Origin: Treponemataceae bacterium
GTDB taxonomy: Bacteria > Spirochaetota > Spirochaetia > Treponematales > Treponemataceae
Length of the DNA: 64,000 bases
Direction: 5' to 3'
Assembly: GCA_024402495.1 (NCBI GenBank)
Contig: JAKSTR010000005.1
Location: forward strand, 1-64,000
The position numbers and the translations under genes are program-made. The notes under the pieces are model-generated. The model saw only the letters and a program-made list of their open reading frames with translations, was not told the origin of the DNA and made no database searches. This document shows positions 1 through 64,000 of this stretch, one piece after another (position 1 is the first letter of the stretch; every line of letters starts with the position of its first letter).

Positions 1-1520
1 CGGCGGTTAAAAAGTTTTGTCAGCTCGTCTGTTTTTGCACTTAAAGAAAGACTTTCGTTGTCTTCCATAAGTTTCTGGTGCTGGTTCATTACTTTTGAAT
101 ATTCGTAGGCATTGCCCAGAATATCGGAAAAAATTTTAAGGTTTATTGCCGTAACAATATATTCACGGCTTTCTCCCTTGCAGATTATGTAGCCGTAATT
201 CTTGTCCCTTATAAAAATCGGGTGAATGTAATAAATGCCGGGCTGGTTCTGGTCGTATTCAGCCGGTATTATTCTGGAATCCAGATTAAACTCAAAGCCT
301 TTACCAAACTCAAAGGCTTCATAATTTTCTGCTGCCGAATTTACAAAAAGATTAAGCATGGCTTTTTCCGGCAGAACAAAATCGCAGGATTTGCGGATTA
401 TGAGCGGCTCGCAGTAAAGGCACACGGACATTTCTGAAATTCTGGAAAGTTTCATAGCAGGCTTCAGCACTTCTTGAACCGTTTCCAAAGAAATTTTACT
501 GTCTATCAGATTTATCATGCTGTAAATTTCAGAAAGAGCCTTTTGATGCTTTTTAATGCTGCTCATTTCCTTGCCGTACATTACTTCGTCTTTTTCAAAG
601 TATTTTCCATTGTAATCGTAGTAAGCAGTTGAATAGGAATTGCAGCTTATGCAGCCGCAGGACTGCCTGTAAACTGGATATGCCTTTGTTTTGTAAACAG
701 TTTCCGTTTCCTGATTTTTAAGCGTTTTATAAATAATTTCGGCAGCTTTTGTTCCAATTTCTGGAACAGCCTGATTTATCGTGGAAAGCCTTGGAAATAC
801 TTTTATTGCAAAATTGGAATCATCATAGCCGAAAATAACAACATCTTCCGGGCATTTTATTCCGATTTTTTCAAAAAGATAGATAACGCCGCCTGCCGTA
901 AAATCGTTTACGCAGCAAATTGCATCAAAATTTAAATCTTCTTTTGATTTTATAAAATTACCCAAAACTTCTTCTGCCGTACCTGGCGTAAAATCGCCGT
1001 CAAACACTAATTCCGGGTAAAAAGGCAAATCATGATTTTTAAGCGCCTGCTTAAAAGATTCCAGCCTCTCTTCAGATTCCGGCGAGCCGGAAAGTTTTGC
1101 CGTAAAAAAAGCTATGCGTTTTCTGTTGTGCCTGTTTTTTATATGTTCAATAACCTGGTCGTATGCAGAAACGCTTGAATTGAATGTATGCCTGCTTGAA
1201 GGAATGTTTATTTTGCGCGAAATGGAAATGACGGGTTTTCCGGAAAAAACCTGAAGTTCTTCGGAAAGTTTATCGAAATCAACGTAATTTGAAAAAGAGT
1301 TTGGAATGATTATCACGCCATCAATCTGCCGGCTGGTTAAAATTCTGGTAGAAAGCCAGAAATGATAATCGTAATTGCCTGCCTTTATAAGCGGAACGTT
1401 GACTGGCGCAACAATCAGGCGTACATCATCCTTGTCTTCAAAAAAATTGTATATTCCGTCTACAACAGTGTGATTGTAATTATTTATCAGGTCGTAAACC
1501 AATACCGCAACATTTAACAT
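1..1520 (-). CDS. LacI-type sensor domain fused to GGDEF, partial
   Basis: The frame starts at ATG 1520 and runs off the left edge (506 codons seen). Residues about 1-290 resemble the sugar-binding-protein fold of LacI regulators (DGVIIIPNS; VVIFGYDD; a conserved cysteine cluster QSCGCISC follows), but there is no N-terminal helix-turn-helix. A roughly 190-residue linker leads to TDELTKLFNR at the window edge, the usual opening of a GGDEF diguanylate cyclase domain. I infer a cytoplasmic ligand sensor that controls c-di-GMP synthesis rather than a DNA-binding repressor. No Shine-Dalgarno sequence precedes the ATG; a TAGAAT hexamer lies 8 bases upstream of it. The catalytic GGDEF residues are outside the window, so activity cannot be judged. 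Confidence 0.75.
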   Translation of the reverse strand, partial: MLNVAVLVYDLINNYNHTVVDGIYNFFEDKDDVRLIVAPVNVPLIKAGNYDYHFWLSTRILTSRQIDGVIIIPNSFSNYVDFDKLSEELQVFSGKPVISISRKINIPSSRHTFNSSVSAYDQVIEHIKNRHNRKRIAFFTAKLSGSPESEERLESFKQALKNHDLPFYPELVFDGDFTPGTAEEVLGNFIKSKEDLNFDAICCVNDFTAGGVIYLFEKIGIKCPEDVVIFGYDDSNFAIKVFPRLSTINQAVPEIGTKAAEIIYKTLKNQETETVYKTKAYPVYRQSCGCISCNSYSTAYYDYNGKYFEKDEVMYGKEMSSIKKHQKALSEIYSMINLIDSKISLETVQEVLKPAMKLSRISEMSVCLYCEPLIIRKSCDFVLPEKAMLNLFVNSAAENYEAFEFGKGFEFNLDSRIIPAEYDQNQPGIYYIHPIFIRDKNYGYIICKGESREYIVTAINLKIFSDILGNAYEYSKVMNQHQKLMEDNESLSLSAKTDELTKLFNR

Positions 1521-1846
1521 ATGGTTTTATTCTACCACAGCATTCAATAATTTGCATTTGAAAATAAATGGTTTTTGCATATTGAAATACAACCGCAAAC
1601 AGTCAGGGCTTTACGGCAACGTTAAGACGGCGGCATGCACAAACGCATTTTTAAATTGTTATATTTCAACAAATTGAAATTTACAGGCATATAAAAAAAC
1701 AGCTTTTTAATATTTTCATAACTCGACATTTGTGCAAATAGTTTGTATATTAGTTATATCAGTTTGAAAAAAATGGCGAATTCCAAACACTTTCCGGCGT
1801 TCACCGTTCTTAAATAAATACCACTTGTTCAAAAAAAGAGGAAAAT
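1521..1846. other. Intergenic region, divergent promoters
   Basis: This 326-base AT-rich gap separates the leftward sensor/GGDEF gene from the rightward zinc-ribbon pair. Apart from the promoter candidate at 1723-1751 and a possible -10 box (TAGAAT, minus strand, 1529-1534), I see no gene or RNA element in it. Confidence 0.5.
1723..1751 (+). promoter_or_regulatory. Candidate promoter for zinc-ribbon pair
   Basis: TCGACA (1723-1728), 17 bases, then TATATT (1746-1751). Transcription would start near 1758, giving a leader of about 90 bases before the ATG at 1847, which has an AGAGG ribosome site. Confidence 0.45.
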
Positions 1847-2068
1847 ATGCCTACTTACGATTACGAATGTGAAGACTGCGGCTATAAATTTGAAGCTTTT
1901 CAAAAAATGTCTGACCCTGCCTTAACGGAATGCCCGAAATGCGGCAAAGGGGTTCATAAAGTTCTTAGTGCCGGAATTGGTATTAGTTTTAAGGGTTCCG
2001 GCTTTTATGTTAACGATTCCGGCAGTTCGTCGCCTAAATCTTGCGACAACTGTTCTAAGTGTTCTTAA
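1847..2068 (+). CDS. FmdB-type zinc-ribbon protein
   Basis: A 73-residue protein opening with MPTYDYECEDCG, the hallmark of the FmdB/CxxC_CxxC_SSSS zinc-ribbon family. One zinc site is made by C8/C11 and C29/C32, followed by the family's GSGFYVND stretch and a serine-rich tail. The C-terminus adds an unusual short cysteine cluster (CDNCSKC). The family is widespread and small; its biochemical role is not settled, with regulatory or metal-binding roles proposed. It starts at ATG 1847 behind AGAGG and is followed directly by a second zinc-ribbon gene, so the two are probably cotranscribed. Confidence 0.85.
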   Translation: MPTYDYECEDCGYKFEAFQKMSDPALTECPKCGKGVHKVLSAGIGISFKGSGFYVNDSGSSSPKSCDNCSKCS

Positions 2069-2082
2069 TTTTGGCGGAAACT

Positions 2083-2448
2083 GTGAGTAACAATAAGAAG
2101 CCCAGATTTTTCTGTAATTTTTGCGGTGCCGAAGTTGACCGCAACGCGACTTTCTGCAAGCGCTGCGGCAAGTTTTTTGAATCGGTTTTCTGCCCGAGAT
2201 GCGGCAAAAAAGGCAACCCGGATACTTTCAGCAACGGATGTCCGCAGTGCGGCTACGCTTTTGACGGCAGTGATTTGGCAGGCAGTTCCGGCGGCGGCAA
2301 GAACGGCTTAAAATATTCCGGCGGCAAATGGCAGAAAAAGAAAGCAAAAACAAAAGACGACCTGCCTTTCTGGATGATTCTGGTTGTGATTATTGCTTTT
2401 ATGGCAATTGCCGCGTTCATTTTGTTCTATTTCAGAACCAAGATTTAA
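2083..2448 (+). CDS. Double zinc-ribbon membrane protein
   Basis: About 121 residues. Four CxxC pairs (C11/C14, C25/C28, C37/C40, C53/C56) form two zinc ribbons, then comes a Gly/Ser-rich and Lys-rich linker and a C-terminal transmembrane helix (about residues 94-116) with a short basic tail. I infer a membrane-anchored protein with its zinc ribbons in the cytoplasm. I chose GTG 2083, behind GGCGGAAA; an upstream GTG at 2059 in the same frame would overlap the previous gene by 10 bases. No specific function is recognisable. Confidence 0.75.
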   Translation: MSNNKKPRFFCNFCGAEVDRNATFCKRCGKFFESVFCPRCGKKGNPDTFSNGCPQCGYAFDGSDLAGSSGGGKNGLKYSGGKWQKKKAKTKDDLPFWMILVVIIAFMAIAAFILFYFRTKI

Positions 2449-2474
2449 CTTAAACTGAATATTTTTCAAGGTAC

Positions 2475-2508
2475 AAAAAAAGCTTCTCGCAGACGAGAAG
2501 CTTTTTTT
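2475..2508. terminator. Bidirectional intrinsic terminator
   Basis: A perfect stem AAGCTTCTCG/CGAGAAGCTT with a 4-base loop is flanked by A and T runs. It sits between convergent genes and can end transcription from both sides. Confidence 0.9.
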
Positions 2509-2526
2509 ATTGGATTTGACACAAAA

Positions 2527-3141
2527 TTACAATATTTGCAGCTGAAGTTCGCTGGTGCCATTATGCAAAACTTTCAGCAATGGTTCGGTAACAGCATGAC
2601 CTATTTTAAGCGTGCTGGATTTTATTACCGTTCCGTTTTTTATGTCAGCAATTATACCGGCTTTTTCGGGCTTAAAAATTACAATTGAACCGTACATGCC
2701 GGTAATCTGACCTGTTACGATACCGTAAGTTGCCGGATGACGGAAAGCCAGTGAAACGGCTTCTTTTTCGCTTACCAGATGGTTCTGTGCAAGCAGATTG
2801 TAAATAACCTTTTCATCGCTTTCGTTTAATTCCGGCTGAATAATCCGCGAAACGCCCAAACACCGGGCTTTGTCCTGTTCCGCATCGTCAAGGCTAGAAC
2901 CGATAAGCAGGACGATTAAATCTTCAAACTTTTCATCGCTTCTGACATACTGCAAAATGGTTTTCCACAAACGCGGAAAATCATTTGCATTAAGTACCAG
3001 AACATGCGGACGGATTTCATCCAGATTATCCATGGCTTTTACAGGCCAGTGATAGAAAATGTTTTCACTACCGACACTTTTTAAATATTCCGCACAACGA
3101 GCAGTGTCAGTTTCTTTGCCGGTAATGAACATTGTTTTCAT
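2527..3141 (-). CDS. Receiver-like hypothetical protein
   Basis: 204 residues without signal peptide or membrane segment. The N-terminal 120 residues have the alternating pattern of a response-regulator receiver fold (hydrophobic strands MFITG, VLVLNAND, LIVLLIGSS and a late GVSRIIQP), but I do not see the acidic pocket and phospho-acceptor Asp clearly, so it may be a pseudo-receiver. The last 80 residues are beta-rich (GIVTGQITGMYGSIVIF) and could form a small barrel such as PilZ; the PilZ RxxxR motif is not evident. Its ATG overlaps the stop of the upstream secreted-protein gene by 4 bases, so the two are translationally coupled. Confidence 0.6.
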   Translation of the reverse strand: MKTMFITGKETDTARCAEYLKSVGSENIFYHWPVKAMDNLDEIRPHVLVLNANDFPRLWKTILQYVRSDEKFEDLIVLLIGSSLDDAEQDKARCLGVSRIIQPELNESDEKVIYNLLAQNHLVSEKEAVSLAFRHPATYGIVTGQITGMYGSIVIFKPEKAGIIADIKNGTVIKSSTLKIGHAVTEPLLKVLHNGTSELQLQIL

Positions 3142-4169
3142 TCTGTTCCCAAGTTTTCTACGCTGTAGTTATAAATCTGCCAGATGCCGTCGCGCTGGCG
3201 GACAAAATATGTATAGCGCTTGATTTCTTTGAAATTATCATAGGTAAACCATTCGCGAACGGTAACCGTACCTTCGGTTGTGGTATACATTGTTTTTTCA
3301 ATTTCAAATGAAGTTGGAATTGCTACAATATCTTTGTCAATGCGAGACTGACGCAAATCGATTTTGTAGTTTTCTATCATACGTGCGCGCTGGTCTGCAC
3401 TTTCTGCGCGGTATTTGCGCTTGCGTGCCGGGTCGCTTGCATAAAGTTCTTCTACATCAAGATAAAGGAAATACTGATCCCACAGGCTTTTCTGCCGCGC
3501 GATAATTGTCTGTTCAACAACCTTGTCCGGCGAAATTGGCTGCGGTTTAAGCAGTTCGGTTTCTGTTGCAGTCAACGGCAGCGAAGTCATTGAAGCTGCG
3601 CTTGGCGAAGGTTTAACTTCCAGTGTAAGGCGGTTTGTAACAATACAGCCGTTCTGAACATTGTTCATGCTAACTTTGATTGCACCGCTTTCGTTTTTGT
3701 TTTCAAGCGTAACCTGCTGGCTGCGGAACAATTCAGGATAGAAGCGAAGTTCAATGTAGTAAATTGCCGGTTCCGGAATTACGAGATAGTCTTTCAGGTT
3801 TTCAACAAAAGAATATTCTTCTCCAGCTTCCAGGGCAATTTCTCTAAAGAAAACCGTCTGGTTTGTGCTGCGCTTGCGGATAAAATTATCTGTATGTGCA
3901 AGCCTGCTATTTTTTACAGTGTAGCCTGTAAAATCAACACTGAACATACGGTCGTCAGCAAGCTTAAACCGTACAGTTTCAGAGCCATTGTTAGCAATCG
4001 TTACTTTTACAAACACAGGGTTATCCTGGCTGTTGCCCGGATAGTACATAGTTTTATCATAAAATTTGATAGAAACATTAGCACCAGCAACAGATGCGGA
4101 ATTCTGTGCCCATAATTGTTGTGCAAAGATTGCAAAAATCGTTATAATACAAATTAGGGTACGTTTCAC
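3138..4169 (-). CDS. Secreted protein, spirochaete type
   Basis: 343 residues from GTG 4169, which sits behind AGGAGA at a good distance; the longer frame upstream would destroy the signal peptide. Residues 1-22 (basic start, hydrophobic core, WAQ) form a secretion signal. The N-terminal half is a beta-sandwich-like region with patterns similar to BsuPI-type domains (VTIANNGSETVRF; a proline-rich IYYIELRFYPE). The C-terminal part (about 270-343) looks like an accessory beta-rich domain. Function is unknown. Only 34 bases separate this start from that of the divergent mfd gene, so promoter elements must overlap coding sequence. Confidence 0.65.
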   Translation of the reverse strand: MKRTLICIITIFAIFAQQLWAQNSASVAGANVSIKFYDKTMYYPGNSQDNPVFVKVTIANNGSETVRFKLADDRMFSVDFTGYTVKNSRLAHTDNFIRKRSTNQTVFFREIALEAGEEYSFVENLKDYLVIPEPAIYYIELRFYPELFRSQQVTLENKNESGAIKVSMNNVQNGCIVTNRLTLEVKPSPSAASMTSLPLTATETELLKPQPISPDKVVEQTIIARQKSLWDQYFLYLDVEELYASDPARKRKYRAESADQRARMIENYKIDLRQSRIDKDIVAIPTSFEIEKTMYTTTEGTVTVREWFTYDNFKEIKRYTYFVRQRDGIWQIYNYSVENLGTE

Positions 4170-4203
4170 ACCAATTCTCCTGCTTAAATATCGGAATACT
4201 TTT

Positions 4204-7200
4204 ATGAATACCTTACAGTCTAGTTCTTTACAAAAGCACATTCATGCGTGGAAAAATATGCAAGATGTAATTTCTTCCATTAAAGAGGAAAATTTTCCTT
4301 ACGAAATTGAAGGATTACAGGGCGGTTTATCGGCATTCTTTATTGCAGAACTTTTGCAAAACCGCAGAAATGATTTAATGTCCAGCATTCAGTATAAAAA
4401 TGCCATGCCGTTAAGCAATGCTTCGGATTTTCTTCTGGTTGTGCCAACCGAAAAAGACGCAGAAACATTAAGCGAAGACTTAAAAAGTATTTTTAACGAT
4501 GCGGAACCTGTTGCCGCCCGCACGGTTTTAAACGACGAAAATCCTGAACCGAATAAAAAGCGCACGAATATGGAAGAAAACGGCAATATGCCGGAAATTT
4601 TGCAGCTTCCATGGTGGGGTCTGGTACCATACCGCGCCGCTTCTACCGGTTCGCTTGTATTTGGTGAACGCGCCGGCGTTTTGTCAAAACTTGCACAGGA
4701 CGGCACGGAAATTTTCAGGCGCACTACCCGTTCCAAAATATTCATTACAACCCAGCGCTCGCTGCAAAGCCCGGTACCGCCAAAAGAATACATAAAAAGC
4801 CTTTCGCTCACGGTAAAAAAAGGCGAACAGTTTGACCCGCAGTCATTTGCAAGCCTTCTTGCAGAACGCGGCTATCTGCGCGTACCGCGCGTTTCGGTGC
4901 GCGGCGAATTCACCTTGCGCGGCGAAGTTCTGGATATTTTTATGCCCGGCGAAGACGCGCCGCACCGCATTCAGTTTGATTTTGACCAGATTGAAAAAAT
5001 AAAGACATTCAACGTAATCAGCCAGACCTACGACAGCGACAGCGCCGAAAGCGAAAGCCTGCTGATTTACCCGATGAAGGAAGTTATCTGGAACGATGAA
5101 CTTACGGGGCATCTGGAAAAGGCAATTGAAAAACGCAGCGAAGATTTTGGCGATGACAAAAACACCTTCAAAGAAGGTCTGGAAGAATTTTTAAGCAAAC
5201 TTTACATCAGCAAACAGGCTGAAGGCGAAGAAATGTTCTATTCCATGACTTTTGAAGAAATATATGGAAGAAAATATTCAATTATTGATTATCTGGGCAG
5301 CGACACGACGGTAATCTATCTGGATTATGACCGCCTGAACAATGCGCAGGAAAGTTTTGACCGCGAATATGACGGTTTGTATAAAAAAGCCCGCGCCGTT
5401 TCTCCCGTGCCAAAACCAAAAGACATTCTGCTGGACTTTAAGGCTGTAAACGGGCTTTCTGAAAACGGAAAACAAATGCGCAATTTGTACATCCGCTCAA
5501 TTCATTCAACCCAAATACCGGGCAGCCAGCATTTAACTTTTACAAGCGATGCGCCAAAAGGTTTTTTCGGCAACATAAACTTTTTAACAGAACAGATTAC
5601 AGAATTATTGAACGACGACTGGAAAATTTACGTTTATGCGGATTCGGTAAACCAGGCTTTGCGCATTAAAGAACTTTTGCGCGATCTGGAAACCTGCGTT
5701 CTTCCGCTTCCGCTTTCTGCCGGGTTTGGCATACCGGATGAAAAAATTCTTGTCATTCAGGAAAACGAAATTTTCGGCAGGCGCAGGCTGACGCCCAAAA
5801 CAACCCGCCACGCAAAAAGCGCCGTAATTGATACGTTTGTAGAATTAAACCCCGGCGACTATGTTGTTCACGTAAATTACGGCATTGGTCTTTTTAAAGG
5901 CATAGAACGCGTAAAGGCACTTGGCAACGAGCGCGACTACATAAAAATTGAATACGCCGAAGAAGAAAACGTTTTCATTCCAATTGAACAGGTAAACCTC
6001 GTCCAGCGCTATATCGGCAACGAAGGCAACGCGCCAAAACTAGACCGAATCGGTTCAAAATCATGGGAAAACCGCAAAAACAAGGTAAAAAAAGACGTTG
6101 AAGACATTGCAGACCGGCTTATTGAACTTTATTCAAAGCGCAAGACAGCCCGCGGTTTTCCGTTTCCAAAAGACAACGAATTTCAGATTGCATTTGAAGC
6201 CGCCTTCCCCTATGACGAAACTGACGACCAGCTGACCTGCATTGCAGACGTAAAAGCCGATATGGAAAAACCCGTGCCGATGGACAGACTTGTTTGCGGC
6301 GATGTCGGTTACGGCAAAACAGAAATTGCAATGCGTGCAGCTTTTAAAGCCGTTATCGGCGGCAAACAGGTGGCATTCCTTGCCCCGACAACCATTCTTG
6401 CAGAACAGCATTACGAAAACTGCGTGGAACGGTTTCAGAATTTTCCGGTACGCATAGCCCATATGTCGCGTTTTGTAAGCAATGCAGACCAGAAGAAAAT
6501 ATTAAAGCAGCTTGCCGCCGGCGAAATTGACATTCTGGTAGGCACGCACCGCATCATTCAAAAAGACGTGGCTTTTAAAGACCTTGGCCTTATGATTATC
6601 GACGAAGAACAGCGCTTCGGCGTAAAGGACAAGGAGCGCCTTAAAGAACTTAAAAACAGCATCGATTCCCTTGCAATGAGCGCAACGCCGATTCCGCGCA
6701 CTTTGCATATGTCGCTTTTAAAAATACGCGACATGAGTATTTTAAATACCGCCCCGCACAACCGCCACCCGATAGAAACAATCATCGACGCATACAACGG
6801 CGACCGTGTTGCAAGCGCAATCCGGCGCGAAGTTGAACGCGGCGGACAGGTTTTCTATCTGCACAACCGCGTAGAATCTCTTGAAGAAGTGCGCCTGAAA
6901 TTGCAGCATCTTGTTCCGGAAATGCTCATCGATACGGCACACGGACAGATGTCATCAACCGAGCTTGATGACATTTTCCGCCGCTTCAAGATGGGCGGTT
7001 TCCACGTGCTGGTTTCCACCACCATCATCGAAAACGGCATCGACATTCCGAACGTAAACACAATCATCATTGACCGCGCCGATATGTACGGAATTTCGCA
7101 GTTGTACCAGCTGCGCGGACGCGTTGGACGCAGCGACCGCAAGGCATATGCATATATGCTTTACCCGGAAAATAAAGTGCTTAGCGAAATTGCAATGAAA

Positions 7201-7842
7201 CGCCTGCAGGTCATCAGCGACTTTACTGAACTTGGCGCGGGATTTAAAATTGCAATGAAAGACATGGAAATCCGCGGAGCCGGAAACCTGCTTGGCAAAG
7301 ACCAGAGCGGCGACGTTTATTCCGTCGGGTTCGACCTTTACCTTCACCTGCTCGAAGAAGCAATTCAGCGCCGTTCCAACGAAAATTATCAGGAAGCGCC
7401 GGATGTTCTTCTTGAACTTGAATATACCGGCTTCATTCCGGAAACTTACATCGTAAATCCGCAGACCAAAATGGAAATTTACAAGAAAATCGCTTCGGTT
7501 TCTACCGGCGACGAGCTTGAACGGGTTTACAACGAGCTTAACGACCGTTTCGGTCCGATTCCGGACGAAGTACAAAGCCTTCTTGCCCTTGCAGAAATCA
7601 GAATTATCTGCAAGAAACTGAATATTTTAACGCTAAAAGAACGCGGCGGCATTGTTCAGGTTGAATTTGCAAAAGTTGCCCAGCTTTCAATTGAAAAAGT
7701 TATGAAGCTTATAAGCGAAAGCGCCGGCAAAGTAACCTTAGACAACAAGCACCAGAATTTTATGCTGCTAAAAACCGGCAAAATCGGCTTAAAAGAAAAA
7801 AGCGAATTTATACGCCAAAAGCTGGAATATCTGGTCGGATAA
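4204..7842 (+). CDS. mfd: Transcription-repair coupling factor Mfd
   Basis: A 1212-residue protein. The N-terminal third resembles the UvrB-homologous and RNAP-clearing modules (an LPWWGLVPY stretch and a VRGEFTLRGEVLDIF motif). The middle GDYVVHVNYGIGLFKGI is the RNA-polymerase-interaction domain. The helicase core has Walker A GDVGYGKTE near residue 700, DEEQRFG near 800, and motif VI QLRGRVGRS; a TRCF C-terminal domain ends the protein. Mfd uses ATP to push RNA polymerase off DNA lesions and recruits UvrA. I chose ATG 4204, since upstream in-frame codons lie inside the divergent gene; the ribosome site is weak (GGAA). Confidence 0.97.
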   Translation: MNTLQSSSLQKHIHAWKNMQDVISSIKEENFPYEIEGLQGGLSAFFIAELLQNRRNDLMSSIQYKNAMPLSNASDFLLVVPTEKDAETLSEDLKSIFNDAEPVAARTVLNDENPEPNKKRTNMEENGNMPEILQLPWWGLVPYRAASTGSLVFGERAGVLSKLAQDGTEIFRRTTRSKIFITTQRSLQSPVPPKEYIKSLSLTVKKGEQFDPQSFASLLAERGYLRVPRVSVRGEFTLRGEVLDIFMPGEDAPHRIQFDFDQIEKIKTFNVISQTYDSDSAESESLLIYPMKEVIWNDELTGHLEKAIEKRSEDFGDDKNTFKEGLEEFLSKLYISKQAEGEEMFYSMTFEEIYGRKYSIIDYLGSDTTVIYLDYDRLNNAQESFDREYDGLYKKARAVSPVPKPKDILLDFKAVNGLSENGKQMRNLYIRSIHSTQIPGSQHLTFTSDAPKGFFGNINFLTEQITELLNDDWKIYVYADSVNQALRIKELLRDLETCVLPLPLSAGFGIPDEKILVIQENEIFGRRRLTPKTTRHAKSAVIDTFVELNPGDYVVHVNYGIGLFKGIERVKALGNERDYIKIEYAEEENVFIPIEQVNLVQRYIGNEGNAPKLDRIGSKSWENRKNKVKKDVEDIADRLIELYSKRKTARGFPFPKDNEFQIAFEAAFPYDETDDQLTCIADVKADMEKPVPMDRLVCGDVGYGKTEIAMRAAFKAVIGGKQVAFLAPTTILAEQHYENCVERFQNFPVRIAHMSRFVSNADQKKILKQLAAGEIDILVGTHRIIQKDVAFKDLGLMIIDEEQRFGVKDKERLKELKNSIDSLAMSATPIPRTLHMSLLKIRDMSILNTAPHNRHPIETIIDAYNGDRVASAIRREVERGGQVFYLHNRVESLEEVRLKLQHLVPEMLIDTAHGQMSSTELDDIFRRFKMGGFHVLVSTTIIENGIDIPNVNTIIIDRADMYGISQLYQLRGRVGRSDRKAYAYMLYPENKVLSEIAMKRLQVISDFTELGAGFKIAMKDMEIRGAGNLLGKDQSGDVYSVGFDLYLHLLEEAIQRRSNENYQEAPDVLLELEYTGFIPETYIVNPQTKMEIYKKIASVSTGDELERVYNELNDRFGPIPDEVQSLLALAEIRIICKKLNILTLKERGGIVQVEFAKVAQLSIEKVMKLISESAGKVTLDNKHQNFMLLKTGKIGLKEKSEFIRQKLEYLVG

Positions 7843-7848
7843 TTTTTA

Positions 7849-7894
7849 CAAAGCCTCTGGTGCCAAAACTGGGCATCCGGGGCTTTTTATATTT
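7849..7894 (+). terminator. Terminator after mfd
   Basis: An imperfect hairpin with outer arms AAAGCC/GGGCTTT, inner arms TGCC/GGGCA and a T-rich tail directly follows the mfd stop. Confidence 0.6.
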
Positions 7895-8053
7895 TGGAGT
7901 TCCCAGTTTTTCAGGTTCGCTATTCCAAATTTTTTGCCATATCGAATTTATTATGGAATTAAATTTCTGCAAAAACCGCGGCGTTTGCAAAAAACCGGTA
8001 TTTTTTTATTATTCATTTTTTGCAAAAAAAACTAAAAAAAATATAAAAAGTAA

Positions 8054-8082
8054 TTGACTAAAAATGTGCATTTTGGTACTGT
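8054..8082 (+). promoter_or_regulatory. Candidate promoter of tRNA-Gly
   Basis: TTGACT (8054-8059), a 17-base spacer and TACTGT (8077-8082). The predicted start near 8089 lies about 40 bases before the tRNA. The -10 match is only moderate. Confidence 0.45.
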
Positions 8083-8130
8083 TAATCATCAGCTAACGCA
8101 ACAGCGTAACGCTGAAAGATACTGAACCTT

Positions 8131-8202
<72 letters not shown>

Positions 8203-8204
8203 TA

Positions 8205-8230
8205 AAGAGCCTTAAAAAAGGCTCTTTTTT
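8205..8230 (+). terminator. Terminator after tRNA-Gly
   Basis: Stem AAAGAGCC/GGCTCTTT with an 8-base A-rich loop and a run of T residues, two bases after the tRNA. Confidence 0.9.
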
Positions 8231-8405
8231 TATACCCAAAACGTTTTGCGGCAAAATATTCAGCCTTCCCGCCCTGCACTAAAACCATAAAAACCCACAA
8301 TTTTGAAAAAACCTTAAAAAATCCCAAATCTTTGTACAAAAACCGCAATTGCTTTATTTTTCAATTTATTTGATAATAAAAACAAGTTTTTTAATGGAGG
8401 ATTTT

Positions 8406-8627
8406 ATGCCGCACATAACTGTACAAATGTACCCCGGCAGAACAGACGAACAAAAAGCCGCCTTGGCAAAAGCGCTGGCAGAAACAGCAAGCAAAAGCTT
8501 ACACCGCGAAATTGAACATTTTTCTGTAAGCGTTGTTGACGTGCCGCAGGATGAATGGAAAGAAAAAGTTTACAATTCTGCCGCAGATCCAAACAACAAA
8601 GAGGTTTTTGTTCGCCCGGGATATTGA
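8406..8627 (+). CDS. 4-oxalocrotonate tautomerase family protein
   Basis: A 73-residue protein starting MPHITVQMYPGRT. After Met removal, Pro1 would be the catalytic amino-terminal proline that defines this family, which interconverts enol and keto forms. The GRTDEQKAALAKAL helix and the VSVVDVPQDEW segment fit small tautomerases, which act as multimers. I chose ATG 8406 because GGAGG lies just ahead of it; the longer frame upstream lacks one and would bury Pro1. It is monocistronic. The physiological substrate is not indicated by its neighbours. Confidence 0.9.
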   Translation: MPHITVQMYPGRTDEQKAALAKALAETASKSLHREIEHFSVSVVDVPQDEWKEKVYNSAADPNNKEVFVRPGY

Positions 8628-8636
8628 TTTTTAATA

Positions 8637-8661
8637 AAAGCCGCCTGTCCGGGCGGTTTTT
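8637..8661 (+). terminator. Terminator after tautomerase
   Basis: Stem CCGCC/GGCGG with a short loop, then a T-rich run, starting 10 bases after the stop codon. Confidence 0.8.
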
Positions 8662-8971
8662 GTATTTAAGGTTCTATGCGCCGCATACCTTGCCCCAACA
8701 TTTTTTTTATTCGTCTGACAGAATTGATTTTACGGCATTGTTCGGTCTTTGGCTCTGATTGTCTGTTTAGGCGATTTTTGCGAAATATGCGTATAATTTT
8801 AAAGCTTTATTTGACAATTGCCCCAAAAAAAACTGCAAAATCGTTTATTTTCTTCCATTAATTGTATAAAAATAAAACAACGCTCAAAAATATGTCCGGC
8901 ATCGTAAATTTTCTTTTTCATTTTTGAAGCGGTTTACCTGCAATTTTAGTAAAAATTTATAATAAATTTTG
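8662..8971. other. Intergenic region without recognised features
   Basis: About 310 bases of AT-rich sequence between the tautomerase terminator and the cellobiose phosphorylase promoter. Short open frames here lack ribosome sites and look random. I see nothing else. Confidence 0.5.
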
Positions 8972-9000
8972 TTGACAAATCAAAAGTTGAATGCTAGATT
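8972..9000 (+). promoter_or_regulatory. Strong promoter of cellobiose phosphorylase
   Basis: A consensus TTGACA (8972-8977), 17-base spacer and TAGATT (8995-9000) preceded by TGC, an extended -10. Transcription should start near 9007, inside the palindrome at 9004-9030. Confidence 0.8.
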
Positions 9001-9003
9001 ATG

Positions 9004-9030
9004 GTTAGTTGATTGATACAATTAACTAAC
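9004..9030. promoter_or_regulatory. Operator-like inverted repeat
   Basis: Arms GTTAGTTGATT and AATTAACTAAC match in 10 of 11 pairs around a 5-base spacer. The site covers the predicted transcription start, where a bound protein would block initiation. A sugar-responsive repressor is the likely ligand, but no regulator gene is adjacent. Confidence 0.7.
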
Positions 9031-9079
9031 TCGAAAGAGTGTCTGGTAAATCTGCCGGACAAAGATAGGAGAACATTAA

Positions 9080-11572
9080 ATGAAATTTGGTAATTACGAC
9101 GACGCAAATGGCGAATATGTCATCAATACGCCTAAAACACCTTACCCGTGGATTAACTATTTAGGAAGCGAAAAATTCTTCTCATTGATTTCTAACACAA
9201 CAGGCGGCTATTCTTTTTATACAGACGCACGTTTGCGCCGCCTTACACGCTATCGCTACAACGATATGCCGCTTGATAACAACGGTCACTATTTCTTTAT
9301 TAAAGATGGAAATACAATCTGGAACCCGGGCTGGCAGCCAACCCAGACCGAACTGGATTCTTACGAATGCCGCCACGGTTTCGGCTATTCAAAATATACT
9401 TCTAAGAAAAACAACCTGAAAGCTGAAGCACTTTATTTCGTTCCAAACGGCGAAAATGCTGAAGTTGAAATGATTACACTTAAAAACGAAGGAAAAGAAG
9501 CAAAAGAAGTCAGTCTGGTTTCTTTCGTTGAATGGTGTCTGTACAACGCATCTGACGACTGCCAGAACTTCCAGAGAAACTTTTCTACAGGCGAAGTTGA
9601 AATTGAAGGCAGCGCAATCTACCACAAAACAGAATACCGCGAACGCCGCAATCACTTTTCTTTCTATTCTTGTAACGAAAAAATTGACGGCTTTGATACA
9701 GACCGCGAAACTTTCCTTGGCCTTTACAATTCAATCAGCGCACCAAAAACAGTTGTTGAAGGAAAATCTGGAAACTCTGTTGCAGACGGCTGGTCACCAA
9801 TCGCTTCTCACCGCTTGAATGTAAAACTGGCAGCAGGCGAAGAAAAAACTTATATCTTCGTTTTGGGCTACATTGAAAACGATGACGATAAAAAATTCCT
9901 TTCCGAAGCTGACAAGAAAAAGGCTTTGGACGCAGGTCTTCTCCGCACAAATACTGCTTCCGGCGTAATCAATAAAGAAAAAGCTTATGCTTTGCAGGCA
10001 AAATTCGACAGCAAGGCAAAAGTTGAAAAAGCTTTCGCAGATTTGAAGGCACGCTGGGCAGAAATTCTTTCGCACTTTACACTTAAAACTGGCGATGAAA
10101 AACTTGACCGCATGGCAGTTTGGAACCAGTACCAGTGTGTTGTTACATACAACTTTGCCCGTTCTGCATCTTACTTTGAATCAGGCATTGGCCGCGGTTT
10201 GGGATTCCGTGATACATCACAGGATATGCTTGGTGCTGCTCACCAGCTTCCAAAAGAAAGAATCCGCGAACGCCTTTACGATGTTGCTGCAACACAGTTT
10301 GAAGACGGTTCTGCTTACCACCAGTTCCAGCCTTTGACAAAACGCGGAAACGCAGACATTGGTTCTAACTTCAACGATGACCCGCTTTGGCTGGTTTTGG
10401 GTGTTGGAAACTATATCCGTGAAACTGGCGATGTTGATTTCCTTAAAGTTGACGTTCCTTTTGATAACTCTGAAACAAACAAGGCAACAATGTTTGAACA
10501 CTTGAAACGTTCTTACAACTACATTCCTAACCACATGGGTCCACACAACTTGCCGTTGATTGGTCGTGCAGACTGGAACGACTGTTTGAACTTGAACTGT
10601 TTCTCTACAAACCCTAATGATTCTTTCCAGACTTGTACAAACAAGGAAGGCAAGAATGCTGAATCTGTAATGATTGCACAGATGTTCGTTTTTGTTACAC
10701 CGGACTATGCTGCAATGTGTCGCTTGATGGGCGATGAAGCAGAAGCTAAAAAAGCAGAAGAAGCAGCCAAAAAGATGGAAGAAGCTATCTGTACAGCCGG
10801 TTGGGACGGAGACTGGTATATCCGCGCTTACGACGATGCAGGAAACAAAATCGGTTCAAAAGAATGCGAAGATGGTAAAATCTACATCGAAACACAGGGT
10901 TTTGGTACCATGGCAAAAGTTGGTGCAGACAAAGGCTACCCTCTTAAATCTTTGGACAGCGTAAAGAAATATCTGGATTCAAAATATGGTATCGTAATTC
11001 TTTATCCGGCTTATCAGAATTATCACGTTGAACTTGGTGAAGTTTCTTCATATCCACCAGGATACAAAGAAAACGGCGGTATTTTCTGCCACAACAACCC
11101 GTGGGTTATCATTGGTGAAGTTGTAAACGGCCGCCCGCAGGATGCATGGGAACATTATACCAAAATTGCTCCGGCTTGGGTTGAAGAAAAATGGTCAGAC
11201 ATTCACAGAACAGAACCTTATGTTTACTCTCAGATGGTTGCAGGTAAAGAAGCACGCCGCGAAGGTGAAGCAAAGAACTCTTGGCTTACCGGAACTGCTG
11301 CATGGAACTTTGTTGCATTGAGTCAGTACATTTGTGGTTTGCGTCCGCAGCACGAAGGTCTTGAAATTGAACCTCGCCTGCCAGAACACATTAAAACAGC
11401 GGAAATTACAAGAAAATTCCGCGGCGTAACCTACAAAATCAATGTAGAAAACAAAAACCCGACTGGAAAAGTTGTTTTGTCAGTAACAAGCGGCAACGCT
11501 TCTTGCGACGGAACAATTGTTAAAACCAGCGAAAAATCAGGCATCATTACTGTAAAAGCTGTAATTGGCTAA
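9080..11572 (+). CDS. Cellobiose phosphorylase (GH94)
   Basis: 830 residues, close to the usual length of cellobiose phosphorylases. It splits cellobiose with phosphate into glucose-1-phosphate and glucose in the cytoplasm, saving one ATP. The N-terminal beta-sandwich starts with the family stretch YPWINYLG and RDARLRR-like TDARLRRLTRYRYND; the catalytic (alpha/alpha)6 barrel contains GRADWNDCLNLNCF with the DWND acid at about 498-501; later YPPGYKENGGIFCHNN and EAKNSWLTGTAAWN are family blocks. There is no signal peptide. AGGAGA precedes the ATG. It is a single-gene unit with a strong promoter and a putative operator, so expression is probably induced by a sugar. Specificity for cellobiose is inferred from close similarity to clostridial enzymes. 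Confidence 0.95.
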   Translation: MKFGNYDDANGEYVINTPKTPYPWINYLGSEKFFSLISNTTGGYSFYTDARLRRLTRYRYNDMPLDNNGHYFFIKDGNTIWNPGWQPTQTELDSYECRHGFGYSKYTSKKNNLKAEALYFVPNGENAEVEMITLKNEGKEAKEVSLVSFVEWCLYNASDDCQNFQRNFSTGEVEIEGSAIYHKTEYRERRNHFSFYSCNEKIDGFDTDRETFLGLYNSISAPKTVVEGKSGNSVADGWSPIASHRLNVKLAAGEEKTYIFVLGYIENDDDKKFLSEADKKKALDAGLLRTNTASGVINKEKAYALQAKFDSKAKVEKAFADLKARWAEILSHFTLKTGDEKLDRMAVWNQYQCVVTYNFARSASYFESGIGRGLGFRDTSQDMLGAAHQLPKERIRERLYDVAATQFEDGSAYHQFQPLTKRGNADIGSNFNDDPLWLVLGVGNYIRETGDVDFLKVDVPFDNSETNKATMFEHLKRSYNYIPNHMGPHNLPLIGRADWNDCLNLNCFSTNPNDSFQTCTNKEGKNAESVMIAQMFVFVTPDYAAMCRLMGDEAEAKKAEEAAKKMEEAICTAGWDGDWYIRAYDDAGNKIGSKECEDGKIYIETQGFGTMAKVGADKGYPLKSLDSVKKYLDSKYGIVILYPAYQNYHVELGEVSSYPPGYKENGGIFCHNNPWVIIGEVVNGRPQDAWEHYTKIAPAWVEEKWSDIHRTEPYVYSQMVAGKEARREGEAKNSWLTGTAAWNFVALSQYICGLRPQHEGLEIEPRLPEHIKTAEITRKFRGVTYKINVENKNPTGKVVLSVTSGNASCDGTIVKTSEKSGIITVKAVIG

Positions 11573-11592
11573 ATTCAGTGTTTTCCTTCTTT

Positions 11593-11632
11593 AGAAGCCA
11601 GTGCATTGTCAATGTGCTGGCTTCTTTTTTTT
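11593..11632 (+). terminator. Terminator after cellobiose phosphorylase
   Basis: Arms AGAAGCCAG/CTGGCTTCT with a further inner CATTG/CAATG pairing, then eight T residues. Confidence 0.9.
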
Positions 11633-11692
11633 ATATTCTGAATTGCAAAATCAAATGCAGCGTTTTTGAATTTGACAATTCAAAAAGTGCAT

Positions 11693-11725
11693 AAAAAAAG
11701 CACCCGCAAATATTTGCAAGTGCTT
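11693..11725 (-). terminator. Terminator after rnc
   Basis: On the minus strand GCACTTGCAAATATTTGCGG forms a hairpin closed by GCAC/GTGC and is followed by seven T residues, 37 bases past the rnc stop. Confidence 0.85.
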
Positions 11726-11761
11726 CACTTATTTATTGTCTTTATAATAAAAGAATAAAAT

Positions 11762-12514
11762 CTATTTTGTTCCGGCTGTTTGATTTTGAATGGCCTGCCA
11801 GGCAAGTTTTGCAGCAGCCTGCTCTGCTTCCTTTTTATTTTTTCCTTTTGCAGGGCCGTAAACAACGTCACTCAAAATTACATTAACCCAAAATGTCCGA
11901 TCGTGTTCCGGTCCCGTTTTTTTAACAAGTTCGTAAACAGGGCAGGTTTTATACTGCTTCTGGTAAAATTCCTGCAGCAAAGTCTTAAAATCACGGATGT
12001 GCTTATTATCCAAAACCTTGGCAATTTCAGGCACAATATATTTCAGCACAAAAGCAGAAGCCTGTGTATAGCCGGAATCCAGATAGTAAGCACCGATTAC
12101 AGCTTCCATTGCGTCTGCAAGAATTGCTTTTTTGCTTCTGCCGCCAGACTGTTCTTCGCCTTTGCCCAAAATCAAGCACTTGTCAATTCCCAAACCAAGC
12201 GCAATTTCCGAAAGCACCGGCTCAGAAACAACAACAGCCTTAATTTTAGCCAAATCGCCTTCTGGTTTATCAGCCATAGACTGATACAGATGAGAAGCCG
12301 TAGCCATACCCAAGACCGCATCGCCCAAAAATTCCAGACGCTCGTTATTTGGATGCTTGTTATGATTTTCATTTGTGCTGGAACGATGCCAAAAAGCACA
12401 GTCCAGCAGATTAATATCCTTGAATTTTAATCCGGCTTTGTGTTCAAAGTCGTAAAGCATACGTTTGCGCTCTATTGTCAAAGCGTATTTGCTTGCATTA
12501 ACAGGAAAAAGCAT
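11762..12514 (-). CDS. rnc: Ribonuclease III
   Basis: 250 residues from ATG 12514, preceded by AAAGGTG; an upstream in-frame ATG would add nine residues. The RNase III signature NERLEFLGDAVLG is at residues 57-69, the second acidic cluster DAMEAVIGAYYLD follows near 130, and a double-stranded RNA-binding domain fills the C-terminus (ending KKEAEQAAAKLAW). The enzyme cuts double-stranded RNA as a dimer, including rRNA precursors. It lies downstream of rpmF and acpP, a common bacterial order, although a terminator-like hairpin separates it from acpP. Confidence 0.97.
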   Translation of the reverse strand: MLFPVNASKYALTIERKRMLYDFEHKAGLKFKDINLLDCAFWHRSSTNENHNKHPNNERLEFLGDAVLGMATASHLYQSMADKPEGDLAKIKAVVVSEPVLSEIALGLGIDKCLILGKGEEQSGGRSKKAILADAMEAVIGAYYLDSGYTQASAFVLKYIVPEIAKVLDNKHIRDFKTLLQEFYQKQYKTCPVYELVKKTGPEHDRTFWVNVILSDVVYGPAKGKNKKEAEQAAAKLAWQAIQNQTAGTK

Positions 12515-12588
12515 ATTTTCACCTTTTTGAGGTGCTTTCAAAACTCGGAACTAAAAAATTCAGACTTTTGTAAACACTTCCATAAAAA

Positions 12589-12616
12589 AATAAGGAGCAG
12601 ATTAACTGCCCCTTTT
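12589..12616 (-). terminator. Terminator-like hairpin between acpP and rnc
   Basis: On the minus strand GGGGCAG and CTGCTCC pair with one mismatch, followed by TTATTTTTTT. It may end most acpP transcripts and let some through to rnc. Confidence 0.7.
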
Positions 12617-12636
12617 TACTAGTAACAGAACAATAA

Positions 12637-12873
12637 CTATGCCTGATTTGCTTTGATGAAATCGTATGCATCGCGAACTGTTTCAAATTCGTTTGCTTTT
12701 TCATCTGGAATTGTTACTTTAAGTTCTTCTTCGATTGCATAAACAAGCTCGTATGTATCAAGGCTGTCTGCGCCCAAATCCTGACGGAAAGAAGAATCAA
12801 GAGTGATTTTATCTTCTTCAACATCAAGCTTTTCTGCAATAAGTTTTTTCATCTGTTCAAACAATTCATCCAT
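12637..12873 (-). CDS. acpP: Acyl carrier protein
   Basis: A 78-residue acidic protein with the phosphopantetheine attachment site GADSLDTYELV; Ser37 carries the prosthetic group. It shuttles acyl chains in fatty-acid and phospholipid synthesis in the cytoplasm. The acidic helix II after the DSL motif is typical. It follows rpmF by 14 bases and is expected to share its promoters. Confidence 0.98.
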   Translation of the reverse strand: MDELFEQMKKLIAEKLDVEEDKITLDSSFRQDLGADSLDTYELVYAIEEELKVTIPDEKANEFETVRDAYDFIKANQA

Positions 12874-12887
12874 GGGAAATACTCCTA

Positions 12888-13076
12888 TTAGCCGTTATTT
12901 TCAGGTGCGATTACCTGTCTTCCGCGGTAGAAACCACATTTTGGACATACATGATGCTGCATAACCAAGTTTCCGCAGTTTCCGCACTCAACAAGATTCG
13001 GAGCAGCCAAACGCATATTGATTGTCTGTCTTCTTTTTGTGCGAGCTTTTGACGTTTTCGCTCTAGGTACTGCCAT
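12888..13076 (-). CDS. rpmF: Ribosomal protein L32
   Basis: 62 residues, starting MAVPRAKTSKARTKRRQT, typical of bL32. It is the zinc-binding form: C31, C34, C44 and C47 form the ribbon. Part of the large ribosomal subunit. It heads the rpmF-acpP(-rnc) unit and has a GAAGAGG ribosome site. Confidence 0.97.
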   Translation of the reverse strand: MAVPRAKTSKARTKRRQTINMRLAAPNLVECGNCGNLVMQHHVCPKCGFYRGRQVIAPENNG

Positions 13077-13117
13077 ATATAAACCTCTTCTTTATAATTT
13101 GATATATAAGTCAAGAT

Positions 13118-13177
13118 AAAATACTACAAATACCTCAACCTGTCAATCTAGTGTAGCATAATATTAGAAATTGTCAA
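13118..13177 (-). promoter_or_regulatory. Tandem promoters of rpmF-acpP
   Basis: P1: TTGACA (13177-13172), 16 bases, TACACT (13155-13150). P2: TTGACA (13146-13141), 17 bases, TATTTT (13123-13118). Both point to rpmF; P2 gives a leader of about 35 bases. Two consensus -35 boxes suit a highly expressed ribosomal operon. Confidence 0.65.
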
Positions 13178-13214
13178 TAATAAAAATTACAAAAATCGTA
13201 ATTTTGTCATTTTG

Positions 13215-13697
13215 TTATGAATTACTGAATTTTTCCTTCAGTGCTTTTTCTACTACCGGCGGAACCATTGTAGAAACATCGCCGCCAAACGACGCTAATT
13301 CTTTTATGGCACTTGATTTAAGAACAAAATATTTAGGGTCGGTCGGAATGAAAATCGTTTCTACAGACGGGCACAAACCGCGGTTCATCATGGAAAGGTC
13401 AAATTCGTAGGAAAAATCGTTGATATTGCGCACGCCGCGAATTAAAACCGCCGCATTGTTTTCTTTTGCATAATTTACAATTAAGCTGCTGTAAGAATGA
13501 ACCGAAACATTTTTCCACGGTTTTACCATTTCTTCCAGCATCTTTACCCTTTCTGCGGTAGAAAAAAGATAATTTTTTGCTTTATTTTCTGCTACAACCA
13601 CGTGAATTTCATCAAAAAGCGATTTTGAACGTTCAATTACATTCAGATGTCCAAATGTCGGCGGGTCAAAAGATCCCGGAAAAACTGCGATAACCAT
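13215..13697 (-). CDS. coaD: Phosphopantetheine adenylyltransferase
   Basis: 160 residues from ATG 13697. It joins ATP to 4'-phosphopantetheine, the penultimate step of coenzyme A synthesis. The nucleotidyltransferase motif [10 protein letters not shown] is at residues 8-17 and [13 protein letters not shown] is the conserved C-terminal block. The longer frame upstream adds 35 unlikely residues. No Shine-Dalgarno sequence is present; a promoter -10 box lies 6 bases before the ATG, suggesting a leaderless message. Confidence 0.95.
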
Positions 13698-13703
13698 GAA
13701 GTT

Positions 13704-13732
13704 ACAATAGTATTTGTAAGCCTTTGGGTCAA
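13704..13732 (-). promoter_or_regulatory. coaD promoter, leaderless configuration
   Basis: TTGACC (13732-13727), 17-base spacer and TATTGT (13709-13704). Only six bases separate the -10 box from the coaD ATG, so the mRNA would start at or next to the start codon. Confidence 0.55.
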
Positions 13733-13952
13733 TGGAAAATATTTTCCGGCTTTTATTTTTTTCAATTGAATGCAAAAAAAACGACATACCCAAAAACGGC
13801 ACGTTTGTTTAATTTTTTCAATTTTTATACAAATTAGAGATTTTAGATAAAATAGAAAAATTTTAGCCCGATTTTACCCAGACAGAAGCAAAATCCTTTG
13901 ACTAAAGCCAAGCTATGGTTTATCATTAAACGCAATGGCAAAGGAAATCTCT

Positions 13953-14693
13953 ATGGGAAAGAAATTATTTTTTTTATTTTGTGTTGCTTTATGTCTCGTT
14001 TTTGTTTCTTGCGAAAGCACAGAAGATGGTCCTGTTGAAACCGTTGCAGCACCTGTAGTTGAACCAGTAAAACCTGTCGTTGAAGCGCCTAAAGTTGAAC
14101 CAAAAAAGGAAGAACCGAAGCCAGCTGTTGCAGAACCGGTAAAAGCCGAACCAGCAAAACCGGCACCTGTCAAGGAACCTGAAAAAACAATTATCGTTCC
14201 TAAAGAAGAACCGATTGTTGAACCGGTAAAAATTGTAGAAGACTATAAATCTGTTAAGCATTTAACAGAAGAAGAAAAAGAATATCAGCGTTCAGTAAAA
14301 GATCTGGCAGAATCAATTTCTATTGATGAATTTGAAGCTGACAAAAAAGAAGTTCTGGCAATTATCGATGATTTGACGCGCATCATGAAAGACCGCGATT
14401 ACAATTCATGGGTAAAATATCTTTCGCCTGCTTCAAAAAAATACTGGTCAAATCCGCAAAATCTGGCAACAGTTTCTAACCGCCTGCCGGTAAAAGGCTT
14501 AAAAATTTCTTCGTTAAAAGATTATTTTACCTATGTTTTTGTACCTGCCCGCGCAAACAGCAAGGTTGAAGAAATCCGCTATGTTTCAAGTACAGTTGTA
14601 AAAGCTGTTGAACCGCACGCCGAAGAAGACTTAATTTACTATATGTTTGAAAAAACCGGCGGTAAATGGTATTTAAAGCTTGATACTCTGTAA
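13953..14693 (+). CDS. Proline-rich lipoprotein
   Basis: 246 residues from ATG 13953, behind AAAGGAAA. Residues 1-20 are a signal peptide ending in a lipobox-like FVSC, so the mature protein should be lipid-anchored. Residues about 27-95 are rich in Pro, Glu, Lys and Val (repeats such as EPVKAEPAKPAP), a probable extended spacer across the periplasm. The C-terminal 140 residues form a globular domain (RDYNSWVKYLSP; ARANSKVEEIRYVSST) of unknown function. Spirochaetes often carry such anchored proteins; the nature of the partner is unknown. Confidence 0.8.
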   Translation: MGKKLFFLFCVALCLVFVSCESTEDGPVETVAAPVVEPVKPVVEAPKVEPKKEEPKPAVAEPVKAEPAKPAPVKEPEKTIIVPKEEPIVEPVKIVEDYKSVKHLTEEEKEYQRSVKDLAESISIDEFEADKKEVLAIIDDLTRIMKDRDYNSWVKYLSPASKKYWSNPQNLATVSNRLPVKGLKISSLKDYFTYVFVPARANSKVEEIRYVSSTVVKAVEPHAEEDLIYYMFEKTGGKWYLKLDTL

Positions 14694-14824
14694 TCTTTTT
14701 GGCATTAAGTGTTTTGTATAAAGTAATTATTGTAGCTTTGCTACATAGTTATAAAGCTTACTTGGTAATTTTCTGAAGAGTAAGTAAATCTTATACGTTC
14801 AAAAACTTTTTATTAGGAGTAAGT

Positions 14825-15508
14825 ATGAACTTAAGAAAAATCAGTTTAGTTGCAGCAGTTGCTATGTTTGCTGTTGCTCTTCTTCCTGCCCAGCAGAGAT
14901 CGGAAGTTACTGTAGAACAGCAATATCTTTCTACAATCGAAGATGTAATTATCAAAGAAATGACTTTGTCTGACGTTCGTGACAACAAAGAAGTTGCTTT
15001 GCAGTACATTGAAGATGCACTTAACGCCGGAAGAATCAGCCCTGAAATTCAGGAAGCATTGAATTCTTTGGCTGGCGAAGGAATTGCTAACCCTAACCGC
15101 GAAAACGGTCGTTTGATTAACAATTATCCAGATATCCGTGCAAAAGCTGCTGACCTTTTGGCACAGATTCCTACCGAAGAATCAAAAGCAACATTGGTAA
15201 AAATCGTTCTTGGCGATAACGAACCAATGGTAATTACTTCTGCAATCCGTTCTTTGGGCGTTATCGGTCTTAACAGCGAAGATGACGTTGTTTCTACAAT
15301 TGCATGGACAGAAAAACGTTTTGCAGCATTGAACCCGACAAGCAGCATGGCTTACGAAGTTCTTAATGCTTACGAAAAACTTTTGCCATATACAAAAGAC
15401 AGAAACGCAATGATTCAGTCTGTTTCACGCATTGCCGCAAACTACCAGTATGTAACACCTGTTAGACAGCGTGCATTGAAATTGCTGAAAGACATTTCTG
15501 CAAACTAA
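14825..15508 (+). CDS. Secreted HEAT-repeat protein
   Basis: 227 residues with a signal peptide (residues 1-22, ending LLPAQ). The mature part is helical; it has paired helices of HEAT type, for example IRAKAADLLAQIP and VITSAIRSLGVIG, the latter being a typical HEAT repeat core. Such periplasmic scaffolds are common in treponemes; the binding partner is unknown. TAGGAG precedes the ATG. It follows the lipoprotein gene by 131 bases and is closed by a strong terminator. Confidence 0.8.
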   Translation: MNLRKISLVAAVAMFAVALLPAQQRSEVTVEQQYLSTIEDVIIKEMTLSDVRDNKEVALQYIEDALNAGRISPEIQEALNSLAGEGIANPNRENGRLINNYPDIRAKAADLLAQIPTEESKATLVKIVLGDNEPMVITSAIRSLGVIGLNSEDDVVSTIAWTEKRFAALNPTSSMAYEVLNAYEKLLPYTKDRNAMIQSVSRIAANYQYVTPVRQRALKLLKDISAN

Positions 15509-15528
15509 GATTTTTTGCTTATAAAAAG

Positions 15529-15558
15529 GGCTTGTTCTTTTGAACAAGCCTATTTTTT
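15529..15558 (+). terminator. Terminator after HEAT protein
   Basis: Perfect stem GGCTTGTTC/GAACAAGCC with a 4-base loop and a T run. Confidence 0.92.
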
Positions 15559-15593
15559 TGCACAAATTGAATTTGTAAAGTTTTTCAGTTAAA

Positions 15594-15622
15594 ATAAAAA
15601 AGCTGTCTGCAAAGCAAACAGC
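15594..15622 (-). terminator. Terminator after tRNA-Arg
   Basis: On the minus strand GGCTGTTTGC and GCAGACAGC pair around a 3-base loop, followed by six T residues, just beyond the tRNA 3' end. Confidence 0.88.
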
Positions 15623-15626
15623 CAAA

Positions 15627-15700
15627 CGAGAGATACCGGATTCGAACCAGCCGCCTCTTCCTCCGGAGGGAAGCGCTCTATCCAAATGAGCTAATCTCTC
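15627..15700 (-). tRNA. tRNA-Arg (CCG)
   Basis: Acceptor arms GAGAGAT/ATCTCTC pair fully. The anticodon stem CTTCC/GGAAG encloses CTCCGGA, giving anticodon CCG. The T loop TTCGAAT is standard; the T stem has wobble pairs. The discriminator is G and CCA is not encoded. Confidence 0.93.
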
Positions 15701-15767
15701 ACTACCCTTGATAATAGCTAAAAAAATCAGTTATGACAAGCATACCAAATAAAAACAGAGAAAAAAA

Positions 15768-16400
15768 ATGAATTCAAAAATTATACTTGCATCAAATTCC
15801 ATTTACCGAAAATCGGTTTTAAGCGATTTACAGATTCCTTTTTGTGTTCTGCCTTCTAACGCAGACGAAAATACTGACGGAATAGAAACTCTGGAAGACG
15901 TTCCGCTGATTCTGGCAGAACGAAAAGCAAGAGCCGTTGCAAAATCATTAAGAGAATTTTCCAATAATTCAATTAAAAACGAACAAATTGCCGAAGCCCA
16001 AAACTGCGATTTAATTCTAGCCGCAGACACGGTTTTGCTGTTTGAAAATAAAATAATCGGCAAACAGGCAACAATTGAACAGGCTAAAAAATGCCTGCAG
16101 CAGCTTAACGGAAAAAGTCACAAGGTAATCAGCGCACTAGCCCTTTTAAACCGAAAGAACAGCAAATTGACATACAGAAAAAACACAACAATCGTAACTT
16201 TCAAATCCTTAAAAGATAAAGAAATAGACAGCTACTTAAAAACCGGCGAATGGCAAGGTGCGGCTGGCGCGTACCGCATTCAGCAGAAAGGTGCATTTTT
16301 TGTTGAAAAAATAGAAGGTTCTTTTACATCTGTTGCGGGCTTGCCTATATCTGAGCTTTATGATATGCTTTCAGCGCAAGGTTATCCTGTCTGGAATTAA
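15768..16400 (+). CDS. maf: Maf-like nucleotide pyrophosphatase
   Basis: 210 residues. The family start ASxSxxRK is present as ASNSIYRKSVL, and ILAADTVLLF is the catalytic Asp segment; KPATIEQA-like and SHKVISALAL blocks and a C-terminal SFTSVAGLPI follow. Maf proteins hydrolyse nucleoside triphosphates, some of them modified, to monophosphates and have been linked to division arrest. The exact substrate (dTTP/UTP type or m7GTP type) cannot be told here. It is read rightward just ahead of rpsB. Confidence 0.9.
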   Translation: MNSKIILASNSIYRKSVLSDLQIPFCVLPSNADENTDGIETLEDVPLILAERKARAVAKSLREFSNNSIKNEQIAEAQNCDLILAADTVLLFENKIIGKQATIEQAKKCLQQLNGKSHKVISALALLNRKNSKLTYRKNTTIVTFKSLKDKEIDSYLKTGEWQGAAGAYRIQQKGAFFVEKIEGSFTSVAGLPISELYDMLSAQGYPVWN

Positions 16401-16502
16401 TCTTGTAATTTGCTTTTTGCAAATTATTTTCTGGTTTGCGTTACGCATACCAAGATACAGAGTATGGTGAGGGTTTTATAACCCCCGATGAAGGAGCATC
16501 TC

Positions 16503-17363
16503 GTGGCAGTAGTAACCATGAAGAGTTTGCTTGAATCTGGTGTACACTTTGGTCACCAGGTAAAGCGCTGGGATCCGCGCATGAAGAAATTTATCTTCGC
16601 AGAACGCAATGGTATCCACATTATCGATCTTCAGAAAACGATCGTAGCAATTAAAGACGCCTATGAAGCTGTTCGCAAAACAACAGCAGCAGGCAAAACA
16701 GTTCTTTTTGTAGGAACAAAAAAACAGGCACAGCAGGCAATTGCAAAAGATGCAGAACGCTGTGGCATGTACTATGTAAACAACCGCTGGCTTGGTGGTA
16801 TGCTTACAAACTTCTCAACAATCAAAAAATCACTTCTCCGCCTTAAGAAGCTTGAAAAAATGGAAGTTGACGGAACTTTCGACAGCTTGACCAAAAAAGA
16901 AAAAGCTTCAATTCTTAAAGAAAAAGCAAAATTGGAAAAGAACCTTGGCGGTATCAAAGATATGAAGGAACTCCCTGGAATTATCTTCATCATTGATACA
17001 CACAAAGAAGCTATTGCAGTTGCAGAAGCTCGCCGCATGGGAATTCCTGTAGTTGCAGTTGTTGATACAAACTGTAACCCTGAAGGTATTGACTACCCAA
17101 TCCCAGGTAACGACGATGCAATCCGTGCAATCACATTGTTCACTTCTATTATTGCAAACGCTGTAATCGAAGCAGACAACGAAAACGGTCTTAAAATCAT
17201 CGAAGGCATTCAGGATGAAGACGAAGATTTGTCTGACGCATCATCAAAAGCTGAAGATGAAGAAATTGTTGATTATTCAAACTATCAGCCAACAGAAACT
17301 AAAGAAGAAGATTTAGACGATTCTGATGATTCTTTAGTTGACGAAGACAAACTTTACAAATAA
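16503..17363 (+). CDS. rpsB: Ribosomal protein S2
   Basis: 286 residues starting at GTG 16503, six bases after AAGGAG; an ATG at 16488 in frame would place the ribosome site inside the gene. The uS2 signatures [20 protein letters not shown] and [11 protein letters not shown] are complete. The protein is part of the small subunit. The C-terminus carries an extended acidic tail (from about residue 240, rich in Asp/Glu/Ser), longer than in E. coli. It begins the rpsB-tsf-frr-uppS-cdsA-dxr-rseP run. Confidence 0.97.
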
Positions 17364-17370
17364 TTAAATT

Positions 17371-17428
17371 GCACCCAAAAGCGGGTTATTTTTCAATAAA
17401 ATGCCCGCCCTTTTTATAAACGGGTGCA
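17371..17428 (+). terminator. Hairpin between rpsB and tsf
   Basis: An inner GCGGG/CCCGC stem followed by CCTTTTT can act as a terminator; outer arms GCACCC (17371-17376) and GGGTGC (17423-17428) can enclose it. It probably attenuates read-through from rpsB to tsf. Confidence 0.55.
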
Positions 17429-17467
17429 GTTGCAAATTACCATTAAAATCACTTTTTGGAGATACTC

Positions 17468-18319
17468 ATGGAAATTAAAGCCGCCGACGTAAAAGCATTG
17501 CGTGACAAAACCGGTGCTGGCATGATGGAGTGTAAAAAAGCACTTACAGAATGCAATGGTGACGAAGAAGCAGCAATCAAACTTTTGAAAGAAAAAGGTC
17601 TTGCTGCACTTGAAAAACGCGCTGAAAGAGCAACAAAAGAAGGCCGCATCTTCATTAAACTTGAAGGTTCAAAACTTGTTATTGCAGAATTGACCTGTGA
17701 AACAGACTTCGTTGCAAACAACGCAGATTTCATTGCTTGCGGTGAAAAAATCGTTGCAGAAGCAATGGCTAAAAACATTACAAGCGTTACAGACGAACTT
17801 GCTGAATTGCTTAAAGATTTTGCTGCAAAAACACGCGAAAACATGTCTTTGCGCCGCCTCGAACTGGTAGAAATTCCTTCAGACTGCGTAATGGGCAAAT
17901 ATGTTCACAGCGACAACAAAACTGGTGTAGTTGTTCTTTTGAAAGCTGACCCAGCTGATGCTGCTGCAAAAGAAGAAATTAAAACACTCGCATACGACTG
18001 CTGTTTGCACATTGCTGCATTCACACCTGCTTACATCCAGCAGAGCGATGTTCCACAGTCTTACATCGATGAACAGAAAGGCATTTTCAAAGTTCAGATG
18101 GACAACGATGCCAAAGTTGCCGCAAAACCAGAAAACGTTAAAGCCGGCATCCTTCAGGGTAAAGTAAACAAACATCTGGCAGAAATCTGTTTCATGGATC
18201 AGGTATTTGTTAAAGCTGAAAACGGCGAAACTGTTGCCAAAAAGATTGAAGCTGTTGCAAAAGCAAACGGCTGCAAACTTTCTGTAGCAAAAGTTGTAAG
18301 CTACGTTCTTGGTGCTTAA
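17468..18319 (+). CDS. tsf: Elongation factor Ts
   Basis: 283 residues from ATG 17468, behind TTGGAG. It exchanges GDP for GTP on EF-Tu. The N-terminal UBA-like signature VKALRDKTGAGMMECKKAL and the second signature ELTCETDFVANN are intact, and the dimerisation/core repeats follow. It is separated from rpsB by a hairpin and ended by a strong terminator. Confidence 0.97.
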   Translation: MEIKAADVKALRDKTGAGMMECKKALTECNGDEEAAIKLLKEKGLAALEKRAERATKEGRIFIKLEGSKLVIAELTCETDFVANNADFIACGEKIVAEAMAKNITSVTDELAELLKDFAAKTRENMSLRRLELVEIPSDCVMGKYVHSDNKTGVVVLLKADPADAAAKEEIKTLAYDCCLHIAAFTPAYIQQSDVPQSYIDEQKGIFKVQMDNDAKVAAKPENVKAGILQGKVNKHLAEICFMDQVFVKAENGETVAKKIEAVAKANGCKLSVAKVVSYVLGA

Positions 18320-18359
18320 TTTTTGCTTTTAGCCCTTTCGGGCTGATTAAGCTTAGTAA

Positions 18360-18407
18360 AGTAAAAGCTACATTTTGCAAAATAAATTTGTAGCTTTTAC
18401 TTTTTTG
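18360..18407 (+). terminator. Terminator after tsf
   Basis: Arms AGTAAAAGCTACA and TGTAGCTTTTACT pair fully around a 16-base loop, then TTTTT. A smaller GC hairpin (AGCCCTTTCGGGCT, 18330-18343) lies just before. Confidence 0.85.
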
Positions 18408-18416
18408 CTTTATAAT
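18388..18416 (+). promoter_or_regulatory. Candidate promoter of frr operon
   Basis: TTGTAG (18388-18393), 17-base spacer and a consensus TATAAT (18411-18416). The -35 box lies within the right arm of the tsf terminator. The leader would be about 70 bases. Confidence 0.6.
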
Positions 18417-18491
18417 GGAAGTGTTAGTTTTTTCTACAAATTTTAATTAAGATTTCTAAAAAAAACTTACAATTAAAAGAAAGGAATTTTT

Positions 18492-19046
18492 ATGGCTGAT
18501 ATGAATGAAGCAAGCGTAAAACGGATGGAAAAATCTGTAAACGCACTTAAAGAAGAATTTAACACAATTCGCACAGGTCGTGCATCTGCAAACCTTTTTG
18601 ACCGTGTCCGCGTTGATTATTATGGTGAAAAATCACCACTTTCGCAGGTTGCAAACATTGCAATTCCGGAAGCCCGCATGGTTGTTATTACACCTTGGGA
18701 CAAAGGTTTGATTGCAGAAATTGAAAAAGCAATTTTGCGTTCAGAATTGGGATTGAACCCTTCAAACGATGGTAAAGTAATTCGCATCGCCATTCCACCG
18801 TTAACAGCAGACCGCCGTAAAGAACTTGTAAAACAGGCAAAAACAATTGCAGAAAACAGCCGCGTTGCTGTTCGCAACATTCGCCGCGACGGTAACGAAG
18901 AACTTAAAAAAATGCAGAAAGACGGTTCTATCACAGAAGACGAACTGAAAACAGCAGAAGATTCATTGCAGAAATCTACTGATAAATTTATTGCAGAAAT
19001 CAATAAGATTTTTGAAGAAAAAGAAAAAGAAATTTTGGAAGGCTAA
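18492..19046 (+). CDS. frr: Ribosome recycling factor
   Basis: 184 residues, the standard family length. The conserved blocks FNTIRTGRASANLFD, ARMVVITPWDK and NIRRDGNEELKKMQKD are present. With EF-G it splits post-termination ribosomes. AAAGGAA precedes the ATG. Its stop overlaps the uppS start by one base, so the two are coupled. Confidence 0.97.
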   Translation: MADMNEASVKRMEKSVNALKEEFNTIRTGRASANLFDRVRVDYYGEKSPLSQVANIAIPEARMVVITPWDKGLIAEIEKAILRSELGLNPSNDGKVIRIAIPPLTADRRKELVKQAKTIAENSRVAVRNIRRDGNEELKKMQKDGSITEDELKTAEDSLQKSTDKFIAEINKIFEEKEKEILEG

Positions 19047-19756
19047 TGGCCACTGTACAAATTGATAAAAACCGCCTGCCCGTTCATGTTGGAATAATTA
19101 TGGACGGGAACGGCAGATGGGCACAAAACAGAGGTCTGGCACGTTCCATGGGTCACAAAGAAGGACTTGAATCTGCCCGGCGCATTTTGACTGCTGCTGC
19201 CGAAATTGGCATTAAATATGTAACACTTTATACTTTCTCTACCGAAAACTGGAAACGCACACAGGAAGAAGTTGGCTTTTTAATGGGATTGATAACAACT
19301 CACCTGCGTGCAGAAGTTGAGCGTTACATGAAAGACAACATCAGGCTTTTGCATTTGGGCGACATTAATGCCTTGCCAAAAGATGTACAAAAAGAACTGA
19401 CTGATTCAATGGCAAAAACTGCAAACCAGACCGGAATGACTGTAGTTTTGGCTATTAATTATGGAAGCCGGGATGAAATTGTAAGAGGAATAAAAAAACT
19501 TGCAGAACAGAATGCAGATTTTTCAAATCTTACAGAAGAAACTTTTTCAAAATCTCTGGATGCCGGATTGCCTGATGTTGATTTATTAATTCGTACTGGC
19601 GGTGAAAAACGTTTAAGCAACTTTTTGCTTTGGCAGTCTGCCTATGCTGAACTTGAATTTTCGGATACTTTGTGGCCGGATTATTCAAAGGAAGAATTTT
19701 TACAGACAATTGAAAATTTTCAGCAGCGAAACAGAAGATTTGGTGGTGTTAAATGA
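19046..19756 (+). CDS. uppS: Undecaprenyl diphosphate synthase
   Basis: 236 residues. HVGIIMDGNGRWA holds the catalytic Asp (D20), and RTGGEKRLSNFLLWQSAYAE is the substrate-binding C-terminal signature. It makes the C55 isoprenoid carrier needed for peptidoglycan and surface glycans from farnesyl diphosphate and isopentenyl diphosphate. It overlaps frr by one base and cdsA by four. Confidence 0.96.
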   Translation: MATVQIDKNRLPVHVGIIMDGNGRWAQNRGLARSMGHKEGLESARRILTAAAEIGIKYVTLYTFSTENWKRTQEEVGFLMGLITTHLRAEVERYMKDNIRLLHLGDINALPKDVQKELTDSMAKTANQTGMTVVLAINYGSRDEIVRGIKKLAEQNADFSNLTEETFSKSLDAGLPDVDLLIRTGGEKRLSNFLLWQSAYAELEFSDTLWPDYSKEEFLQTIENFQQRNRRFGGVK

Positions 19757-20610
19757 GCAAGATTGTAAAACGGTTGCTGACATTTTTTGTTGCTATTCCC
19801 CTTTTTATTTATCTGACATGGTTTTGTACTTTTAAAAATCATTTTGTATTAAACTGCATTGTTGTAGCAGCAGTTGCCGTTGCCGCAATTGAAATGCATG
19901 CACTTTTATCCCACAAACTGGCAGTTCAGCCGCGCAGTCTTGTTGTAGTTTTGTCTGCTTTGGTTGCGGCAGCCGGTTTTATATGTGTTCTTTTTGGCTT
20001 GCCAATGGAATACTCTTCTTTTGTTTTTATTTTATCCCTTTTTATTCTTCTAATTTTTGAAATTTTCCGTAAATCTTCTGAAGAAAACCAATTTGAACAG
20101 TCAATTCAGCGCATGACTTCTTCTGTATTTACAATTTTATACAGCGCATTTTTGTTAACTTTTGTACAGCGCATCATGTGCTGGCGATACGCAAAAGAAA
20201 ATTTGATAGTTTTCCTGCTTATGGTCTTTATCTGCGATTCTTTGGCGTGGCTTTTTGGCATAACAATGGGAAAAAACAACCGCGGCTTTATAAAAGCAAG
20301 CCCAAACAAAAGTCTCATGGGCTTTATCGGCGGTTTTATAGGTTCAATAGCAATTGGAATTTTAGCACACATGCTGTTGCCGGAAGTTTTCTTTGGTTCT
20401 TACGCAAAAGCCGTACTTTTGGGCTTTGCAACAGCCTTTGCTTCTATTTTGGGCGATTTAACAGAATCTGTTATCAAACGTTCTGCCGGCGTAAAAGATT
20501 CGGGTAACATAATTCCCGGTCGTGGCGGACTTTTGGATTCAATCGATTCGATTGTAATGGCTGCACCAATTTATGTCATTTTGGCACATTTTTTATATAA
20601 TTTTTCATAA
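19753..20610 (+). CDS. cdsA: Phosphatidate cytidylyltransferase
   Basis: 285 residues with about eight transmembrane segments. It makes CDP-diacylglycerol from CTP and phosphatidate at the cytoplasmic membrane. The C-terminal CdsA signature is recognisable as IKRSAGVKDSGNIIPGRGG followed by LLDSIDS. In the consensus I know, the Arg in PGRGG is usually His and the Ser after LLD is usually Arg, so two positions deviate; the acidic residues are kept. It lies between uppS and dxr as in many bacteria. Confidence 0.93.
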   Translation: MSKIVKRLLTFFVAIPLFIYLTWFCTFKNHFVLNCIVVAAVAVAAIEMHALLSHKLAVQPRSLVVVLSALVAAAGFICVLFGLPMEYSSFVFILSLFILLIFEIFRKSSEENQFEQSIQRMTSSVFTILYSAFLLTFVQRIMCWRYAKENLIVFLLMVFICDSLAWLFGITMGKNNRGFIKASPNKSLMGFIGGFIGSIAIGILAHMLLPEVFFGSYAKAVLLGFATAFASILGDLTESVIKRSAGVKDSGNIIPGRGGLLDSIDSIVMAAPIYVILAHFLYNFS

Positions 20611-20634
20611 AATAAGCAAAACGCGGTTAATATA

Positions 20635-21795
20635 ATGAAAAAGATTTTAATTTTGGGCGCAACCGGTTCAATTGGAACCAGTGCCTTGGATATAATAAAA
20701 AATCATTCTGATTTATTTACTTTGGCTGGGCTTTCTGCACACAAAAACGCAGAAAAATTATGCAAACTTGCGGCTAGCTTCAACTGTACAGAAATTTGTA
20801 TCACAGGGTTCAGCTCTTCCGACGGTTTTTCTGCCGGCATAAAAGAAAACGTAAAATACTGGGGCGAAGAAGGCCTTAAAAACCTAATAAAAAACAGCGA
20901 TTGCGACATTGTGTTAAACGGTATCGCAGGTGCGGCGGGGCTTTTGCCTTCAATTACAGCACTTGAATGTAAAAAAGATTTGGCGCTGGCAAACAAAGAA
21001 ACAATTGTTATGGCAGGCTTGCTTGTTAAAAAACTTGCCGCCAAAAACGGCTGCCGTATTTTGCCCGTCGATTCTGAACATTCCGCAGTTTTCAGTCTTA
21101 TTGAACGCTACGGCAAAGATTCGGTTGATTCAATCGTTATTACAGCCAGCGGCGGTCCTTTCAGAAAACTTCCCAAAGAAAAATTAGAATTTGTTACCTT
21201 GCAGGACACTTTAAAGCATCCAACCTGGGACATGGGACAAAAAATTACCATCGATTCTGCAAGTTTGGCAAATAAAGGGCTTGAAGTAATTGAAGCCTGC
21301 CGTCTTTTTGACGTGCCGGCGGAACGCGTACACGTAACGGTTCATCCGCAAAGTTTAGTTCATTCGTTTATCCGCACCAAAGACGGGGTTTTGTACGCAC
21401 AAATTTCGCCGCCGGATATGCGCCATCCGATTTTACAGGCTCTTGCCTGGCCGAATTTTATACCAAACAATCTGGAACCGCTGGATTTATCGAAGCTTGT
21501 AGAGATGAGTTTTGACAGACCACGCTTTGAAGATTTTCCGATGCTGTCTCTCGCCTATTCTGCCGCAGAAAAATCGCAAAAATATACGATTGCATACAAT
21601 GCTGCAAACGAAGTAGCTGTAGCTTCTTTTATAAAGCAGGAAATTGGTTTTATGGACATTCCGAAAATTACCGGACAAGTGTTGGAAAACGACTGGACAG
21701 GCGAACCAGAAACATTTGATGAAATTTTTGACGCAGACAAACTGGCACGCAAACTGGCAGGCGGATATATTTTGCAGATTAAGGATAAAGCCTGA
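20635..21795 (+). CDS. dxr: DXP reductoisomerase
   Basis: 386 residues. The NADPH-binding GATGSIG is at residues 8-14; the metal/substrate region PVDSEHSA, the flexible-loop ITASGGPFR and the block HPTWDMGQKITIDSAS are intact. It converts 1-deoxyxylulose 5-phosphate to methylerythritol 4-phosphate in the non-mevalonate isoprenoid pathway, feeding the UppS reaction encoded two genes upstream. The stop shares one base with the rseP start. No clear ribosome site is seen, so expression may depend on read-through of the operon. Confidence 0.96.
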   Translation: MKKILILGATGSIGTSALDIIKNHSDLFTLAGLSAHKNAEKLCKLAASFNCTEICITGFSSSDGFSAGIKENVKYWGEEGLKNLIKNSDCDIVLNGIAGAAGLLPSITALECKKDLALANKETIVMAGLLVKKLAAKNGCRILPVDSEHSAVFSLIERYGKDSVDSIVITASGGPFRKLPKEKLEFVTLQDTLKHPTWDMGQKITIDSASLANKGLEVIEACRLFDVPAERVHVTVHPQSLVHSFIRTKDGVLYAQISPPDMRHPILQALAWPNFIPNNLEPLDLSKLVEMSFDRPRFEDFPMLSLAYSAAEKSQKYTIAYNAANEVAVASFIKQEIGFMDIPKITGQVLENDWTGEPETFDEIFDADKLARKLAGGYILQIKDKA

Positions 21796-23186
21796 TGGTT
21801 GTAGTTTGGGGGCTTTTAGGTCTTTGCGTTATCGTGGTTGTGCACGAATTCGGGCATTTCATTGCAGCAAAAGCACTTGGAATAGACGTTGAAGCTTTTT
21901 CTGTAGGAATGGGACCGGTACTTTTGCACAAAAACATAAAAGGAACGGATTTCAGGCTTTCGCTTTTGCCGATTGGCGGCTATTGCGCCATGCATGGAGA
22001 AGATGCTTTTCAGCGCGCATTGGACGAAAAACTTGACGAAATACCGAAAGAAAAAGGTTCTTTTTACGAAAAGCCACTTAACCGGTTAATTACAGCTTTT
22101 GCCGGACCTTTTACAAATCTTGTTTTTGCAGTTCTGGCATTTACAATAATTGCCCTGGTCGGGCGCAATTACCAGACCGCTTCAAACCGCATAATTATTG
22201 CAAGCGAAGTTTACCCGGAAATCAATTCTGCGGCAGCAAACGCCGGAATTATAAGCGGAGACAAAATTCTTCAAATAAACAGCGAAAAAATCAACAATTT
22301 TACCGACCTTTATACGTTTGTTGCCCTTCACCCGGACGAAGATTTGCAGATTACTGTTGACCGCAACGGCGAAATTCTGTCATTTCAGGTACATTCCGAA
22401 ATGGAAAAAGCCACGGCAAGCGGAAAAATTGGCGTAACGGCATGGATTGACCCGGTTGTTGCAGAAGTTTACGAAGACAGCCCGGCGCAAAAAGCCGGTT
22501 TTTTGAAAGGCGATATCATCGTTGCCGTAAATGGCGAAAAAGTTGAACATTCTACCGCGATTCAAAAGATAATTGATCAAATTGCACAAAATTCAGCTGA
22601 AACTTACACAAATTCCAGCGAATTTATGATTTTTTCTGTTTTAAGGAACGGCAATTTGTGCAATTTGAACGTACCAGTTGAACTAAACGAAGAAACGAAA
22701 AAATTAAAATTCGGCGTTGCATTTGAAACAATTTCTGTTGAAGAACGCACTTTTAATATTTTTAAGGCTTTTGCCAGCGGAATAAAAGAAACCGGCGAGA
22801 TGATTGCCCTTACATTTAAGACAATTACCTGGTTTTTTAAGGGAATTGACATAAAGCAGGCTGTTTCAGGACCAATCCGCATTACCGTAATGCTGGGAGA
22901 AGCCGCAGAAAACGGTTTTGCCGCAAGCATAAGGGACGGCATTGTAACGGTTTTAAACTTTCTGGCACTAATCAGCACTTCACTTTTTATAATGAACCTT
23001 TTGCCAATACCCGTTTTGGACGGCGGCTTAATGCTTTTTGCATTTATTGAACTGGTTCGCGGCAAAGGCGTAAAGCCCAGAACTTTGTATATTGTTCAAA
23101 TTATTGGCTGGGTTGTGATTGGGCTGCTTTTTGCAATTGGTTTTAGCGGCGACATGCACTACATTTTTGAACGTTTTGCAAAATAA
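21795..23186 (+). CDS. rseP: RseP-type site-2 protease
   Basis: 463 residues. The zinc motif HEFGH (H17-H21) lies in the first membrane helix and the second catalytic motif NLLPIPVLDGG is at about 401-411. Two PDZ-like regions lie between (NAGIISGDKILQINSEKI and KAGFLKGDIIVAVNGEKV), the arrangement of E. coli RseP. It cuts membrane-spanning regulators or leftover signal peptides within the bilayer. Its anti-sigma substrate is not encoded nearby. Confidence 0.95.
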   Translation: MVVVWGLLGLCVIVVVHEFGHFIAAKALGIDVEAFSVGMGPVLLHKNIKGTDFRLSLLPIGGYCAMHGEDAFQRALDEKLDEIPKEKGSFYEKPLNRLITAFAGPFTNLVFAVLAFTIIALVGRNYQTASNRIIIASEVYPEINSAAANAGIISGDKILQINSEKINNFTDLYTFVALHPDEDLQITVDRNGEILSFQVHSEMEKATASGKIGVTAWIDPVVAEVYEDSPAQKAGFLKGDIIVAVNGEKVEHSTAIQKIIDQIAQNSAETYTNSSEFMIFSVLRNGNLCNLNVPVELNEETKKLKFGVAFETISVEERTFNIFKAFASGIKETGEMIALTFKTITWFFKGIDIKQAVSGPIRITVMLGEAAENGFAASIRDGIVTVLNFLALISTSLFIMNLLPIPVLDGGLMLFAFIELVRGKGVKPRTLYIVQIIGWVVIGLLFAIGFSGDMHYIFERFAK

Positions 23187-23284
23187 TTCTTAAAAAGATT
23201 AAAATTACATTAAAATCAGATTAAATATATTTGATATATTAGAGATTTTTGTAACTTTGCTAAAAGGAATGGATATTTTAAAGT

Positions 23285-25222
23285 ATGAAATCTTTGAATA
23301 AACAGCGGAAAACTTCCGCAAAAGTAATTTTTAGCTTGATTTTTGTATTTTTCGCTTTGGGAACTGCAAATGCACAGCGCATTTCTACCCAGCCCCATTT
23401 TTCGCAAGTTTCGGCAATTGCCTACAAGGAAGACAACGGTTCTGTTTTTTCGGCTGGCGAAGACGGAATGGTGATAAACTGGGCAAACAATTACGAAGGC
23501 GACCATTATCAGTGTTCGGATTTGATAATTAGAAAAATCGCCGTTCACCCAAACCGCAACGAAATTGCAATTTACGAAACCGATGACGTATCTACTTATC
23601 GTGTAACAGTTTGGGACTGGACTTACAAAAACAAAAAATATTCCAAAACCCTCAAAGATTCTGTTACATGCCTTTCGTATTCTGCACAGGGCACTTATTT
23701 AATGATAGGAACCGCCACACTGAAAGGCTTAAACTTTTTTTATGCAGACAACGGCTACACAAAAAATATTCTTAACGATTCAACCGGTCCTGTAACAATG
23801 GCAAAAACCAGCCGCACCGAATCAAGCCTGGTTGTCTATTCACCAAGCGGTCAGCTGGTTTATTACGACTTGAAAACCGGTAAAGAAAAACCAAACGGCA
23901 GATTTGCCACGGTTGCAAACCTTGAACAGCCGGTTTTGTACAATAACAATATGAACTTTGCCGGTTTTGCAGACGGAAAAATCCACGTAATTTCTGCAAC
24001 TTCCGGCAAAACTGAAAAAACCCAAAACGCCCGCACCCCGGTTTTCTGTACCGTTAATTCGGATTCCAATCTTTGCTACATGGATTACGACGGCGCATTG
24101 TACACGGTTTATTCTATTGAAGACGATACTGCAAAAAAATTGCAGGCTCTTACGGCAAGCAGCAAGCTTTGCGCCGGCGTAAAAACCGCTACGGGCTTTT
24201 ATTTTGGCAGCGAACAGGGCGACATTTACCAGATTGACCGCAGCGACGAATATATTGTAAGCCGCAGCGACCCTATCACGGTACCTACTTACAAGCAGAT
24301 TCTGGATATTTGTACCGCGAATGACGTGCTTTACATGCTGACAGAAGATTATCTTTTAAAAGCTGACCAGACCAACCAGATTGCAGAAGTTTTTGCTTCA
24401 AATCCGGGTTATACAAATCTTGCGGCAACAGATACCGAAATTTATTTGTATTCGGCAAACACCCGCAACCCAATAACCTGCTATTCGCTTTTGGTTGAAC
24501 AGGAAGAAAGCACTTTTGTATATCTTCCAAGCTCTTCAATTCAAAGTTTTAAGATTTGCGGCGACAAAATTGTTTTGCTGGAAGGAAATTCGGCAGTAAC
24601 AATTATAAACAGCGTAAACCGAACTGTTGAAAAACGCTTTACCGGAACCGGCTATTTTGACGCAGAACTTTTGAACGGCACCGAACTTTATATCGGTAAA
24701 TCAACTGCAACAAACCCAAAATCGCCAATGATTATGATTGATATTACCACCGGCGAAACCGTTAGCATGAATTTGCGCGCAAATGCCGCATATTGCCTTG
24801 CTTCTGACGGCGTGAATTTGTATGGACAAATGTATACCGAAACAAAAACCGGCAAAACTTCTTCACTTTTCTGCTTTAGACCGGCAAACCGCGATTACAA
24901 AGCTTTGTGGAGCGAAAACGGTGAAAATATTTCGACAATGACCAAGGTTATTAACGGAAAAATCTATACGGATTTTTCGCAGGATCAGGTAACGGTTGTA
25001 CCAAGCAGCGGAATTACTTCTTATAAAACGCGCTTAAACGGCAGTTCAGCACAAAACCTGAAAAATATTGCAGTTTTTGGCGACGAAGTGCTTGTTCTGA
25101 ACAGCCGCGGCACAATTTCTGCATATAAAGAAACCACTTTTAGAAATGTGGGCACTTATGTTTTGGGCTTTGACAACGAATTTTATTCGGTTACATCAAG
25201 CGTAACAAGTTACGCCCAGTAA
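23285..25222 (+). CDS. Secreted beta-propeller protein
   Basis: 645 residues with a signal peptide (about 1-30, ending ANAQ). Repeated blades follow a WD40/PQQ-like pattern, such as SVFSAGEDGMVINW, VTVWDWTYKNK and SGQLVYYDLKTGKE. I infer one or two beta-propellers exported to the periplasm or surface, probably for protein contacts. Treponemes carry related proteins of unknown role next to rseP. The following YibE/F gene starts 4 bases after the stop, so the two form one unit. Confidence 0.75.
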   Translation: MKSLNKQRKTSAKVIFSLIFVFFALGTANAQRISTQPHFSQVSAIAYKEDNGSVFSAGEDGMVINWANNYEGDHYQCSDLIIRKIAVHPNRNEIAIYETDDVSTYRVTVWDWTYKNKKYSKTLKDSVTCLSYSAQGTYLMIGTATLKGLNFFYADNGYTKNILNDSTGPVTMAKTSRTESSLVVYSPSGQLVYYDLKTGKEKPNGRFATVANLEQPVLYNNNMNFAGFADGKIHVISATSGKTEKTQNARTPVFCTVNSDSNLCYMDYDGALYTVYSIEDDTAKKLQALTASSKLCAGVKTATGFYFGSEQGDIYQIDRSDEYIVSRSDPITVPTYKQILDICTANDVLYMLTEDYLLKADQTNQIAEVFASNPGYTNLAATDTEIYLYSANTRNPITCYSLLVEQEESTFVYLPSSSIQSFKICGDKIVLLEGNSAVTIINSVNRTVEKRFTGTGYFDAELLNGTELYIGKSTATNPKSPMIMIDITTGETVSMNLRANAAYCLASDGVNLYGQMYTETKTGKTSSLFCFRPANRDYKALWSENGENISTMTKVINGKIYTDFSQDQVTVVPSSGITSYKTRLNGSSAQNLKNIAVFGDEVLVLNSRGTISAYKETTFRNVGTYVLGFDNEFYSVTSSVTSYAQ

Positions 25223-25226
25223 AATT

Positions 25227-26441
25227 ATGCAAAAATCACAAATTATTTCAGCAGTTTTATCCTGCGTTGTTTTGTACGCTGCAAGTTTGTTTTGCGTGCC
25301 CTTAAAAAGCACCCTTGCAGCACAGCAAAACGACTGGCATTCTTATCCGGCGGTTGTTACCCAGATTGTTGAAAGTACCACCGAATATTACGAAGACGAA
25401 GAAGATTTGAAGCGCGTAACGATTGTTTTTAACGCCAAAATCACTTCCGGACAGTATAAAGGAAAAATTGTACCTGTTGTTCAGGTAATAGACGATTTTA
25501 TATCTTTGCGCGCCGACCCAGTAAACGAAAAAAGCCGGATAATTGTTCTGCAAATGTACGATGCGCCCCAGCAGATTTGGGAAAACGGATTTTTGCAGAA
25601 CAATATGCAGTCTTACAAAGACAGCCCGGTTTTTGTTTTTGAAGAATATCACAGAACATTGCCGATTATTGCGCTGGGGTTAATTTTCGTTGTTTTGCTG
25701 CTGCTTTTTGGCGGTGTAAAAGGAATTTTTACATTAGTTTCGCTTTTTTTAACATGCGGCGCAATTATCTGGATTTTTATTCCTTCAATTTTTACCGGCT
25801 ACAACGTTTATACAAGTTCAATTCTGGTTTGCCTTTACATAATTATTATGACGCTGCTAATTGTAAACGGCGCAAACAAAAAAAGCCTTGCCGCAATTAT
25901 CGGCTGTTTCAGCGGCGTGCTGGTTTCGGCGCTGCTTTCGGTCATTATGTCGAAAATAATGCACCTAAACGGCTATCTGAACACAAACTCGCTGTATCTT
26001 GCAGCACTTTTGCCCGGCGGACAAAGCGATTTGGTTGCCGTAATTTTTGCCGCAATTATCATCGGTTCTGTAGGCGCAGTAATGGACGTGGCAATGTCGC
26101 TTTCTTCGGCGTTGTACGAACTTGCGGAAAGCGTTGAAGGCATTACATTTAAGAAACTGCTAAAATCCGGCTTTACCATTGGGCGCGACATTATGGGAAC
26201 AATGGCAAATACCTTGATTTTGGCTTACATCGGCAGTTCGCTAACTTTTGTGCTGATTTTAATTGCCTATAATTCGTCTTTTTTGGCGCTGCTGAACCAC
26301 CAGATGATTATTGTTGAAATGCTGCAATCGCTGGCTGGTTCTTTGGGCATTTTATGCGGCATTCCGCTAACCGCCTTTATTTCTGCACTGCTGTATTCTG
26401 TAAAAATTACAGTTTCACTTGCGCCAAGTGAAGAAAAATAA
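25227..26441 (+). CDS. YibE/F-like membrane protein
   Basis: 404 residues. An N-terminal signal/anchor segment is followed by a 110-residue extracytoplasmic beta-rich domain (VTQIVESTTEYY; VVQVIDDF) and then about eight transmembrane helices. The membrane part has the YibE/F family hallmarks LLLFGGVKGIFTLVSL, GAVMDVAMSLSSALYEL and GRDIMGTMANTLILAYIGSSL. Function is unknown; a transport role has been suggested for the family. Confidence 0.85.
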   Translation: MQKSQIISAVLSCVVLYAASLFCVPLKSTLAAQQNDWHSYPAVVTQIVESTTEYYEDEEDLKRVTIVFNAKITSGQYKGKIVPVVQVIDDFISLRADPVNEKSRIIVLQMYDAPQQIWENGFLQNNMQSYKDSPVFVFEEYHRTLPIIALGLIFVVLLLLFGGVKGIFTLVSLFLTCGAIIWIFIPSIFTGYNVYTSSILVCLYIIIMTLLIVNGANKKSLAAIIGCFSGVLVSALLSVIMSKIMHLNGYLNTNSLYLAALLPGGQSDLVAVIFAAIIIGSVGAVMDVAMSLSSALYELAESVEGITFKKLLKSGFTIGRDIMGTMANTLILAYIGSSLTFVLILIAYNSSFLALLNHQMIIVEMLQSLAGSLGILCGIPLTAFISALLYSVKITVSLAPSEEK

Positions 26442-26460
26442 AGCGCTTCCGGCATACTGT

Positions 26461-26513
26461 AAAAAAATTCCTGAAGAATAAAATATTTTTACAATATCTT
26501 CAGGGATTTTTTT
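26461..26513. terminator. Terminator after YibE/F gene
   Basis: TCCTGAAGA and TCTTCAGGGA pair around an AT loop, flanked by A and T runs, so it can act in both directions. The following 258 bases to ttcA hold nothing I recognise. Confidence 0.85.
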
Positions 26514-26771
26514 CACGCGATATGCGCTTTATAAATTTACTCGCGCCGGCACGAACAAACTATATTGCACGTTTGGGGCGCAGTTCGCCCATTCTTAAAA
26601 ATATTTACCGCAATATTTAAAAACAAATTCAGCCATGCGCAAAATTCAGTGCCGCCATTCTTAAAGTTGAATTTAATCATTCTTTAAAATAAGTATTTAA
26701 AGCAAAAATTTTTGAAAACAGCAGTAATTATTTCTGTAAAAAAAATCTTAGCTGGAAACTTTACCCTAACC

Positions 26772-27482
26772 TTAATATTCGTAAATTTTGCCTTTGATAA
26801 TTGCATTAAACATTCGGTCTTTAGCGCCGGGATTTTCTTTTTGGATTTGTTTTACAAGTTTTTTAATATATTCGCGCCTAGTAATGCCGTCGTTTGGGCA
26901 CGGATTTTTTACGACCGGCAAACTGTATTCGTCGCGGAAAGTTTTCACTTCGTTTTCGGAAGCATAAATTAACGGACGGATAACCGTTATATCGGCTTCT
27001 TTGTAATACATTACAGGCGCAAAAGAAAAAAACTGACCTTCGTAAACAAGCGAAAGCATCATCGTTTCAACCATGTCGTCTTTGTGGTGGGCGTAGGCAA
27101 CTTTATTGCAGCCCTTTTCTTTTGCAAAAGAATTGAGCGCGCCTTTCCTCAGCTTGGCACAAAGGGCACAGTAAGTACCTTTTGTAACTTTCTGCCTTAA
27201 AATATCTGCAATTTCGGTTTTCAAAACATAATATTCAACTTCAAGTTTTTGGCAAAGCTTTTTTATGCCTTCCAGATTGAATTCGCCAAAGCCCAAATCA
27301 ACGGTAACGGCGATTATTTGAAATTTTTTCGGATAAAAGGTTCTTAAACCGGCAAGGGCATAAAGCAAAGCAAGCGAATCTTTTCCGCCGGAAATTCCAA
27401 CGGCAATTTTGTCACCATCTTCAATCATGTCAAAATCCTGAATCGCCTGCCGCGTATAACTGTACAATTTCTGAAGCTTCAT
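26772..27482 (-). CDS. ttcA: TtcA-like tRNA thiolation protein
   Basis: 236 residues from ATG 27482. The PP-loop SGGKDS activates a tRNA base with ATP; CALCAKLRKGAL gives the CxxC pair and a third cysteine is in KNPCPNDG, matching the iron-sulfur type of TtcA family enzymes that make 2-thiocytidine in tRNA. HHKDDMVETMM is the conserved central block. The family also includes TtuA-like members with other targets, so the substrate is inferred. The longer upstream frame adds a hydrophobic stretch that is not typical. No good ribosome site is seen. Confidence 0.88.
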   Translation of the reverse strand: MKLQKLYSYTRQAIQDFDMIEDGDKIAVGISGGKDSLALLYALAGLRTFYPKKFQIIAVTVDLGFGEFNLEGIKKLCQKLEVEYYVLKTEIADILRQKVTKGTYCALCAKLRKGALNSFAKEKGCNKVAYAHHKDDMVETMMLSLVYEGQFFSFAPVMYYKEADITVIRPLIYASENEVKTFRDEYSLPVVKNPCPNDGITRREYIKKLVKQIQKENPGAKDRMFNAIIKGKIYEY

Positions 27483-27687
27483 TTTTAAATTGTGCTGATA
27501 TAAGCAATAAAAATCAATACAGCAAAGAAAAACCGCAAAAAAAATCATGTCTTTCTTATTGCTACTACATTAAAAAAAGTGCTTTAATAACGGGACGAAC
27601 GCGCTGATTTGCTTTTAGCATTTGTTTCAATCAGCTTTATTTTTTGCAACAAAAAGAAAATGAAAAAGCCTTGACGATGAAAAATTT

Positions 27688-27831
27688 ATGCTAAATAATA
27701 TCAGCGAAAACGCATCTTATTCACCATCAGAAGCTATGGCAGAATTATTTGGAATGAAAATGCTTGGCTTGCCGATTGAAAATGAAGCAATAGATAGAAT
27801 TTCTAAATATTCAAAGGAGTTTGCAAAATGA
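27688..27831 (+). CDS. Small ORF upstream of Cys-rich protein
   Basis: 47 codons starting MLNNISENASYSPSEAM. It overlaps the next gene by 4 bases (ATGA), and the AAAGGAG inside its 3' end serves that gene, so translational coupling is likely. A TTGACG-17-AATAAT promoter-like pair (27671-27699) would start transcription inside the frame, so an internal ATG (27736) may be the true start. No family recognised. Confidence 0.5.
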   Translation: MLNNISENASYSPSEAMAELFGMKMLGLPIENEAIDRISKYSKEFAK

Positions 27832-28064
27832 TTAGGTCTTTAAAATGCTGGTATTGTAAAAAGAACACAGGCAACCAGACTTGTCAAAAATATAAAGATA
27901 AAATTCCTTATGAAATAGCGAAAACAGGTTGCGAAGAATATGATGGAATTACATTATGGTCAGAATACGAACAAATGGCAGCAAAAGGAATAAAATGTTG
28001 TTTTATTCCGGAAGAATGGAAAAATGAAAAACCTGTAAATCCGCGAAAAGCTTTTGTGTTGTAG
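27828..28064 (+). CDS. Small cysteine-rich protein
   Basis: 78 residues with cysteines in CWYCKKNTGNQTC, GCEEY and CCF, suggesting a zinc- or disulfide-stabilised fold. It is cytoplasmic by composition (no signal). AAAGGAG lies 8 bases before the ATG. I do not recognise the family; together with its two small neighbours it looks like an accessory or phage-derived cluster. Confidence 0.65.
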   Translation: MIRSLKCWYCKKNTGNQTCQKYKDKIPYEIAKTGCEEYDGITLWSEYEQMAAKGIKCCFIPEEWKNEKPVNPRKAFVL

Positions 28065-28110
28065 GATTTAAATAATTCCGATATTCGTAACAAAGAATTA
28101 AAGGAATTAT

Positions 28111-28353
28111 ATGAATATAAAACTAATTTTTTTAGACCCGGATTTAACTGACGAAACGGGTAACCTTAATATTATTGAATGTCCAAACTGTGCTTTCAGG
28201 TATGTTGACCCTAAGTTAGATACAGGAGAAGGACATGCAATAGCATACTGTAAAATATGCAAAAAGTTTTTTAACAAAAGAGAGAGAAACATTCCTTTTG
28301 AAACAGTAAGGGAAATGTTTCCTGATGATGAAAGGTTAGATGACCTTTACTAA
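28111..28353 (+). CDS. Small zinc-ribbon-like protein
   Basis: 80 residues. Two CxxC pairs, CPNC and CKIC, are spaced about 27 residues apart, as in a zinc ribbon; the rest is charged. AAAGGAA precedes the ATG. A terminator follows directly. No functional assignment is possible; the neighbourhood suggests accessory DNA. Confidence 0.65.
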   Translation: MNIKLIFLDPDLTDETGNLNIIECPNCAFRYVDPKLDTGEGHAIAYCKICKKFFNKRERNIPFETVREMFPDDERLDDLY

Positions 28354-28362
28354 ACAAAAAGC

Positions 28363-28384
28363 CCCGGCAAACACCGGTTTTTTT
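28363..28384 (+). terminator. Terminator after small-gene trio
   Basis: CCGG/CCGG stem with a 6-base loop, A-rich before and seven T residues after. Confidence 0.75.
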
Positions 28385-28385
28385 G

Positions 28386-28583
28386 TTAATTCAAGGAAAT
28401 TTCCTTTTCTGCGCATTGAAGTAAAAAACCGCTGAACGTCATACCGCGCTTTTCGGCTTCGGCTTTCAGCCTTTCATACTTTTCCGGCGACATCGAAATT
28501 TGTACCTGCTTGCGCTTCAATCCTGTCGCCGGTCTTCCGGCACCTTCACGCGCTCCGCCGTGGGTATTTTTTTCTTCTTCCAC
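28386..28583 (-). CDS. Ribbon-helix-helix-like DNA-binding protein
   Basis: 65 residues from GTG 28583, behind TGAGGT. The N-terminal GGAREGAGRP motif followed by a basic KRKQVQISMSPEKYERL strand and helix is typical of small Arc/CopG-like proteins of plasmids, phages and accessory islands. It ends against the terminator of the convergent trio. I infer a transcription factor or antitoxin-like role. Its start codon follows the micro-ORF at 28592-28678 by 8 bases, so the two form an operon. Confidence 0.65.
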   Translation of the reverse strand: MEEEKNTHGGAREGAGRPATGLKRKQVQISMSPEKYERLKAEAEKRGMTFSGFLLQCAEKEISLN

Positions 28584-28591
28584 ATTAAACC

Positions 28592-28678
28592 TCAAATAAA
28601 TTTTTCTATAACTTCCACTGCAAATTTGAAAATCTCAAAAAGCAAAATTGCAAGCAGAATTTTATCTAACTTTTTCAT
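28592..28678 (-). CDS. 28-residue hydrophobic micro-protein
   Basis: The frame begins MKKLDKILLAILLFEIFKF and ends after 28 residues. A run of five G residues (GGGGG) precedes the ATG at a suitable distance. The peptide is a single hydrophobic or amphipathic helix with basic start, as in small membrane proteins and type I toxins. It is immediately upstream of the RHH-like gene. Coding status is inferred from the ribosome site and operon spacing. Confidence 0.45.
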   Translation of the reverse strand: MKKLDKILLAILLFEIFKFAVEVIEKFI

Positions 28679-28709
28679 ATTGCCCCCAAAAATATTTTGA
28701 TGTATTCTG

Positions 28710-28753
28710 AAGGTCGAAAGCGGTTGTTCAGACCACCTTCGACCGTTTTTTTT
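28710..28753 (+). terminator. Strong orphan terminator hairpin
   Basis: GGTCGAA (28712-28718) and TTCGACC (28738-28744) close a hairpin with additional inner pairs, followed by eight T residues on the plus strand. No plus-strand gene lies upstream; the nearest genes run the other way. Confidence 0.7.
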
Positions 28754-28910
28754 AGTTGCTCAAGATTGTTTGGATTTGGCTAATCCAATCTAGCAACCGT
28801 TCTAAAAGCCATTTAACAATGTCCCAAACTAGCACGGCAATTGCTATTTTTTCGGTACTTGTCAGTGACTTTTTCTTTTTCTTGTCGCATAAACTGCAAA
28901 AATCTGGCAA
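28752..28910 (-). CDS. Possible small Lys-rich/hydrophobic protein
   Basis: A 52-codon frame from TTG 28910 behind AAAGG. It has a CSLC pair, five consecutive lysines and then a hydrophobic helix with WDIVKWLLERLLDW. The composition resembles a small membrane-active peptide. The start is uncertain and there is no known family. Confidence 0.3.
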   Translation of the reverse strand: MPDFCSLCDKKKKKSLTSTEKIAIAVLVWDIVKWLLERLLDWISQIQTILSN

Positions 28911-29378
28911 AAGACAGAGCCTTTTGAAACATAAGCATACAGCAGATTGTGTACATCACGCAAGATATAACATTGAATGATTTTATTGATTTTGCAAAAA
29001 CTCATGGCAGAAATTCCGCTAAGTTTTCTACTTATCATCTTTGCCTGATGAAGATTAGCCAGCAAAACCACGGTAACCCACCTGAGATTTTCTTTAAGCT
29101 TTTCAGTTATTCTAAAATATCCTGTCATACAGGGGCGCTTCAGTAGCACGCCATAAGCTGTCCGTTTGGGGCATATTCATTTTTATTTTCATCATTCTGC
29201 AAATAAAAACGACTGCAACTTTACGGAAAAAACTTTAAAAATTTTTATCTTTCAATTTTTCGTTATTTGTTTATAAAGCAACAAATTGCAAATAAATCTT
29301 TCAATTTTTTAAGTGATTTTATTACTATCACCATGAAAGCGGTACTTTTATACGTTATACAAATCGTACTTTGTAGGG
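28911..29378. other. Region without a recognised gene
   Basis: About 470 bases between the small-gene patch and the OPT promoter. A 95-codon minus frame (28862-29149) overlaps part of it, but it lacks a ribosome site and family features. The right half is very AT-rich. I can support no gene here. Confidence 0.4.
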
Positions 29379-29384
29379 TATAAT
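29356..29384 (+). promoter_or_regulatory. OPT transporter promoter, leaderless configuration
   Basis: TATACA (29356-29361), 17-base spacer and consensus TATAAT (29379-29384). The ATG is at 29394, nine bases beyond the -10 box, with no Shine-Dalgarno sequence. The region also carries the repeated element GTACTTT at 29343 and 29366, possibly an operator. Confidence 0.6.
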
Positions 29385-29393
29385 GATAGTCTT

Positions 29394-31265
29394 ATGGAAA
29401 CAAAAGATTTTAAACCTTATATTCCGGCAGAAAAAATCACTCCGGAATTTACTGTTACATCAATTGTAACAGGTATCATTCTTGCAATCGTGTTCGGTGC
29501 AGCTAATGCCTACCTTGGATTGCGAGTTGGCATGACAGTTTCTGCATCTATTCCTGCAGCTGTTATTGCAATGGGCGTTACGCGAGTTATTCTCAAGCGT
29601 AATTCCATTCTTGAAAGCAACATGGTTCAGACTATCGGGTCTGCCGGCGAAAGTGTTGCGGCTGGTGCCATCTTTACTATGCCTGCATTATTTCTGTGGG
29701 CAAAAGAAGGCGTTATTTCTGCTCCAAGCATTCTCACAATCACTTTGATTACTGTTTGCGGCGCGCTGCTTGGCGTTCTTTTTATGATTCCTCTCCGCAA
29801 TTCGATTATCGTTCAGGAACACGGAACACTTCCTTACCCGGAAGCGCAGGCTTGTGCCGAAGTTTTACTTTCCGGCGAAACCAAAGGTGAAAGCACAAAA
29901 GCCGTATTCTCTGGTATGGGAATTGGTGCTGTCATTAAGTTTCTTGCAGATGGATTTGGCGTTGTAGCCGGTGTTATTGCCGCCCCTATCAACGCGCTTA
30001 AAACTGAATTTTCCATGGAAATTTATCCGGCTGTAATTGGTGTTGGCTATATCTGCGGAACAAAAATTTCTTCTATGATGTTTGCCGGCGGCGTTCTTGC
30101 ATGGTTTGTAATGATTCCTGCTATCATCGCTTTTGGCGGCGACAGCGTTCTTTTCCCTGCAACCGCTTCTATTGCAGATTTGTATGCAAATGGCGGTGCC
30201 GGTGCTATCTGGTCCAGCTATGTTCGTTATATTGGTGCCGGTGCTTTGGCAGCGGCTGGCATCATCAGTCTGATTAAATCACTTCCACTTATTGTAAAAA
30301 CTTTTGCAAGTGCAATCGGCGGTCTTAAAAATTCCCAGAATAATTCTACAGACAGAACAAGCCAGGATTTGAGCATCAAATTTGTTTTGGTTGGAATTGC
30401 CGCCGTAATTCTTGCAATCTGGCTGCTTCCTCCAATTCCGGCTGGAATTTTAAGTGCCGTAATTATCGTAATTTTCGGATTTTTCTTTGCCACAGTTTCT
30501 TCTAAAATGGTTGGATTAGTTGGTTCAAGCAATAACCCGGTTTCCGGCATGGCAATTGCAACCCTGCTTTTTGCTTCCATCATTCTGAAAGCTACAGGAA
30601 ATACAGGCGCAGCCGGATATGTAAGTGCAATTACAATCGGTTCCATTATCTGTATCGTTGCCTGTCTTGCCGGTGATATGTCACAGGACTTGAAAACCGG
30701 TTATCTTCTTGGGGCAACTCCAAAGAAACAGCAGATTGGTGAATTGATTGGTTCGGTTATTTCTGCAATTTCTATTGGCGGTGTCCTTATTCTTTTGAAC
30801 AAAGCTTGGGGCTTCGGTTCTCCAGAACTTGCAGCTCCGCAGGCAACTTTGATGAAGCTTGTAACAGAAGGTGTAATGAACGGAAACCTGCCCTGGGCTT
30901 TGGTAATGATTGGCGTATTTATTGCCATTGTTATTGAAATTCTTGGTCTTCCAGCCCTTGCAGTTGCTATTGGTGTTTACCTTCCTCTGGAACTCAGCTC
31001 GGCAATTATGCTTGGCGGTCTTTTAAGATGGTTTGTAGACAAAAAGAATAAATCTGCATCTTCAGACAGCTCAAACGGTGTACTGTTCTGTTCAGGGCTT
31101 ATTGCCGGCGAAGGAATTGTAGGTATTGTTCTTGCTATTTTTGCAGTGGCAGGTTTAAACCTTGTTTTGCCATTCTCGGCAGGTCAGATTGGCGGTCTTG
31201 TAGTTGCTGTTGCACTGGCAGCCATAATCCTTAAAGTTGCGATTCCTTCAAAAAAGAATAAATAA
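29394..31265 (+). CDS. OPT-family oligopeptide transporter
   Basis: 623 residues with about 15 hydrophobic segments. The family motifs ANAYLGLRVGMTVSASIPA and the NMVQTIGSAGES block are near the N-terminus; LPYPEAQACAEVL and GDMSQDLKTGYLLGATPKKQ are typical of prokaryotic OPT proteins. These move small peptides or metal-chelating compounds into the cell with protons. The next gene, a PqqD-like protein, begins 10 bases downstream, which hints at peptide-related cargo. The transport substrate is unknown. Confidence 0.93.
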   Translation: METKDFKPYIPAEKITPEFTVTSIVTGIILAIVFGAANAYLGLRVGMTVSASIPAAVIAMGVTRVILKRNSILESNMVQTIGSAGESVAAGAIFTMPALFLWAKEGVISAPSILTITLITVCGALLGVLFMIPLRNSIIVQEHGTLPYPEAQACAEVLLSGETKGESTKAVFSGMGIGAVIKFLADGFGVVAGVIAAPINALKTEFSMEIYPAVIGVGYICGTKISSMMFAGGVLAWFVMIPAIIAFGGDSVLFPATASIADLYANGGAGAIWSSYVRYIGAGALAAAGIISLIKSLPLIVKTFASAIGGLKNSQNNSTDRTSQDLSIKFVLVGIAAVILAIWLLPPIPAGILSAVIIVIFGFFFATVSSKMVGLVGSSNNPVSGMAIATLLFASIILKATGNTGAAGYVSAITIGSIICIVACLAGDMSQDLKTGYLLGATPKKQQIGELIGSVISAISIGGVLILLNKAWGFGSPELAAPQATLMKLVTEGVMNGNLPWALVMIGVFIAIVIEILGLPALAVAIGVYLPLELSSAIMLGGLLRWFVDKKNKSASSDSSNGVLFCSGLIAGEGIVGIVLAIFAVAGLNLVLPFSAGQIGGLVVAVALAAIILKVAIPSKKNK

Positions 31266-31275
31266 GAGCAGATAA

Positions 31276-31620
31276 ATGAAAAACGCCAGAGAAAATTACC
31301 TAGATTTTGTTTTTATAAAAAAAGACGGATTGAAATATGAAGAAAATTCTAAGGGTGAATACACGATTTTTGTTGAAAACAAAGGTGTATTCAACAGAAT
31401 TATGCAAAAGCTTTTGGGCAAGCCAAAGGTTTCGCAGATTCACCTTGAAGAATTCGGTAATTTTATCTGGAAACAAATAGACGGAACTCAGACGGTTTTG
31501 CAAATTTCTGAAAAAGTGCATGAACACTTTGGAGAAAAGGCAGAACCTCTGATTCCTCGTTTAGTTCAATATTTTAAGATACTGCAAAACAATGGTTTTG
31601 TAGTATCCAAAACTGAATGA
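31276..31620 (+). CDS. PqqD-like peptide chaperone
   Basis: 114 residues. The C-terminal 70 residues (GNFIWKQIDGTQTVLQISEKV and FKILQNNGFV) match the PqqD winged-helix fold that presents precursor peptides to radical-SAM enzymes. The first 40 residues form an extension (LDFVFIKKDGLKYEE). No precursor peptide or radical-SAM gene is present in the window. It is cotranscribed with the OPT transporter, and ends 7 bases from the convergent SDR gene with no clear terminator. Confidence 0.8.
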   Translation: MKNARENYLDFVFIKKDGLKYEENSKGEYTIFVENKGVFNRIMQKLLGKPKVSQIHLEEFGNFIWKQIDGTQTVLQISEKVHEHFGEKAEPLIPRLVQYFKILQNNGFVVSKTE

Positions 31621-31627
31621 TAAATAT

Positions 31628-32479
31628 CTAAAAACTGTACTTTTCTCCAACAAGATCTTCGGTAAATGCAAACAGCTTTTCTGCCAGCTTCATGTCTTTT
31701 GAAGCTTTAGAAGATTTGGCAATTTTACATTTATAGAAGTATTCACCAGTAATATCAGCAACTGAATCATCTGTAGCAAGGAAAATTGCAGTAGACGCAC
31801 CTTGTTCCGGCGTCTGGAAAAACGGCTTTAACATACCTGTGATGGTTTTACCAAATCCTGTTTCTCTATTTACACCCATATTTGTTGCTACTGCACCAGG
31901 ATGACAGCAATTTACAGTAATTTTTTTCGGTTCAAGCCGGCGGGCAAGTTCGCGGGTAAAAAGCACATTTGCCAGCTTGCTTTGAGAATAGGCTTTTACA
32001 ACATTAAAGCCTTTTGTAAGATTTATGTCTGTAAAATGGATTTTGCCGGTTTTATGAGCTCCTGATGCAACATTTACAATTCTTCCGCCTTCAGGCATAA
32101 ATGGAAGCAATTTCATGTTCAATAAAAAATGCCCGACGTGGTTAATGCCAAACTGGCTTTCAATTCCTTCCTTTGTAAACTGATGATCTAAAGCGATAAA
32201 GCCAGCATTATTTATTAAGATGTCTACTTTACCATACTTTTCTTCAATAAAATCAGCATACTTACGAATAGATTCATAATCTCTAAGGTCGCAAAGTATC
32301 AATTCCAGCTTGCGTTCTGCAACTTCCAGCAGCTTACCAAGCGCTTCATTTCCACGTTTTTCACTTCTGCAAAGCATCAAAACTTTTGCACCCATATCCG
32401 CAAGCGCCTTAACCGCAGCCATTCCCATTCCGGAATTTGCACCTGTAACTACTGCAATTTTACCTTCAAGATTTACCAT
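31628..32479 (-). CDS. Short-chain dehydrogenase/reductase
   Basis: 283 residues of the classical SDR family, closest in pattern to retinol-dehydrogenase-like enzymes. NAD(P) binding: GANSGMG near residues 14-20; NNAG near 90; catalytic Ser in VNVASGAH and YSQSK as the YxxxK pair. The C-terminus (KASKDMKLAEKLF) matches that subgroup. AGAGGA precedes the ATG. It reduces or oxidises an unknown alcohol/carbonyl. Confidence 0.92.
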   Translation of the reverse strand: MVNLEGKIAVVTGANSGMGMAAVKALADMGAKVLMLCRSEKRGNEALGKLLEVAERKLELILCDLRDYESIRKYADFIEEKYGKVDILINNAGFIALDHQFTKEGIESQFGINHVGHFLLNMKLLPFMPEGGRIVNVASGAHKTGKIHFTDINLTKGFNVVKAYSQSKLANVLFTRELARRLEPKKITVNCCHPGAVATNMGVNRETGFGKTITGMLKPFFQTPEQGASTAIFLATDDSVADITGEYFYKCKIAKSSKASKDMKLAEKLFAFTEDLVGEKYSF

Positions 32480-32530
32480 TCTGTCCTCTATTTTTTAAGC
32501 CTTTTAATATAAAAAACCCTTTAAAATAAA

Positions 32531-32564
32531 AACCGGGTTTTTAAGTTTCCTTAAAAACCCGGTT
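32531..32564. terminator. Terminator after leuD
   Basis: A perfect 15-base-pair stem (AACCGGGTTTTTAAG and its complement) with a 4-base loop; on the minus strand TTTATTTT follows. It ends the leuCD unit. Confidence 0.92.
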
Positions 32565-32587
32565 TTATATGCTAGCCAAAATCCAAA

Positions 32588-33121
32588 TTAATATTTGTCT
32601 TCTGCGTAACCAAGCCAGCCTTCTTTTTCAACCAAAGCTTTTTCAAAACCGTCAAGTTTAAAAATATAGCTTTTAGAAAGCGAACCGGAAATCAATTTAA
32701 CCTTTGCAGTTCCGTCGTCGTTCAAAACGATTTTAGAATCTGTGTCTTTATCAGCAAAAGTATGAAACATATCGTCAATGTCTTTGCGGTTCATTTCAAT
32801 TGCCATCAAGCCGCAGTTAAACATATTCTGTCTAAAGATGCGTGCAAAGTTTACGGCAACAACTGCATAAATTTCGTTAACTTCCAAAGCCCAAGGTGCG
32901 TGTTCGCGTGAAGAACCGCAACCAAAGTTTTCGCGGGTAATGATTACACGTTTACCAGGCACGTCAGCTTTAGAATTAAAACCGTCAAGTTTCAAATCTT
33001 CAAGCAAATAAGGCTTTAATGCCTGCTTTGAAATTTCAGTCAAATACTTTGCAGGAATAATTTCATCGGTGTTGATGTCAGAACGATCAAGAAATAAAAC
33101 CTTTCCGCCGAATTCTTTCAT
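32588..33121 (-). CDS. leuD: Isopropylmalate dehydratase small subunit
   Basis: 177 residues, the swivelling domain of the aconitase family. NFGCGSSREHAPWAL is the substrate-contact signature and NMFNCGLMAIE the later block. With LeuC it would isomerise 2- to 3-isopropylmalate in leucine synthesis. Related enzymes handle homoaconitate or methylmalates, and no leuA or leuB is present here to decide. TAGGAG precedes the ATG. It lies 184 bases after leuC. Confidence 0.9.
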   Translation of the reverse strand: MKEFGGKVLFLDRSDINTDEIIPAKYLTEISKQALKPYLLEDLKLDGFNSKADVPGKRVIITRENFGCGSSREHAPWALEVNEIYAVVAVNFARIFRQNMFNCGLMAIEMNRKDIDDMFHTFADKDTDSKIVLNDDGTAKVKLISGSLSKSYIFKLDGFEKALVEKEGWLGYAEDKY

Positions 33122-33140
33122 TTATAAACTCCTAATTAGG

Positions 33141-33170
33141 ATGCAAAAACCAAAAAAGCGGTTTTTGCAT
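33141..33170 (-). other. Intercistronic hairpin upstream of leuD
   Basis: ATGCAAAAACC and GGTTTTTGCAT pair fully around an 8-base loop, 20 bases ahead of the leuD start. On the minus strand there is no T run after it, so it is not a simple terminator for leuC; RNA processing or stabilisation is possible. Confidence 0.5.
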
Positions 33171-33305
33171 TTTTTCAAGCTTTTTGCAGCTTTTACGCGT
33201 TTAAGCAACAAGTTGTGCTTTAAATTGCAGGCTTTCTTTATTTTCAAATTGAAAAAAAGAAAATCTGCCGCATAAACCAAAGCAATGCAAAAGCTTCTGT
33301 TAAAA

Positions 33306-34589
33306 CTATTTCCACAATTTAGAATTGCAGATTGTTCCTTTAATTGCACTTGCAGCAGCTGTAGCCGGGCTCATCAGATGAACCATACCGCCCTTACCCA
33401 TTCTTCCGTTAAAGTTGCGGTTTGTTGTACTTGCACAAACTTCGCCTTCAGCCAAAACGCCGTTGCTCATACCCAAACAGGCACCGCAAGTTGGGTTTGT
33501 AACACAGAAACCGGCGTTCATAAAGATTGCAATAATGCCTTCTTCAAGTGCCTGACTGTAAACTTTTGGTGTTGCAGGTGCCAGAATTGCACGAACATTG
33601 TCTGCAATATGGTTGCCTTTAAGCACTTCTGCGGCAACACGCAAGTCTTCAATGCGGCCGTTGGTACAAGAACCAATATAAACCTGATCAATTTTTGTGC
33701 CTTCCATTTCGGCAACAGTTTTAACTTCATCCGGTTTATAGCCGTAAGTAACCATTGGCTGCAAGTCAGAAAGGTCAAAAGTGTAAACTTTTTCGTATTT
33801 TGCATCAGCATCAGAAGTCCATTTGCTGTAATCAGCCAGTGCAGCTTCTTTTGTTGCATATTCGTCTTTAATAAATGGCCACAAATAATCAACTGTAACT
33901 GCATCAGGCATACAAATTCCCGATGTTCCGCCAGCTTCAATTGCCATGTTACAAAGTGTCATGCGTGCTTCCATACTCATGGCATCAATTACCGGACCGG
34001 TAAATTCCATAACGCAGTTGGTTGCACCGTTTACGCCAATTTGACCAATAATGAATAATATCACATCTTTTGCATAAACGCCATCTTTAAGTTTTCCGTT
34101 AAGAACGAATTTAATGGTTTTCGGTTCCTTAAAAGAACAGACACCTTTCAAAATACCTACTTCAAGGTCGGTTGTACCAACGCCGGCAGCAAATGCACCA
34201 AATGCACCGTGCGTACAAGTGTGGCTGTCGCCCATAATTACTGTAAATCCGGGACGAACAAAACCTTTTTCAGGGAAAATGGCGTGACAAACACCGTTTG
34301 CACCAATATCAAAAAAGTCTTTAATATCGTGGCGGCGTGCCCAGTCGCGCAAAATCTTTCCCTGCAAAGCAGTTTTAGAATCTTTTGCCGGTGTTACGTG
34401 GTCAATAACAGCCTTGATTTTGGTCGGGTCAAAAACCCGGTCAAGTTTTTTATGTGCCAAATCGTTAATGGCAACCGGTGTTGTAATTTCGTGGCAAAAT
34501 ACGCGGTCAAGTTTAACAACCCAAGTATCGTCGAAAGGTTTATCTACAAGATGACTGTCGAAAATTTTTTCTGCAATAGTCTTTCCCAT
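33306..34589 (-). CDS. leuC: Isopropylmalate dehydratase large subunit
   Basis: 427 residues from ATG 34589, behind AAGGAG. It is the shorter (archaeal-like) large-subunit type. The iron-sulfur ligands are in GSCTNGR and NPTCGACLG, and MGDSHTCTHGAFG is the conserved active-site segment. It works with LeuD. Substrate could be isopropylmalate or a homologue such as homoaconitate. A TTGACA box (34654-34649) lies upstream but the -10 is poor. Confidence 0.9.
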   Translation of the reverse strand: MGKTIAEKIFDSHLVDKPFDDTWVVKLDRVFCHEITTPVAINDLAHKKLDRVFDPTKIKAVIDHVTPAKDSKTALQGKILRDWARRHDIKDFFDIGANGVCHAIFPEKGFVRPGFTVIMGDSHTCTHGAFGAFAAGVGTTDLEVGILKGVCSFKEPKTIKFVLNGKLKDGVYAKDVILFIIGQIGVNGATNCVMEFTGPVIDAMSMEARMTLCNMAIEAGGTSGICMPDAVTVDYLWPFIKDEYATKEAALADYSKWTSDADAKYEKVYTFDLSDLQPMVTYGYKPDEVKTVAEMEGTKIDQVYIGSCTNGRIEDLRVAAEVLKGNHIADNVRAILAPATPKVYSQALEEGIIAIFMNAGFCVTNPTCGACLGMSNGVLAEGEVCASTTNRNFNGRMGKGGMVHLMSPATAAASAIKGTICNSKLWK

Positions 34590-34686
34590 TGTTTTCTCCT
34601 TAAGCATTATTAAAGTTCTTTAAGTATTTTTAAATATTTATAAAGCTTTGTCAAGCCAAAATATTTAAGAACCTTGTTTTTCTGCC

Positions 34687-35250
34687 TTATTCAGCAACAA
34701 CAAGTTGTTTTTGTGCAAGATTTTGCAGAATCAATTCAACAATCTGGTCCGGGTTGTATTTTGCAGTATCAATTACCAAATCGCAGAAATCGTAAGCGCT
34801 GTTATCAATGCCGTAAAGCTGCATATAGCGTGCCGAATCTTCGGCGTCGCGTTTTTGGGTAAAAGCCATAATTTCTTTCAGATCGCCGCCTTCACGGTTT
34901 AAAATGCGTTCGGCACGGGTCTGTTCGCTTGCTAGCAAAAAAACCTTAAAATCGGCTTCTTTCAGCATCCATACGGCAAGCCGCGAACCAAGCACGCATG
35001 ATTCTTTTCTGGCAAGCTCAACCTGACGGCTGTCTACCAGACGGTCAAAGCTGTCATCTTTTTTTGCAGCTTCCAGAATCTGTGCCAACGTCATATTTTT
35101 TTCTGCGGCAAGCTGACGAAAAGTAAAATTGATTAAAGTAACGTTCAATTTTTGAGAAAGCAAAGTGCTTACGGTTGTATTGCCGCAGCCGCTTTTGCCG
35201 GAAATTGCAATTCTAAGTTCTTTATTTTTCGGAATTTTGTATTCGCCCAT
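34687..35250 (-). CDS. cmk: Cytidylate kinase, archaeal/spirochaete type
   Basis: 187 residues from ATG 35250, with GGAG nine bases upstream; earlier in-frame ATGs exist at 35265 and 35313. The P-loop is GKSGCGNTT (Ser/Gly-rich), with a DSRQVEL switch segment and the lid region REGGDLKEI and QKRDAEDSARY. The protein resembles the short cytidylate kinase type found in archaea and treponemes rather than the E. coli type. It phosphorylates CMP and dCMP. Confidence 0.85.
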   Translation of the reverse strand: MGEYKIPKNKELRIAISGKSGCGNTTVSTLLSQKLNVTLINFTFRQLAAEKNMTLAQILEAAKKDDSFDRLVDSRQVELARKESCVLGSRLAVWMLKEADFKVFLLASEQTRAERILNREGGDLKEIMAFTQKRDAEDSARYMQLYGIDNSAYDFCDLVIDTAKYNPDQIVELILQNLAQKQLVVAE

Positions 35251-35483
35251 AACTTTTTTCTCCATTCTATCAAATTTCTCTAAAATTCTTAAGGCAGATT
35301 TTGAATTATGCAAAGCCTAAATAAAAATTTTCAGGCAAAAACACCCTGCAAACTGAAAATTTAAAACCGTTCAGATGCAAAATGCTTTTGCAATTTTCAA
35401 ATATTATGGCTTACATAAAACCTGTTTTGCATTTTATTTTCTATTAAACTGAAAAATTATTCATTTTGCCGAAAAATCTTCAA

Positions 35484-36350
35484 TTATTCAATATTTCTAA
35501 TCTGCTCGCGGATATTTTCCAGCGCATCTTTTGCTGCAATTACCATTGCACCAACTTCAGAAAACTGATTTTTAGAACCAATTGTATTGATTTCGCGGTT
35601 CATTTCCTGACAGATAAAATCCAGTTTTCTTCCTGGCGCCGGATTTTTTTCAATTTCTTCTTTTGCAGCAAGAATATGGCTTTTAAGGCGGACAATTTCT
35701 TCGTTAATGGTATATTTTACCAGCAGCGCCGCAACTTCCTGTAAAACCCTGCCCTCATCAACGGCGTCGCCCAAAACTTCTTCAAAGCGCTTAACGACAT
35801 TTATCTTGAAAATTTCTTCCATTTTAGGCTGCCACTGGGTAAAAAATTCAGCGCAGTCTTCAATTTTGGCAAACATTTTCTTAATATCGGCGCACAAATT
35901 GTCGCCTTCGCGCTGGCGGTCTGCCACAAACTGCCAAATCGCCCTGTCCAAAACCGGCTGCAGCAGCGACCAGTAATATTCGTTGTCGTATTCGCGCTGC
36001 ACGTTCAAAACGCCTTCCTGCTGAATAATCAGTTCCAAAGGCACGGCTTCGCTGCGTCCAAGCGCCTGTGCAATGCGGCTAATTTCGGCAGCGTAGGCAG
36101 TTGCAGCGCCGGTATCAGCCAAAACCGAAAGCTTTGAGTTTTTTTCGCGAATTTTTATAAAAACATCAACTTTACCGCGGGCAATTGCAGCCGCAATTTT
36201 TTCGCGCACCGGCATTTCAAGCCGGCTAAAAAACGAAGGCAAATTAACAGACAAATCTAAAAACCGCGAATTATACGATTTAATCTCTACCGAAATCGAA
36301 ATATCTTCGCCATGCCATTCTTCAAAGGCATAACCTGTCATACTTTTCAT
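35484..36350 (-). CDS. YicC-family endoribonuclease
   Basis: 288 residues. MKSMTGYA at the start and the C-terminal KLDFICQEMNREINTIGSK are the two family signatures. YicC proteins are reported RNases that act on regulatory RNA in E. coli. CTGGAG precedes the ATG. It follows murC by 44 bases in the same direction, so they are likely cotranscribed. Confidence 0.92.
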   Translation of the reverse strand: MKSMTGYAFEEWHGEDISISVEIKSYNSRFLDLSVNLPSFFSRLEMPVREKIAAAIARGKVDVFIKIREKNSKLSVLADTGAATAYAAEISRIAQALGRSEAVPLELIIQQEGVLNVQREYDNEYYWSLLQPVLDRAIWQFVADRQREGDNLCADIKKMFAKIEDCAEFFTQWQPKMEEIFKINVVKRFEEVLGDAVDEGRVLQEVAALLVKYTINEEIVRLKSHILAAKEEIEKNPAPGRKLDFICQEMNREINTIGSKNQFSEVGAMVIAAKDALENIREQIRNIE

Positions 36351-36394
36351 AAAAATCTCCAGATATTCTAAAATCTCTATTTTAGTAATTTTGT

Positions 36395-37933
36395 CTAATT
36401 TTCTAATTTTTCAAAATCATCAACAATTGCTTTACCAATTTTCCAGTTATCGCCGGCGCCCATCGTTATGAACAAATCGCCGTCCTGCAAAATTTCCTTT
36501 ACGTAAGGCAAAGCGTCCAGAATTTCTTCGTAATAAACTACATTTTTGTGGTTTTCTTTTGTTTTTTCAAAAAGAACCTTGCCGTTAACCGTTCCGTCGT
36601 ATTTTTCGCGTGCCGAAGGGTAAATTTTGTGCAGAATTACAACATCCGCCGCAGAAAAACTTGCCGCAAACTGATCCAGAAGCGCGGCAGTACGGCTGTA
36701 CGTATGCGACATAAAATCCACAATAATGCGGCGATCCGGGTAAAAAAGGCGCAATCCTTCAAGGGTGGTTTTTATCGCCGTCGGGTGATGTGCGTAATCG
36801 TCCATTACCAGAATGCCTTTATTTTTGACATTCTGGAGATTTTGAAGAATTTTTTCATCTTGAACGGCTTTTTTTGCAGGCGCTTTCAGCATGGAAATAA
36901 TTTCGCTGCGGCGTTTTGCACCGCAAAATGACGCGAAACCGTTTTTAAGGCAAAGGAATGTTTCTGTCATTCCCGGAATTGCTGAAGCTTTCTGCTGGGC
37001 TGAAGTTTTTAAAAGTTCGCAGGCTAAGGCGCAGGCGGCGGTGGCGTTGCGCAAAAGATGAATGCCGGGAACTTTTAAATAAAAATCCCCGTCAAAGGCG
37101 GCAATCCTGAAATACTGTTTGCCGTCTTCAATTTTTCCAACTGTAAGCTGATAATCGCCTTTAGCCGTTACGCCATAAGGAATTAACTCAACATCTGGAC
37201 GCTGTTTTTCTATAATTTCTGCAACTTCGCACGCACCGGCTTCGTCTGCACAATAAATCAGCTGTCCGCCGGCCGGCAAAAGTTTTGCATAATCAACAAA
37301 TGCATCGCGAATGGATTCGTAAGTCGGATAATAATCTTCGTGGTCGCTTTCAACGCTGGTTAAAATAATTTTCTGCGGATGAAAAGCCATAAAATGCCGC
37401 TGGTATTCGCAGGTTTCTGCAACAAAAAAATCGTTGCCGTTATTAAGGGTACATTTATCATCAAAGGAACTGATAATACTTCCGGCTAAAACCTGCGCAG
37501 GCAAATTGAGGGATTTTATAAGCGTACCGACGAGCCCGGTAGTTGTGGTTTTTCCGTGCACGCCAGACACGCCACAGCTGTAAGTAAGCGCGCTTATTTC
37601 GCCCAAAGCCTGGGTATAAAGCAAAATCGGTATGTTTTTTTTCTGGGCTTCAATAAGGTCGGGGTTCTGGTCAAGTTTGTAGGCAGAAGAATAAATTACA
37701 AGCTGAACATCGTCCGCAACATTTTGGGCAGAAAAGCTTGTAAACGGCTTGATGTTTAATTTTTCCAAAATCGCGTCGGTGTAAAAACGTTCCGGCACGT
37801 CGCTGCCCGTAATAACAGCGCCCCGGGCGTAACAAATTTCAACTAAAGCCGCCATTCCGGTGCCTTTAATTCCAACAAAATGTATTTTAAAGCCCTGCAA
37901 ATTCTGGGGCAAAAGATTTTTTTCTAATGACAT
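36395..37933 (-). CDS. murC: UDP-N-acetylmuramate--alanine ligase
   Basis: 512 residues, somewhat longer than typical. FVGIKGTGMAAL is the nucleotide-sugar site, SGVHGKTTTT the P-loop, and DDYAHHPTAI the C-terminal domain block. It adds L-Ala to UDP-MurNAc in peptidoglycan synthesis. The related Mpl has different spacing, so MurC is the better call. No Shine-Dalgarno sequence; TATAAT lies 7 bases before the ATG. It is divergent from folC across only 46 bases. Confidence 0.9.
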   Translation of the reverse strand: MSLEKNLLPQNLQGFKIHFVGIKGTGMAALVEICYARGAVITGSDVPERFYTDAILEKLNIKPFTSFSAQNVADDVQLVIYSSAYKLDQNPDLIEAQKKNIPILLYTQALGEISALTYSCGVSGVHGKTTTTGLVGTLIKSLNLPAQVLAGSIISSFDDKCTLNNGNDFFVAETCEYQRHFMAFHPQKIILTSVESDHEDYYPTYESIRDAFVDYAKLLPAGGQLIYCADEAGACEVAEIIEKQRPDVELIPYGVTAKGDYQLTVGKIEDGKQYFRIAAFDGDFYLKVPGIHLLRNATAACALACELLKTSAQQKASAIPGMTETFLCLKNGFASFCGAKRRSEIISMLKAPAKKAVQDEKILQNLQNVKNKGILVMDDYAHHPTAIKTTLEGLRLFYPDRRIIVDFMSHTYSRTAALLDQFAASFSAADVVILHKIYPSAREKYDGTVNGKVLFEKTKENHKNVVYYEEILDALPYVKEILQDGDLFITMGAGDNWKIGKAIVDDFEKLEN

Positions 37934-37940
37934 AATATCA

Positions 37941-37973
37941 ATTATATATCAAAGTTCTTTTATATGCTAGAAT
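37941..37973. promoter_or_regulatory. Divergent murC/folC promoter region
   Basis: Minus strand: TATAAT (37946-37941), 7 bases before the murC ATG. Plus strand: extended -10 TGCTAGAAT (hexamer 37968-37973), 6 bases before the folC ATG. The -35 region of each overlaps the other's core, so the two promoters may exclude each other. Confidence 0.5.
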
Positions 37974-37979
37974 GGCAAA

Positions 37980-39398
37980 ATGGATATTTCAATTATTGGC
38001 TTTGAAACATGGCTTGAATCCGCCACGAATTACGAAAAACAACGCAAAATCGGTACTTTTTCACTCGATACAATCAAATATTTAACAGAAAAACTGCAAA
38101 ATCCGCAAAACAGCTATAACAGCATTCACGTTGCAGGCTCAAAGGGCAAAGGTTCAGTTTCTACAATGTGCAGCGCAATTTTACGGCAGGCTGGCTTTGA
38201 CTGCGGTTTGTACACTTCGCCCCACATCCTCAATTTTTTGGAACGAGTTACAAACGCAGGCGAAAGTTTCAGTCACGAAATTTATCAGAAATCCGCAAGC
38301 CAGCTAATTCAGTTTATTGAAGAAAATACGGAAATTCTTGACAAAATGGATTTAAATCAGGCTTCATGGTTTGAATTATTGACTCTTTTTGCATTTTTAT
38401 GCTTCAAAAATCAAAACTGCCAGTGGGCTGTTTTTGAAACCGGCTTGGGCGGAAGATTTGACGCGACAAACGTTCTTTTGCCCAAAACAAGCGTTTTAAC
38501 GCCAATTGAACTTGAACACACCGAATATTTGGGCAGCACAATTGAACAAATAGCAGGCGAAAAAGCCGGAATTATTAAACCCGGCGTGCCTGTTTGCGTT
38601 GCCTTTCAAAAAGAAGAAGCTGAAAAAGTTTTTTTGCAGACTGCAAAATCAAACAATTCGCCAGTATATTTGCTGAAAAATGCGGCAAAAAGCATAAAAC
38701 ATCAGCATAAAAACGGCAAAAACATGGTAGAAATTGATTTTGGTAATTTCATATTTGAAAACTGTACCAAACCGGCTTTTAGCAGAAAAATATGCGCCAA
38801 TTTGCAGCTTTTTGGTGAAGTTCAGGCACAAAATGCCGCTTTAGCTGCCCTTGCCGTAAAATGTGCCATGCCGCAAATATCAGAAACTACAATTGAAAAA
38901 GGTTTGGAGCGGGCGTTTTTATCTGGAAGATTTGAAATTTTAGACATTATGTATAAAAATTCAGACAAGATAACCATTGTTTTAGATGGCGCCCATACTG
39001 TAAACAGCGTTTCCCTTTGCATGCAAACCTATAACGATATTTTCGCCGGCAAAAAATATAATCTGTTGTTTGCCTGCGCCGCCGACAAAGACATTGAAAA
39101 TATTGCGCCTGTTTTTTTTGACGAAGAAAAAAACAAACCGCAGCAAATCAGTTTAACTAAGCCCGGCGACATAAAAAAAAGCGATTTAAGCCGTCTTTTA
39201 ACCGCTTTTGCGCCCCTCTGTCAAAACCACAGCGTAAACTATTCCATAAGTGAAGATTTTGAAAAAACGATTGAAAGCGCGGTAAAAGATGCCGCAAAAA
39301 GCGGAAATATTCTGGTAGTAACAGGTTCCTTCTACCTTGTTGCGGAAGTTAAAAAATTCTTAAAGCAAAAGTGTACAATTTTACCGGCGAATGCTTAA
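37980..39398 (+). CDS. folC: Folylpolyglutamate/dihydrofolate synthase
   Basis: 472 residues. The Mur-ligase-like P-loop is AGSKGKGSVS, with FETGLGGRFDATN and the C-terminal LDGAHTVNS blocks. It attaches glutamate residues to folates and may also make dihydrofolate. Divergent from murC. No Shine-Dalgarno sequence precedes the ATG; the -10 box is 6 bases upstream. Confidence 0.93.
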   Translation: MDISIIGFETWLESATNYEKQRKIGTFSLDTIKYLTEKLQNPQNSYNSIHVAGSKGKGSVSTMCSAILRQAGFDCGLYTSPHILNFLERVTNAGESFSHEIYQKSASQLIQFIEENTEILDKMDLNQASWFELLTLFAFLCFKNQNCQWAVFETGLGGRFDATNVLLPKTSVLTPIELEHTEYLGSTIEQIAGEKAGIIKPGVPVCVAFQKEEAEKVFLQTAKSNNSPVYLLKNAAKSIKHQHKNGKNMVEIDFGNFIFENCTKPAFSRKICANLQLFGEVQAQNAALAALAVKCAMPQISETTIEKGLERAFLSGRFEILDIMYKNSDKITIVLDGAHTVNSVSLCMQTYNDIFAGKKYNLLFACAADKDIENIAPVFFDEEKNKPQQISLTKPGDIKKSDLSRLLTAFAPLCQNHSVNYSISEDFEKTIESAVKDAAKSGNILVVTGSFYLVAEVKKFLKQKCTILPANA

Positions 39399-39426
39399 TT
39401 TTTAGCAGAAGAAAAACAGAAAAATT

Positions 39427-39503
39427 GCACAAGCTGTAATGTATTACAACGCAACTGTAATACATTACAGCTAAATAGAAATATATTACGGCTTGTGTGT
39501 TTT
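39427..39503. terminator. Three-armed terminator structure
   Basis: A 17-base-pair perfect stem (39432-39448 with 39456-39472, 7-base loop) lies between convergent folC and the pseudouridine synthase. A third, similar arm (39481-39497) can pair with the first arm instead, and T residues follow it. Confidence 0.7.
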
Positions 39504-39542
39504 TCAGCTTAGCTTGCTTATTTTGTCCAATTCGGGCAGTAT

Positions 39543-40379
39543 TTAAAAGCTTGGTTTTGGGTCAATTGAAAAATTACACGGTTCGCCGGTACTTGGATGC
39601 AAAAAATGCAATTGTGTTGCGTGTAATTGAAGCGGAATATTTTGAAAATTTTCGGAATCCTGACATAATCCGGCATTTGCGCCATTTAAAAAGTTTTCTG
39701 CGATATTTTGCCGGGCTGCATATTGCTTATAAGCCGGGCAATATAAAAAATCGCCAATAATTGGCAACCCAGCCCAGGCAAGATGGGCGCGTATCTGATG
39801 CTTAAAACCTTTGCTAAGGGCGCATTGAACAGAATATATTTTGAAATTTTCATAAATCTGCGGACAAAAACCGTTAAATTCTTCAATTTTTTCAATAATC
39901 GTAGTGTATTCGCCGTGTTCAGCTTTTTTTGCAGCCGCTTTGCCGCATTTTTCGCTGCAAGCAACCGGTCGTACTTCACTACGCCCTTTTCCATAATACC
40001 TGAAAAGCGAAGTTATTTTTTCACCTGAGGAAGTAACAAAATTGCAAACAGGAAAATCCGGATTTTTCTGTTTGCTGCAAAACGCGGTGTAAATTTTTAT
40101 AAAAGCGCCCTGCTGCTGCTGAGTCCAAAGACTATCAAAAGCCGGCTGATTAAGGGCAACCACAAAAAGCCCGTGCGTTGCGGTATCAAGCCGGTGAACC
40201 AGCCCGTGTTCCACGTTTTTTTTGCCTAAAACACTGCGCCCGGCTTCAAACTGCCGCAGTACTTCTTCAAGCGCGGTATTATTTTCGCCTTCTTTTAAGG
40301 GCGCGGTCGGTAAATTATGCGGTTTTTCTGCAACAACAAAATCGCTGCACTGATAAATAATTTTTACGCCGTTACACAT
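39543..40379 (-). CDS. RluA-family pseudouridine synthase
   Basis: 278 residues from ATG 40379, which overlaps the end of the upstream rluD-like gene by 8 bases; a longer in-frame extension to 40508 would lie within that gene. It lacks an S4 domain. The catalytic motif is HRLDTATHG, with GFKHQIRAHLAWAG later. Members modify uridines in rRNA or tRNA; the exact target cannot be told. It ends the leftward operon. Confidence 0.9.
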   Translation of the reverse strand: MCNGVKIIYQCSDFVVAEKPHNLPTAPLKEGENNTALEEVLRQFEAGRSVLGKKNVEHGLVHRLDTATHGLFVVALNQPAFDSLWTQQQQGAFIKIYTAFCSKQKNPDFPVCNFVTSSGEKITSLFRYYGKGRSEVRPVACSEKCGKAAAKKAEHGEYTTIIEKIEEFNGFCPQIYENFKIYSVQCALSKGFKHQIRAHLAWAGLPIIGDFLYCPAYKQYAARQNIAENFLNGANAGLCQDSENFQNIPLQLHATQLHFLHPSTGEPCNFSIDPKPSF

Positions 40380-41331
40380 AAGACCACGGCTGTTTTTCAT
40401 ACATTTCGTGCAGTTTTTTAAGCACTTTTTTAAATCGCCGCGGAATAGGCGCACTAAACTGAGAAAATTCTTCGCTGTTTGGCAAACGAATGCCCAAAGT
40501 TTTTGCATGAAGCATTAAAGTTGCGCTGTCAAAAACAGCATCTTTTTTACCATAAATCGGGTCGCCCAAAATCGGGCAGCCCAAATATTTCATGTGTACG
40601 CGAATTTGGTGAGTGCGCCCGGTTTTTAATTTAAGCTTCATCAGCGAATACGGACCGAAAACACCCACGCATCGATAAATTGTGTGGGCAAATTTGCCTT
40701 TATCAATATCACAGGTGGTGAATTTTTTCCGGTTCCGGGTATCGCGGCAAATACCGGTTTTTATGCTGCCATGCGGTTCTTTTGGGCGACCAATAACAAT
40801 TGCCACATATTCTTTTTTTACACGCCGGCTTTGAAACTGGTTTTGCAGCCACGAAAGAGAATCGCGGTTTTTGGCGCTGATAATTACGCCGGAAGTATCT
40901 TTATCAAGACGGTGAACAATGCCGGGGCGCAAAAGCGCACTATTTTCTTCAGCTGAAAAAGCTGTGGGCGCAACGCCATTATGAAAAAGCAGCGCATTAA
41001 CCAGCGTACCCGACCAGTTGCCTGCCGCCGGATGCACAACCATGCCCTGTTTTTTGTTTACAACGCAAACATTTTCATCTTCATAAACAATTTCCAAAGG
41101 AATATCTTCGCCTTCAAGATTTTCGGGCTTGGCTTCTTCCCAGGTAATTTCAATTTTGTCGCCAGCCTTTACGTTTTTAGAAAGTTTTGAAGGCTTGCCG
41201 TTCAAAGTTAGGCTTGTAAGAGAATTTTTAAGCCGGGAACGCGGCATACCGTTAGGAATTGAGGCGATATATGCATCAAGACGCACAGGCACAACGATGG
41301 AATCTGCAACAGTTATAGATAAAAGGGGCAT
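40372..41331 (-). CDS. rluD: RluD-type pseudouridine synthase
   Basis: 319 residues with an N-terminal S4 RNA-binding domain (about 1-75) and the catalytic core with HRLDKDTSG and RTHQIRVHMKYLGCP. The architecture is that of RluD, which makes pseudouridines in 23S rRNA helix 69, though RluC-like targets are possible. AAAGGAA precedes the ATG. It is directly followed by a second family member. Confidence 0.9.
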   Translation of the reverse strand: MPLLSITVADSIVVPVRLDAYIASIPNGMPRSRLKNSLTSLTLNGKPSKLSKNVKAGDKIEITWEEAKPENLEGEDIPLEIVYEDENVCVVNKKQGMVVHPAAGNWSGTLVNALLFHNGVAPTAFSAEENSALLRPGIVHRLDKDTSGVIISAKNRDSLSWLQNQFQSRRVKKEYVAIVIGRPKEPHGSIKTGICRDTRNRKKFTTCDIDKGKFAHTIYRCVGVFGPYSLMKLKLKTGRTHQIRVHMKYLGCPILGDPIYGKKDAVFDSATLMLHAKTLGIRLPNSEEFSQFSAPIPRRFKKVLKKLHEMYEKQPWSYV

Positions 41332-41346
41332 AAAATTTCCTTTTTG

Positions 41347-41817
41347 TTAATTTTTGTCGTGAAAAACCGGAATAATCGTAATATCCGGGTCTAAAAAATC
41401 TTCATTTTTGGCATTCTGGCTGTTCTGTTCTTCCAGATTCTGCAAAACCTGTCCGACGATAAAATCGGCAAGCCCAATTACCAAACTTGCGCCAGCCGCG
41501 CCAATAATTATCGCATTTTGTTCTTTTTTGGAAAAATTAGCGTTGGAATTTTTGGTTATTAAACTTGGCGCATATTCGCTTTGCATGTCGTGGTTAAAAT
41601 ACCTGAAAACAGAATAACCTGCCCCAGCCCACATCATGGTAAAAGGCAGCGAACCAAACGTAACAATTTCGCCGCGCCGCAAATTCAAGGTTGCCTGGCT
41701 GAATTCCGCAGGCGTATACGGTTCCGGTTCGTGCTCGTCGTCTGCAAAAACAAGACACGGCGCCGCCAAAAACATAAATATCAGCAAAAACGCCAATTTT
41801 TTCTTCAATTTATTCAT
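41347..41817 (-). CDS. Small exported membrane protein
   Basis: 156 residues. Residues 1-25 form a signal peptide (LIFMFLAAPCLVFAD); a second hydrophobic stretch near 105-125 (IIIGAAGASLVIGLADFIVG) is a likely membrane segment. An LRRGEIVTFGSLPF block is characteristic but I do not know its function. It lies within the yggS-rluD operon. No good ribosome site is visible. Confidence 0.7.
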   Translation of the reverse strand: MNKLKKKLAFLLIFMFLAAPCLVFADDEHEPEPYTPAEFSQATLNLRRGEIVTFGSLPFTMMWAGAGYSVFRYFNHDMQSEYAPSLITKNSNANFSKKEQNAIIIGAAGASLVIGLADFIVGQVLQNLEEQNSQNAKNEDFLDPDITIIPVFHDKN

Positions 41818-41832
41818 ATTTTTTTCGCTTTT

Positions 41833-42543
41833 TTACTTGTTGTAATTTCTTTCGCCAAAAATTGCTGTACCAACGCGCACAACGGTAGAACCGGCTTCAA
41901 TTGCATAGGCAAAATCGCCGCTCATTCCCATAGAAAGCTGGCTGAATGAACAATTGGCAAAGCCGGCGTATTTCTGGTTCAGTTTTTGCGCCAGCGCCGC
42001 AACCTGCAAAAAAGAATTTTTAATGATTTCCTCATCTTCGGTTAACGGCGCCATGGTCATTAAACCGCAGATTTCAATGTGAGGACAATCTTTTGCAAAT
42101 TCAACGGCAGCTTCAACATCGCTTTCGCTGGTAAAGCCGCTTTTTGTATCTTCGCCGGTATGAATTTCTAAAAAAATACGCATTTTTTTGTCAATTTTCG
42201 CCGTCTGTTTTTCAATTTCTTTAATAAGCTCAACGCTGTCCACCGAATGAATGCAGCTGGCGATTTTTACAATATCCTTAACCTTGTTGCGCTGCAAATG
42301 CCCAATCATGTGCAGCTCAATATCGCTGTATTTTTCCAGAAGCTGGGGAAACTTTTCGCAGGCTTCCTGCACGCGGTTTTCGCCAAAAAGTTTCTGACCG
42401 GCTAAAACAGCCTGCTCAATTTCTTCTACCGGATGAAATTTGCTTACTGCCATAAGGGCAACATTCTGAGGATTTTTGCCACAATTTGCTGCGGTTTGGT
42501 CAATTTGGGCGCGAATTTTCTGAATATTTTCGGCAATGCTCAC
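41833..42543 (-). CDS. yggS: YggS-type PLP homeostasis protein
   Basis: 236 residues with a TIM-barrel, alanine-racemase-like fold. Lys35 in MAVSKFHP binds pyridoxal phosphate; FGENRVQE, MIGHLQRNKV and the final SMGMSGDFAYAIEAGSTVVR are family signatures. It helps keep free PLP and amino-acid pools in balance. Its start overlaps the rsmA stop by 4 bases. Confidence 0.95.
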   Translation of the reverse strand: MSIAENIQKIRAQIDQTAANCGKNPQNVALMAVSKFHPVEEIEQAVLAGQKLFGENRVQEACEKFPQLLEKYSDIELHMIGHLQRNKVKDIVKIASCIHSVDSVELIKEIEKQTAKIDKKMRIFLEIHTGEDTKSGFTSESDVEAAVEFAKDCPHIEICGLMTMAPLTEDEEIIKNSFLQVAALAQKLNQKYAGFANCSFSQLSMGMSGDFAYAIEAGSTVVRVGTAIFGERNYNK

Positions 42544-43400
42544 ATCAATTCTCCTGCAACGTCGCTAAGACGCAAAAGATCGTCAATTTTTAAGGTTTCG
42601 GCGCGCAGTTTCGGGTCGATGCCGGCTTTTTGCAAGGCAATTTCTGCTTTTTCGCTGCTGTTCATAAATGCGCCCAAGTTATTTTTAATGGTTTTCCGCC
42701 TGAACGCAAAAAGCGCGCGCTGCATACGGCAAAAAAACGCTGCATCGTTACATCGCGGAAAATCCTGTTTTTTTACGAATTTTACCGCGCGGCTGTCTAC
42801 ATTCGGGCGTGGCCAGAAAGAACCGCCGCTCAAATCGATTAAAGGCGTAACATCATACGCCCACTGACAAAGCACCGCCAGCGAAGAATAATCGTCACTG
42901 CCCGGCGCGGCGCACATACGCATTGCAACTTCTTTTTGAACGGTGATTACACCTTTTTCAAATCGCACGCCGGCGGTTATAAGGTCGGCAAAAATGGTTG
43001 CCGCAATATTGTATGGCAAATTGCCAAATAGACGTTCAGGCTGTTTTGTATTTTCAAGGTGTTTTTTCCAGGTTTTAAGAACATCGCCTTCAACAAGGCA
43101 GAAATTATCCATTTCGCCAAAAAATTCTTTTAAAATAGAAGCAAAACCGTGGTCAATTTCAAATGCCGTTAAATCTGCACCGCGATTCAAAATATCGTAA
43201 GTCATCGCGCCAAGCCCCGGGCCAATTTCCCAAACGCTTGTGCCCTGTTCAACTTCCAGTGCGTCCACAAGCTTTTTGCGTGCCGCAGAATTTATCAAAA
43301 AGTTCTGACCGAATTTTTTCTGCATTGCAAGACCGTGCTGGTCTAGAAATTCTTTTAACGAAGCAGGCGAATCGTAATCAACTTTTACGTTTGAACTCAC
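42540..43400 (-). CDS. rsmA: 16S rRNA dimethyladenosine transferase
   Basis: 286 residues from GTG 43400, behind GAGGAG. FGQNFL, EIGPGLGAMT and GNLPYNIA are the KsgA/RsmA motifs for S-adenosylmethionine and target-adenine binding. It dimethylates two adenines at the 3' end of 16S rRNA, a late checkpoint in small-subunit assembly. Part of the leftward operon ending at 39543. Confidence 0.96.
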   Translation of the reverse strand: MSSNVKVDYDSPASLKEFLDQHGLAMQKKFGQNFLINSAARKKLVDALEVEQGTSVWEIGPGLGAMTYDILNRGADLTAFEIDHGFASILKEFFGEMDNFCLVEGDVLKTWKKHLENTKQPERLFGNLPYNIAATIFADLITAGVRFEKGVITVQKEVAMRMCAAPGSDDYSSLAVLCQWAYDVTPLIDLSGGSFWPRPNVDSRAVKFVKKQDFPRCNDAAFFCRMQRALFAFRRKTIKNNLGAFMNSSEKAEIALQKAGIDPKLRAETLKIDDLLRLSDVAGELM

Positions 43401-43507
43401 AAAAACTCCTCAAAAATACCTAATTTTTTCTATTTTAAACATTATTTTGCGCCCTATCAAGTAGCCCCAAATTGTAAAAATTCTGTAAATTTCAGCCAAA
43501 TTGAATT

Positions 43508-45076
43508 TTAAAAGTTCACGCTGAACAAATTTGCAAAAAATTGGGCTATAAGCGCAATTGAATTGTAAAAAAAGTTCAATATTTGGTACAAAAACGGCAC
43601 GCAGAACGGCAAAAAATATGCAATAAGTGTGCAGACCACGCCCAAAATCAAAAATACCGAAACCAGCGGAATTAGCAAAAACGAAGCAAATATGCCGAAA
43701 GGCACAAAACTTTTGTACAAAATCAGCGTCAGCGGAAAAGTTCCGCATTGTGCCGCAAAACAGGTTGCAAGCGTACTGCATATTTTTTGCGGAATTTTCG
43801 GCAGTTTTTCAATTTTTTTTGCAATAAGCGGCAAAATTAGTGCAATTCCAAGCATTGCACCATAACTGAGCAAAAAAGCGCCGGTTTGTGCCTGCCGGAC
43901 ATTGCAAACCAGCTGTAAAATAAAAGAAAGTGCCAGAACTTTGGTTAAAACTGGCTTTACGCACAGTTTTTTTGCAAAAATATTGAAAAATACAAAAAGC
44001 AGCGCCCGGTTTAGCGACGGCGCACTTGAAGCAAACAAAACGAAAGCCCATGCAAAAATGAAAATTATAAATGCGGCAAGTTTTGCACCGGCAAAAATAC
44101 CGGCAATCTTTTTTGCGCCGCCTGCCACCAAAGACAAATGCAAGCCAGAAAGTGCCAGAATGTGGCTTACACCGGCGCGCAAAAAGTTTTGTTTTAAAAA
44201 CGGGTCTAAATATTCCTTGCTGCCGCAAAATAATGCAAGCAAAAACCAGCCAGCTTTGCCAAAACTGTAAAGGATTTTTTTTAGCTTTATGCGCCCAATA
44301 CCGCGCATTTGGCAAATTTTACCCAATATTTTGTTTTGCCGCCATTTTGGGTGTTTGGCGTAAGTTTTTATAATTGAAGAATTTACATTTGCGGCATTTT
44401 GTGCATAAAAATATTTTATGCTTTGCTGGCCGTTTTTGGAAAAATTGCCGTAAAACGCAACCGGTAAGCCGGTATCAACAAGCAAAAAATCGCCGTTTGC
44501 AGAAAATGCGCCGCTTTTTTTACCGCTGTCTTTATCATTTGCCCCAAAAACAGCGCCTTCAGATTTTACAGCTGTGCTGCCGGTAGCTGTACCCGCCGCA
44601 AAATCTGTGCCAATTTTTCCCGGATAATAATTTTCTACAATATTCTGGGGTAAAATTACGGCAGCAAAACCTTTTGCACCGCAAATGATTTTAAATTTCT
44701 GCAATTCACCGCTTACAGCAAAACATTGTATTGTAACCAGATAGCTGCCGTTTTCAGTTTTTACCGGCGAATTTGTGCAGAAGCCGTATATGCCGGTAAT
44801 TTTTTCATTTTCAATTAGCGAAATTACATTTTTCTGCTGATTTTGCAAATTAAAAAGCACAAAAATACACAAAATACCGGCAACAAGCGCACAAATTATA
44901 ATTTTTCTGCTGATTTTATTAAAAACTGCAAGTATTGCCAAAACGCCGCATAAAACCGCGCCAATAATTGAAGAAATAAAAACTGAAGAATAAAAGAAAA
45001 CTGCTAAAAAAAATGCGCAAAGAGAAACTAATGAAATTTTTTTTACAAACTGCCAAAGCTTTTGTATTATTTCCAT
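43508..45076 (-). CDS. comEC: ComEC/Rec2-family membrane protein
   Basis: 522 residues from ATG 45076. Two or three N-terminal membrane helices, an extracytoplasmic OB-like region (about 85-200, with a low-complexity insert rich in Gly/Ala/Lys) and then the competence domain with GVSHILALSGLHLSLV and about eight helices. The C-terminal metallo-beta-lactamase domain found in many homologues is missing. ComEC is the DNA-uptake channel. Whether this organism takes up DNA is unknown. A TTG-started extension reaches 45112. Confidence 0.85.
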   Translation of the reverse strand: MEIIQKLWQFVKKISLVSLCAFFLAVFFYSSVFISSIIGAVLCGVLAILAVFNKISRKIIICALVAGILCIFVLFNLQNQQKNVISLIENEKITGIYGFCTNSPVKTENGSYLVTIQCFAVSGELQKFKIICGAKGFAAVILPQNIVENYYPGKIGTDFAAGTATGSTAVKSEGAVFGANDKDSGKKSGAFSANGDFLLVDTGLPVAFYGNFSKNGQQSIKYFYAQNAANVNSSIIKTYAKHPKWRQNKILGKICQMRGIGRIKLKKILYSFGKAGWFLLALFCGSKEYLDPFLKQNFLRAGVSHILALSGLHLSLVAGGAKKIAGIFAGAKLAAFIIFIFAWAFVLFASSAPSLNRALLFVFFNIFAKKLCVKPVLTKVLALSFILQLVCNVRQAQTGAFLLSYGAMLGIALILPLIAKKIEKLPKIPQKICSTLATCFAAQCGTFPLTLILYKSFVPFGIFASFLLIPLVSVFLILGVVCTLIAYFLPFCVPFLYQILNFFYNSIALIAQFFANLFSVNF

Positions 45077-45147
45077 GCAAAAACATTTGCCTAAAAACAA
45101 AAAATTTGGCAATTCTTGTAAAAAATTATTGAAAATTTATAAAAGAT

Positions 45148-46173
45148 TTAAACTTCTTCAAGTTCGGCAACATCATCGTCATCGCTGCCGCCCTCTTCAT
45201 CGTTTTCAATTAAGCTGATTGCGTCAAAAGCCTGCTTCTGTTCTTCCGGTATAACCGAATAAACGTACATAGAAATAATCTGGCGCATATTGTCGTCGAC
45301 CACATCGCACTGAAAATGCAGGCGGCTTTGATTAATGGTTTCGTTATATTCTATGCTTTTTACCGTGCCGCTCATTACAATCTGGCTAGTGCCAAGCATA
45401 AACTGAATTTTTATGCCCATTCCGTTGTGGCCTTTGCCGCCAATGCGAATAAGCGCGCCGTCTTCTGACAAATCTTCAATCAAACACTTGATGCCTTTTT
45501 CTGTTTCCGGCGAGCGCGGGCTTCTTACCTTTACATCGGAAAGCAAATACAAATCCGCATTGATGGAACACGGACAGCGGATGCTTTTACGCTTCTGCGA
45601 GCGCTGCAAATTGGTAGAATGTTCCAGAAAAAGTACCGGCATACCCTGATAATGACCGGCGCCGCCAACACGCGTATCAAACATATAGCCGGCGTCGTTT
45701 TTGCGCCAGAAATAAACGGTTACAGTTTTTTTAACCCATTCAAAGCAGCGGTACTGGTTTTTAATTGGTTTTGGATAGCTGATTGTTAAAAAACCTTCGT
45801 TTTTAAGCACATTTGCCGAAAAAATACCGTATTGTGGCAAAACAATGCGCAGTTTTTGTCCTACGCGCAAAAAAGAAGTATTTTTAATACCGGCTTTTAG
45901 CGGCGGATCAAGTTCAATTTTTGAACGGTAAGCATATAACTGGTCTAAAAAATCTTTTGTTTTTGGCAGATGAATGCTGCCGGTAGAAGTGGCTTTGCTG
46001 ACAACAGTTGCAATTGCTTTGTTGATTGAAGGCAACGACCAGAACAAAACGGTGGCGTCGGCAACATCGGCAATATTTCCAAGCTTCCAGACCAAACGCA
46101 TTTGGCGAAAACTAAAGCCAGAATCAAAACCTGTTGTATAAAATTTTACTTTGGTGGAAAACTTTTTTTTCAT
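45148..46173 (-). CDS. PilZ-domain c-di-GMP receptor
   Basis: 341 residues from ATG 46173, behind AAAGGCGG. The C-terminal half contains the PilZ signature: QKRKSIR (RxxxR) followed by DLSEDGALIRIGG (DxSxxG), which binds cyclic di-GMP. The N-terminal part (about 100-200) resembles the YcgR-like partner domain (LRVGQKLRIVLPQYG). An acidic tail (EEGGSDDDD) ends the protein. It likely tunes motility, and together with the GGDEF protein at the left edge suggests active c-di-GMP signalling. Confidence 0.88.
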   Translation of the reverse strand: MKKKFSTKVKFYTTGFDSGFSFRQMRLVWKLGNIADVADATVLFWSLPSINKAIATVVSKATSTGSIHLPKTKDFLDQLYAYRSKIELDPPLKAGIKNTSFLRVGQKLRIVLPQYGIFSANVLKNEGFLTISYPKPIKNQYRCFEWVKKTVTVYFWRKNDAGYMFDTRVGGAGHYQGMPVLFLEHSTNLQRSQKRKSIRCPCSINADLYLLSDVKVRSPRSPETEKGIKCLIEDLSEDGALIRIGGKGHNGMGIKIQFMLGTSQIVMSGTVKSIEYNETINQSRLHFQCDVVDDNMRQIISMYVYSVIPEEQKQAFDAISLIENDEEGGSDDDDVAELEEV

Positions 46174-46351
46174 CAAAAACCGCCTTTCAGTATTCTTTTT
46201 ATTATCTCACCATTTGCCACAGGGCGCAAGTTTTACTTGATGAAATTTAAAAGATTTTTAGCGGAACTTCAATTTTTTTAGCCGGGCTTCATTTTTTTTT
46301 CTGTTTTTACGACGCATGGCACAAAAACACACAAAATGCTAAGCTTTTGGC

Positions 46352-47062
46352 GTGTTAAACCGAAAAAATATTTTTTTTGCCATAATTTTTTTGTATGTTT
46401 CTGGCGCGTTGATTTTGCCGCCAATCTTCATCCGGCAAGATTCGTCCGCCGTTCAGCCGGAAAATTTTAACGAATTTTTATATCAGTTTCCCAATTTTAG
46501 CCTGACGGCAATTTTGTATTTTATTTTCTGGTGCACGATTTTTTGCGTAATTTGCGTTTTTTATAATCGTAGCCTTTCAAATAATCTGCAAAAAACAAAG
46601 CCCAGTATTAAAACTTGCATTGCAAAAAGTTTTATCACTTTTTCTGCAATTGTGGCGTTTTGGACGGTAGTTTCGCTTTTGTTTAGCAGCAAATTGCAGG
46701 CAGCACCAAGCAAAACCAACGCCCGGTGGATTTTGTTTTTTGCAGGCGTTTTTTGCGCCGCCGCATTTGAAGAATGCCTTTACCGCTTGTATTTGCCTGA
46801 AAGTTTTCAATTTTTAATTGAAAACACAAAATTGAAAAGCAAAAACGCCAGATTTTATAAAATTTTCCAAATTGCCGCAGAAATTTTATGCGTGCTTTTA
46901 TTTGCCCTTGCCCACAGATATTTGGGAATTCTTGCCGTATTAAACGCCCTTTTTGCCGGTTCAGTTTTGCGGCGGCTGGCAAAACAAACCAATATTATTT
47001 GCAGCTGGCTTGTCCATTCACTTTACAACTGCCTTATTTTTGCATTTGCAATTTTTCAATAA
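46352..47062 (+). CDS. CPBP intramembrane metalloprotease
   Basis: 236 residues with about six transmembrane helices, starting at GTG 46352 with a poor ribosome site. The CPBP (Abi/CAAX) motifs are EECLYR (E140, E141, R145), FALAH (H188) and HSLYN (H222, N226). Members cleave prenylated or other membrane proteins, and some confer immunity to bacteriocins. It is next to the BrnTA cassette, which is probably coincidence. Confidence 0.85.
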   Translation: MLNRKNIFFAIIFLYVSGALILPPIFIRQDSSAVQPENFNEFLYQFPNFSLTAILYFIFWCTIFCVICVFYNRSLSNNLQKTKPSIKTCIAKSFITFSAIVAFWTVVSLLFSSKLQAAPSKTNARWILFFAGVFCAAAFEECLYRLYLPESFQFLIENTKLKSKNARFYKIFQIAAEILCVLLFALAHRYLGILAVLNALFAGSVLRRLAKQTNIICSWLVHSLYNCLIFAFAIFQ

Positions 47063-47063
47063 C

Positions 47064-47082
47064 AAGCCCGCAATTTTAAATT
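47064..47082 (+). repeat. 19-bp direct repeat, left copy
   Basis: AAGCCCGCAATTTTAAATT; an identical copy is at 47684-47702. The two copies bracket the BrnTA cassette. Confidence 0.9.
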
Positions 47083-47100
47083 TTATATAAAGAACTGTAA

Positions 47101-47133
47101 AGGAAGCCCTTCACATTCCCTTAAACCGGGCTC
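47101..47133 (-). terminator. Possible terminator after brnA
   Basis: On the minus strand GGAGCCC and GGGCTTCC can pair around a long loop, followed by TTTACAG. The T run is weak. Confidence 0.4.
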
Positions 47134-47346
47134 CTATTTTGTAAAAGCAACTTCCATACGTTTATTTTCTTTTACACATTCAAGCAGATAATAATTAATA
47201 ATATTCTGATACGGCATACCTGTTTCTTCTGCCATTTGTTTAAAATATTCTATTACTTTATCATCAAGCCTAATTGTTATCTGTTTTTTTAATCTGTCTG
47301 CATATGGGTTTTTAATTCCATTTGAAAAGTCGTAATGGTCTCTCAT
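47134..47346 (-). CDS. brnA: BrnA-type antitoxin
   Basis: 70 residues with the ribbon-helix-helix pattern KKQITIRLDDKVIEYFKQMAEE and MPYQNIINYYLLE, as in BrnA/CopG antitoxins. MRDHYDFS at the start is typical. It binds and neutralises BrnT and represses their operon. GGAGG lies before its ATG, which directly follows the brnT stop. Confidence 0.9.
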   Translation of the reverse strand: MRDHYDFSNGIKNPYADRLKKQITIRLDDKVIEYFKQMAEETGMPYQNIINYYLLECVKENKRMEVAFTK

Positions 47347-47634
47347 CTAAATACCTCCATACTGGTTTGCTTCTTGCAAATCAGCTTTTCTTGCTGAAAT
47401 AATTCTAATTCTGTCATTTTCTCTATAACAATGGCAGACCAACAATATATGCAATTCAGAACTTAAACCAAGCATAACAAATCTATCTTCATCTAAACTT
47501 GAATGATCAGGGTCTGAAATCAATATGGCGTTTTCATCATAAAACACAGTTTTAGCTTCTTCAAAAGTTACTTTATGTTTGGCATAGTTTAGCTTTGCCT
47601 TTACTGGATCCCATTCAAAAATAATCTCATCCAT
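47347..47634 (-). CDS. brnT: BrnT-type ribonuclease toxin
   Basis: 95 residues from ATG 47634; the 12 extra upstream residues belong to the promoter. FEWDPVKAKLNYAKHKVTFEEA and the C-terminal RIIISARKA match BrnT (RelE-like fold), which cleaves RNA and stops growth when free. The toxin precedes the antitoxin, the usual BrnTA order. The start has no Shine-Dalgarno sequence; the -10 box lies 6 bases upstream. Confidence 0.9.
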   Translation of the reverse strand: MDEIIFEWDPVKAKLNYAKHKVTFEEAKTVFYDENAILISDPDHSSLDEDRFVMLGLSSELHILLVCHCYRENDRIRIISARKADLQEANQYGGI

Positions 47635-47640
47635 AATTAC

Positions 47641-47670
47641 AATATAATTAACACATAACTTATTTGTCAA
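47641..47670 (-). promoter_or_regulatory. brnTA promoter, leaderless configuration
   Basis: TTGACA (47670-47665), 18-base spacer and TATATT (47646-47641), then six bases to the brnT ATG at 47634. BrnA is expected to bind here. Confidence 0.65.
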
Positions 47671-47683
47671 ATAAATACCATCT

Positions 47684-47702
47684 AAGCCCGCAATTTTAAA
47701 TT
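47684..47702 (+). repeat. 19-bp direct repeat, right copy
   Basis: Identical to 47064-47082. The 601 bases between the copies hold only brnT, brnA and their control signals. Confidence 0.9.
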
Positions 47703-47726
47703 AGCCTGAATGTCGAGTTTTAAAGT

Positions 47727-47820
47727 TTTGTCATTCCGAACTCGTTTCGGAATCTGTTTTTGATAACAAATCGAATACTGTGCACAGCCGCCGAAGGCTA
47801 GTAAATTCCGCATGACAAAT
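47727..47820. repeat. REP-like palindromic element
   Basis: Terminal inverted TTTGTCAT and ATGACAAA, with an internal hairpin ATTCCGAA/TTCGGAAT. A related smaller element is at 48713-48746. Probably a dispersed non-coding repeat; the rest of this 333-base gap holds only the flgJ terminator. Confidence 0.55.
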
Positions 47821-47914
47821 ACTGTGCGCGCCCGCCCGGTAAAAAAACGTGCAATATTGCAAAATATGCCGGCAATAAAAAAATGCGGGCAACCAGCAAA
47901 AATTCATTCTGGTA

Positions 47915-47949
47915 CAAAAAAATCCGCCTTTTTTAAGCGGATTTTTGGC
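47915..47949 (-). terminator. Terminator after flgJ
   Basis: On the minus strand AAAAATCCGC and GCGGATTTTTTT pair around an A-rich loop and end in T residues. A second perfect palindrome, GACGTTTTTATAAAAACGTC, overlaps the flgJ stop (48018-48037). Confidence 0.8.
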
Positions 47950-48035
47950 ATTTAAATTTTATTGTAAACCTTAAAAACGGCGAAGCATCAGCTTTAACCG
48001 CCACCGTGTTTAAGACAGACGTTTTTATAAAAACG

Positions 48036-48629
48036 TCAGCCCATCAAATCAAGGTAAATCTGGTCAGCAAGACCAAAACCGGCAGCTTTTGTAATGCTTC
48101 CGGCAAGTTCATCGTAAAGCATATCTTCGTAAGTATCCCGGGCGTAAGAATTGTTTTCGCCAAAAAGATTTGTTTTGCTTACGGTGTTGCGCATGGAAGA
48201 AAGCATAATTTTTACAAAATACGATTCAAGTTCAAGTGCCTGTTCGTACAATTTGCTGGTTTTATCAATTTTTTTATCAGCGCTTTTGCCGTGTGCACCT
48301 TTCGCGTTAGCAGCAGCCCCGCTTGGCAGCGCCGCTTTGTCGCTTTCGCTGGTAAAGGCGTTTGCCATGCCGGTTGTATAATCGCCGGTCAGGCGGCTGC
48401 TTTGTGCAATCTGCGAAGTTGACAATGTGCTTAAACCCGGATTAGTTTTTTCAGCTTTTGCAGCCTGGGCTTCGCTGTTAATACTGTCAATCAAAGCCTG
48501 AAACTTTGAAGTTTCTTCCTGATCGCGGGCTACGTTACCGGCAGAAAAACCTGCAACGCCGCCGGTTGGTATGTTTACGCCTTTTGAAAAGCCGGAATAT
48601 GCATTTACCATGTCTAAAGTCGAAGCCAT
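48036..48629 (-). CDS. flgJ: FlgJ-like rod-binding protein
   Basis: 197 residues from ATG 48629, behind GAGGG. The C-terminal 75 residues (LYEQALELESYFVKIMLSSMR, split from YEDMLYDELAGSITKAAGFGLADQIY) match the rod-binding domain of FlgJ. The muramidase domain of enterobacterial FlgJ is absent, as in spirochaetes. The N-terminal half is low-complexity (Ala/Ser/Lys). It caps rod assembly in the periplasm. It follows flgG after a REP-like element. Confidence 0.87.
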   Translation of the reverse strand: MASTLDMVNAYSGFSKGVNIPTGGVAGFSAGNVARDQEETSKFQALIDSINSEAQAAKAEKTNPGLSTLSTSQIAQSSRLTGDYTTGMANAFTSESDKAALPSGAAANAKGAHGKSADKKIDKTSKLYEQALELESYFVKIMLSSMRNTVSKTNLFGENNSYARDTYEDMLYDELAGSITKAAGFGLADQIYLDLMG

Positions 48630-48712
48630 ATTTTCCCTCGTGGGTTTAAGGTTGGCTTCTGCAAAAATCTGCAAAAGCCATATTTAGCAGTAAGAACTGA
48701 AAGTATAATTCA

Positions 48713-48746
48713 TATTGTCACCCTGAAATAAATTCAGCATGACAAT
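48713..48746. repeat. REP-like palindrome between flgG and flgJ
   Basis: TATTGTCA and TGACAATA form the ends, with CTGAA/TTCAG inside. It resembles the element at 47727-47820 and could stabilise or pause the flagellar message. Confidence 0.55.
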
Positions 48747-48779
48747 ACTTTTTAGCCAGTTCCTTCCTTTTTAGTTAAT

Positions 48780-49574
48780 TTAGCGTTTCAAGTTTGCTGC
48801 CGTAGAAAGCATGTTGTCGCTTGTCTGAATTGCCTTAGAACTGAATTCGTAAGCGCGCTGGGCAACAATCATCTGTACCATTTCGTTTACGGTAGAAACG
48901 TTTGACATTTCCAAAAATTTGTGGTGTGTCTGACCCATTCCGTCAAAGCCCGGACGGTTGGCAATTGGGTCGCCGCTTGCGTTGCTTACCTTAAAAAGAT
49001 TGTCGCCATCAGCAGTTAAGCCAGCCGGGTTTGGAAAACGGTAAAGTTCAATCTGGGCGACGTCAACAGGGTCGTCTTCGCCTGCAACTTTTACGCTTAC
49101 GCGGCCGTCGCGGCTGATTGCCAAAGTTTCAAGGCGGAATCCTTCAGGCATTACAACTTCCGGCATTACGCGCAGACCGTTTGAAGTAACAAGCTGACCG
49201 TTTGAATCAATCTTGAAAGAACCATCGCGTGTATATGCGTAGCTTCCGTCGTACTGCTGAACCCGGAAAAAACCTTCGCCCTGAATTGCAAGGTCTGTTG
49301 CGTTTTCGGTATGCTGCAAAGAACCCTGATCAAACATGCGCTGGGTTGCGGCAACTTTTACACCGCTACCCATTTGAATACCTACAGGCGTAACAGTATC
49401 TTCTGTTGCCGGTGTACCTGCAAGTTTTACGTTCTGATAAATTAAATCTTCAAATTCAACACGCTGTTTTTTATAACCGCTTGTGTTTACGTTTGAAAGG
49501 TTGTTTGAAATTGTATCGATATTTGCCTGCTGACCGTTCATTCCGGTTGCTGCTGTCCATAAACTTCTGACCAT
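48780..49574 (-). CDS. flgG: Flagellar distal rod protein FlgG
   Basis: 264 residues. The N-terminal rod motif SLWTAATGMNGQQANID and the central NLSNVNTSGYKKQRVEF, together with the C-terminal EMSNVSTVNEMVQMIVAQRAY split by family spacing, identify FlgG, the distal rod of the periplasmic flagellum. It is 43 bases downstream of flgF in the same operon. Confidence 0.95.
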   Translation of the reverse strand: MVRSLWTAATGMNGQQANIDTISNNLSNVNTSGYKKQRVEFEDLIYQNVKLAGTPATEDTVTPVGIQMGSGVKVAATQRMFDQGSLQHTENATDLAIQGEGFFRVQQYDGSYAYTRDGSFKIDSNGQLVTSNGLRVMPEVVMPEGFRLETLAISRDGRVSVKVAGEDDPVDVAQIELYRFPNPAGLTADGDNLFKVSNASGDPIANRPGFDGMGQTHHKFLEMSNVSTVNEMVQMIVAQRAYEFSSKAIQTSDNMLSTAANLKR

Positions 49575-49617
49575 CTGTATTTCCTTTTATTTTTCAGTTT
49601 TACGCACTGCTAAAAAA

Positions 49618-50412
49618 CTAGCGCAAAGTTGCAACGCGAGACCATAAAGTTGACATCATTGTGTCTTCAGACTGAATGGTTTTCTGGTTTGCTTCATAAG
49701 CGCGGTTAACTTCAATCATCTGCACCATTTCGTTTACAACGTTTACGTTAGAAGTTTCTACGTATTCCTGCAAAAGGTCTGGTCTTTCCTTGCCTTCTGC
49801 AATGTAAGCCGGTCCAGAAATTTCGTTGCTAGCCCAAAGATTTTCGCCCTGTTTTTTAAGGTAGCGTTCATTGTCAAAGCGAACCAGTTTTAAGCGGTCA
49901 ACCACCTGATCGTCGCTTGTAGTAATTACGCCGTCGTCGTTCACTTTGAAATTTTTATCAGTTACGCGGATAATTCCGTTTTCGCCGACAACCGGGTAGC
50001 CTTCTTTTGTTTCAAGAATGCCTTCTTTACCAATCATGAAATTGCCGGCGCGTGTGTAGCGTTCGCCAGCCGGTGTCTGAACGGTAAAAAAGCCTTCGCC
50101 TGCAAGAGCAATGTCTGTAGCGGCACCGGTATTTTTAAAAGAGCCCTGTTCAAAGACTGTGTAAAGTTCGTTTGTTTCTACGCCCAAGCCAACTTTACCG
50201 ACAATTGGTGCAACATCTGCAGAACCGCCCCAAAAGGTGTAAACGCCGTCATCGTTCATTCGGCGCAACAAAAGTTCAGAAAAATTCTTATTTACGGCTA
50301 CGTCGCGTTTATAGCCGGTGGTGTCAACGTTTGCAAGATTGTTTGCAATTGCGTCTAATCGGTTTTGCTGTGCAACCATGCCGCTTGCACCAGTGTACCA
50401 ACCTTGAACCAT
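49618..50412 (-). CDS. flgF: Flagellar rod protein FlgF
   Basis: 264 residues from ATG 50412, behind GGGGAGG; an upstream ATG at 50493 would add a Lys/Arg-rich stretch not seen in the family. The rod motifs GASGMVAQQNRLDAIANN and ANVDTTGYKRD and the C-terminal MVQMIEVNRAYEANQKT are intact. It is the proximal rod component (also named FlhO in some annotations). It heads the flgF-flgG-flgJ unit. Confidence 0.92.
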   Translation of the reverse strand: MVQGWYTGASGMVAQQNRLDAIANNLANVDTTGYKRDVAVNKNFSELLLRRMNDDGVYTFWGGSADVAPIVGKVGLGVETNELYTVFEQGSFKNTGAATDIALAGEGFFTVQTPAGERYTRAGNFMIGKEGILETKEGYPVVGENGIIRVTDKNFKVNDDGVITTSDDQVVDRLKLVRFDNERYLKKQGENLWASNEISGPAYIAEGKERPDLLQEYVETSNVNVVNEMVQMIEVNRAYEANQKTIQSEDTMMSTLWSRVATLR

Positions 50413-50838
50413 ATAAAAGGCCTCCCCAAGTATAAAAAAGCTGCGGGCTTTGCCTGCCCTTTGCCAGTATTTGCAATTTTTTTTCCCCGGCATTTTGCCA
50501 GTTATTTTGATTATCGGTTTTTGAAAAAAAATGTTAATGGCAAAATTGAACTAAATGCCGCCTGAATTCAACTTGAACGGTTATTGATTTTCTTCTATAT
50601 AAATGCAAAACATTTGGAGATTTTTGCGCTTCAATTCATGCAAAGAAAAGCTTTGATTTTTGCCATATCATGCCGGCATACGCGCCTGGCAAAAGCATTA
50701 TTTTCGGCATGGTTAGTGTATTTTTCAACTGAAAGCTAAAAAAAATGCCAAAATTAAATTTGTTTTTTCAAATAAGTGGGTTTATAATAAGTTAAGTTGC
50801 AGTTTATCAAGAATAACTGTACTTTTAAGGAGAATTAA
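50413..50838. other. Divergent intergenic region flgF/glgC
   Basis: 426 bases between the divergent flgF and glgC starts. The glgC promoter is at its right end (50760-50788). I found no sigma-28-like box for flgF and no other gene. Confidence 0.5.
50760..50788 (+). promoter_or_regulatory. Promoter of glgC
   Basis: TTGTTT (50760-50765), 17 bases and consensus TATAAT (50783-50788). The leader would be about 44 bases. Confidence 0.65.
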
Positions 50839-52119
50839 GTGGCCGATACACGAGTTTTATCTATTATTCTTGGCGGTGGCAAAGGCACCCGCTTGTACCC
50901 TCTTACCAAAGAACGCTCTAAACCAGCCGTTCCGTTTGGAGGAAAACACAGAATCGTCGACATTCCGATTTCTAACTGTATCAACTCTGGTTTTAACCAA
51001 ATTTATATTTTGACCCAGTTCAACTCTGCTTCTTTGCACATGCATATTTCGCACGGATACAGCTTCGATTCTTTTTCGCGCGGTTTTGTTGAAATTCTTG
51101 CCGCGGAACAGACTTTTGAACATTCCGGCTGGTTTGAAGGAACTGCTGACGCAGTACGCAAAAATTTTGCACACTTTAAAACTCAAAAACCAACCCACTA
51201 CATTATTCTTTCCGGCGACCAGCTGTACCAAATGGACTTGAAAGAATTTTTGGACAAACACATTGAATCTGGTGCAGAAATTTCTATTGCAACCACAGCA
51301 GTTACACGTCAGGACGCAACAGGATTTGGTATCATGAAGGTTAACAAAGAAAACCGCATTACCGAATTCATGGAAAAACCTGCCGCAGACCTTGATATTT
51401 CTGACTGGATTATTCCAAACGAAAGCCGCACAGCAGGCGCAACACCGGGCAAAGACTACCTTGCTTCCATGGGTATTTATATTTTCAATGCCGAAACTAT
51501 GTATCAGGTACTTGACAACAACTGTACGGACTTTGGTAAAGAAATTATTCCGCAGGCTATCAAGAACCACAAAGTTAGTTCATACATTTATGACGGTTAC
51601 TGGGAAGATATTGGAACAATTAAGAGTTTCTACGATGCAAACCTTGATTTGGCACGCATTAACCCTAAATTTAACTTTTACGATGAAGACAAACCAATTT
51701 TTACCCACAGCCGCAATTTGCCGCCATCAAAAATGACCAATTCTACAATGAACGGCGCTATTGCAAGCGAAGGTTGTGTAATTACAGAAGCAACAATCGT
51801 TAATTCGCTGGTTGGTGTACGCAGCAATATTGAACCGGGAACATTCCTTGACGGCGTAATTTGTATGGGTAGTGACTATTATGAAACACCTGAACAAAAA
51901 GACGAAAACCGCAAATTGAACAGACCGAATATTGGTATTGGTCGCAACTGCCGCATTAAACAGTGCATTATCGATAAAAATGCACGTATCGGTGATAACT
52001 GTTCAATTGGTCACACCGGTCAAAAACTTGAAGACGGCGACCACGGTATGTTCTATGTTGCAGACGGAATTATCGTAATTCCTAAAAACGGAGTTATTCC
52101 TTCTGGAACAATTATCTAA
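50839..52119 (+). CDS. glgC: Glucose-1-phosphate adenylyltransferase
   Basis: 426 residues from GTG 50839, behind AAGGAG. GGGKGTRLYPLTKERSKPAV is the nucleotide site; IVDIPISNCINSGF and EGTADAVRKN are conserved, and the C-terminal left-handed beta-helix has RIGDNCSIGHTG-type hexapeptides. It makes ADP-glucose, the donor for glycogen. Its substrate glucose-1-phosphate is also the product of the cellobiose phosphorylase at 9-11.6 kb, a plausible metabolic link. It is a monocistronic gene with promoter and terminator. Confidence 0.96.
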   Translation: MADTRVLSIILGGGKGTRLYPLTKERSKPAVPFGGKHRIVDIPISNCINSGFNQIYILTQFNSASLHMHISHGYSFDSFSRGFVEILAAEQTFEHSGWFEGTADAVRKNFAHFKTQKPTHYIILSGDQLYQMDLKEFLDKHIESGAEISIATTAVTRQDATGFGIMKVNKENRITEFMEKPAADLDISDWIIPNESRTAGATPGKDYLASMGIYIFNAETMYQVLDNNCTDFGKEIIPQAIKNHKVSSYIYDGYWEDIGTIKSFYDANLDLARINPKFNFYDEDKPIFTHSRNLPPSKMTNSTMNGAIASEGCVITEATIVNSLVGVRSNIEPGTFLDGVICMGSDYYETPEQKDENRKLNRPNIGIGRNCRIKQCIIDKNARIGDNCSIGHTGQKLEDGDHGMFYVADGIIVIPKNGVIPSGTII

Positions 52120-52148
52120 CAGAAAATACTGGCAGAATTGCTGAAAAC

Positions 52149-52189
52149 AAAAAGCGCCTTGCAAACCGAACGGTTCAAGGCGCTTTTTT
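52149..52189. terminator. Terminator after glgC
   Basis: AAAAAGCGCCTTG and CAAGGCGCTTTTTT pair around a 14-base loop. It can also end the convergent glycan operon. Confidence 0.92.
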
Positions 52190-52206
52190 ATGGTGTATAG
52201 AGAATT

Positions 52207-53001
52207 TTAATTTGGTCTATAAGAACCAAAAAAATTTTTAAATAAAATCTTCAAAAGCCCTGCATTTCCTTTAAAGAAACTTATTTTTGTCGGTGTCTTT
52301 CCAGTTTTTGGATATTCTCTCCTTACAGGAATTTCACAAGCTTTATAGCCTAATTGAGTTGCACGAACAGAAAGATATGCTAAAAGCTCATAAGTCATAA
52401 AAATATCTCTAAAAACATTTGTTCTTTCATCAAATAGATATTTTGAAGAATAAGCTCTGTATGCGTTCGTTGTATCTGTAAATCTTTGACCTGCCGTAAT
52501 TGAAATTATTGGTGCATGAATAAGTTTCACGGAAAGAAGTCGAACAAACGGAGTGTTTATAGCCTTTCCGCCTTTTATAAATCTTGAACCCTGAATCAAA
52601 TCATAGCCATCCTCAAGTTTTTTTATAAAAGAAGGAATATCTTCTATGGAATCTTTATTATTTCCATCTATTGTTATGATTCCTTTATATCCACGCTGCT
52701 GTGCAAAATAAAATCCCATACGAAGCTGGGCGCCCTGCTTGCCAATATCTTTTTTTACAAGGAGAGTGTTTACTTCAAGAGCTTTTAAGATTTCTTCATT
52801 TGTACATCCATCAGTGGAACCACCGTCACAGATAACAATGTCCGCATAAGAAGAAACCCCTGCATTCTTTGCAGATTCAAGTTCTTTGTGGATACGATTG
52901 CCCTCATTTATGATTGGAATGAGAACTACATAATCTTTTTGCTTTGAATTGTATTCCGTGCATTCAAAAACAGGAACACCTGAAATGTTTGTATAGAGCA
53001 T
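52207..53001 (-). CDS. Family 2 glycosyltransferase
   Basis: 264 residues from ATG 53001, behind AAAGGA. The GT-A nucleotide-sugar region is VVLIPIINEGNRI, DIVICDGGSTDG and ITIDGNNKD (a DGN variant of the DxD area). No membrane helices are evident. The start overlaps the acyltransferase stop by one base. It is the last gene of the leftward glycan operon. Acceptor and sugar are unknown. Confidence 0.85.
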   Translation of the reverse strand: MLYTNISGVPVFECTEYNSKQKDYVVLIPIINEGNRIHKELESAKNAGVSSYADIVICDGGSTDGCTNEEILKALEVNTLLVKKDIGKQGAQLRMGFYFAQQRGYKGIITIDGNNKDSIEDIPSFIKKLEDGYDLIQGSRFIKGGKAINTPFVRLLSVKLIHAPIISITAGQRFTDTTNAYRAYSSKYLFDERTNVFRDIFMTYELLAYLSVRATQLGYKACEIPVRREYPKTGKTPTKISFFKGNAGLLKILFKNFFGSYRPN

Positions 53002-54074
53002 TAACAATTCCTTTTAAAACTGTTTAAAATCATCCTTACAAATTCTCCCAAAATAATTGAAAACACTATTACACCAATCGTTCTTACTGCATAATAGAAT
53101 ATAACACCGAGAGAACTTTTATAAATTTCAAATCTACCATTAAAAAATAATCTCAAAACAAGATATTCTAATGGATCGTGAAACAGATATATATTAAAAA
53201 GATTTCTAATAACTAATTTTAAAATCTTTGTTTCATAAATTTTAGTCAAAAATTTGTCAGAAAATAATCCTAAAACAAAAATCCAAAAACTTCTTATAAA
53301 AATTGTTGGGAATGAATAAAAAAGCAAATTTTTATAATCTATAAAAATCAATAATGTTAATAATACAAAAACAAAACATAAATTTTTTTTATTTATTGAT
53401 TCGAATTGTTCTCGAACACTTTCAAAAGCAAATCCAACAGAAAAATAAAAAATATATGATAAACCTTTCTTCAGCAAAAAAAAATCAAATGACAATTTTT
53501 GATAATTTAATTGGATAAAAAGCGAAATTATTAACAAAAGAAAAATACTTTTAATATTTAGTCTATCCATACATTTCTTCAGAAGAACAAATATTGTTAT
53601 ACACCAAAATAAAGCTGGTAAAAACCATAGATGTCAGACTCTCCACCAAAAGAAAACGAGCGAATTGCAGATAAAAAATTATCTTTATTGTAGAAATTAC
53701 CTAAAAACTTAATAGGCAACATAAAAAGAAAACCATAAACAAAAAAAGGTATTATCAGTCTTTTGAATTTTGAGGATACTATGGAATCAAACGTTTTTAA
53801 TGGTTTTATGTTCAAAACAGCTCCTGATAAAATAAAAAATAATGGCATATGAAAGCCATAAACCCAACCAGAAAGTGTTCTTAAGACTGCAAAAAAATGG
53901 CAAAAATAAATTTGCGAAATATCATTCGGAAGTTGATACGCAACCCCTCCGAAATTTGTTTGAATATTCAAGTAACATGAATGACCTATAACAACGCAAA
54001 ATGTTGCAAATAATCGAATCCAAGCATAAAGAGGTACCCCTATACAAATTACTAGTATTTTTCTTTATTTCCAT
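53001..54074 (-). pseudogene. Acyltransferase 3 gene with two frameshifts
   Basis: The gene starts at ATG 54074, behind GGGAG. The first frame (MEIKKNTSNLYR) breaks at a GGGG run (54037-54040); the second frame carries WIRLFATFCVVIGHSCYL and HMPLFFILSGAVLN, typical of OafA/acyltransferase 3 proteins; a second break near 53633-53640 joins HLWFLPALFWC in the third frame to the C-terminal membrane part (53001-53570). One base removed at the first site and one added at the second would restore about 357 codons. Intact members acetylate or succinylate surface sugars. It could be a recent pseudogene, a phase-variable gene or sequencing error. Confidence 0.8.
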
Positions 54075-54076
54075 AA

Positions 54077-54862
54077 TTATATCTCCCTTAAATACCTCAT
54101 TACATCTTCCAAATCAGAAAGATTTTCTGTTAATCCCATTTCAACTGAAACAAATCCGCTATACTTTACTTGTCGTAGAAATTCCACAAGTTTTACATGA
54201 AGTTCTTTTTTCTCTATTTTCTTCAAGAATGGCTCGCTGATGTGAACATGGTTTATTAAATTTGTCTTTCCTTTCAATACATCTATTGATTCCTGATTCT
54301 GAATCATTGTTCCAACATCAAGATTCAATTTGAAACCGTCAGAGTCAACTTTTTTTATCAAATCTAAAGCCGCTTCTGTAGTATTTATATAATTTGTATT
54401 GTAAATGGCTGGATTTGCTTCCATTGCAATACAGGTGTTTTTTGAAAATGCGTAATCTCCCAAACTTTTGAAAAAATCAATGGAAACATTTTCATCTGCA
54501 TTTTCAGGCTTGTTTCTGTTTTTTGGGCAGCCGAACACAAGATTTTTACAGCCAATTACTGAAGCGAAATCTATGGCATTTCTTGTATAGTCAGAAAGAA
54601 TTTTTCTTTCCTTTTCTGAACCAAAGAGTTTCTCATTTTTTCCATACCATATTGACTGCATAGACGGCACAGAAAAGCCATATTCTTTTTTCAGATTTTC
54701 AGTCCAAATTTTCGCTTCTTCAAGTTTTGAATATGGATTTTCTGGAAATATTTTTGTAGGAGCTATTTCCAAACCTGAAAAACCGTATTCTTGCATCAGA
54801 GCAAAAATTTCATTGTCGTTTTCAGGATTCCAAGCAAGGTTTGAGATAGAAAGTTTAAACAT
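54077..54862 (-). CDS. Sugar isomerase/epimerase-like TIM barrel
   Basis: 261 residues from ATG 54862, behind AAAGGAA. The protein has the xylose-isomerase-like barrel pattern: FKLSISNLAWN, GFSGLEIAPTK, NLVFGCPKNRN, CIAMEANPAIYN, KLNLDVGTM and HVHISEP, where Glu, Asp, His and a final Glu (VSVEMG) would bind a metal. Such proteins isomerise sugars or inositol derivatives. In a glycan cluster it may make a modified sugar. Reaction unknown. Confidence 0.8.
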   Translation of the reverse strand: MFKLSISNLAWNPENDNEIFALMQEYGFSGLEIAPTKIFPENPYSKLEEAKIWTENLKKEYGFSVPSMQSIWYGKNEKLFGSEKERKILSDYTRNAIDFASVIGCKNLVFGCPKNRNKPENADENVSIDFFKSLGDYAFSKNTCIAMEANPAIYNTNYINTTEAALDLIKKVDSDGFKLNLDVGTMIQNQESIDVLKGKTNLINHVHISEPFLKKIEKKELHVKLVEFLRQVKYSGFVSVEMGLTENLSDLEDVMRYLREI

Positions 54863-54867
54863 TATAT

Positions 54868-56244
54868 TTAAATTTCCTTTGCAAAAAATTTTTGATAAAG
54901 CATTTTCAATAAACAAAGACATTCATCAGCAACTATATAAAAGCATACTTGAACAAATCCAAAATACCAAAGAACATAATTCATATGAGTATGAATATAA
55001 GAATGAGATTTCCCCAAAACAAACCAAGATATACACGTTACATAAAATACAAAATACAAAATTACTTTTTGTAAATTCACTTTATCTTTAATGGAAGAAT
55101 TTATAAAAATAAGTATGGGAAGAATCGACAGGGGTATAAAAAACTTTCCAGAAAAACCTGCAATTATTTCTGTATAAAAATTATAATACATTCTTATTAC
55201 CGTTATAACCGAAGCTTCCAATGATTTTTTGTAAACTGGATGAAAATTCTCTGCTTTTCCACCAAGAGTCCTACGAAGCACATCATTTATATATATCAGT
55301 TTCAAACCTTCTATAATATTTCTGTTGCCTTTCATGTATGCATGGATAAGTAGAGCAATGGCAAAGCCTGCAACTGCAAAAAACCCCATAAAGAAAATAT
55401 GCTTTACAAGTGTTTTTGCTTTATCATTATCTTTTATGCAAATTGCATCAAACAAATCTGCTGTCAAAAAAGCAATCATTCCCATTAAAATTACAGAAAG
55501 ATATTCATAACCACAAAGCGATTTTATTAAAACAGAAACAAAAGCACCAAAGTAGCAAGCTATTGAAATCTTCTTGTTTCTTATGTTCATGGAACAAATC
55601 AGTCCAATCAGCATAGGAATAAACCAAGTAAATTCTACCCAATAAAGATTCCGTGCAAAATTCACTATCCACGGAGAAAGTAAAAATGTTACAAAAAAAC
55701 AAAAAGCTAAAAGTCTGTTATATTTTTTTGAAATAAGATAACAAATTAAAGACAGTACCAAAGCTGTTAATAACACACATATAGAATGTTTTCCAGGAAT
55801 TTTATAAATTGTTTGAAAAAATTTTCCTTGAAGACCATATTGAGAAATATAAAATGATGTTGCCTTGTTCACCCTGTCATAACGACCAAGGCCATAATAA
55901 CCAAGACTATAATTTCTTGTATCAACACCATCGTTTTTGGCATCTATCATATCTTGAACTAAACTTTCAGAATCGGACTGAAATGAATCATACATAATAT
56001 TTTTAGGATTAAACGAGTTTGTTGAAAAATTAAAAGTTAATAAAATTATCATCCATACTAGAACAAACAAGTCTTTTAAATTTCTTATGTTAAAATAATT
56101 CAGTTTAGAAAGTACAACAGTACTATCCAATAATAAAAAAAAGCATCCACAAAATAGAGCTACTTTTTTAGAGGCACAAGATAAATAAATCAATAAAAAT
56201 CCAATAACAGAAAACAATGAAACTAAAGTGATACTTTTTTTCAT
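54868..56244 (-). CDS. Polytopic membrane protein (GT-C-like)
   Basis: 458 residues with about 10-11 transmembrane helices. A large extracytoplasmic loop after the first three helices (about 85-145) holds NYSLGYYGLGRYDR, and a second loop lies near 310-345. The layout resembles lipid-linked GT-C glycosyltransferases or polymerases, but I do not see a decisive DxD. Its start overlaps the epimerase stop by 4 bases. Very AT-rich. Confidence 0.65.
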   Translation of the reverse strand: MKKSITLVSLFSVIGFLLIYLSCASKKVALFCGCFFLLLDSTVVLSKLNYFNIRNLKDLFVLVWMIILLTFNFSTNSFNPKNIMYDSFQSDSESLVQDMIDAKNDGVDTRNYSLGYYGLGRYDRVNKATSFYISQYGLQGKFFQTIYKIPGKHSICVLLTALVLSLICYLISKKYNRLLAFCFFVTFLLSPWIVNFARNLYWVEFTWFIPMLIGLICSMNIRNKKISIACYFGAFVSVLIKSLCGYEYLSVILMGMIAFLTADLFDAICIKDNDKAKTLVKHIFFMGFFAVAGFAIALLIHAYMKGNRNIIEGLKLIYINDVLRRTLGGKAENFHPVYKKSLEASVITVIRMYYNFYTEIIAGFSGKFFIPLSILPILIFINSSIKDKVNLQKVILYFVFYVTCISWFVLGKSHSYIHTHMNYVLWYFGFVQVCFYIVADECLCLLKMLYQKFFAKEI

Positions 56245-57161
56245 TTTTCACACTCCACAAAATTCTTTATATCTTTTTTCACAAATTCTTTATCAAATAA
56301 ATATCCGCTTTTTCCGCCTAGTTTTTCTGCATGAACCGATTTCAAGTCATAATCAAATGGAGTTTTTGAAAGTTCATTTTTAAACTCCTTATTTTCCAAA
56401 AACTCATAAAGTTCGCTTATAGAAATAGGCTCTGCTGTTATATTCAGTTTTGAAATTCCAAATTCCATAGCTTTCTGAATGTGATTCCAAAGATTTTTCA
56501 GATTATAAAACTGATATTTAGACCTTGAATCCGTGAAATTCAGTGCTGAAAAACCTACAGACTTAAAAAAAGATATAAGATTTTTATTTTCTTCATCCGT
56601 CAATTCTTTGCACTTATAAAATCCGTTTTCCTGTTTTTCATAAAAATTACAAAGATTTTTATTTTTATGAAAAAGTTCTTCAAACTTCTCGTATTTCAGA
56701 AGTTTCGGAATTATATGAATATAATCATAAATAAAGTTTTTTTTGAGATTTTTTCCGTAAAGAGCAGGAAGCCTCACAATCAGATGATTTGAAAAATTTT
56801 CCTCTATCCATTTTTCAAGATACAAGCGATTTTTGCCGTAAACAGTAAGTTCTCTTTCGCTTATTACCGTAGTTTCGTCGCCTTTGCAAATTTCACCATA
56901 AACGCTTACAGTTGAAATCAAAACAAGAGATTTCGGATTGATTTTTTTTATGTTTTCTATTGCATTCTCAATTTGCGCGAAATCTTTCTCTGGAAAATTA
57001 TTTGCTAGATACATTTCTGCACTGATTCCTGAATAAACAAGCAAGTCTGGATTTGTTCCAAAACTTTCTTCTATATTCTTGGAATTGTAAACAAAATCAA
57101 AATTTCCATTTTCATAAAGGTTTGAACCTACAAAACCTGTATAACCAACCAAACTTTTCAT
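56241..57161 (-). CDS. NAD-dependent epimerase-like protein
   Basis: 306 residues. SLVGYTGFVGSNL is the nucleotide-binding GxxGxxG; STVSVYG supplies the catalytic Ser and VYGKNRLYLEKW has Tyr with Arg in place of the usual Lys of YxxxK. I recall this NR form from a subgroup of extended SDRs in surface-glycan loci, but have not verified it. It probably reduces or epimerises a nucleotide sugar. It follows the GT gene by 7 bases. Confidence 0.8.
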   Translation of the reverse strand: MKSLVGYTGFVGSNLYENGNFDFVYNSKNIEESFGTNPDLLVYSGISAEMYLANNFPEKDFAQIENAIENIKKINPKSLVLISTVSVYGEICKGDETTVISERELTVYGKNRLYLEKWIEENFSNHLIVRLPALYGKNLKKNFIYDYIHIIPKLLKYEKFEELFHKNKNLCNFYEKQENGFYKCKELTDEENKNLISFFKSVGFSALNFTDSRSKYQFYNLKNLWNHIQKAMEFGISKLNITAEPISISELYEFLENKEFKNELSKTPFDYDLKSVHAEKLGGKSGYLFDKEFVKKDIKNFVECEK

Positions 57162-57168
57162 GATTTTC

Positions 57169-58104
57169 CTACTTCGTCAATTTTTCAATGCTCTCAAAAT
57201 TGTATTTTGTTCTTTTGAATACAAGATTTACAAGAATTTGCAGATACTTCAGAACAAAAGTCAAAATCATAAAAATAAAGAACATAGAAATGGACATAAA
57301 AAGAATTGTTGAAGTCCAGCCAGCAACTGGATTTTTTAGGAAATGATAAACAAGTGAATAAATTCCAACTGCAAGTGTAAAAAAAAGCATAACTGAAGTT
57401 ATAAAAAGAGAAATTCTATACCCAAAATCAGTAAAAATTATAAAAGAATCAGTTGCCAAAGACTTTCTATATTTTTTTTCATAGGAATCTTCCTTTTCTC
57501 TTAAATCAGTAATTGGTTCATAAATTATATTTTCAGTTCTTAAACCGCAATTCGCATAAACAGGTTTTCTGTAAGGCATAGTTCTATTCATTGAAGAAAT
57601 GCGATTTATTACACGACGGCTCAAAATCCTAAATCTTTCAGTCATCATTTTATAATTAAAATTGCTGAATTTATTGAATATATAATAGAAGAAACTTGAA
57701 GATACTCTTTGATTTTTTCTTGAACTTGCTGAAACTATGTCAAAACCTTCCAAAGATTTTCTGTAAACAGTCATAATTTCAGATTTTTCAAAATCCAATA
57801 ATGCTGAATCAAATTCAAAGACAAAATCCCCAATAGACAAATCAACTCCAGCAGTCATAGAAAGTTCCAATCCGTGAAAATAACTCATATTCAAAATTGA
57901 AATTGCCGGAGATTTGATTTCTTTGCTCAATTCTTTTATTTTTTGGACACTGTTATCACAAGAAAAATCATTCACACAAATTATTTCGGACTTTTCAAAA
58001 TTCTCTCCCAAAACAGCTGCAACATTTTTTACAAAATCAGTTATTTCTTTTTCTGAATTGTGAACATAAATTACCGCAGAAACAAAATTCTTTTCCTTAT
58101 TCAT
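57169..58104 (-). CDS. Family 2 glycosyltransferase with membrane tail
   Basis: 311 residues. The N-terminal GT-A domain (SAVIYVHNSEKEI; ICVNDFSCDNSV) is followed by two transmembrane helices (about 228-255 and 262-290), as in dolichol-phosphate-sugar synthase (GtrB/DPM-like) enzymes. The usual DxDLQDP block is changed to FEFDSALLDF, a deviation in the metal/phosphate region. It would load a sugar on undecaprenyl phosphate. It overlaps the upstream oxidoreductase gene by 8 bases. Confidence 0.8.
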   Translation of the reverse strand: MNKEKNFVSAVIYVHNSEKEITDFVKNVAAVLGENFEKSEIICVNDFSCDNSVQKIKELSKEIKSPAISILNMSYFHGLELSMTAGVDLSIGDFVFEFDSALLDFEKSEIMTVYRKSLEGFDIVSASSRKNQRVSSSFFYYIFNKFSNFNYKMMTERFRILSRRVINRISSMNRTMPYRKPVYANCGLRTENIIYEPITDLREKEDSYEKKYRKSLATDSFIIFTDFGYRISLFITSVMLFFTLAVGIYSLVYHFLKNPVAGWTSTILFMSISMFFIFMILTFVLKYLQILVNLVFKRTKYNFESIEKLTK

Positions 58105-59221
58105 TATCTAATACCTCATCCAAGTCATAAACAGTATTGATTTTTCCAGAAAGAACACTTACAAAAGTTGGACTTTTTGAATAAGTTCTGATTACAGTTG
58201 GACGAGAATCATCAATTTCAGAACTTTTCAAAATCGGTTTCATAGAAAAAAGCGAACTTTTATAAGAAAATTCGTACTCGTCTTTCAGATACTTTCTTGC
58301 AAGATTTGACATATAAGGGAAAGCTGTCTCAGGTTTTGCAATGCAGTCATTACAGTTTCCAAGTCTTTCAGGAGAACAAAAGCCATCGCTTCTTTTTTGG
58401 CATTCAAAGGTCGGTTCTGAATCAAAACTTGTTGTGTGAGGAGTAAAAGTAACGGAGGTTAAAGAATGCAATCCAGTTTTTCCGAACGGCATAATTGAAA
58501 AAAACGGACCGTCCATAACTGTAAACCCATATTTTTTAAGTTTTTCATTCACATCACACAAAATAATTTCACAAAGTTCATATTTAATTCCGAATTTTTC
58601 AAAATCAAGCATTTCAAGAATATGATTTGCAGAAGCATAAGTCGCATTCAATAAAAACGAAGTCTCATATTCTTTTCCGTCATTCATCACAACTTTGTAT
58701 AAATCAACAGCTTTTTCTATTTTTTGAATCTGAACACCGTATTGAATCTCTACATTTTTTAATTCAGAAATTTTTGAGAGAAAGTAATCTTTAAGAATCA
58801 TTGCATCATAAGTATACTCACGGGTTAAAAAAGCTCCGTCACACATGCCTTTCTTAAAGAATTTATCAGGATTAATTTCATCACAGAAAATATCAGCTGC
58901 TTTACAAAATTTCTCAAATTGTTCTCCGCTACTCCAGGAAAACAAACTCGAAGTTGCATATATTTTCTCAAAATCACGATTAATGCAAAAATCAAAATCT
59001 TTATTAAATCGTTCAAAATATCCAGCTGACTTCACAGCAGTAGAAACCGAACGCGGATAATGATAGCCCTGATGAACACGAGCCTGATTTATAAACGTAG
59101 CACGACGAAATGGTGTTAAATCACATTCTAAAACGAGTATTTTTTGATTTTTTGCGCCACAATGAAATGCAGAATACAGACCATATAAGCCTGCTCCGAT
59201 TATAATTTTATCATATTTCAT
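58097..59221 (-). CDS. FAD-dependent oxidoreductase
   Basis: 374 residues. IIIGAGLYGLYSAFHC is the FAD-binding GxGxxG and ILVLECD the second strand acid; the protein has the fold pattern of the D-amino-acid-oxidase (DAO) family. ARVHQGYHYPRS and a cysteine cluster (CNDC near residue 300) are notable. It is the first gene of the leftward glycan cluster; such oxidoreductases occur in surface-polysaccharide loci, but the substrate is unknown. No ribosome site is seen upstream. Confidence 0.8.
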   Translation of the reverse strand: MKYDKIIIGAGLYGLYSAFHCGAKNQKILVLECDLTPFRRATFINQARVHQGYHYPRSVSTAVKSAGYFERFNKDFDFCINRDFEKIYATSSLFSWSSGEQFEKFCKAADIFCDEINPDKFFKKGMCDGAFLTREYTYDAMILKDYFLSKISELKNVEIQYGVQIQKIEKAVDLYKVVMNDGKEYETSFLLNATYASANHILEMLDFEKFGIKYELCEIILCDVNEKLKKYGFTVMDGPFFSIMPFGKTGLHSLTSVTFTPHTTSFDSEPTFECQKRSDGFCSPERLGNCNDCIAKPETAFPYMSNLARKYLKDEYEFSYKSSLFSMKPILKSSEIDDSRPTVIRTYSKSPTFVSVLSGKINTVYDLDEVLDNE

Positions 59222-59256
59222 AAAACTACGAGGTTAAATTTATAAAAAAAGGCTTT

Positions 59257-59277
59257 TTGACATTTACTAGATGTCAA
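59257..59277. promoter_or_regulatory. Inverted repeat near glycan operon start
   Basis: TTGACAT and ATGTCAA with a 7-base spacer. It resembles the longer inverted repeat at 59296-59330 in its GACA/TGTC core and could be a second binding site for the XRE protein. Confidence 0.55.
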
Positions 59278-59295
59278 TTAAAATTATCATACCAT

Positions 59296-59330
59296 ATACA
59301 TTTTGACAAGCACAAGGTGTCAAAATGTAT
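59296..59330. promoter_or_regulatory. Perfect inverted repeat over XRE gene start
   Basis: Arms ATACATTTTGACA and TGTCAAAATGTAT pair in all 13 positions around a 9-base spacer. The right arm contains the ATG at 59325, and the spacer holds AAGG, the ribosome site. Minus-strand promoter elements for the glycan operon (TTGACA-17-TGTATA) overlap it. Confidence 0.75.
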
Positions 59331-59597
59331 AAAAACAAAGTTTTTATCAATGGAAAAGAACGAAATAATATTGCAGGCTTAAATATAGAAAAACTGAGAA
59401 AAACAAAAGACTGGTCTCAAAATGATTTGGCAATAGCATTACAAAACCATGGAATTGATGTTCATAAAAACGCAGTACAAGAAATGGAAGCCGGTAAACG
59501 ATTTATTACTGATATAGAATTAAAAACACTGGCAAAAATCTTTAACACTTTAATTGATGATTTAGTTTCTCTTCCAGAAGATAAATACAGCAAATAA
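59325..59597 (+). CDS. XRE-family regulator
   Basis: 90 residues. The helix-turn-helix is LRKTKDWSQNDLAIALQNHG, followed by VHKNAVQEMEAGKR, the standard XRE (Cro/C1) layout. It is divergent from the glycan operon and begins inside a palindrome, so autoregulation and control of the operon are likely. The gene stands alone and ends near the 22-bp repeat array. Confidence 0.88.
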   Translation: MYKNKVFINGKERNNIAGLNIEKLRKTKDWSQNDLAIALQNHGIDVHKNAVQEMEAGKRFITDIELKTLAKIFNTLIDDLVSLPEDKYSK

Positions 59598-59602
59598 AAC
59601 AC

Positions 59603-60012
59603 ACTTTCTCTCAAGACTTGGAATATTTTGCCACAAGGCTTAAGAGATTTTCTCTTAAGCCTTAGGATATTTTGCCGCAAGGCTTAAGGTTCTTTCTCTC
59701 AAACTTTAGGATATTTTGCCCCAAGGCTTAAGATATTTTCTCTTAAACCTTAAGATATTTTGCCTCAAGGCTTAAGATACTTTCTCTTAAGGCTTAAGAT
59801 ATTTTATCTCAAGCTTTGAAATATTTTGCCGCAAGCCTTAAGGTACTTTCTCTCAAGCCTTGGGATATTTTACCTCAAGGCTTAAGATACTTTCTCTCAA
59901 GACTTAGGATATTTTGCCGCAAGGCTTGGGATATTTTATCTCAAGCCTTAGGATATTTTGCCGCAAGGCTTGGGATATTTTTCCTCAAGCTTAAGATACT
60001 TTCTATTAAGCT
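59603..60012. repeat. Tandem array of 22-bp repeats
   Basis: About 18 degenerate units with a strict 22-base spacing; starts include 59604, 59648, 59692, 59736, 59780, 59802, 59824, 59846, 59868, 59890, 59912, 59934, 59956. Two unit types alternate in part, TTTCTCTCAAGCCTTAGGATA-like and TTTTGCCGCAAGGCTTAAGAT-like, whose cores AAGCCTT and AAGGCTT are complementary; for example 59654-59663 pairs perfectly with 59679-59688. No coding function is visible. Confidence 0.9.
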
Positions 60013-60054
60013 GTGACTTTGCCGTTTTTGAGGATTGCAGTAAACGCCAAACAA

Positions 60055-60090
60055 AAAGCCCGAAAGCTTTTTATACTTTCGGGCTTTGTT
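60055..60090 (-). terminator. Terminator after SPOR protein
   Basis: A perfect 12-base-pair stem AAAGCCCGAAAG/CTTTCGGGCTTT with a 9-base loop; on the minus strand TTTTTG follows. Confidence 0.88.
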
Positions 60091-60132
60091 TTGTACCAAA
60101 TATTTTTACACTTTCAATCTGTTAAAACAAAA

Positions 60133-61380
60133 CTATTTTTTGCTTTTTACAAAGGCATCTTTATAGCCGTCTTTTCTGAACTTGTTCAAAACTGCGGTAT
60201 ATTCATCTGCCGAAAGCGAACCAATCAAAAGTTCATAGGCATTAGATGTAATTTCCGAAGCCTTAATGCTGATTGGGTATTTTTTCTCGTATTTTTTAAC
60301 AACTGCACTCAAGTTGCTCATGTCTCTAAATACGCCAAGTTGAACATAATATTTGCCGCTTTCGTACTGGTTAATCAAATACTGCGGATACGGCATTGCA
60401 GAATAATTGTGAACAGGACCTGTAACTGCCGGTGCCTGAGCAGCAGTTTTTTCCGGCTGAACATTTGCAGCAGGCTGCTGGGTGTTTGTCTTGGTTTCTG
60501 CCGGAACAGACACTTCATTCTGGCTTGGGTACTGGGCAATTGTAACATTAACCTGCGGCGGCAACTGCTGTGCAACCTGTTCCTGCGGAATGTAAGCGCT
60601 TGCACAAGGATTTGGACAGCGGCAGTATGCACCGCAAGTACAGTAACCTGAACAAACCGGATTCTGGCAAGTGCTGTAGCTTGGTGCTGGCGGCAATTTA
60701 GAATAATCGTAAACAGATTCTGCTTTTTTAACAGGAACTTCTGCCGGAACAGGTGCTTCTAAAGCCGGTGTATTCGGTACTTCGGTTTTTGCAACTTCAA
60801 CCGGCGCATTATTTTCCGGCTGAACATTTACCGGAACCGGATTTGCAGCAGCAACAGGAACATCCTTATACTGTTCTTCAACCTGCGGAACATTTGCAGC
60901 CGGTACATTTTCAGCTGCGTAAACCGGCGCTACATAATCAGCAGGTTTGCGTTCTTCGGTATAAACCAAATCATTTTTAAGGGCAGCACCAGCATTTGTA
61001 TCCGGGTCTGCAACAGTAGCTTTTACACCGTCTGTAAGCGGTTTTTCTACAACATAATCGTTTTTGCGGCTAATGCGCACAACAGTATCATAACCGCCGG
61101 CAATTTCCAAATCGTCAGCAACAGAAGGCGACAAAAGAATTAAAACGCCAGCCAAATCTGTTGAACCGGTAATTACAACATTTGAAGTTTTTCCGTTGAC
61201 GGTATTATAAACTTCTACAATTTCACCCTTGGCAAAAACCCTGCTCTGCGCATAACGACCGCCAGTAGGAAAACTGTCGGCTGTTCCAACTGCGGCACGA
61301 CCTTCCCATGCAACAGACGACGCTGCTGAAAGCATGGCAACAGCAGCAATCAATAATAATCCACTACAAAAACGTTTCAT
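60133..61380 (-). CDS. RlpA-like SPOR-domain envelope protein
   Basis: 415 residues with a signal peptide (1-25, ending VAW). Residues 25-110 form a degenerate double-psi barrel like RlpA (FPTGGRYAQSRVFAKGEIVEV; VYNTVNGKTSNVVITG); then a long Pro/Ala/Val-rich spacer, an unusual cluster of seven cysteines (CQNPVCSGYCTCGAYCRC plus CPNPC overlap), and a C-terminal SPOR domain (about 340-412, YYVQLGVFRDMSNLSAVVKK) that binds denuded peptidoglycan at division sites. The catalytic Asp of RlpA transglycosylases is not evident. GAGAGG precedes the ATG. Confidence 0.83.
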   Translation of the reverse strand: MKRFCSGLLLIAAVAMLSAASSVAWEGRAAVGTADSFPTGGRYAQSRVFAKGEIVEVYNTVNGKTSNVVITGSTDLAGVLILLSPSVADDLEIAGGYDTVVRISRKNDYVVEKPLTDGVKATVADPDTNAGAALKNDLVYTEERKPADYVAPVYAAENVPAANVPQVEEQYKDVPVAAANPVPVNVQPENNAPVEVAKTEVPNTPALEAPVPAEVPVKKAESVYDYSKLPPAPSYSTCQNPVCSGYCTCGAYCRCPNPCASAYIPQEQVAQQLPPQVNVTIAQYPSQNEVSVPAETKTNTQQPAANVQPEKTAAQAPAVTGPVHNYSAMPYPQYLINQYESGKYYVQLGVFRDMSNLSAVVKKYEKKYPISIKASEITSNAYELLIGSLSADEYTAVLNKFRKDGYKDAFVKSKK

Positions 61381-61428
61381 TTATTCCTCTCTTGTCGGTT
61401 GTTTACTTGTTTGTAAAACATTTTAATA

Positions 61429-61971
61429 TTAGCGCTGCAACCCCAAAAACTTTTGGCTGCCCGCGCCGGATAAATTTTTCAAGTTATCTGTAATTTCTGC
61501 AACCAGCCTGTGCGAAAAATTTTTCATCGCCTTATTCGCATCGCGGCTTGCAAAAATCTGCGCAAAAGTCTGGCTGTCAACCGAACCTTTTACGCTGTTC
61601 GTTACAAAACTTGCGTCCATAAGTTCCCAGTTAAGGCTAATATCTTCCGCAGGCGAAAAACCGCTTTGTTTCTGGTTGCTTTTATAAACCAATTCAACGC
61701 TTACAATATAAGCCACATTACTTTGAACGGCATCGCTAAGTCTTGCCGTATATAAATCTTTATCTCCGTTAGTAGTTACAATCGGCTCGTTAGAAATTAT
61801 AAAGCCCTGGTCAAAAAACGCATCCATTATGGCGCTTTCCATCCGGCTTGTAGTATCGCGCACTTTCAACGAAACTTCGTCGTTCTGGCTAAGGATAAGC
61901 GCAAAAGACTGGCAGAAAGCACCAGCAGAAACGAATAAAAGCGTTAAAAAAATGATAAAGCGTTTTTTCAT
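61429..61971 (-). CDS. Secreted hypothetical protein
   Basis: 180 residues with a signal peptide (1-20, ending AFCQ). The mature part has alternating strands and helices (FALILSQNDEVSL; YIVSVELVYKSN; FAQIFASRDANKAMKNF) reminiscent of small periplasmic domains such as LPP20/CsgG-like proteins, but the family is not secure. GAGG precedes the ATG. It lies just upstream of the SPOR gene and probably shares its operon. Confidence 0.65.
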   Translation of the reverse strand: MKKRFIIFLTLLFVSAGAFCQSFALILSQNDEVSLKVRDTTSRMESAIMDAFFDQGFIISNEPIVTTNGDKDLYTARLSDAVQSNVAYIVSVELVYKSNQKQSGFSPAEDISLNWELMDASFVTNSVKGSVDSQTFAQIFASRDANKAMKNFSHRLVAEITDNLKNLSGAGSQKFLGLQR

Positions 61972-62160
61972 AGACTAGCCTCTTGGTAATTTTCGGCAAA
62001 AAAACAAAATTTGAACATATTTTTATAATCAGCCAATAAAGTTCCGATAGTTAAATAAAGAAGAAAATTGAAAAAACTGCACCGCGGTTAAAGCAGAACA
62101 AAAGCGCCGGTGCAAAAACAGAAATAAACAATTTTTCTTTGCCGTTGTGCTAAAATTGCT

Positions 62161-62166
62161 ATAATA
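62161..62166 (+). promoter_or_regulatory. Extended -10 promoter of epimerase gene
   Basis: TGCTATAAT: a consensus -10 preceded by TGn, with only a weak -35 (TTTGCC, 62139-62144). Leader about 52 bases. Confidence 0.55.
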
Positions 62167-62224
62167 ATGGAAGAAAATTGAAAAAATTCACTGTTTTTCA
62201 ATTTTAAACGAGGTTTTAAGCAAA

Positions 62225-63721
62225 ATGTCACTAAAAAATGACGTACACGTTTACATAATTGGTGCTGGGTTTGCCGGGCAGATGATTGCCGACGAACTTG
62301 AAAACAAAAAAATTTTTGGCAGAGTAACCGCTTTTTTGGACGACAATCCGCTTTTAATCGGCAAACAAATTAAAGGCATACCAATTTACGGTCCAATCAG
62401 CATGGTAGAAGTTCTGCACCCAAACGTGCAGGACGAAGCTATTATTGCAATACCAAGCGCCACAAACGAACGAATAAAAGAAATTTACGACCTTTTAAGC
62501 AAAGCCGGATTCAGCAAAATAAAAATCCTGCCAAGCGTTTCGCAAATTGTAGACGGCAAGGCGCACCTTGTACAAACACGTCAGGTTGACCCGCAAGACC
62601 TTTTAGGCAGAACCCCGATAAAAATTTCGCTTAAAGAATCACTGGCTTATTTGCGCGGCAAACGCGTTTTCATTACAGGTGCAGGCGGTTCCATCGGTTC
62701 GGAACTGGCACGGCAGCTTTTAAGCGGCGGCGCAGAACGCATTTATCTTTTTGGTCACGGAGAAAACTCCATTGTAGCCATTTACCGGGAACTTTGTGTA
62801 CTCCAGAGAGAAGGCGTCGGTGAAAAAGCAAGTATTGTCCCGATTATCGGAGACATGAAAGACCGTGACTATGTAGATTACATCATAAAGCAGACCAAAT
62901 GCGACGTAATTTTCCATTGTGCCGCCTATAAGCATGTAGACATGATGGAAGCAAATCCAGTAGCCGTAATTGAAAACAACGTATTCGGTACTCAAAATCT
63001 TCTGGATGCCGCATTAAAACATAATGTTTCGCGTTTTGTCCTCATTTCTACGGACAAGGCAGTAAGTCCTGTATGTACATACGGTTTTTCAAAAATGCTC
63101 TGCGAAAAACTATTGCTGGATTACGCCCAGAAAGCAAAGGAACGGAAAAGCGGACAGGCATTTATGTTTGTGCGTTTCGGAAACGTTCTGGGCAGCCGCG
63201 GTTCAATTCTGCCGCTTTTTATGGAACAGATAAAAACCGGCGGTCCTGTAACCGTAACCAGCCCCGAAATGCAGCGCTATTTTATGACCATTCCCGAAGC
63301 CTGTTCGTTAGTTCTGCAAACCGGCGGCGTAGGCAAAAACGGAATTTCGTACCTTTTGGACATGGGCGAACCTATAAAAATCGTAGATATTGCAGAACAA
63401 ATCATACGTTTTTCGGGCTATGAACCGAACAAAGACATTAAAATCAAGTTTATCGGCCCGCGCAAAGGCGAACGGCTGGACGAACCGCTGTGGATACCGG
63501 AAGAAAATCCGAGGGAAACGGACTATACGAAAATTTTGCAGATAACTTCCCTTGCGTATACAAGCCAGCGTTTGCAAGATATCCTTCAAAAATTGCAGCC
63601 GGTCTGCTTTTTAGACCAGACACAAAGCGAACTTTACCGCAACAAAGAATATTTAAAAGAAGTTTTAATGGAAGAAGTTCCTTCACTAAAGGAGTTTTAC
63701 AATGAGTCAGGAAAAAATTAA
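62225..63721 (+). CDS. CapD/PglF-like nucleotide-sugar dehydratase
   Basis: 498 residues. The first 140 residues are a CoA-binding-like Rossmann domain (VYIIGAGFAGQMIADEL), and no N-terminal membrane helices are present, unlike PglF or WbpM. The catalytic domain has FITGAGGSIGSELARQL, FHCAAYKHVDMME, STDKAVSP and YGFSK. Related enzymes remove water from UDP-GlcNAc (4,6-dehydratase or 5-epimerase types) for surface glycans. The gene overlaps the following aminotransferase gene by 20 bases, the usual partner in making amino-deoxy sugars. Confidence 0.9.
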   Translation: MSLKNDVHVYIIGAGFAGQMIADELENKKIFGRVTAFLDDNPLLIGKQIKGIPIYGPISMVEVLHPNVQDEAIIAIPSATNERIKEIYDLLSKAGFSKIKILPSVSQIVDGKAHLVQTRQVDPQDLLGRTPIKISLKESLAYLRGKRVFITGAGGSIGSELARQLLSGGAERIYLFGHGENSIVAIYRELCVLQREGVGEKASIVPIIGDMKDRDYVDYIIKQTKCDVIFHCAAYKHVDMMEANPVAVIENNVFGTQNLLDAALKHNVSRFVLISTDKAVSPVCTYGFSKMLCEKLLLDYAQKAKERKSGQAFMFVRFGNVLGSRGSILPLFMEQIKTGGPVTVTSPEMQRYFMTIPEACSLVLQTGGVGKNGISYLLDMGEPIKIVDIAEQIIRFSGYEPNKDIKIKFIGPRKGERLDEPLWIPEENPRETDYTKILQITSLAYTSQRLQDILQKLQPVCFLDQTQSELYRNKEYLKEVLMEEVPSLKEFYNESGKN

Positions 63722-64000
63722 GTTTTCGCAGGCTTCTATTGGAAAAGAAGAAGAAGAAGCCGTTTTGCGCGTTTTACGTTCCGGCTGGCTTACCACCGGC
63801 AAAGAAACTTTTGCCTTTGAAGAAGAATTTGCAAATAAAATCGGCGCAAAACATACTCTGGCTGTAAACAGTGCCACCAGCGGCTTAATGCTTGCATACA
63901 ACGCTTTGGGTATTGGTACCGGCGACAAAATCTTAACAACGCCCTACACTTTTGCTTCTACTGCACTTGCCGCGCGGCATCTGGGTGCAGAAATTGTATA
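63702..64000 (+). CDS. DegT-family sugar aminotransferase, partial
   Basis: The first 99 codons of a DegT/DnrJ/EryC1 protein, from ATG 63702 behind AAAGGAG; the gene runs off the right edge. SGWLTTGKETFAFEEEFA and VNSATSGLMLAYNALGIG are typical N-terminal motifs. These PLP enzymes aminate keto-sugars made by dehydratases such as the upstream gene product. The catalytic Lys lies beyond the window. Confidence 0.93.
   Translation, partial: MSQEKIKFSQASIGKEEEEAVLRVLRSGWLTTGKETFAFEEEFANKIGAKHTLAVNSATSGLMLAYNALGIGTGDKILTTPYTFASTALAARHLGAEIV

Follow-up and report, generated by a model that had tools for sequence, protein, structure and literature searches.

A brnTA toxin-antitoxin pair framed by a locus-specific 19-bp direct repeat in a Treponemataceae genome

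Several described systems resemble a small toxin-antitoxin locus that we analyzed in a Treponemataceae bacterium. Insertion sequences and transposons leave perfect short direct repeats at both edges of the inserted DNA, and these target-site duplications are usually 2–14 bp long. Chromosomal integrons carrying toxin-antitoxin cassettes have been published for Treponema (PMC3607928), BrnT-BrnA cassettes have been found in oral Treponema (PMC6557892), and brnTA is carried by pdif modules in Acinetobacter (PMC7530245). The locus described here lies within a stretch of 64,000 nucleotides (positions 1 to 64,000 of contig JAKSTR010000005.1, assembly GCA_024402495.1; hereafter the window), in which an initial annotation had pointed to a brnTA cassette between two identical 19-mers. 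The genes themselves show no difference from a BrnT/BrnA type II toxin-antitoxin system, given that both Pfam families match above cut-off, the toxin gene precedes the antitoxin gene and the pair has its own promoter. Like those of insertion sequences and transposons, the framing repeat is perfect and short, but there are no terminal inverted repeats, no transposase, and 19 bp exceeds the usual length of their duplications. With the Treponema integron cassettes the locus shares the same gene pair, a promoter of its own and approximately 80% DNA identity to attC-flanked copies (PMC3607928; PMC6557892), whereas attC sites, a cassette array and the integrase IntI are undetected in the genome and a 19-bp direct repeat frames the pair. 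The pdif modules are likewise small toxin-antitoxin modules framed by short repeats (PMC7530245); however, pdif sites are 28 bp long, with XerC/XerD arms and in inverted orientation, while the window repeats are direct and devoid of arms. What is slightly unusual is the setting, not the gene pair, which is of a known kind.

Both genes lie on the minus strand. The RNase toxin gene brnT (47347..47670) matches PF04365 (E 3.2e-26, 91.9 bits against a cut-off of 34.5), and its product also matches PDB 7vd7. Directly downstream, and starting right at the brnT stop, follows brnA (47134..47346), which encodes a 70-aa ribbon-helix-helix antitoxin matching PF14384 (E 2.9e-7, 31.2 bits against a cut-off of 26.1). 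The real brnT start is probably the internal ATG at 47634, because the DNA upstream of this ATG holds a promoter conserved in relatives, a sigma-70-like TTGACA-18-TATATT (47670–47641, minus strand, score 11/12). An AT-rich palindrome (ATAATTATATTATAATTAT in relatives) overlies the -10 element and is likely to be an operator. The region 3' of brnA (47083..47133, minus strand) holds a terminator-like hairpin at 47115–47096 and no attC site. On the same side, a strong nested minus-strand RNA hairpin at 47060–47140 (z -3.4), in which part of the left 19-mer pairs with the brnA end, may act as a terminator. Nothing else notable is encoded between the repeats, so the earlier description of a segment containing only brnT, brnA, their promoter and a possible terminator holds. 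The GC content of the cassette is 30.6% versus 39.2% for the window, with 7% of the window's 601-bp stretches being equally AT-rich. brnT is present as a single copy in the genome, and the cassette DNA is unrepeated, unlike the dispersed repeat to its right. No inverted-repeat pair was found at the two cassette ends.

The 19-mer AAGCCCGCAATTTTAAATT occurs exactly, as had been noted, at both edges of a 601-bp segment (47083–47683), with the left copy at 47064..47082 (plus strand) beginning 1 bp past the stop codon of the upstream CPBP gene, and the right copy at 47684..47702 (plus strand) abutting a dispersed intergenic repeat. The 2.97-Mb assembly contains no further exact copy; the next-best matches, two in number, carry 2 mismatches and are sited elsewhere. 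A collection covering 84,980 species yielded the 19-mer elsewhere only in 7 unrelated Bacteroidota contigs, and viral contigs contained none. The genome, species-collection and viral-contig searches rule out that the 19-mer is a dispersed element, a possibility raised with the initial annotation. Nor is it part of the neighboring dispersed repeat (GTCATTCCGAACTCG; GTCATTCCGAACTCGTTTCGGAATCTG...), since the other copies of that element start at approximately 47698–47703 and lack the 19-mer. The dispersed repeat itself occupies 47698–47822 of the window and has 59 matches in the genome. The 19-mer is locus-specific and is most simply read as a target duplication.

Could the repeat simply be a coincidence, two AT-rich intergenic stretches that match by chance on either side of the pair? 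When the window was simulated 30 times with an order-2 Markov model, the longest exact direct repeat at 150–3000 bp spacing measured 14–18 bp and never 19 bp. A survey of 1.1 Mb of the genome itself, sampled as stretches, contained only 8 unique-pair direct repeats of at least 19 bp at 300–3000 bp spacing, and apart from the pair described here they lay mostly around ordinary or coding DNA. That repeats of this length arise unrelated to insertions speaks for coincidence. The two 19-mers, however, sit tightly at both edges of an insertion that is supported independently (see below), and post hoc arithmetic from this background of 8 unique repeats per 1.1 Mb puts the chance that such a pair frames a given gene pair of about 540 bp, within about 100 bp on each side, at about 3e-5. 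We therefore regard a coincidental match as quite improbable.

The insertion itself becomes apparent from the neighboring genes, both of them core genes. On the left lies a gene for a CPBP/Rce1-like protease (46352..47062, plus strand, PF02517) and on the right a gene for a flgJ-like rod-binding protein (48036..48674, minus strand, PF10135). In the window, the gap between them measures approximately 970 bp and consists of the brnTA cassette, then the dispersed repeat, then a further intergenic part. In four congeners the same two genes nearly abut (within a few tens of bp) and brnTA is absent, which is why an insertion of brnTA in the window's lineage is well supported by this comparison. The view of the locus as a compact insertion without a transposase of its own gains from these abutting genes and from the foreign character of the pair. 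The congener junctions showed no convincing 19-mer, but CPBP is only about 35–40% identical there, and because the junctions are so diverged this lack carries little weight. A scan of the genome contigs with the CPBP protein as query returned no match.

With respect to the origin of the pair, BrnT is 87% identical within the genus versus the 35–40% of CPBP, and BrnT is 90% identical to the copy of a genome from another genus (G178), while FlgG of the same genome reaches only 79%. BrnT relatives of 75–90% identity are spread over several genera of the family, and FlgG identity to the same BrnT-bearing genomes outside the genus is 73–79%. The gene tree mixes genera and places the window copy among copies of genera g4, g5 and g20, which shows that the pair was acquired horizontally. 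DNA homology to other copies ends at brnTA and its promoter (47134–47675).

Across the family, brnTA is commonly an integron gene cassette, and the lineage to which the window copy belongs circulates there largely in this form: about 18 of the 29 brnTA relatives have an attC site or an attC half directly at the brnA end, and many of their loci hold additional attC sites, in agreement with the published Treponema integrons and the BrnT-BrnA cassettes of oral Treponema. The window copy is no longer such a cassette. A covariance model built from 19 attC sites found none near the locus and none at E<=1 in the genome (an assembly approximately 97% complete, in 202 contigs), whereas 6 of the 7 congeners contain attC; likewise, no IntI (TIGR02249) scored above the cut-off in the genome, while two congeners, G005 and G007, have a full IntI above it. 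The left end was also considered as a degenerate attC and rejected, since it had no model match and its DNA fold reached a z of only -1.8 versus -7.2 for attC; as RNA, by contrast, the minus strand of this end folds significantly, in keeping with a terminator. An occurrence of GTTATGTG in the brnT promoter was judged a coincidental resemblance to an attC R' box, since relatives, once aligned, show free variation in the promoter spacer. The copies that cluster with the window copy in the gene tree mainly lack attC as well, and the window copy may for this reason descend from a copy that was already outside an array.

Given these relatives, an integron integrase could have put a circular brnTA cassette into a secondary attG-type site, with the attC halves later decayed or deleted and the 19-bp repeat arising later or independently. 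Insertion of cassettes at attG sites has been described (Loot et al. 2024, cited in PMC11023631). Close brnTA copies are integron cassettes, congeners have the integrase and attC sites described above, the TAACA at the left edge is the reverse complement of TGTTA, the invariant R' box core of attC sites, and a solo brnTA copy in G005 keeps the attC R' half GTTATGTG beside brnA. Against this stand the absence of attC from locus and genome, the lack of an IntI above cut-off, the weak left-end DNA fold and the fact that strand exchange by IntI is not known to create a 19-bp target duplication. Taken together, we consider integrase-mediated entry unlikely. Of the earlier suggestion that an enzyme supplied elsewhere could mobilize the cassette, what stands is that relatives offer a concrete candidate, the integron integrase; no attC is left at the window locus.

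The reading that we favor, with about an even chance of being correct, is that of an ectopic, horizontally acquired type II toxin-antitoxin pair, placed by illegitimate repair that duplicated its target and kept thereafter by addiction. A fragment with brnTA and its own promoter would have entered the CPBP-flgJ junction at a staggered or microhomology-primed break beside the CPBP 3' end, and the repair would have duplicated about 19 bp of target, with one copy on each side. By analogy with the known family, BrnT would cleave RNA and BrnA would block BrnT and repress the promoter, and this addictive action would have retained the pair. brnTA has no mobility function of its own, and the 19-bp repeats would allow at most a rare precise deletion by slippage. 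That the 19-bp repeat is a target duplication is plausible but unproven; we favor it because the left 19-mer starts directly after a gene end, just as the repeat around the solo copy in G005, a member of the window's genus, is built on a gene 3' end. The latter copy (L123, G005:C9:122000-125481) is framed by 52-bp direct repeats of 84% identity; the left repeat corresponds to the conserved 3' end of an upstream methyltransferase-like gene, a sequence that three congeners (G007, G001 and G006) have as a single copy. Two cases are too few to establish a mechanism, and nothing points to a dedicated enzyme.

Several points count against the favored reading. Perfect duplications of 19 bp are rarely made by illegitimate repair. 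Repeat formation is not general, given that most other solo brnTA copies (L033, L037, L049, L056, L058 and L061) show no direct repeat at their flanks beyond what chance would give. Moreover, the nearest sampled brnTA copies reach only about 80–82% DNA identity, which leaves donor and route out of view.

The position of the left 19-mer just past the CPBP stop also accords with an attL/attR arrangement, in which the 19-mers would be the cores left by a tyrosine-recombinase element that aims at gene 3' ends, that has lost all but its brnTA cargo and whose recombinase acts in trans. The G005 copy likewise duplicates a gene 3' end, and XerC/D-like integrase genes are present in the genome. Yet inverted arms are missing from the 19-mer, which differs from the G005 repeat and has no integrase gene beside it; apart from the 7 unrelated Bacteroidota contigs, the genome, species-collection and viral-contig searches found it nowhere else. 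We consider such an element improbable to a considerable degree. The original proposal that the cassette could move by recombination between the repeats finds no support: AAGCCCGCAATTTTAAATT lies beside no other small cassette in the window genome, in no viral contig and at none of the other close brnTA copies, and the mobility reading of the repeat is unproven.

Besides the G005 copy, one other solo copy has flanking repeats, in genus g15. Its direct repeat (L055) was rejected as a second example, as it is a promoter-like repeat common to neighboring modules. At one g15 locus, brnTA and other toxin-antitoxin-like modules share a promoter-like repeat at their boundaries (L118 2109-2882, L119 3686-4440, L122 2810-3560), and different genomes hold different modules, as if swapped through promoters. 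The window pair might likewise have been swapped in by homologous recombination, as in a toxin-antitoxin island, if short repeats were already present around other DNA at the site. We find this very unlikely, since elsewhere in the window's genus the junction holds no other insert, the 19-mer does not resemble a promoter, and its 19 bp fall short of the usual minimum for homologous recombination.

A broader generalization would be that integron-type toxin-antitoxin cassettes of this genus leave the array and insert at gene 3' ends without all or most of attC, duplicating 19–52 bp of target. We hold such an undescribed escape route to be doubtful, with a low probability. The locus matters as a case in which a toxin-antitoxin pair persists apart from the integron system, its carrier in relatives; integrase and attC are both undetected in the genome. 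Should the direct repeats in the window and in G005 prove to be target duplications, they would point to a route by which genes from cassettes become permanent residents of chromosomes.

Two further repeat structures were observed. In the window's genome, a 20-bp direct repeat, perfect and with its copies 1501 bp apart, surrounds a gene for a CPBP-like membrane protein together with a small ORF (L083 38-1558, G000:C113), possibly a second repeat-framed insert. In the window itself, approximately 17 copies of a 22-bp unit (ATATTTTGCCTCAAGGCTTAAG, 71% matches) form an array at 59623–60002, shortly past the 3' end of a gene encoding 415 aa (60133–61380, minus strand).
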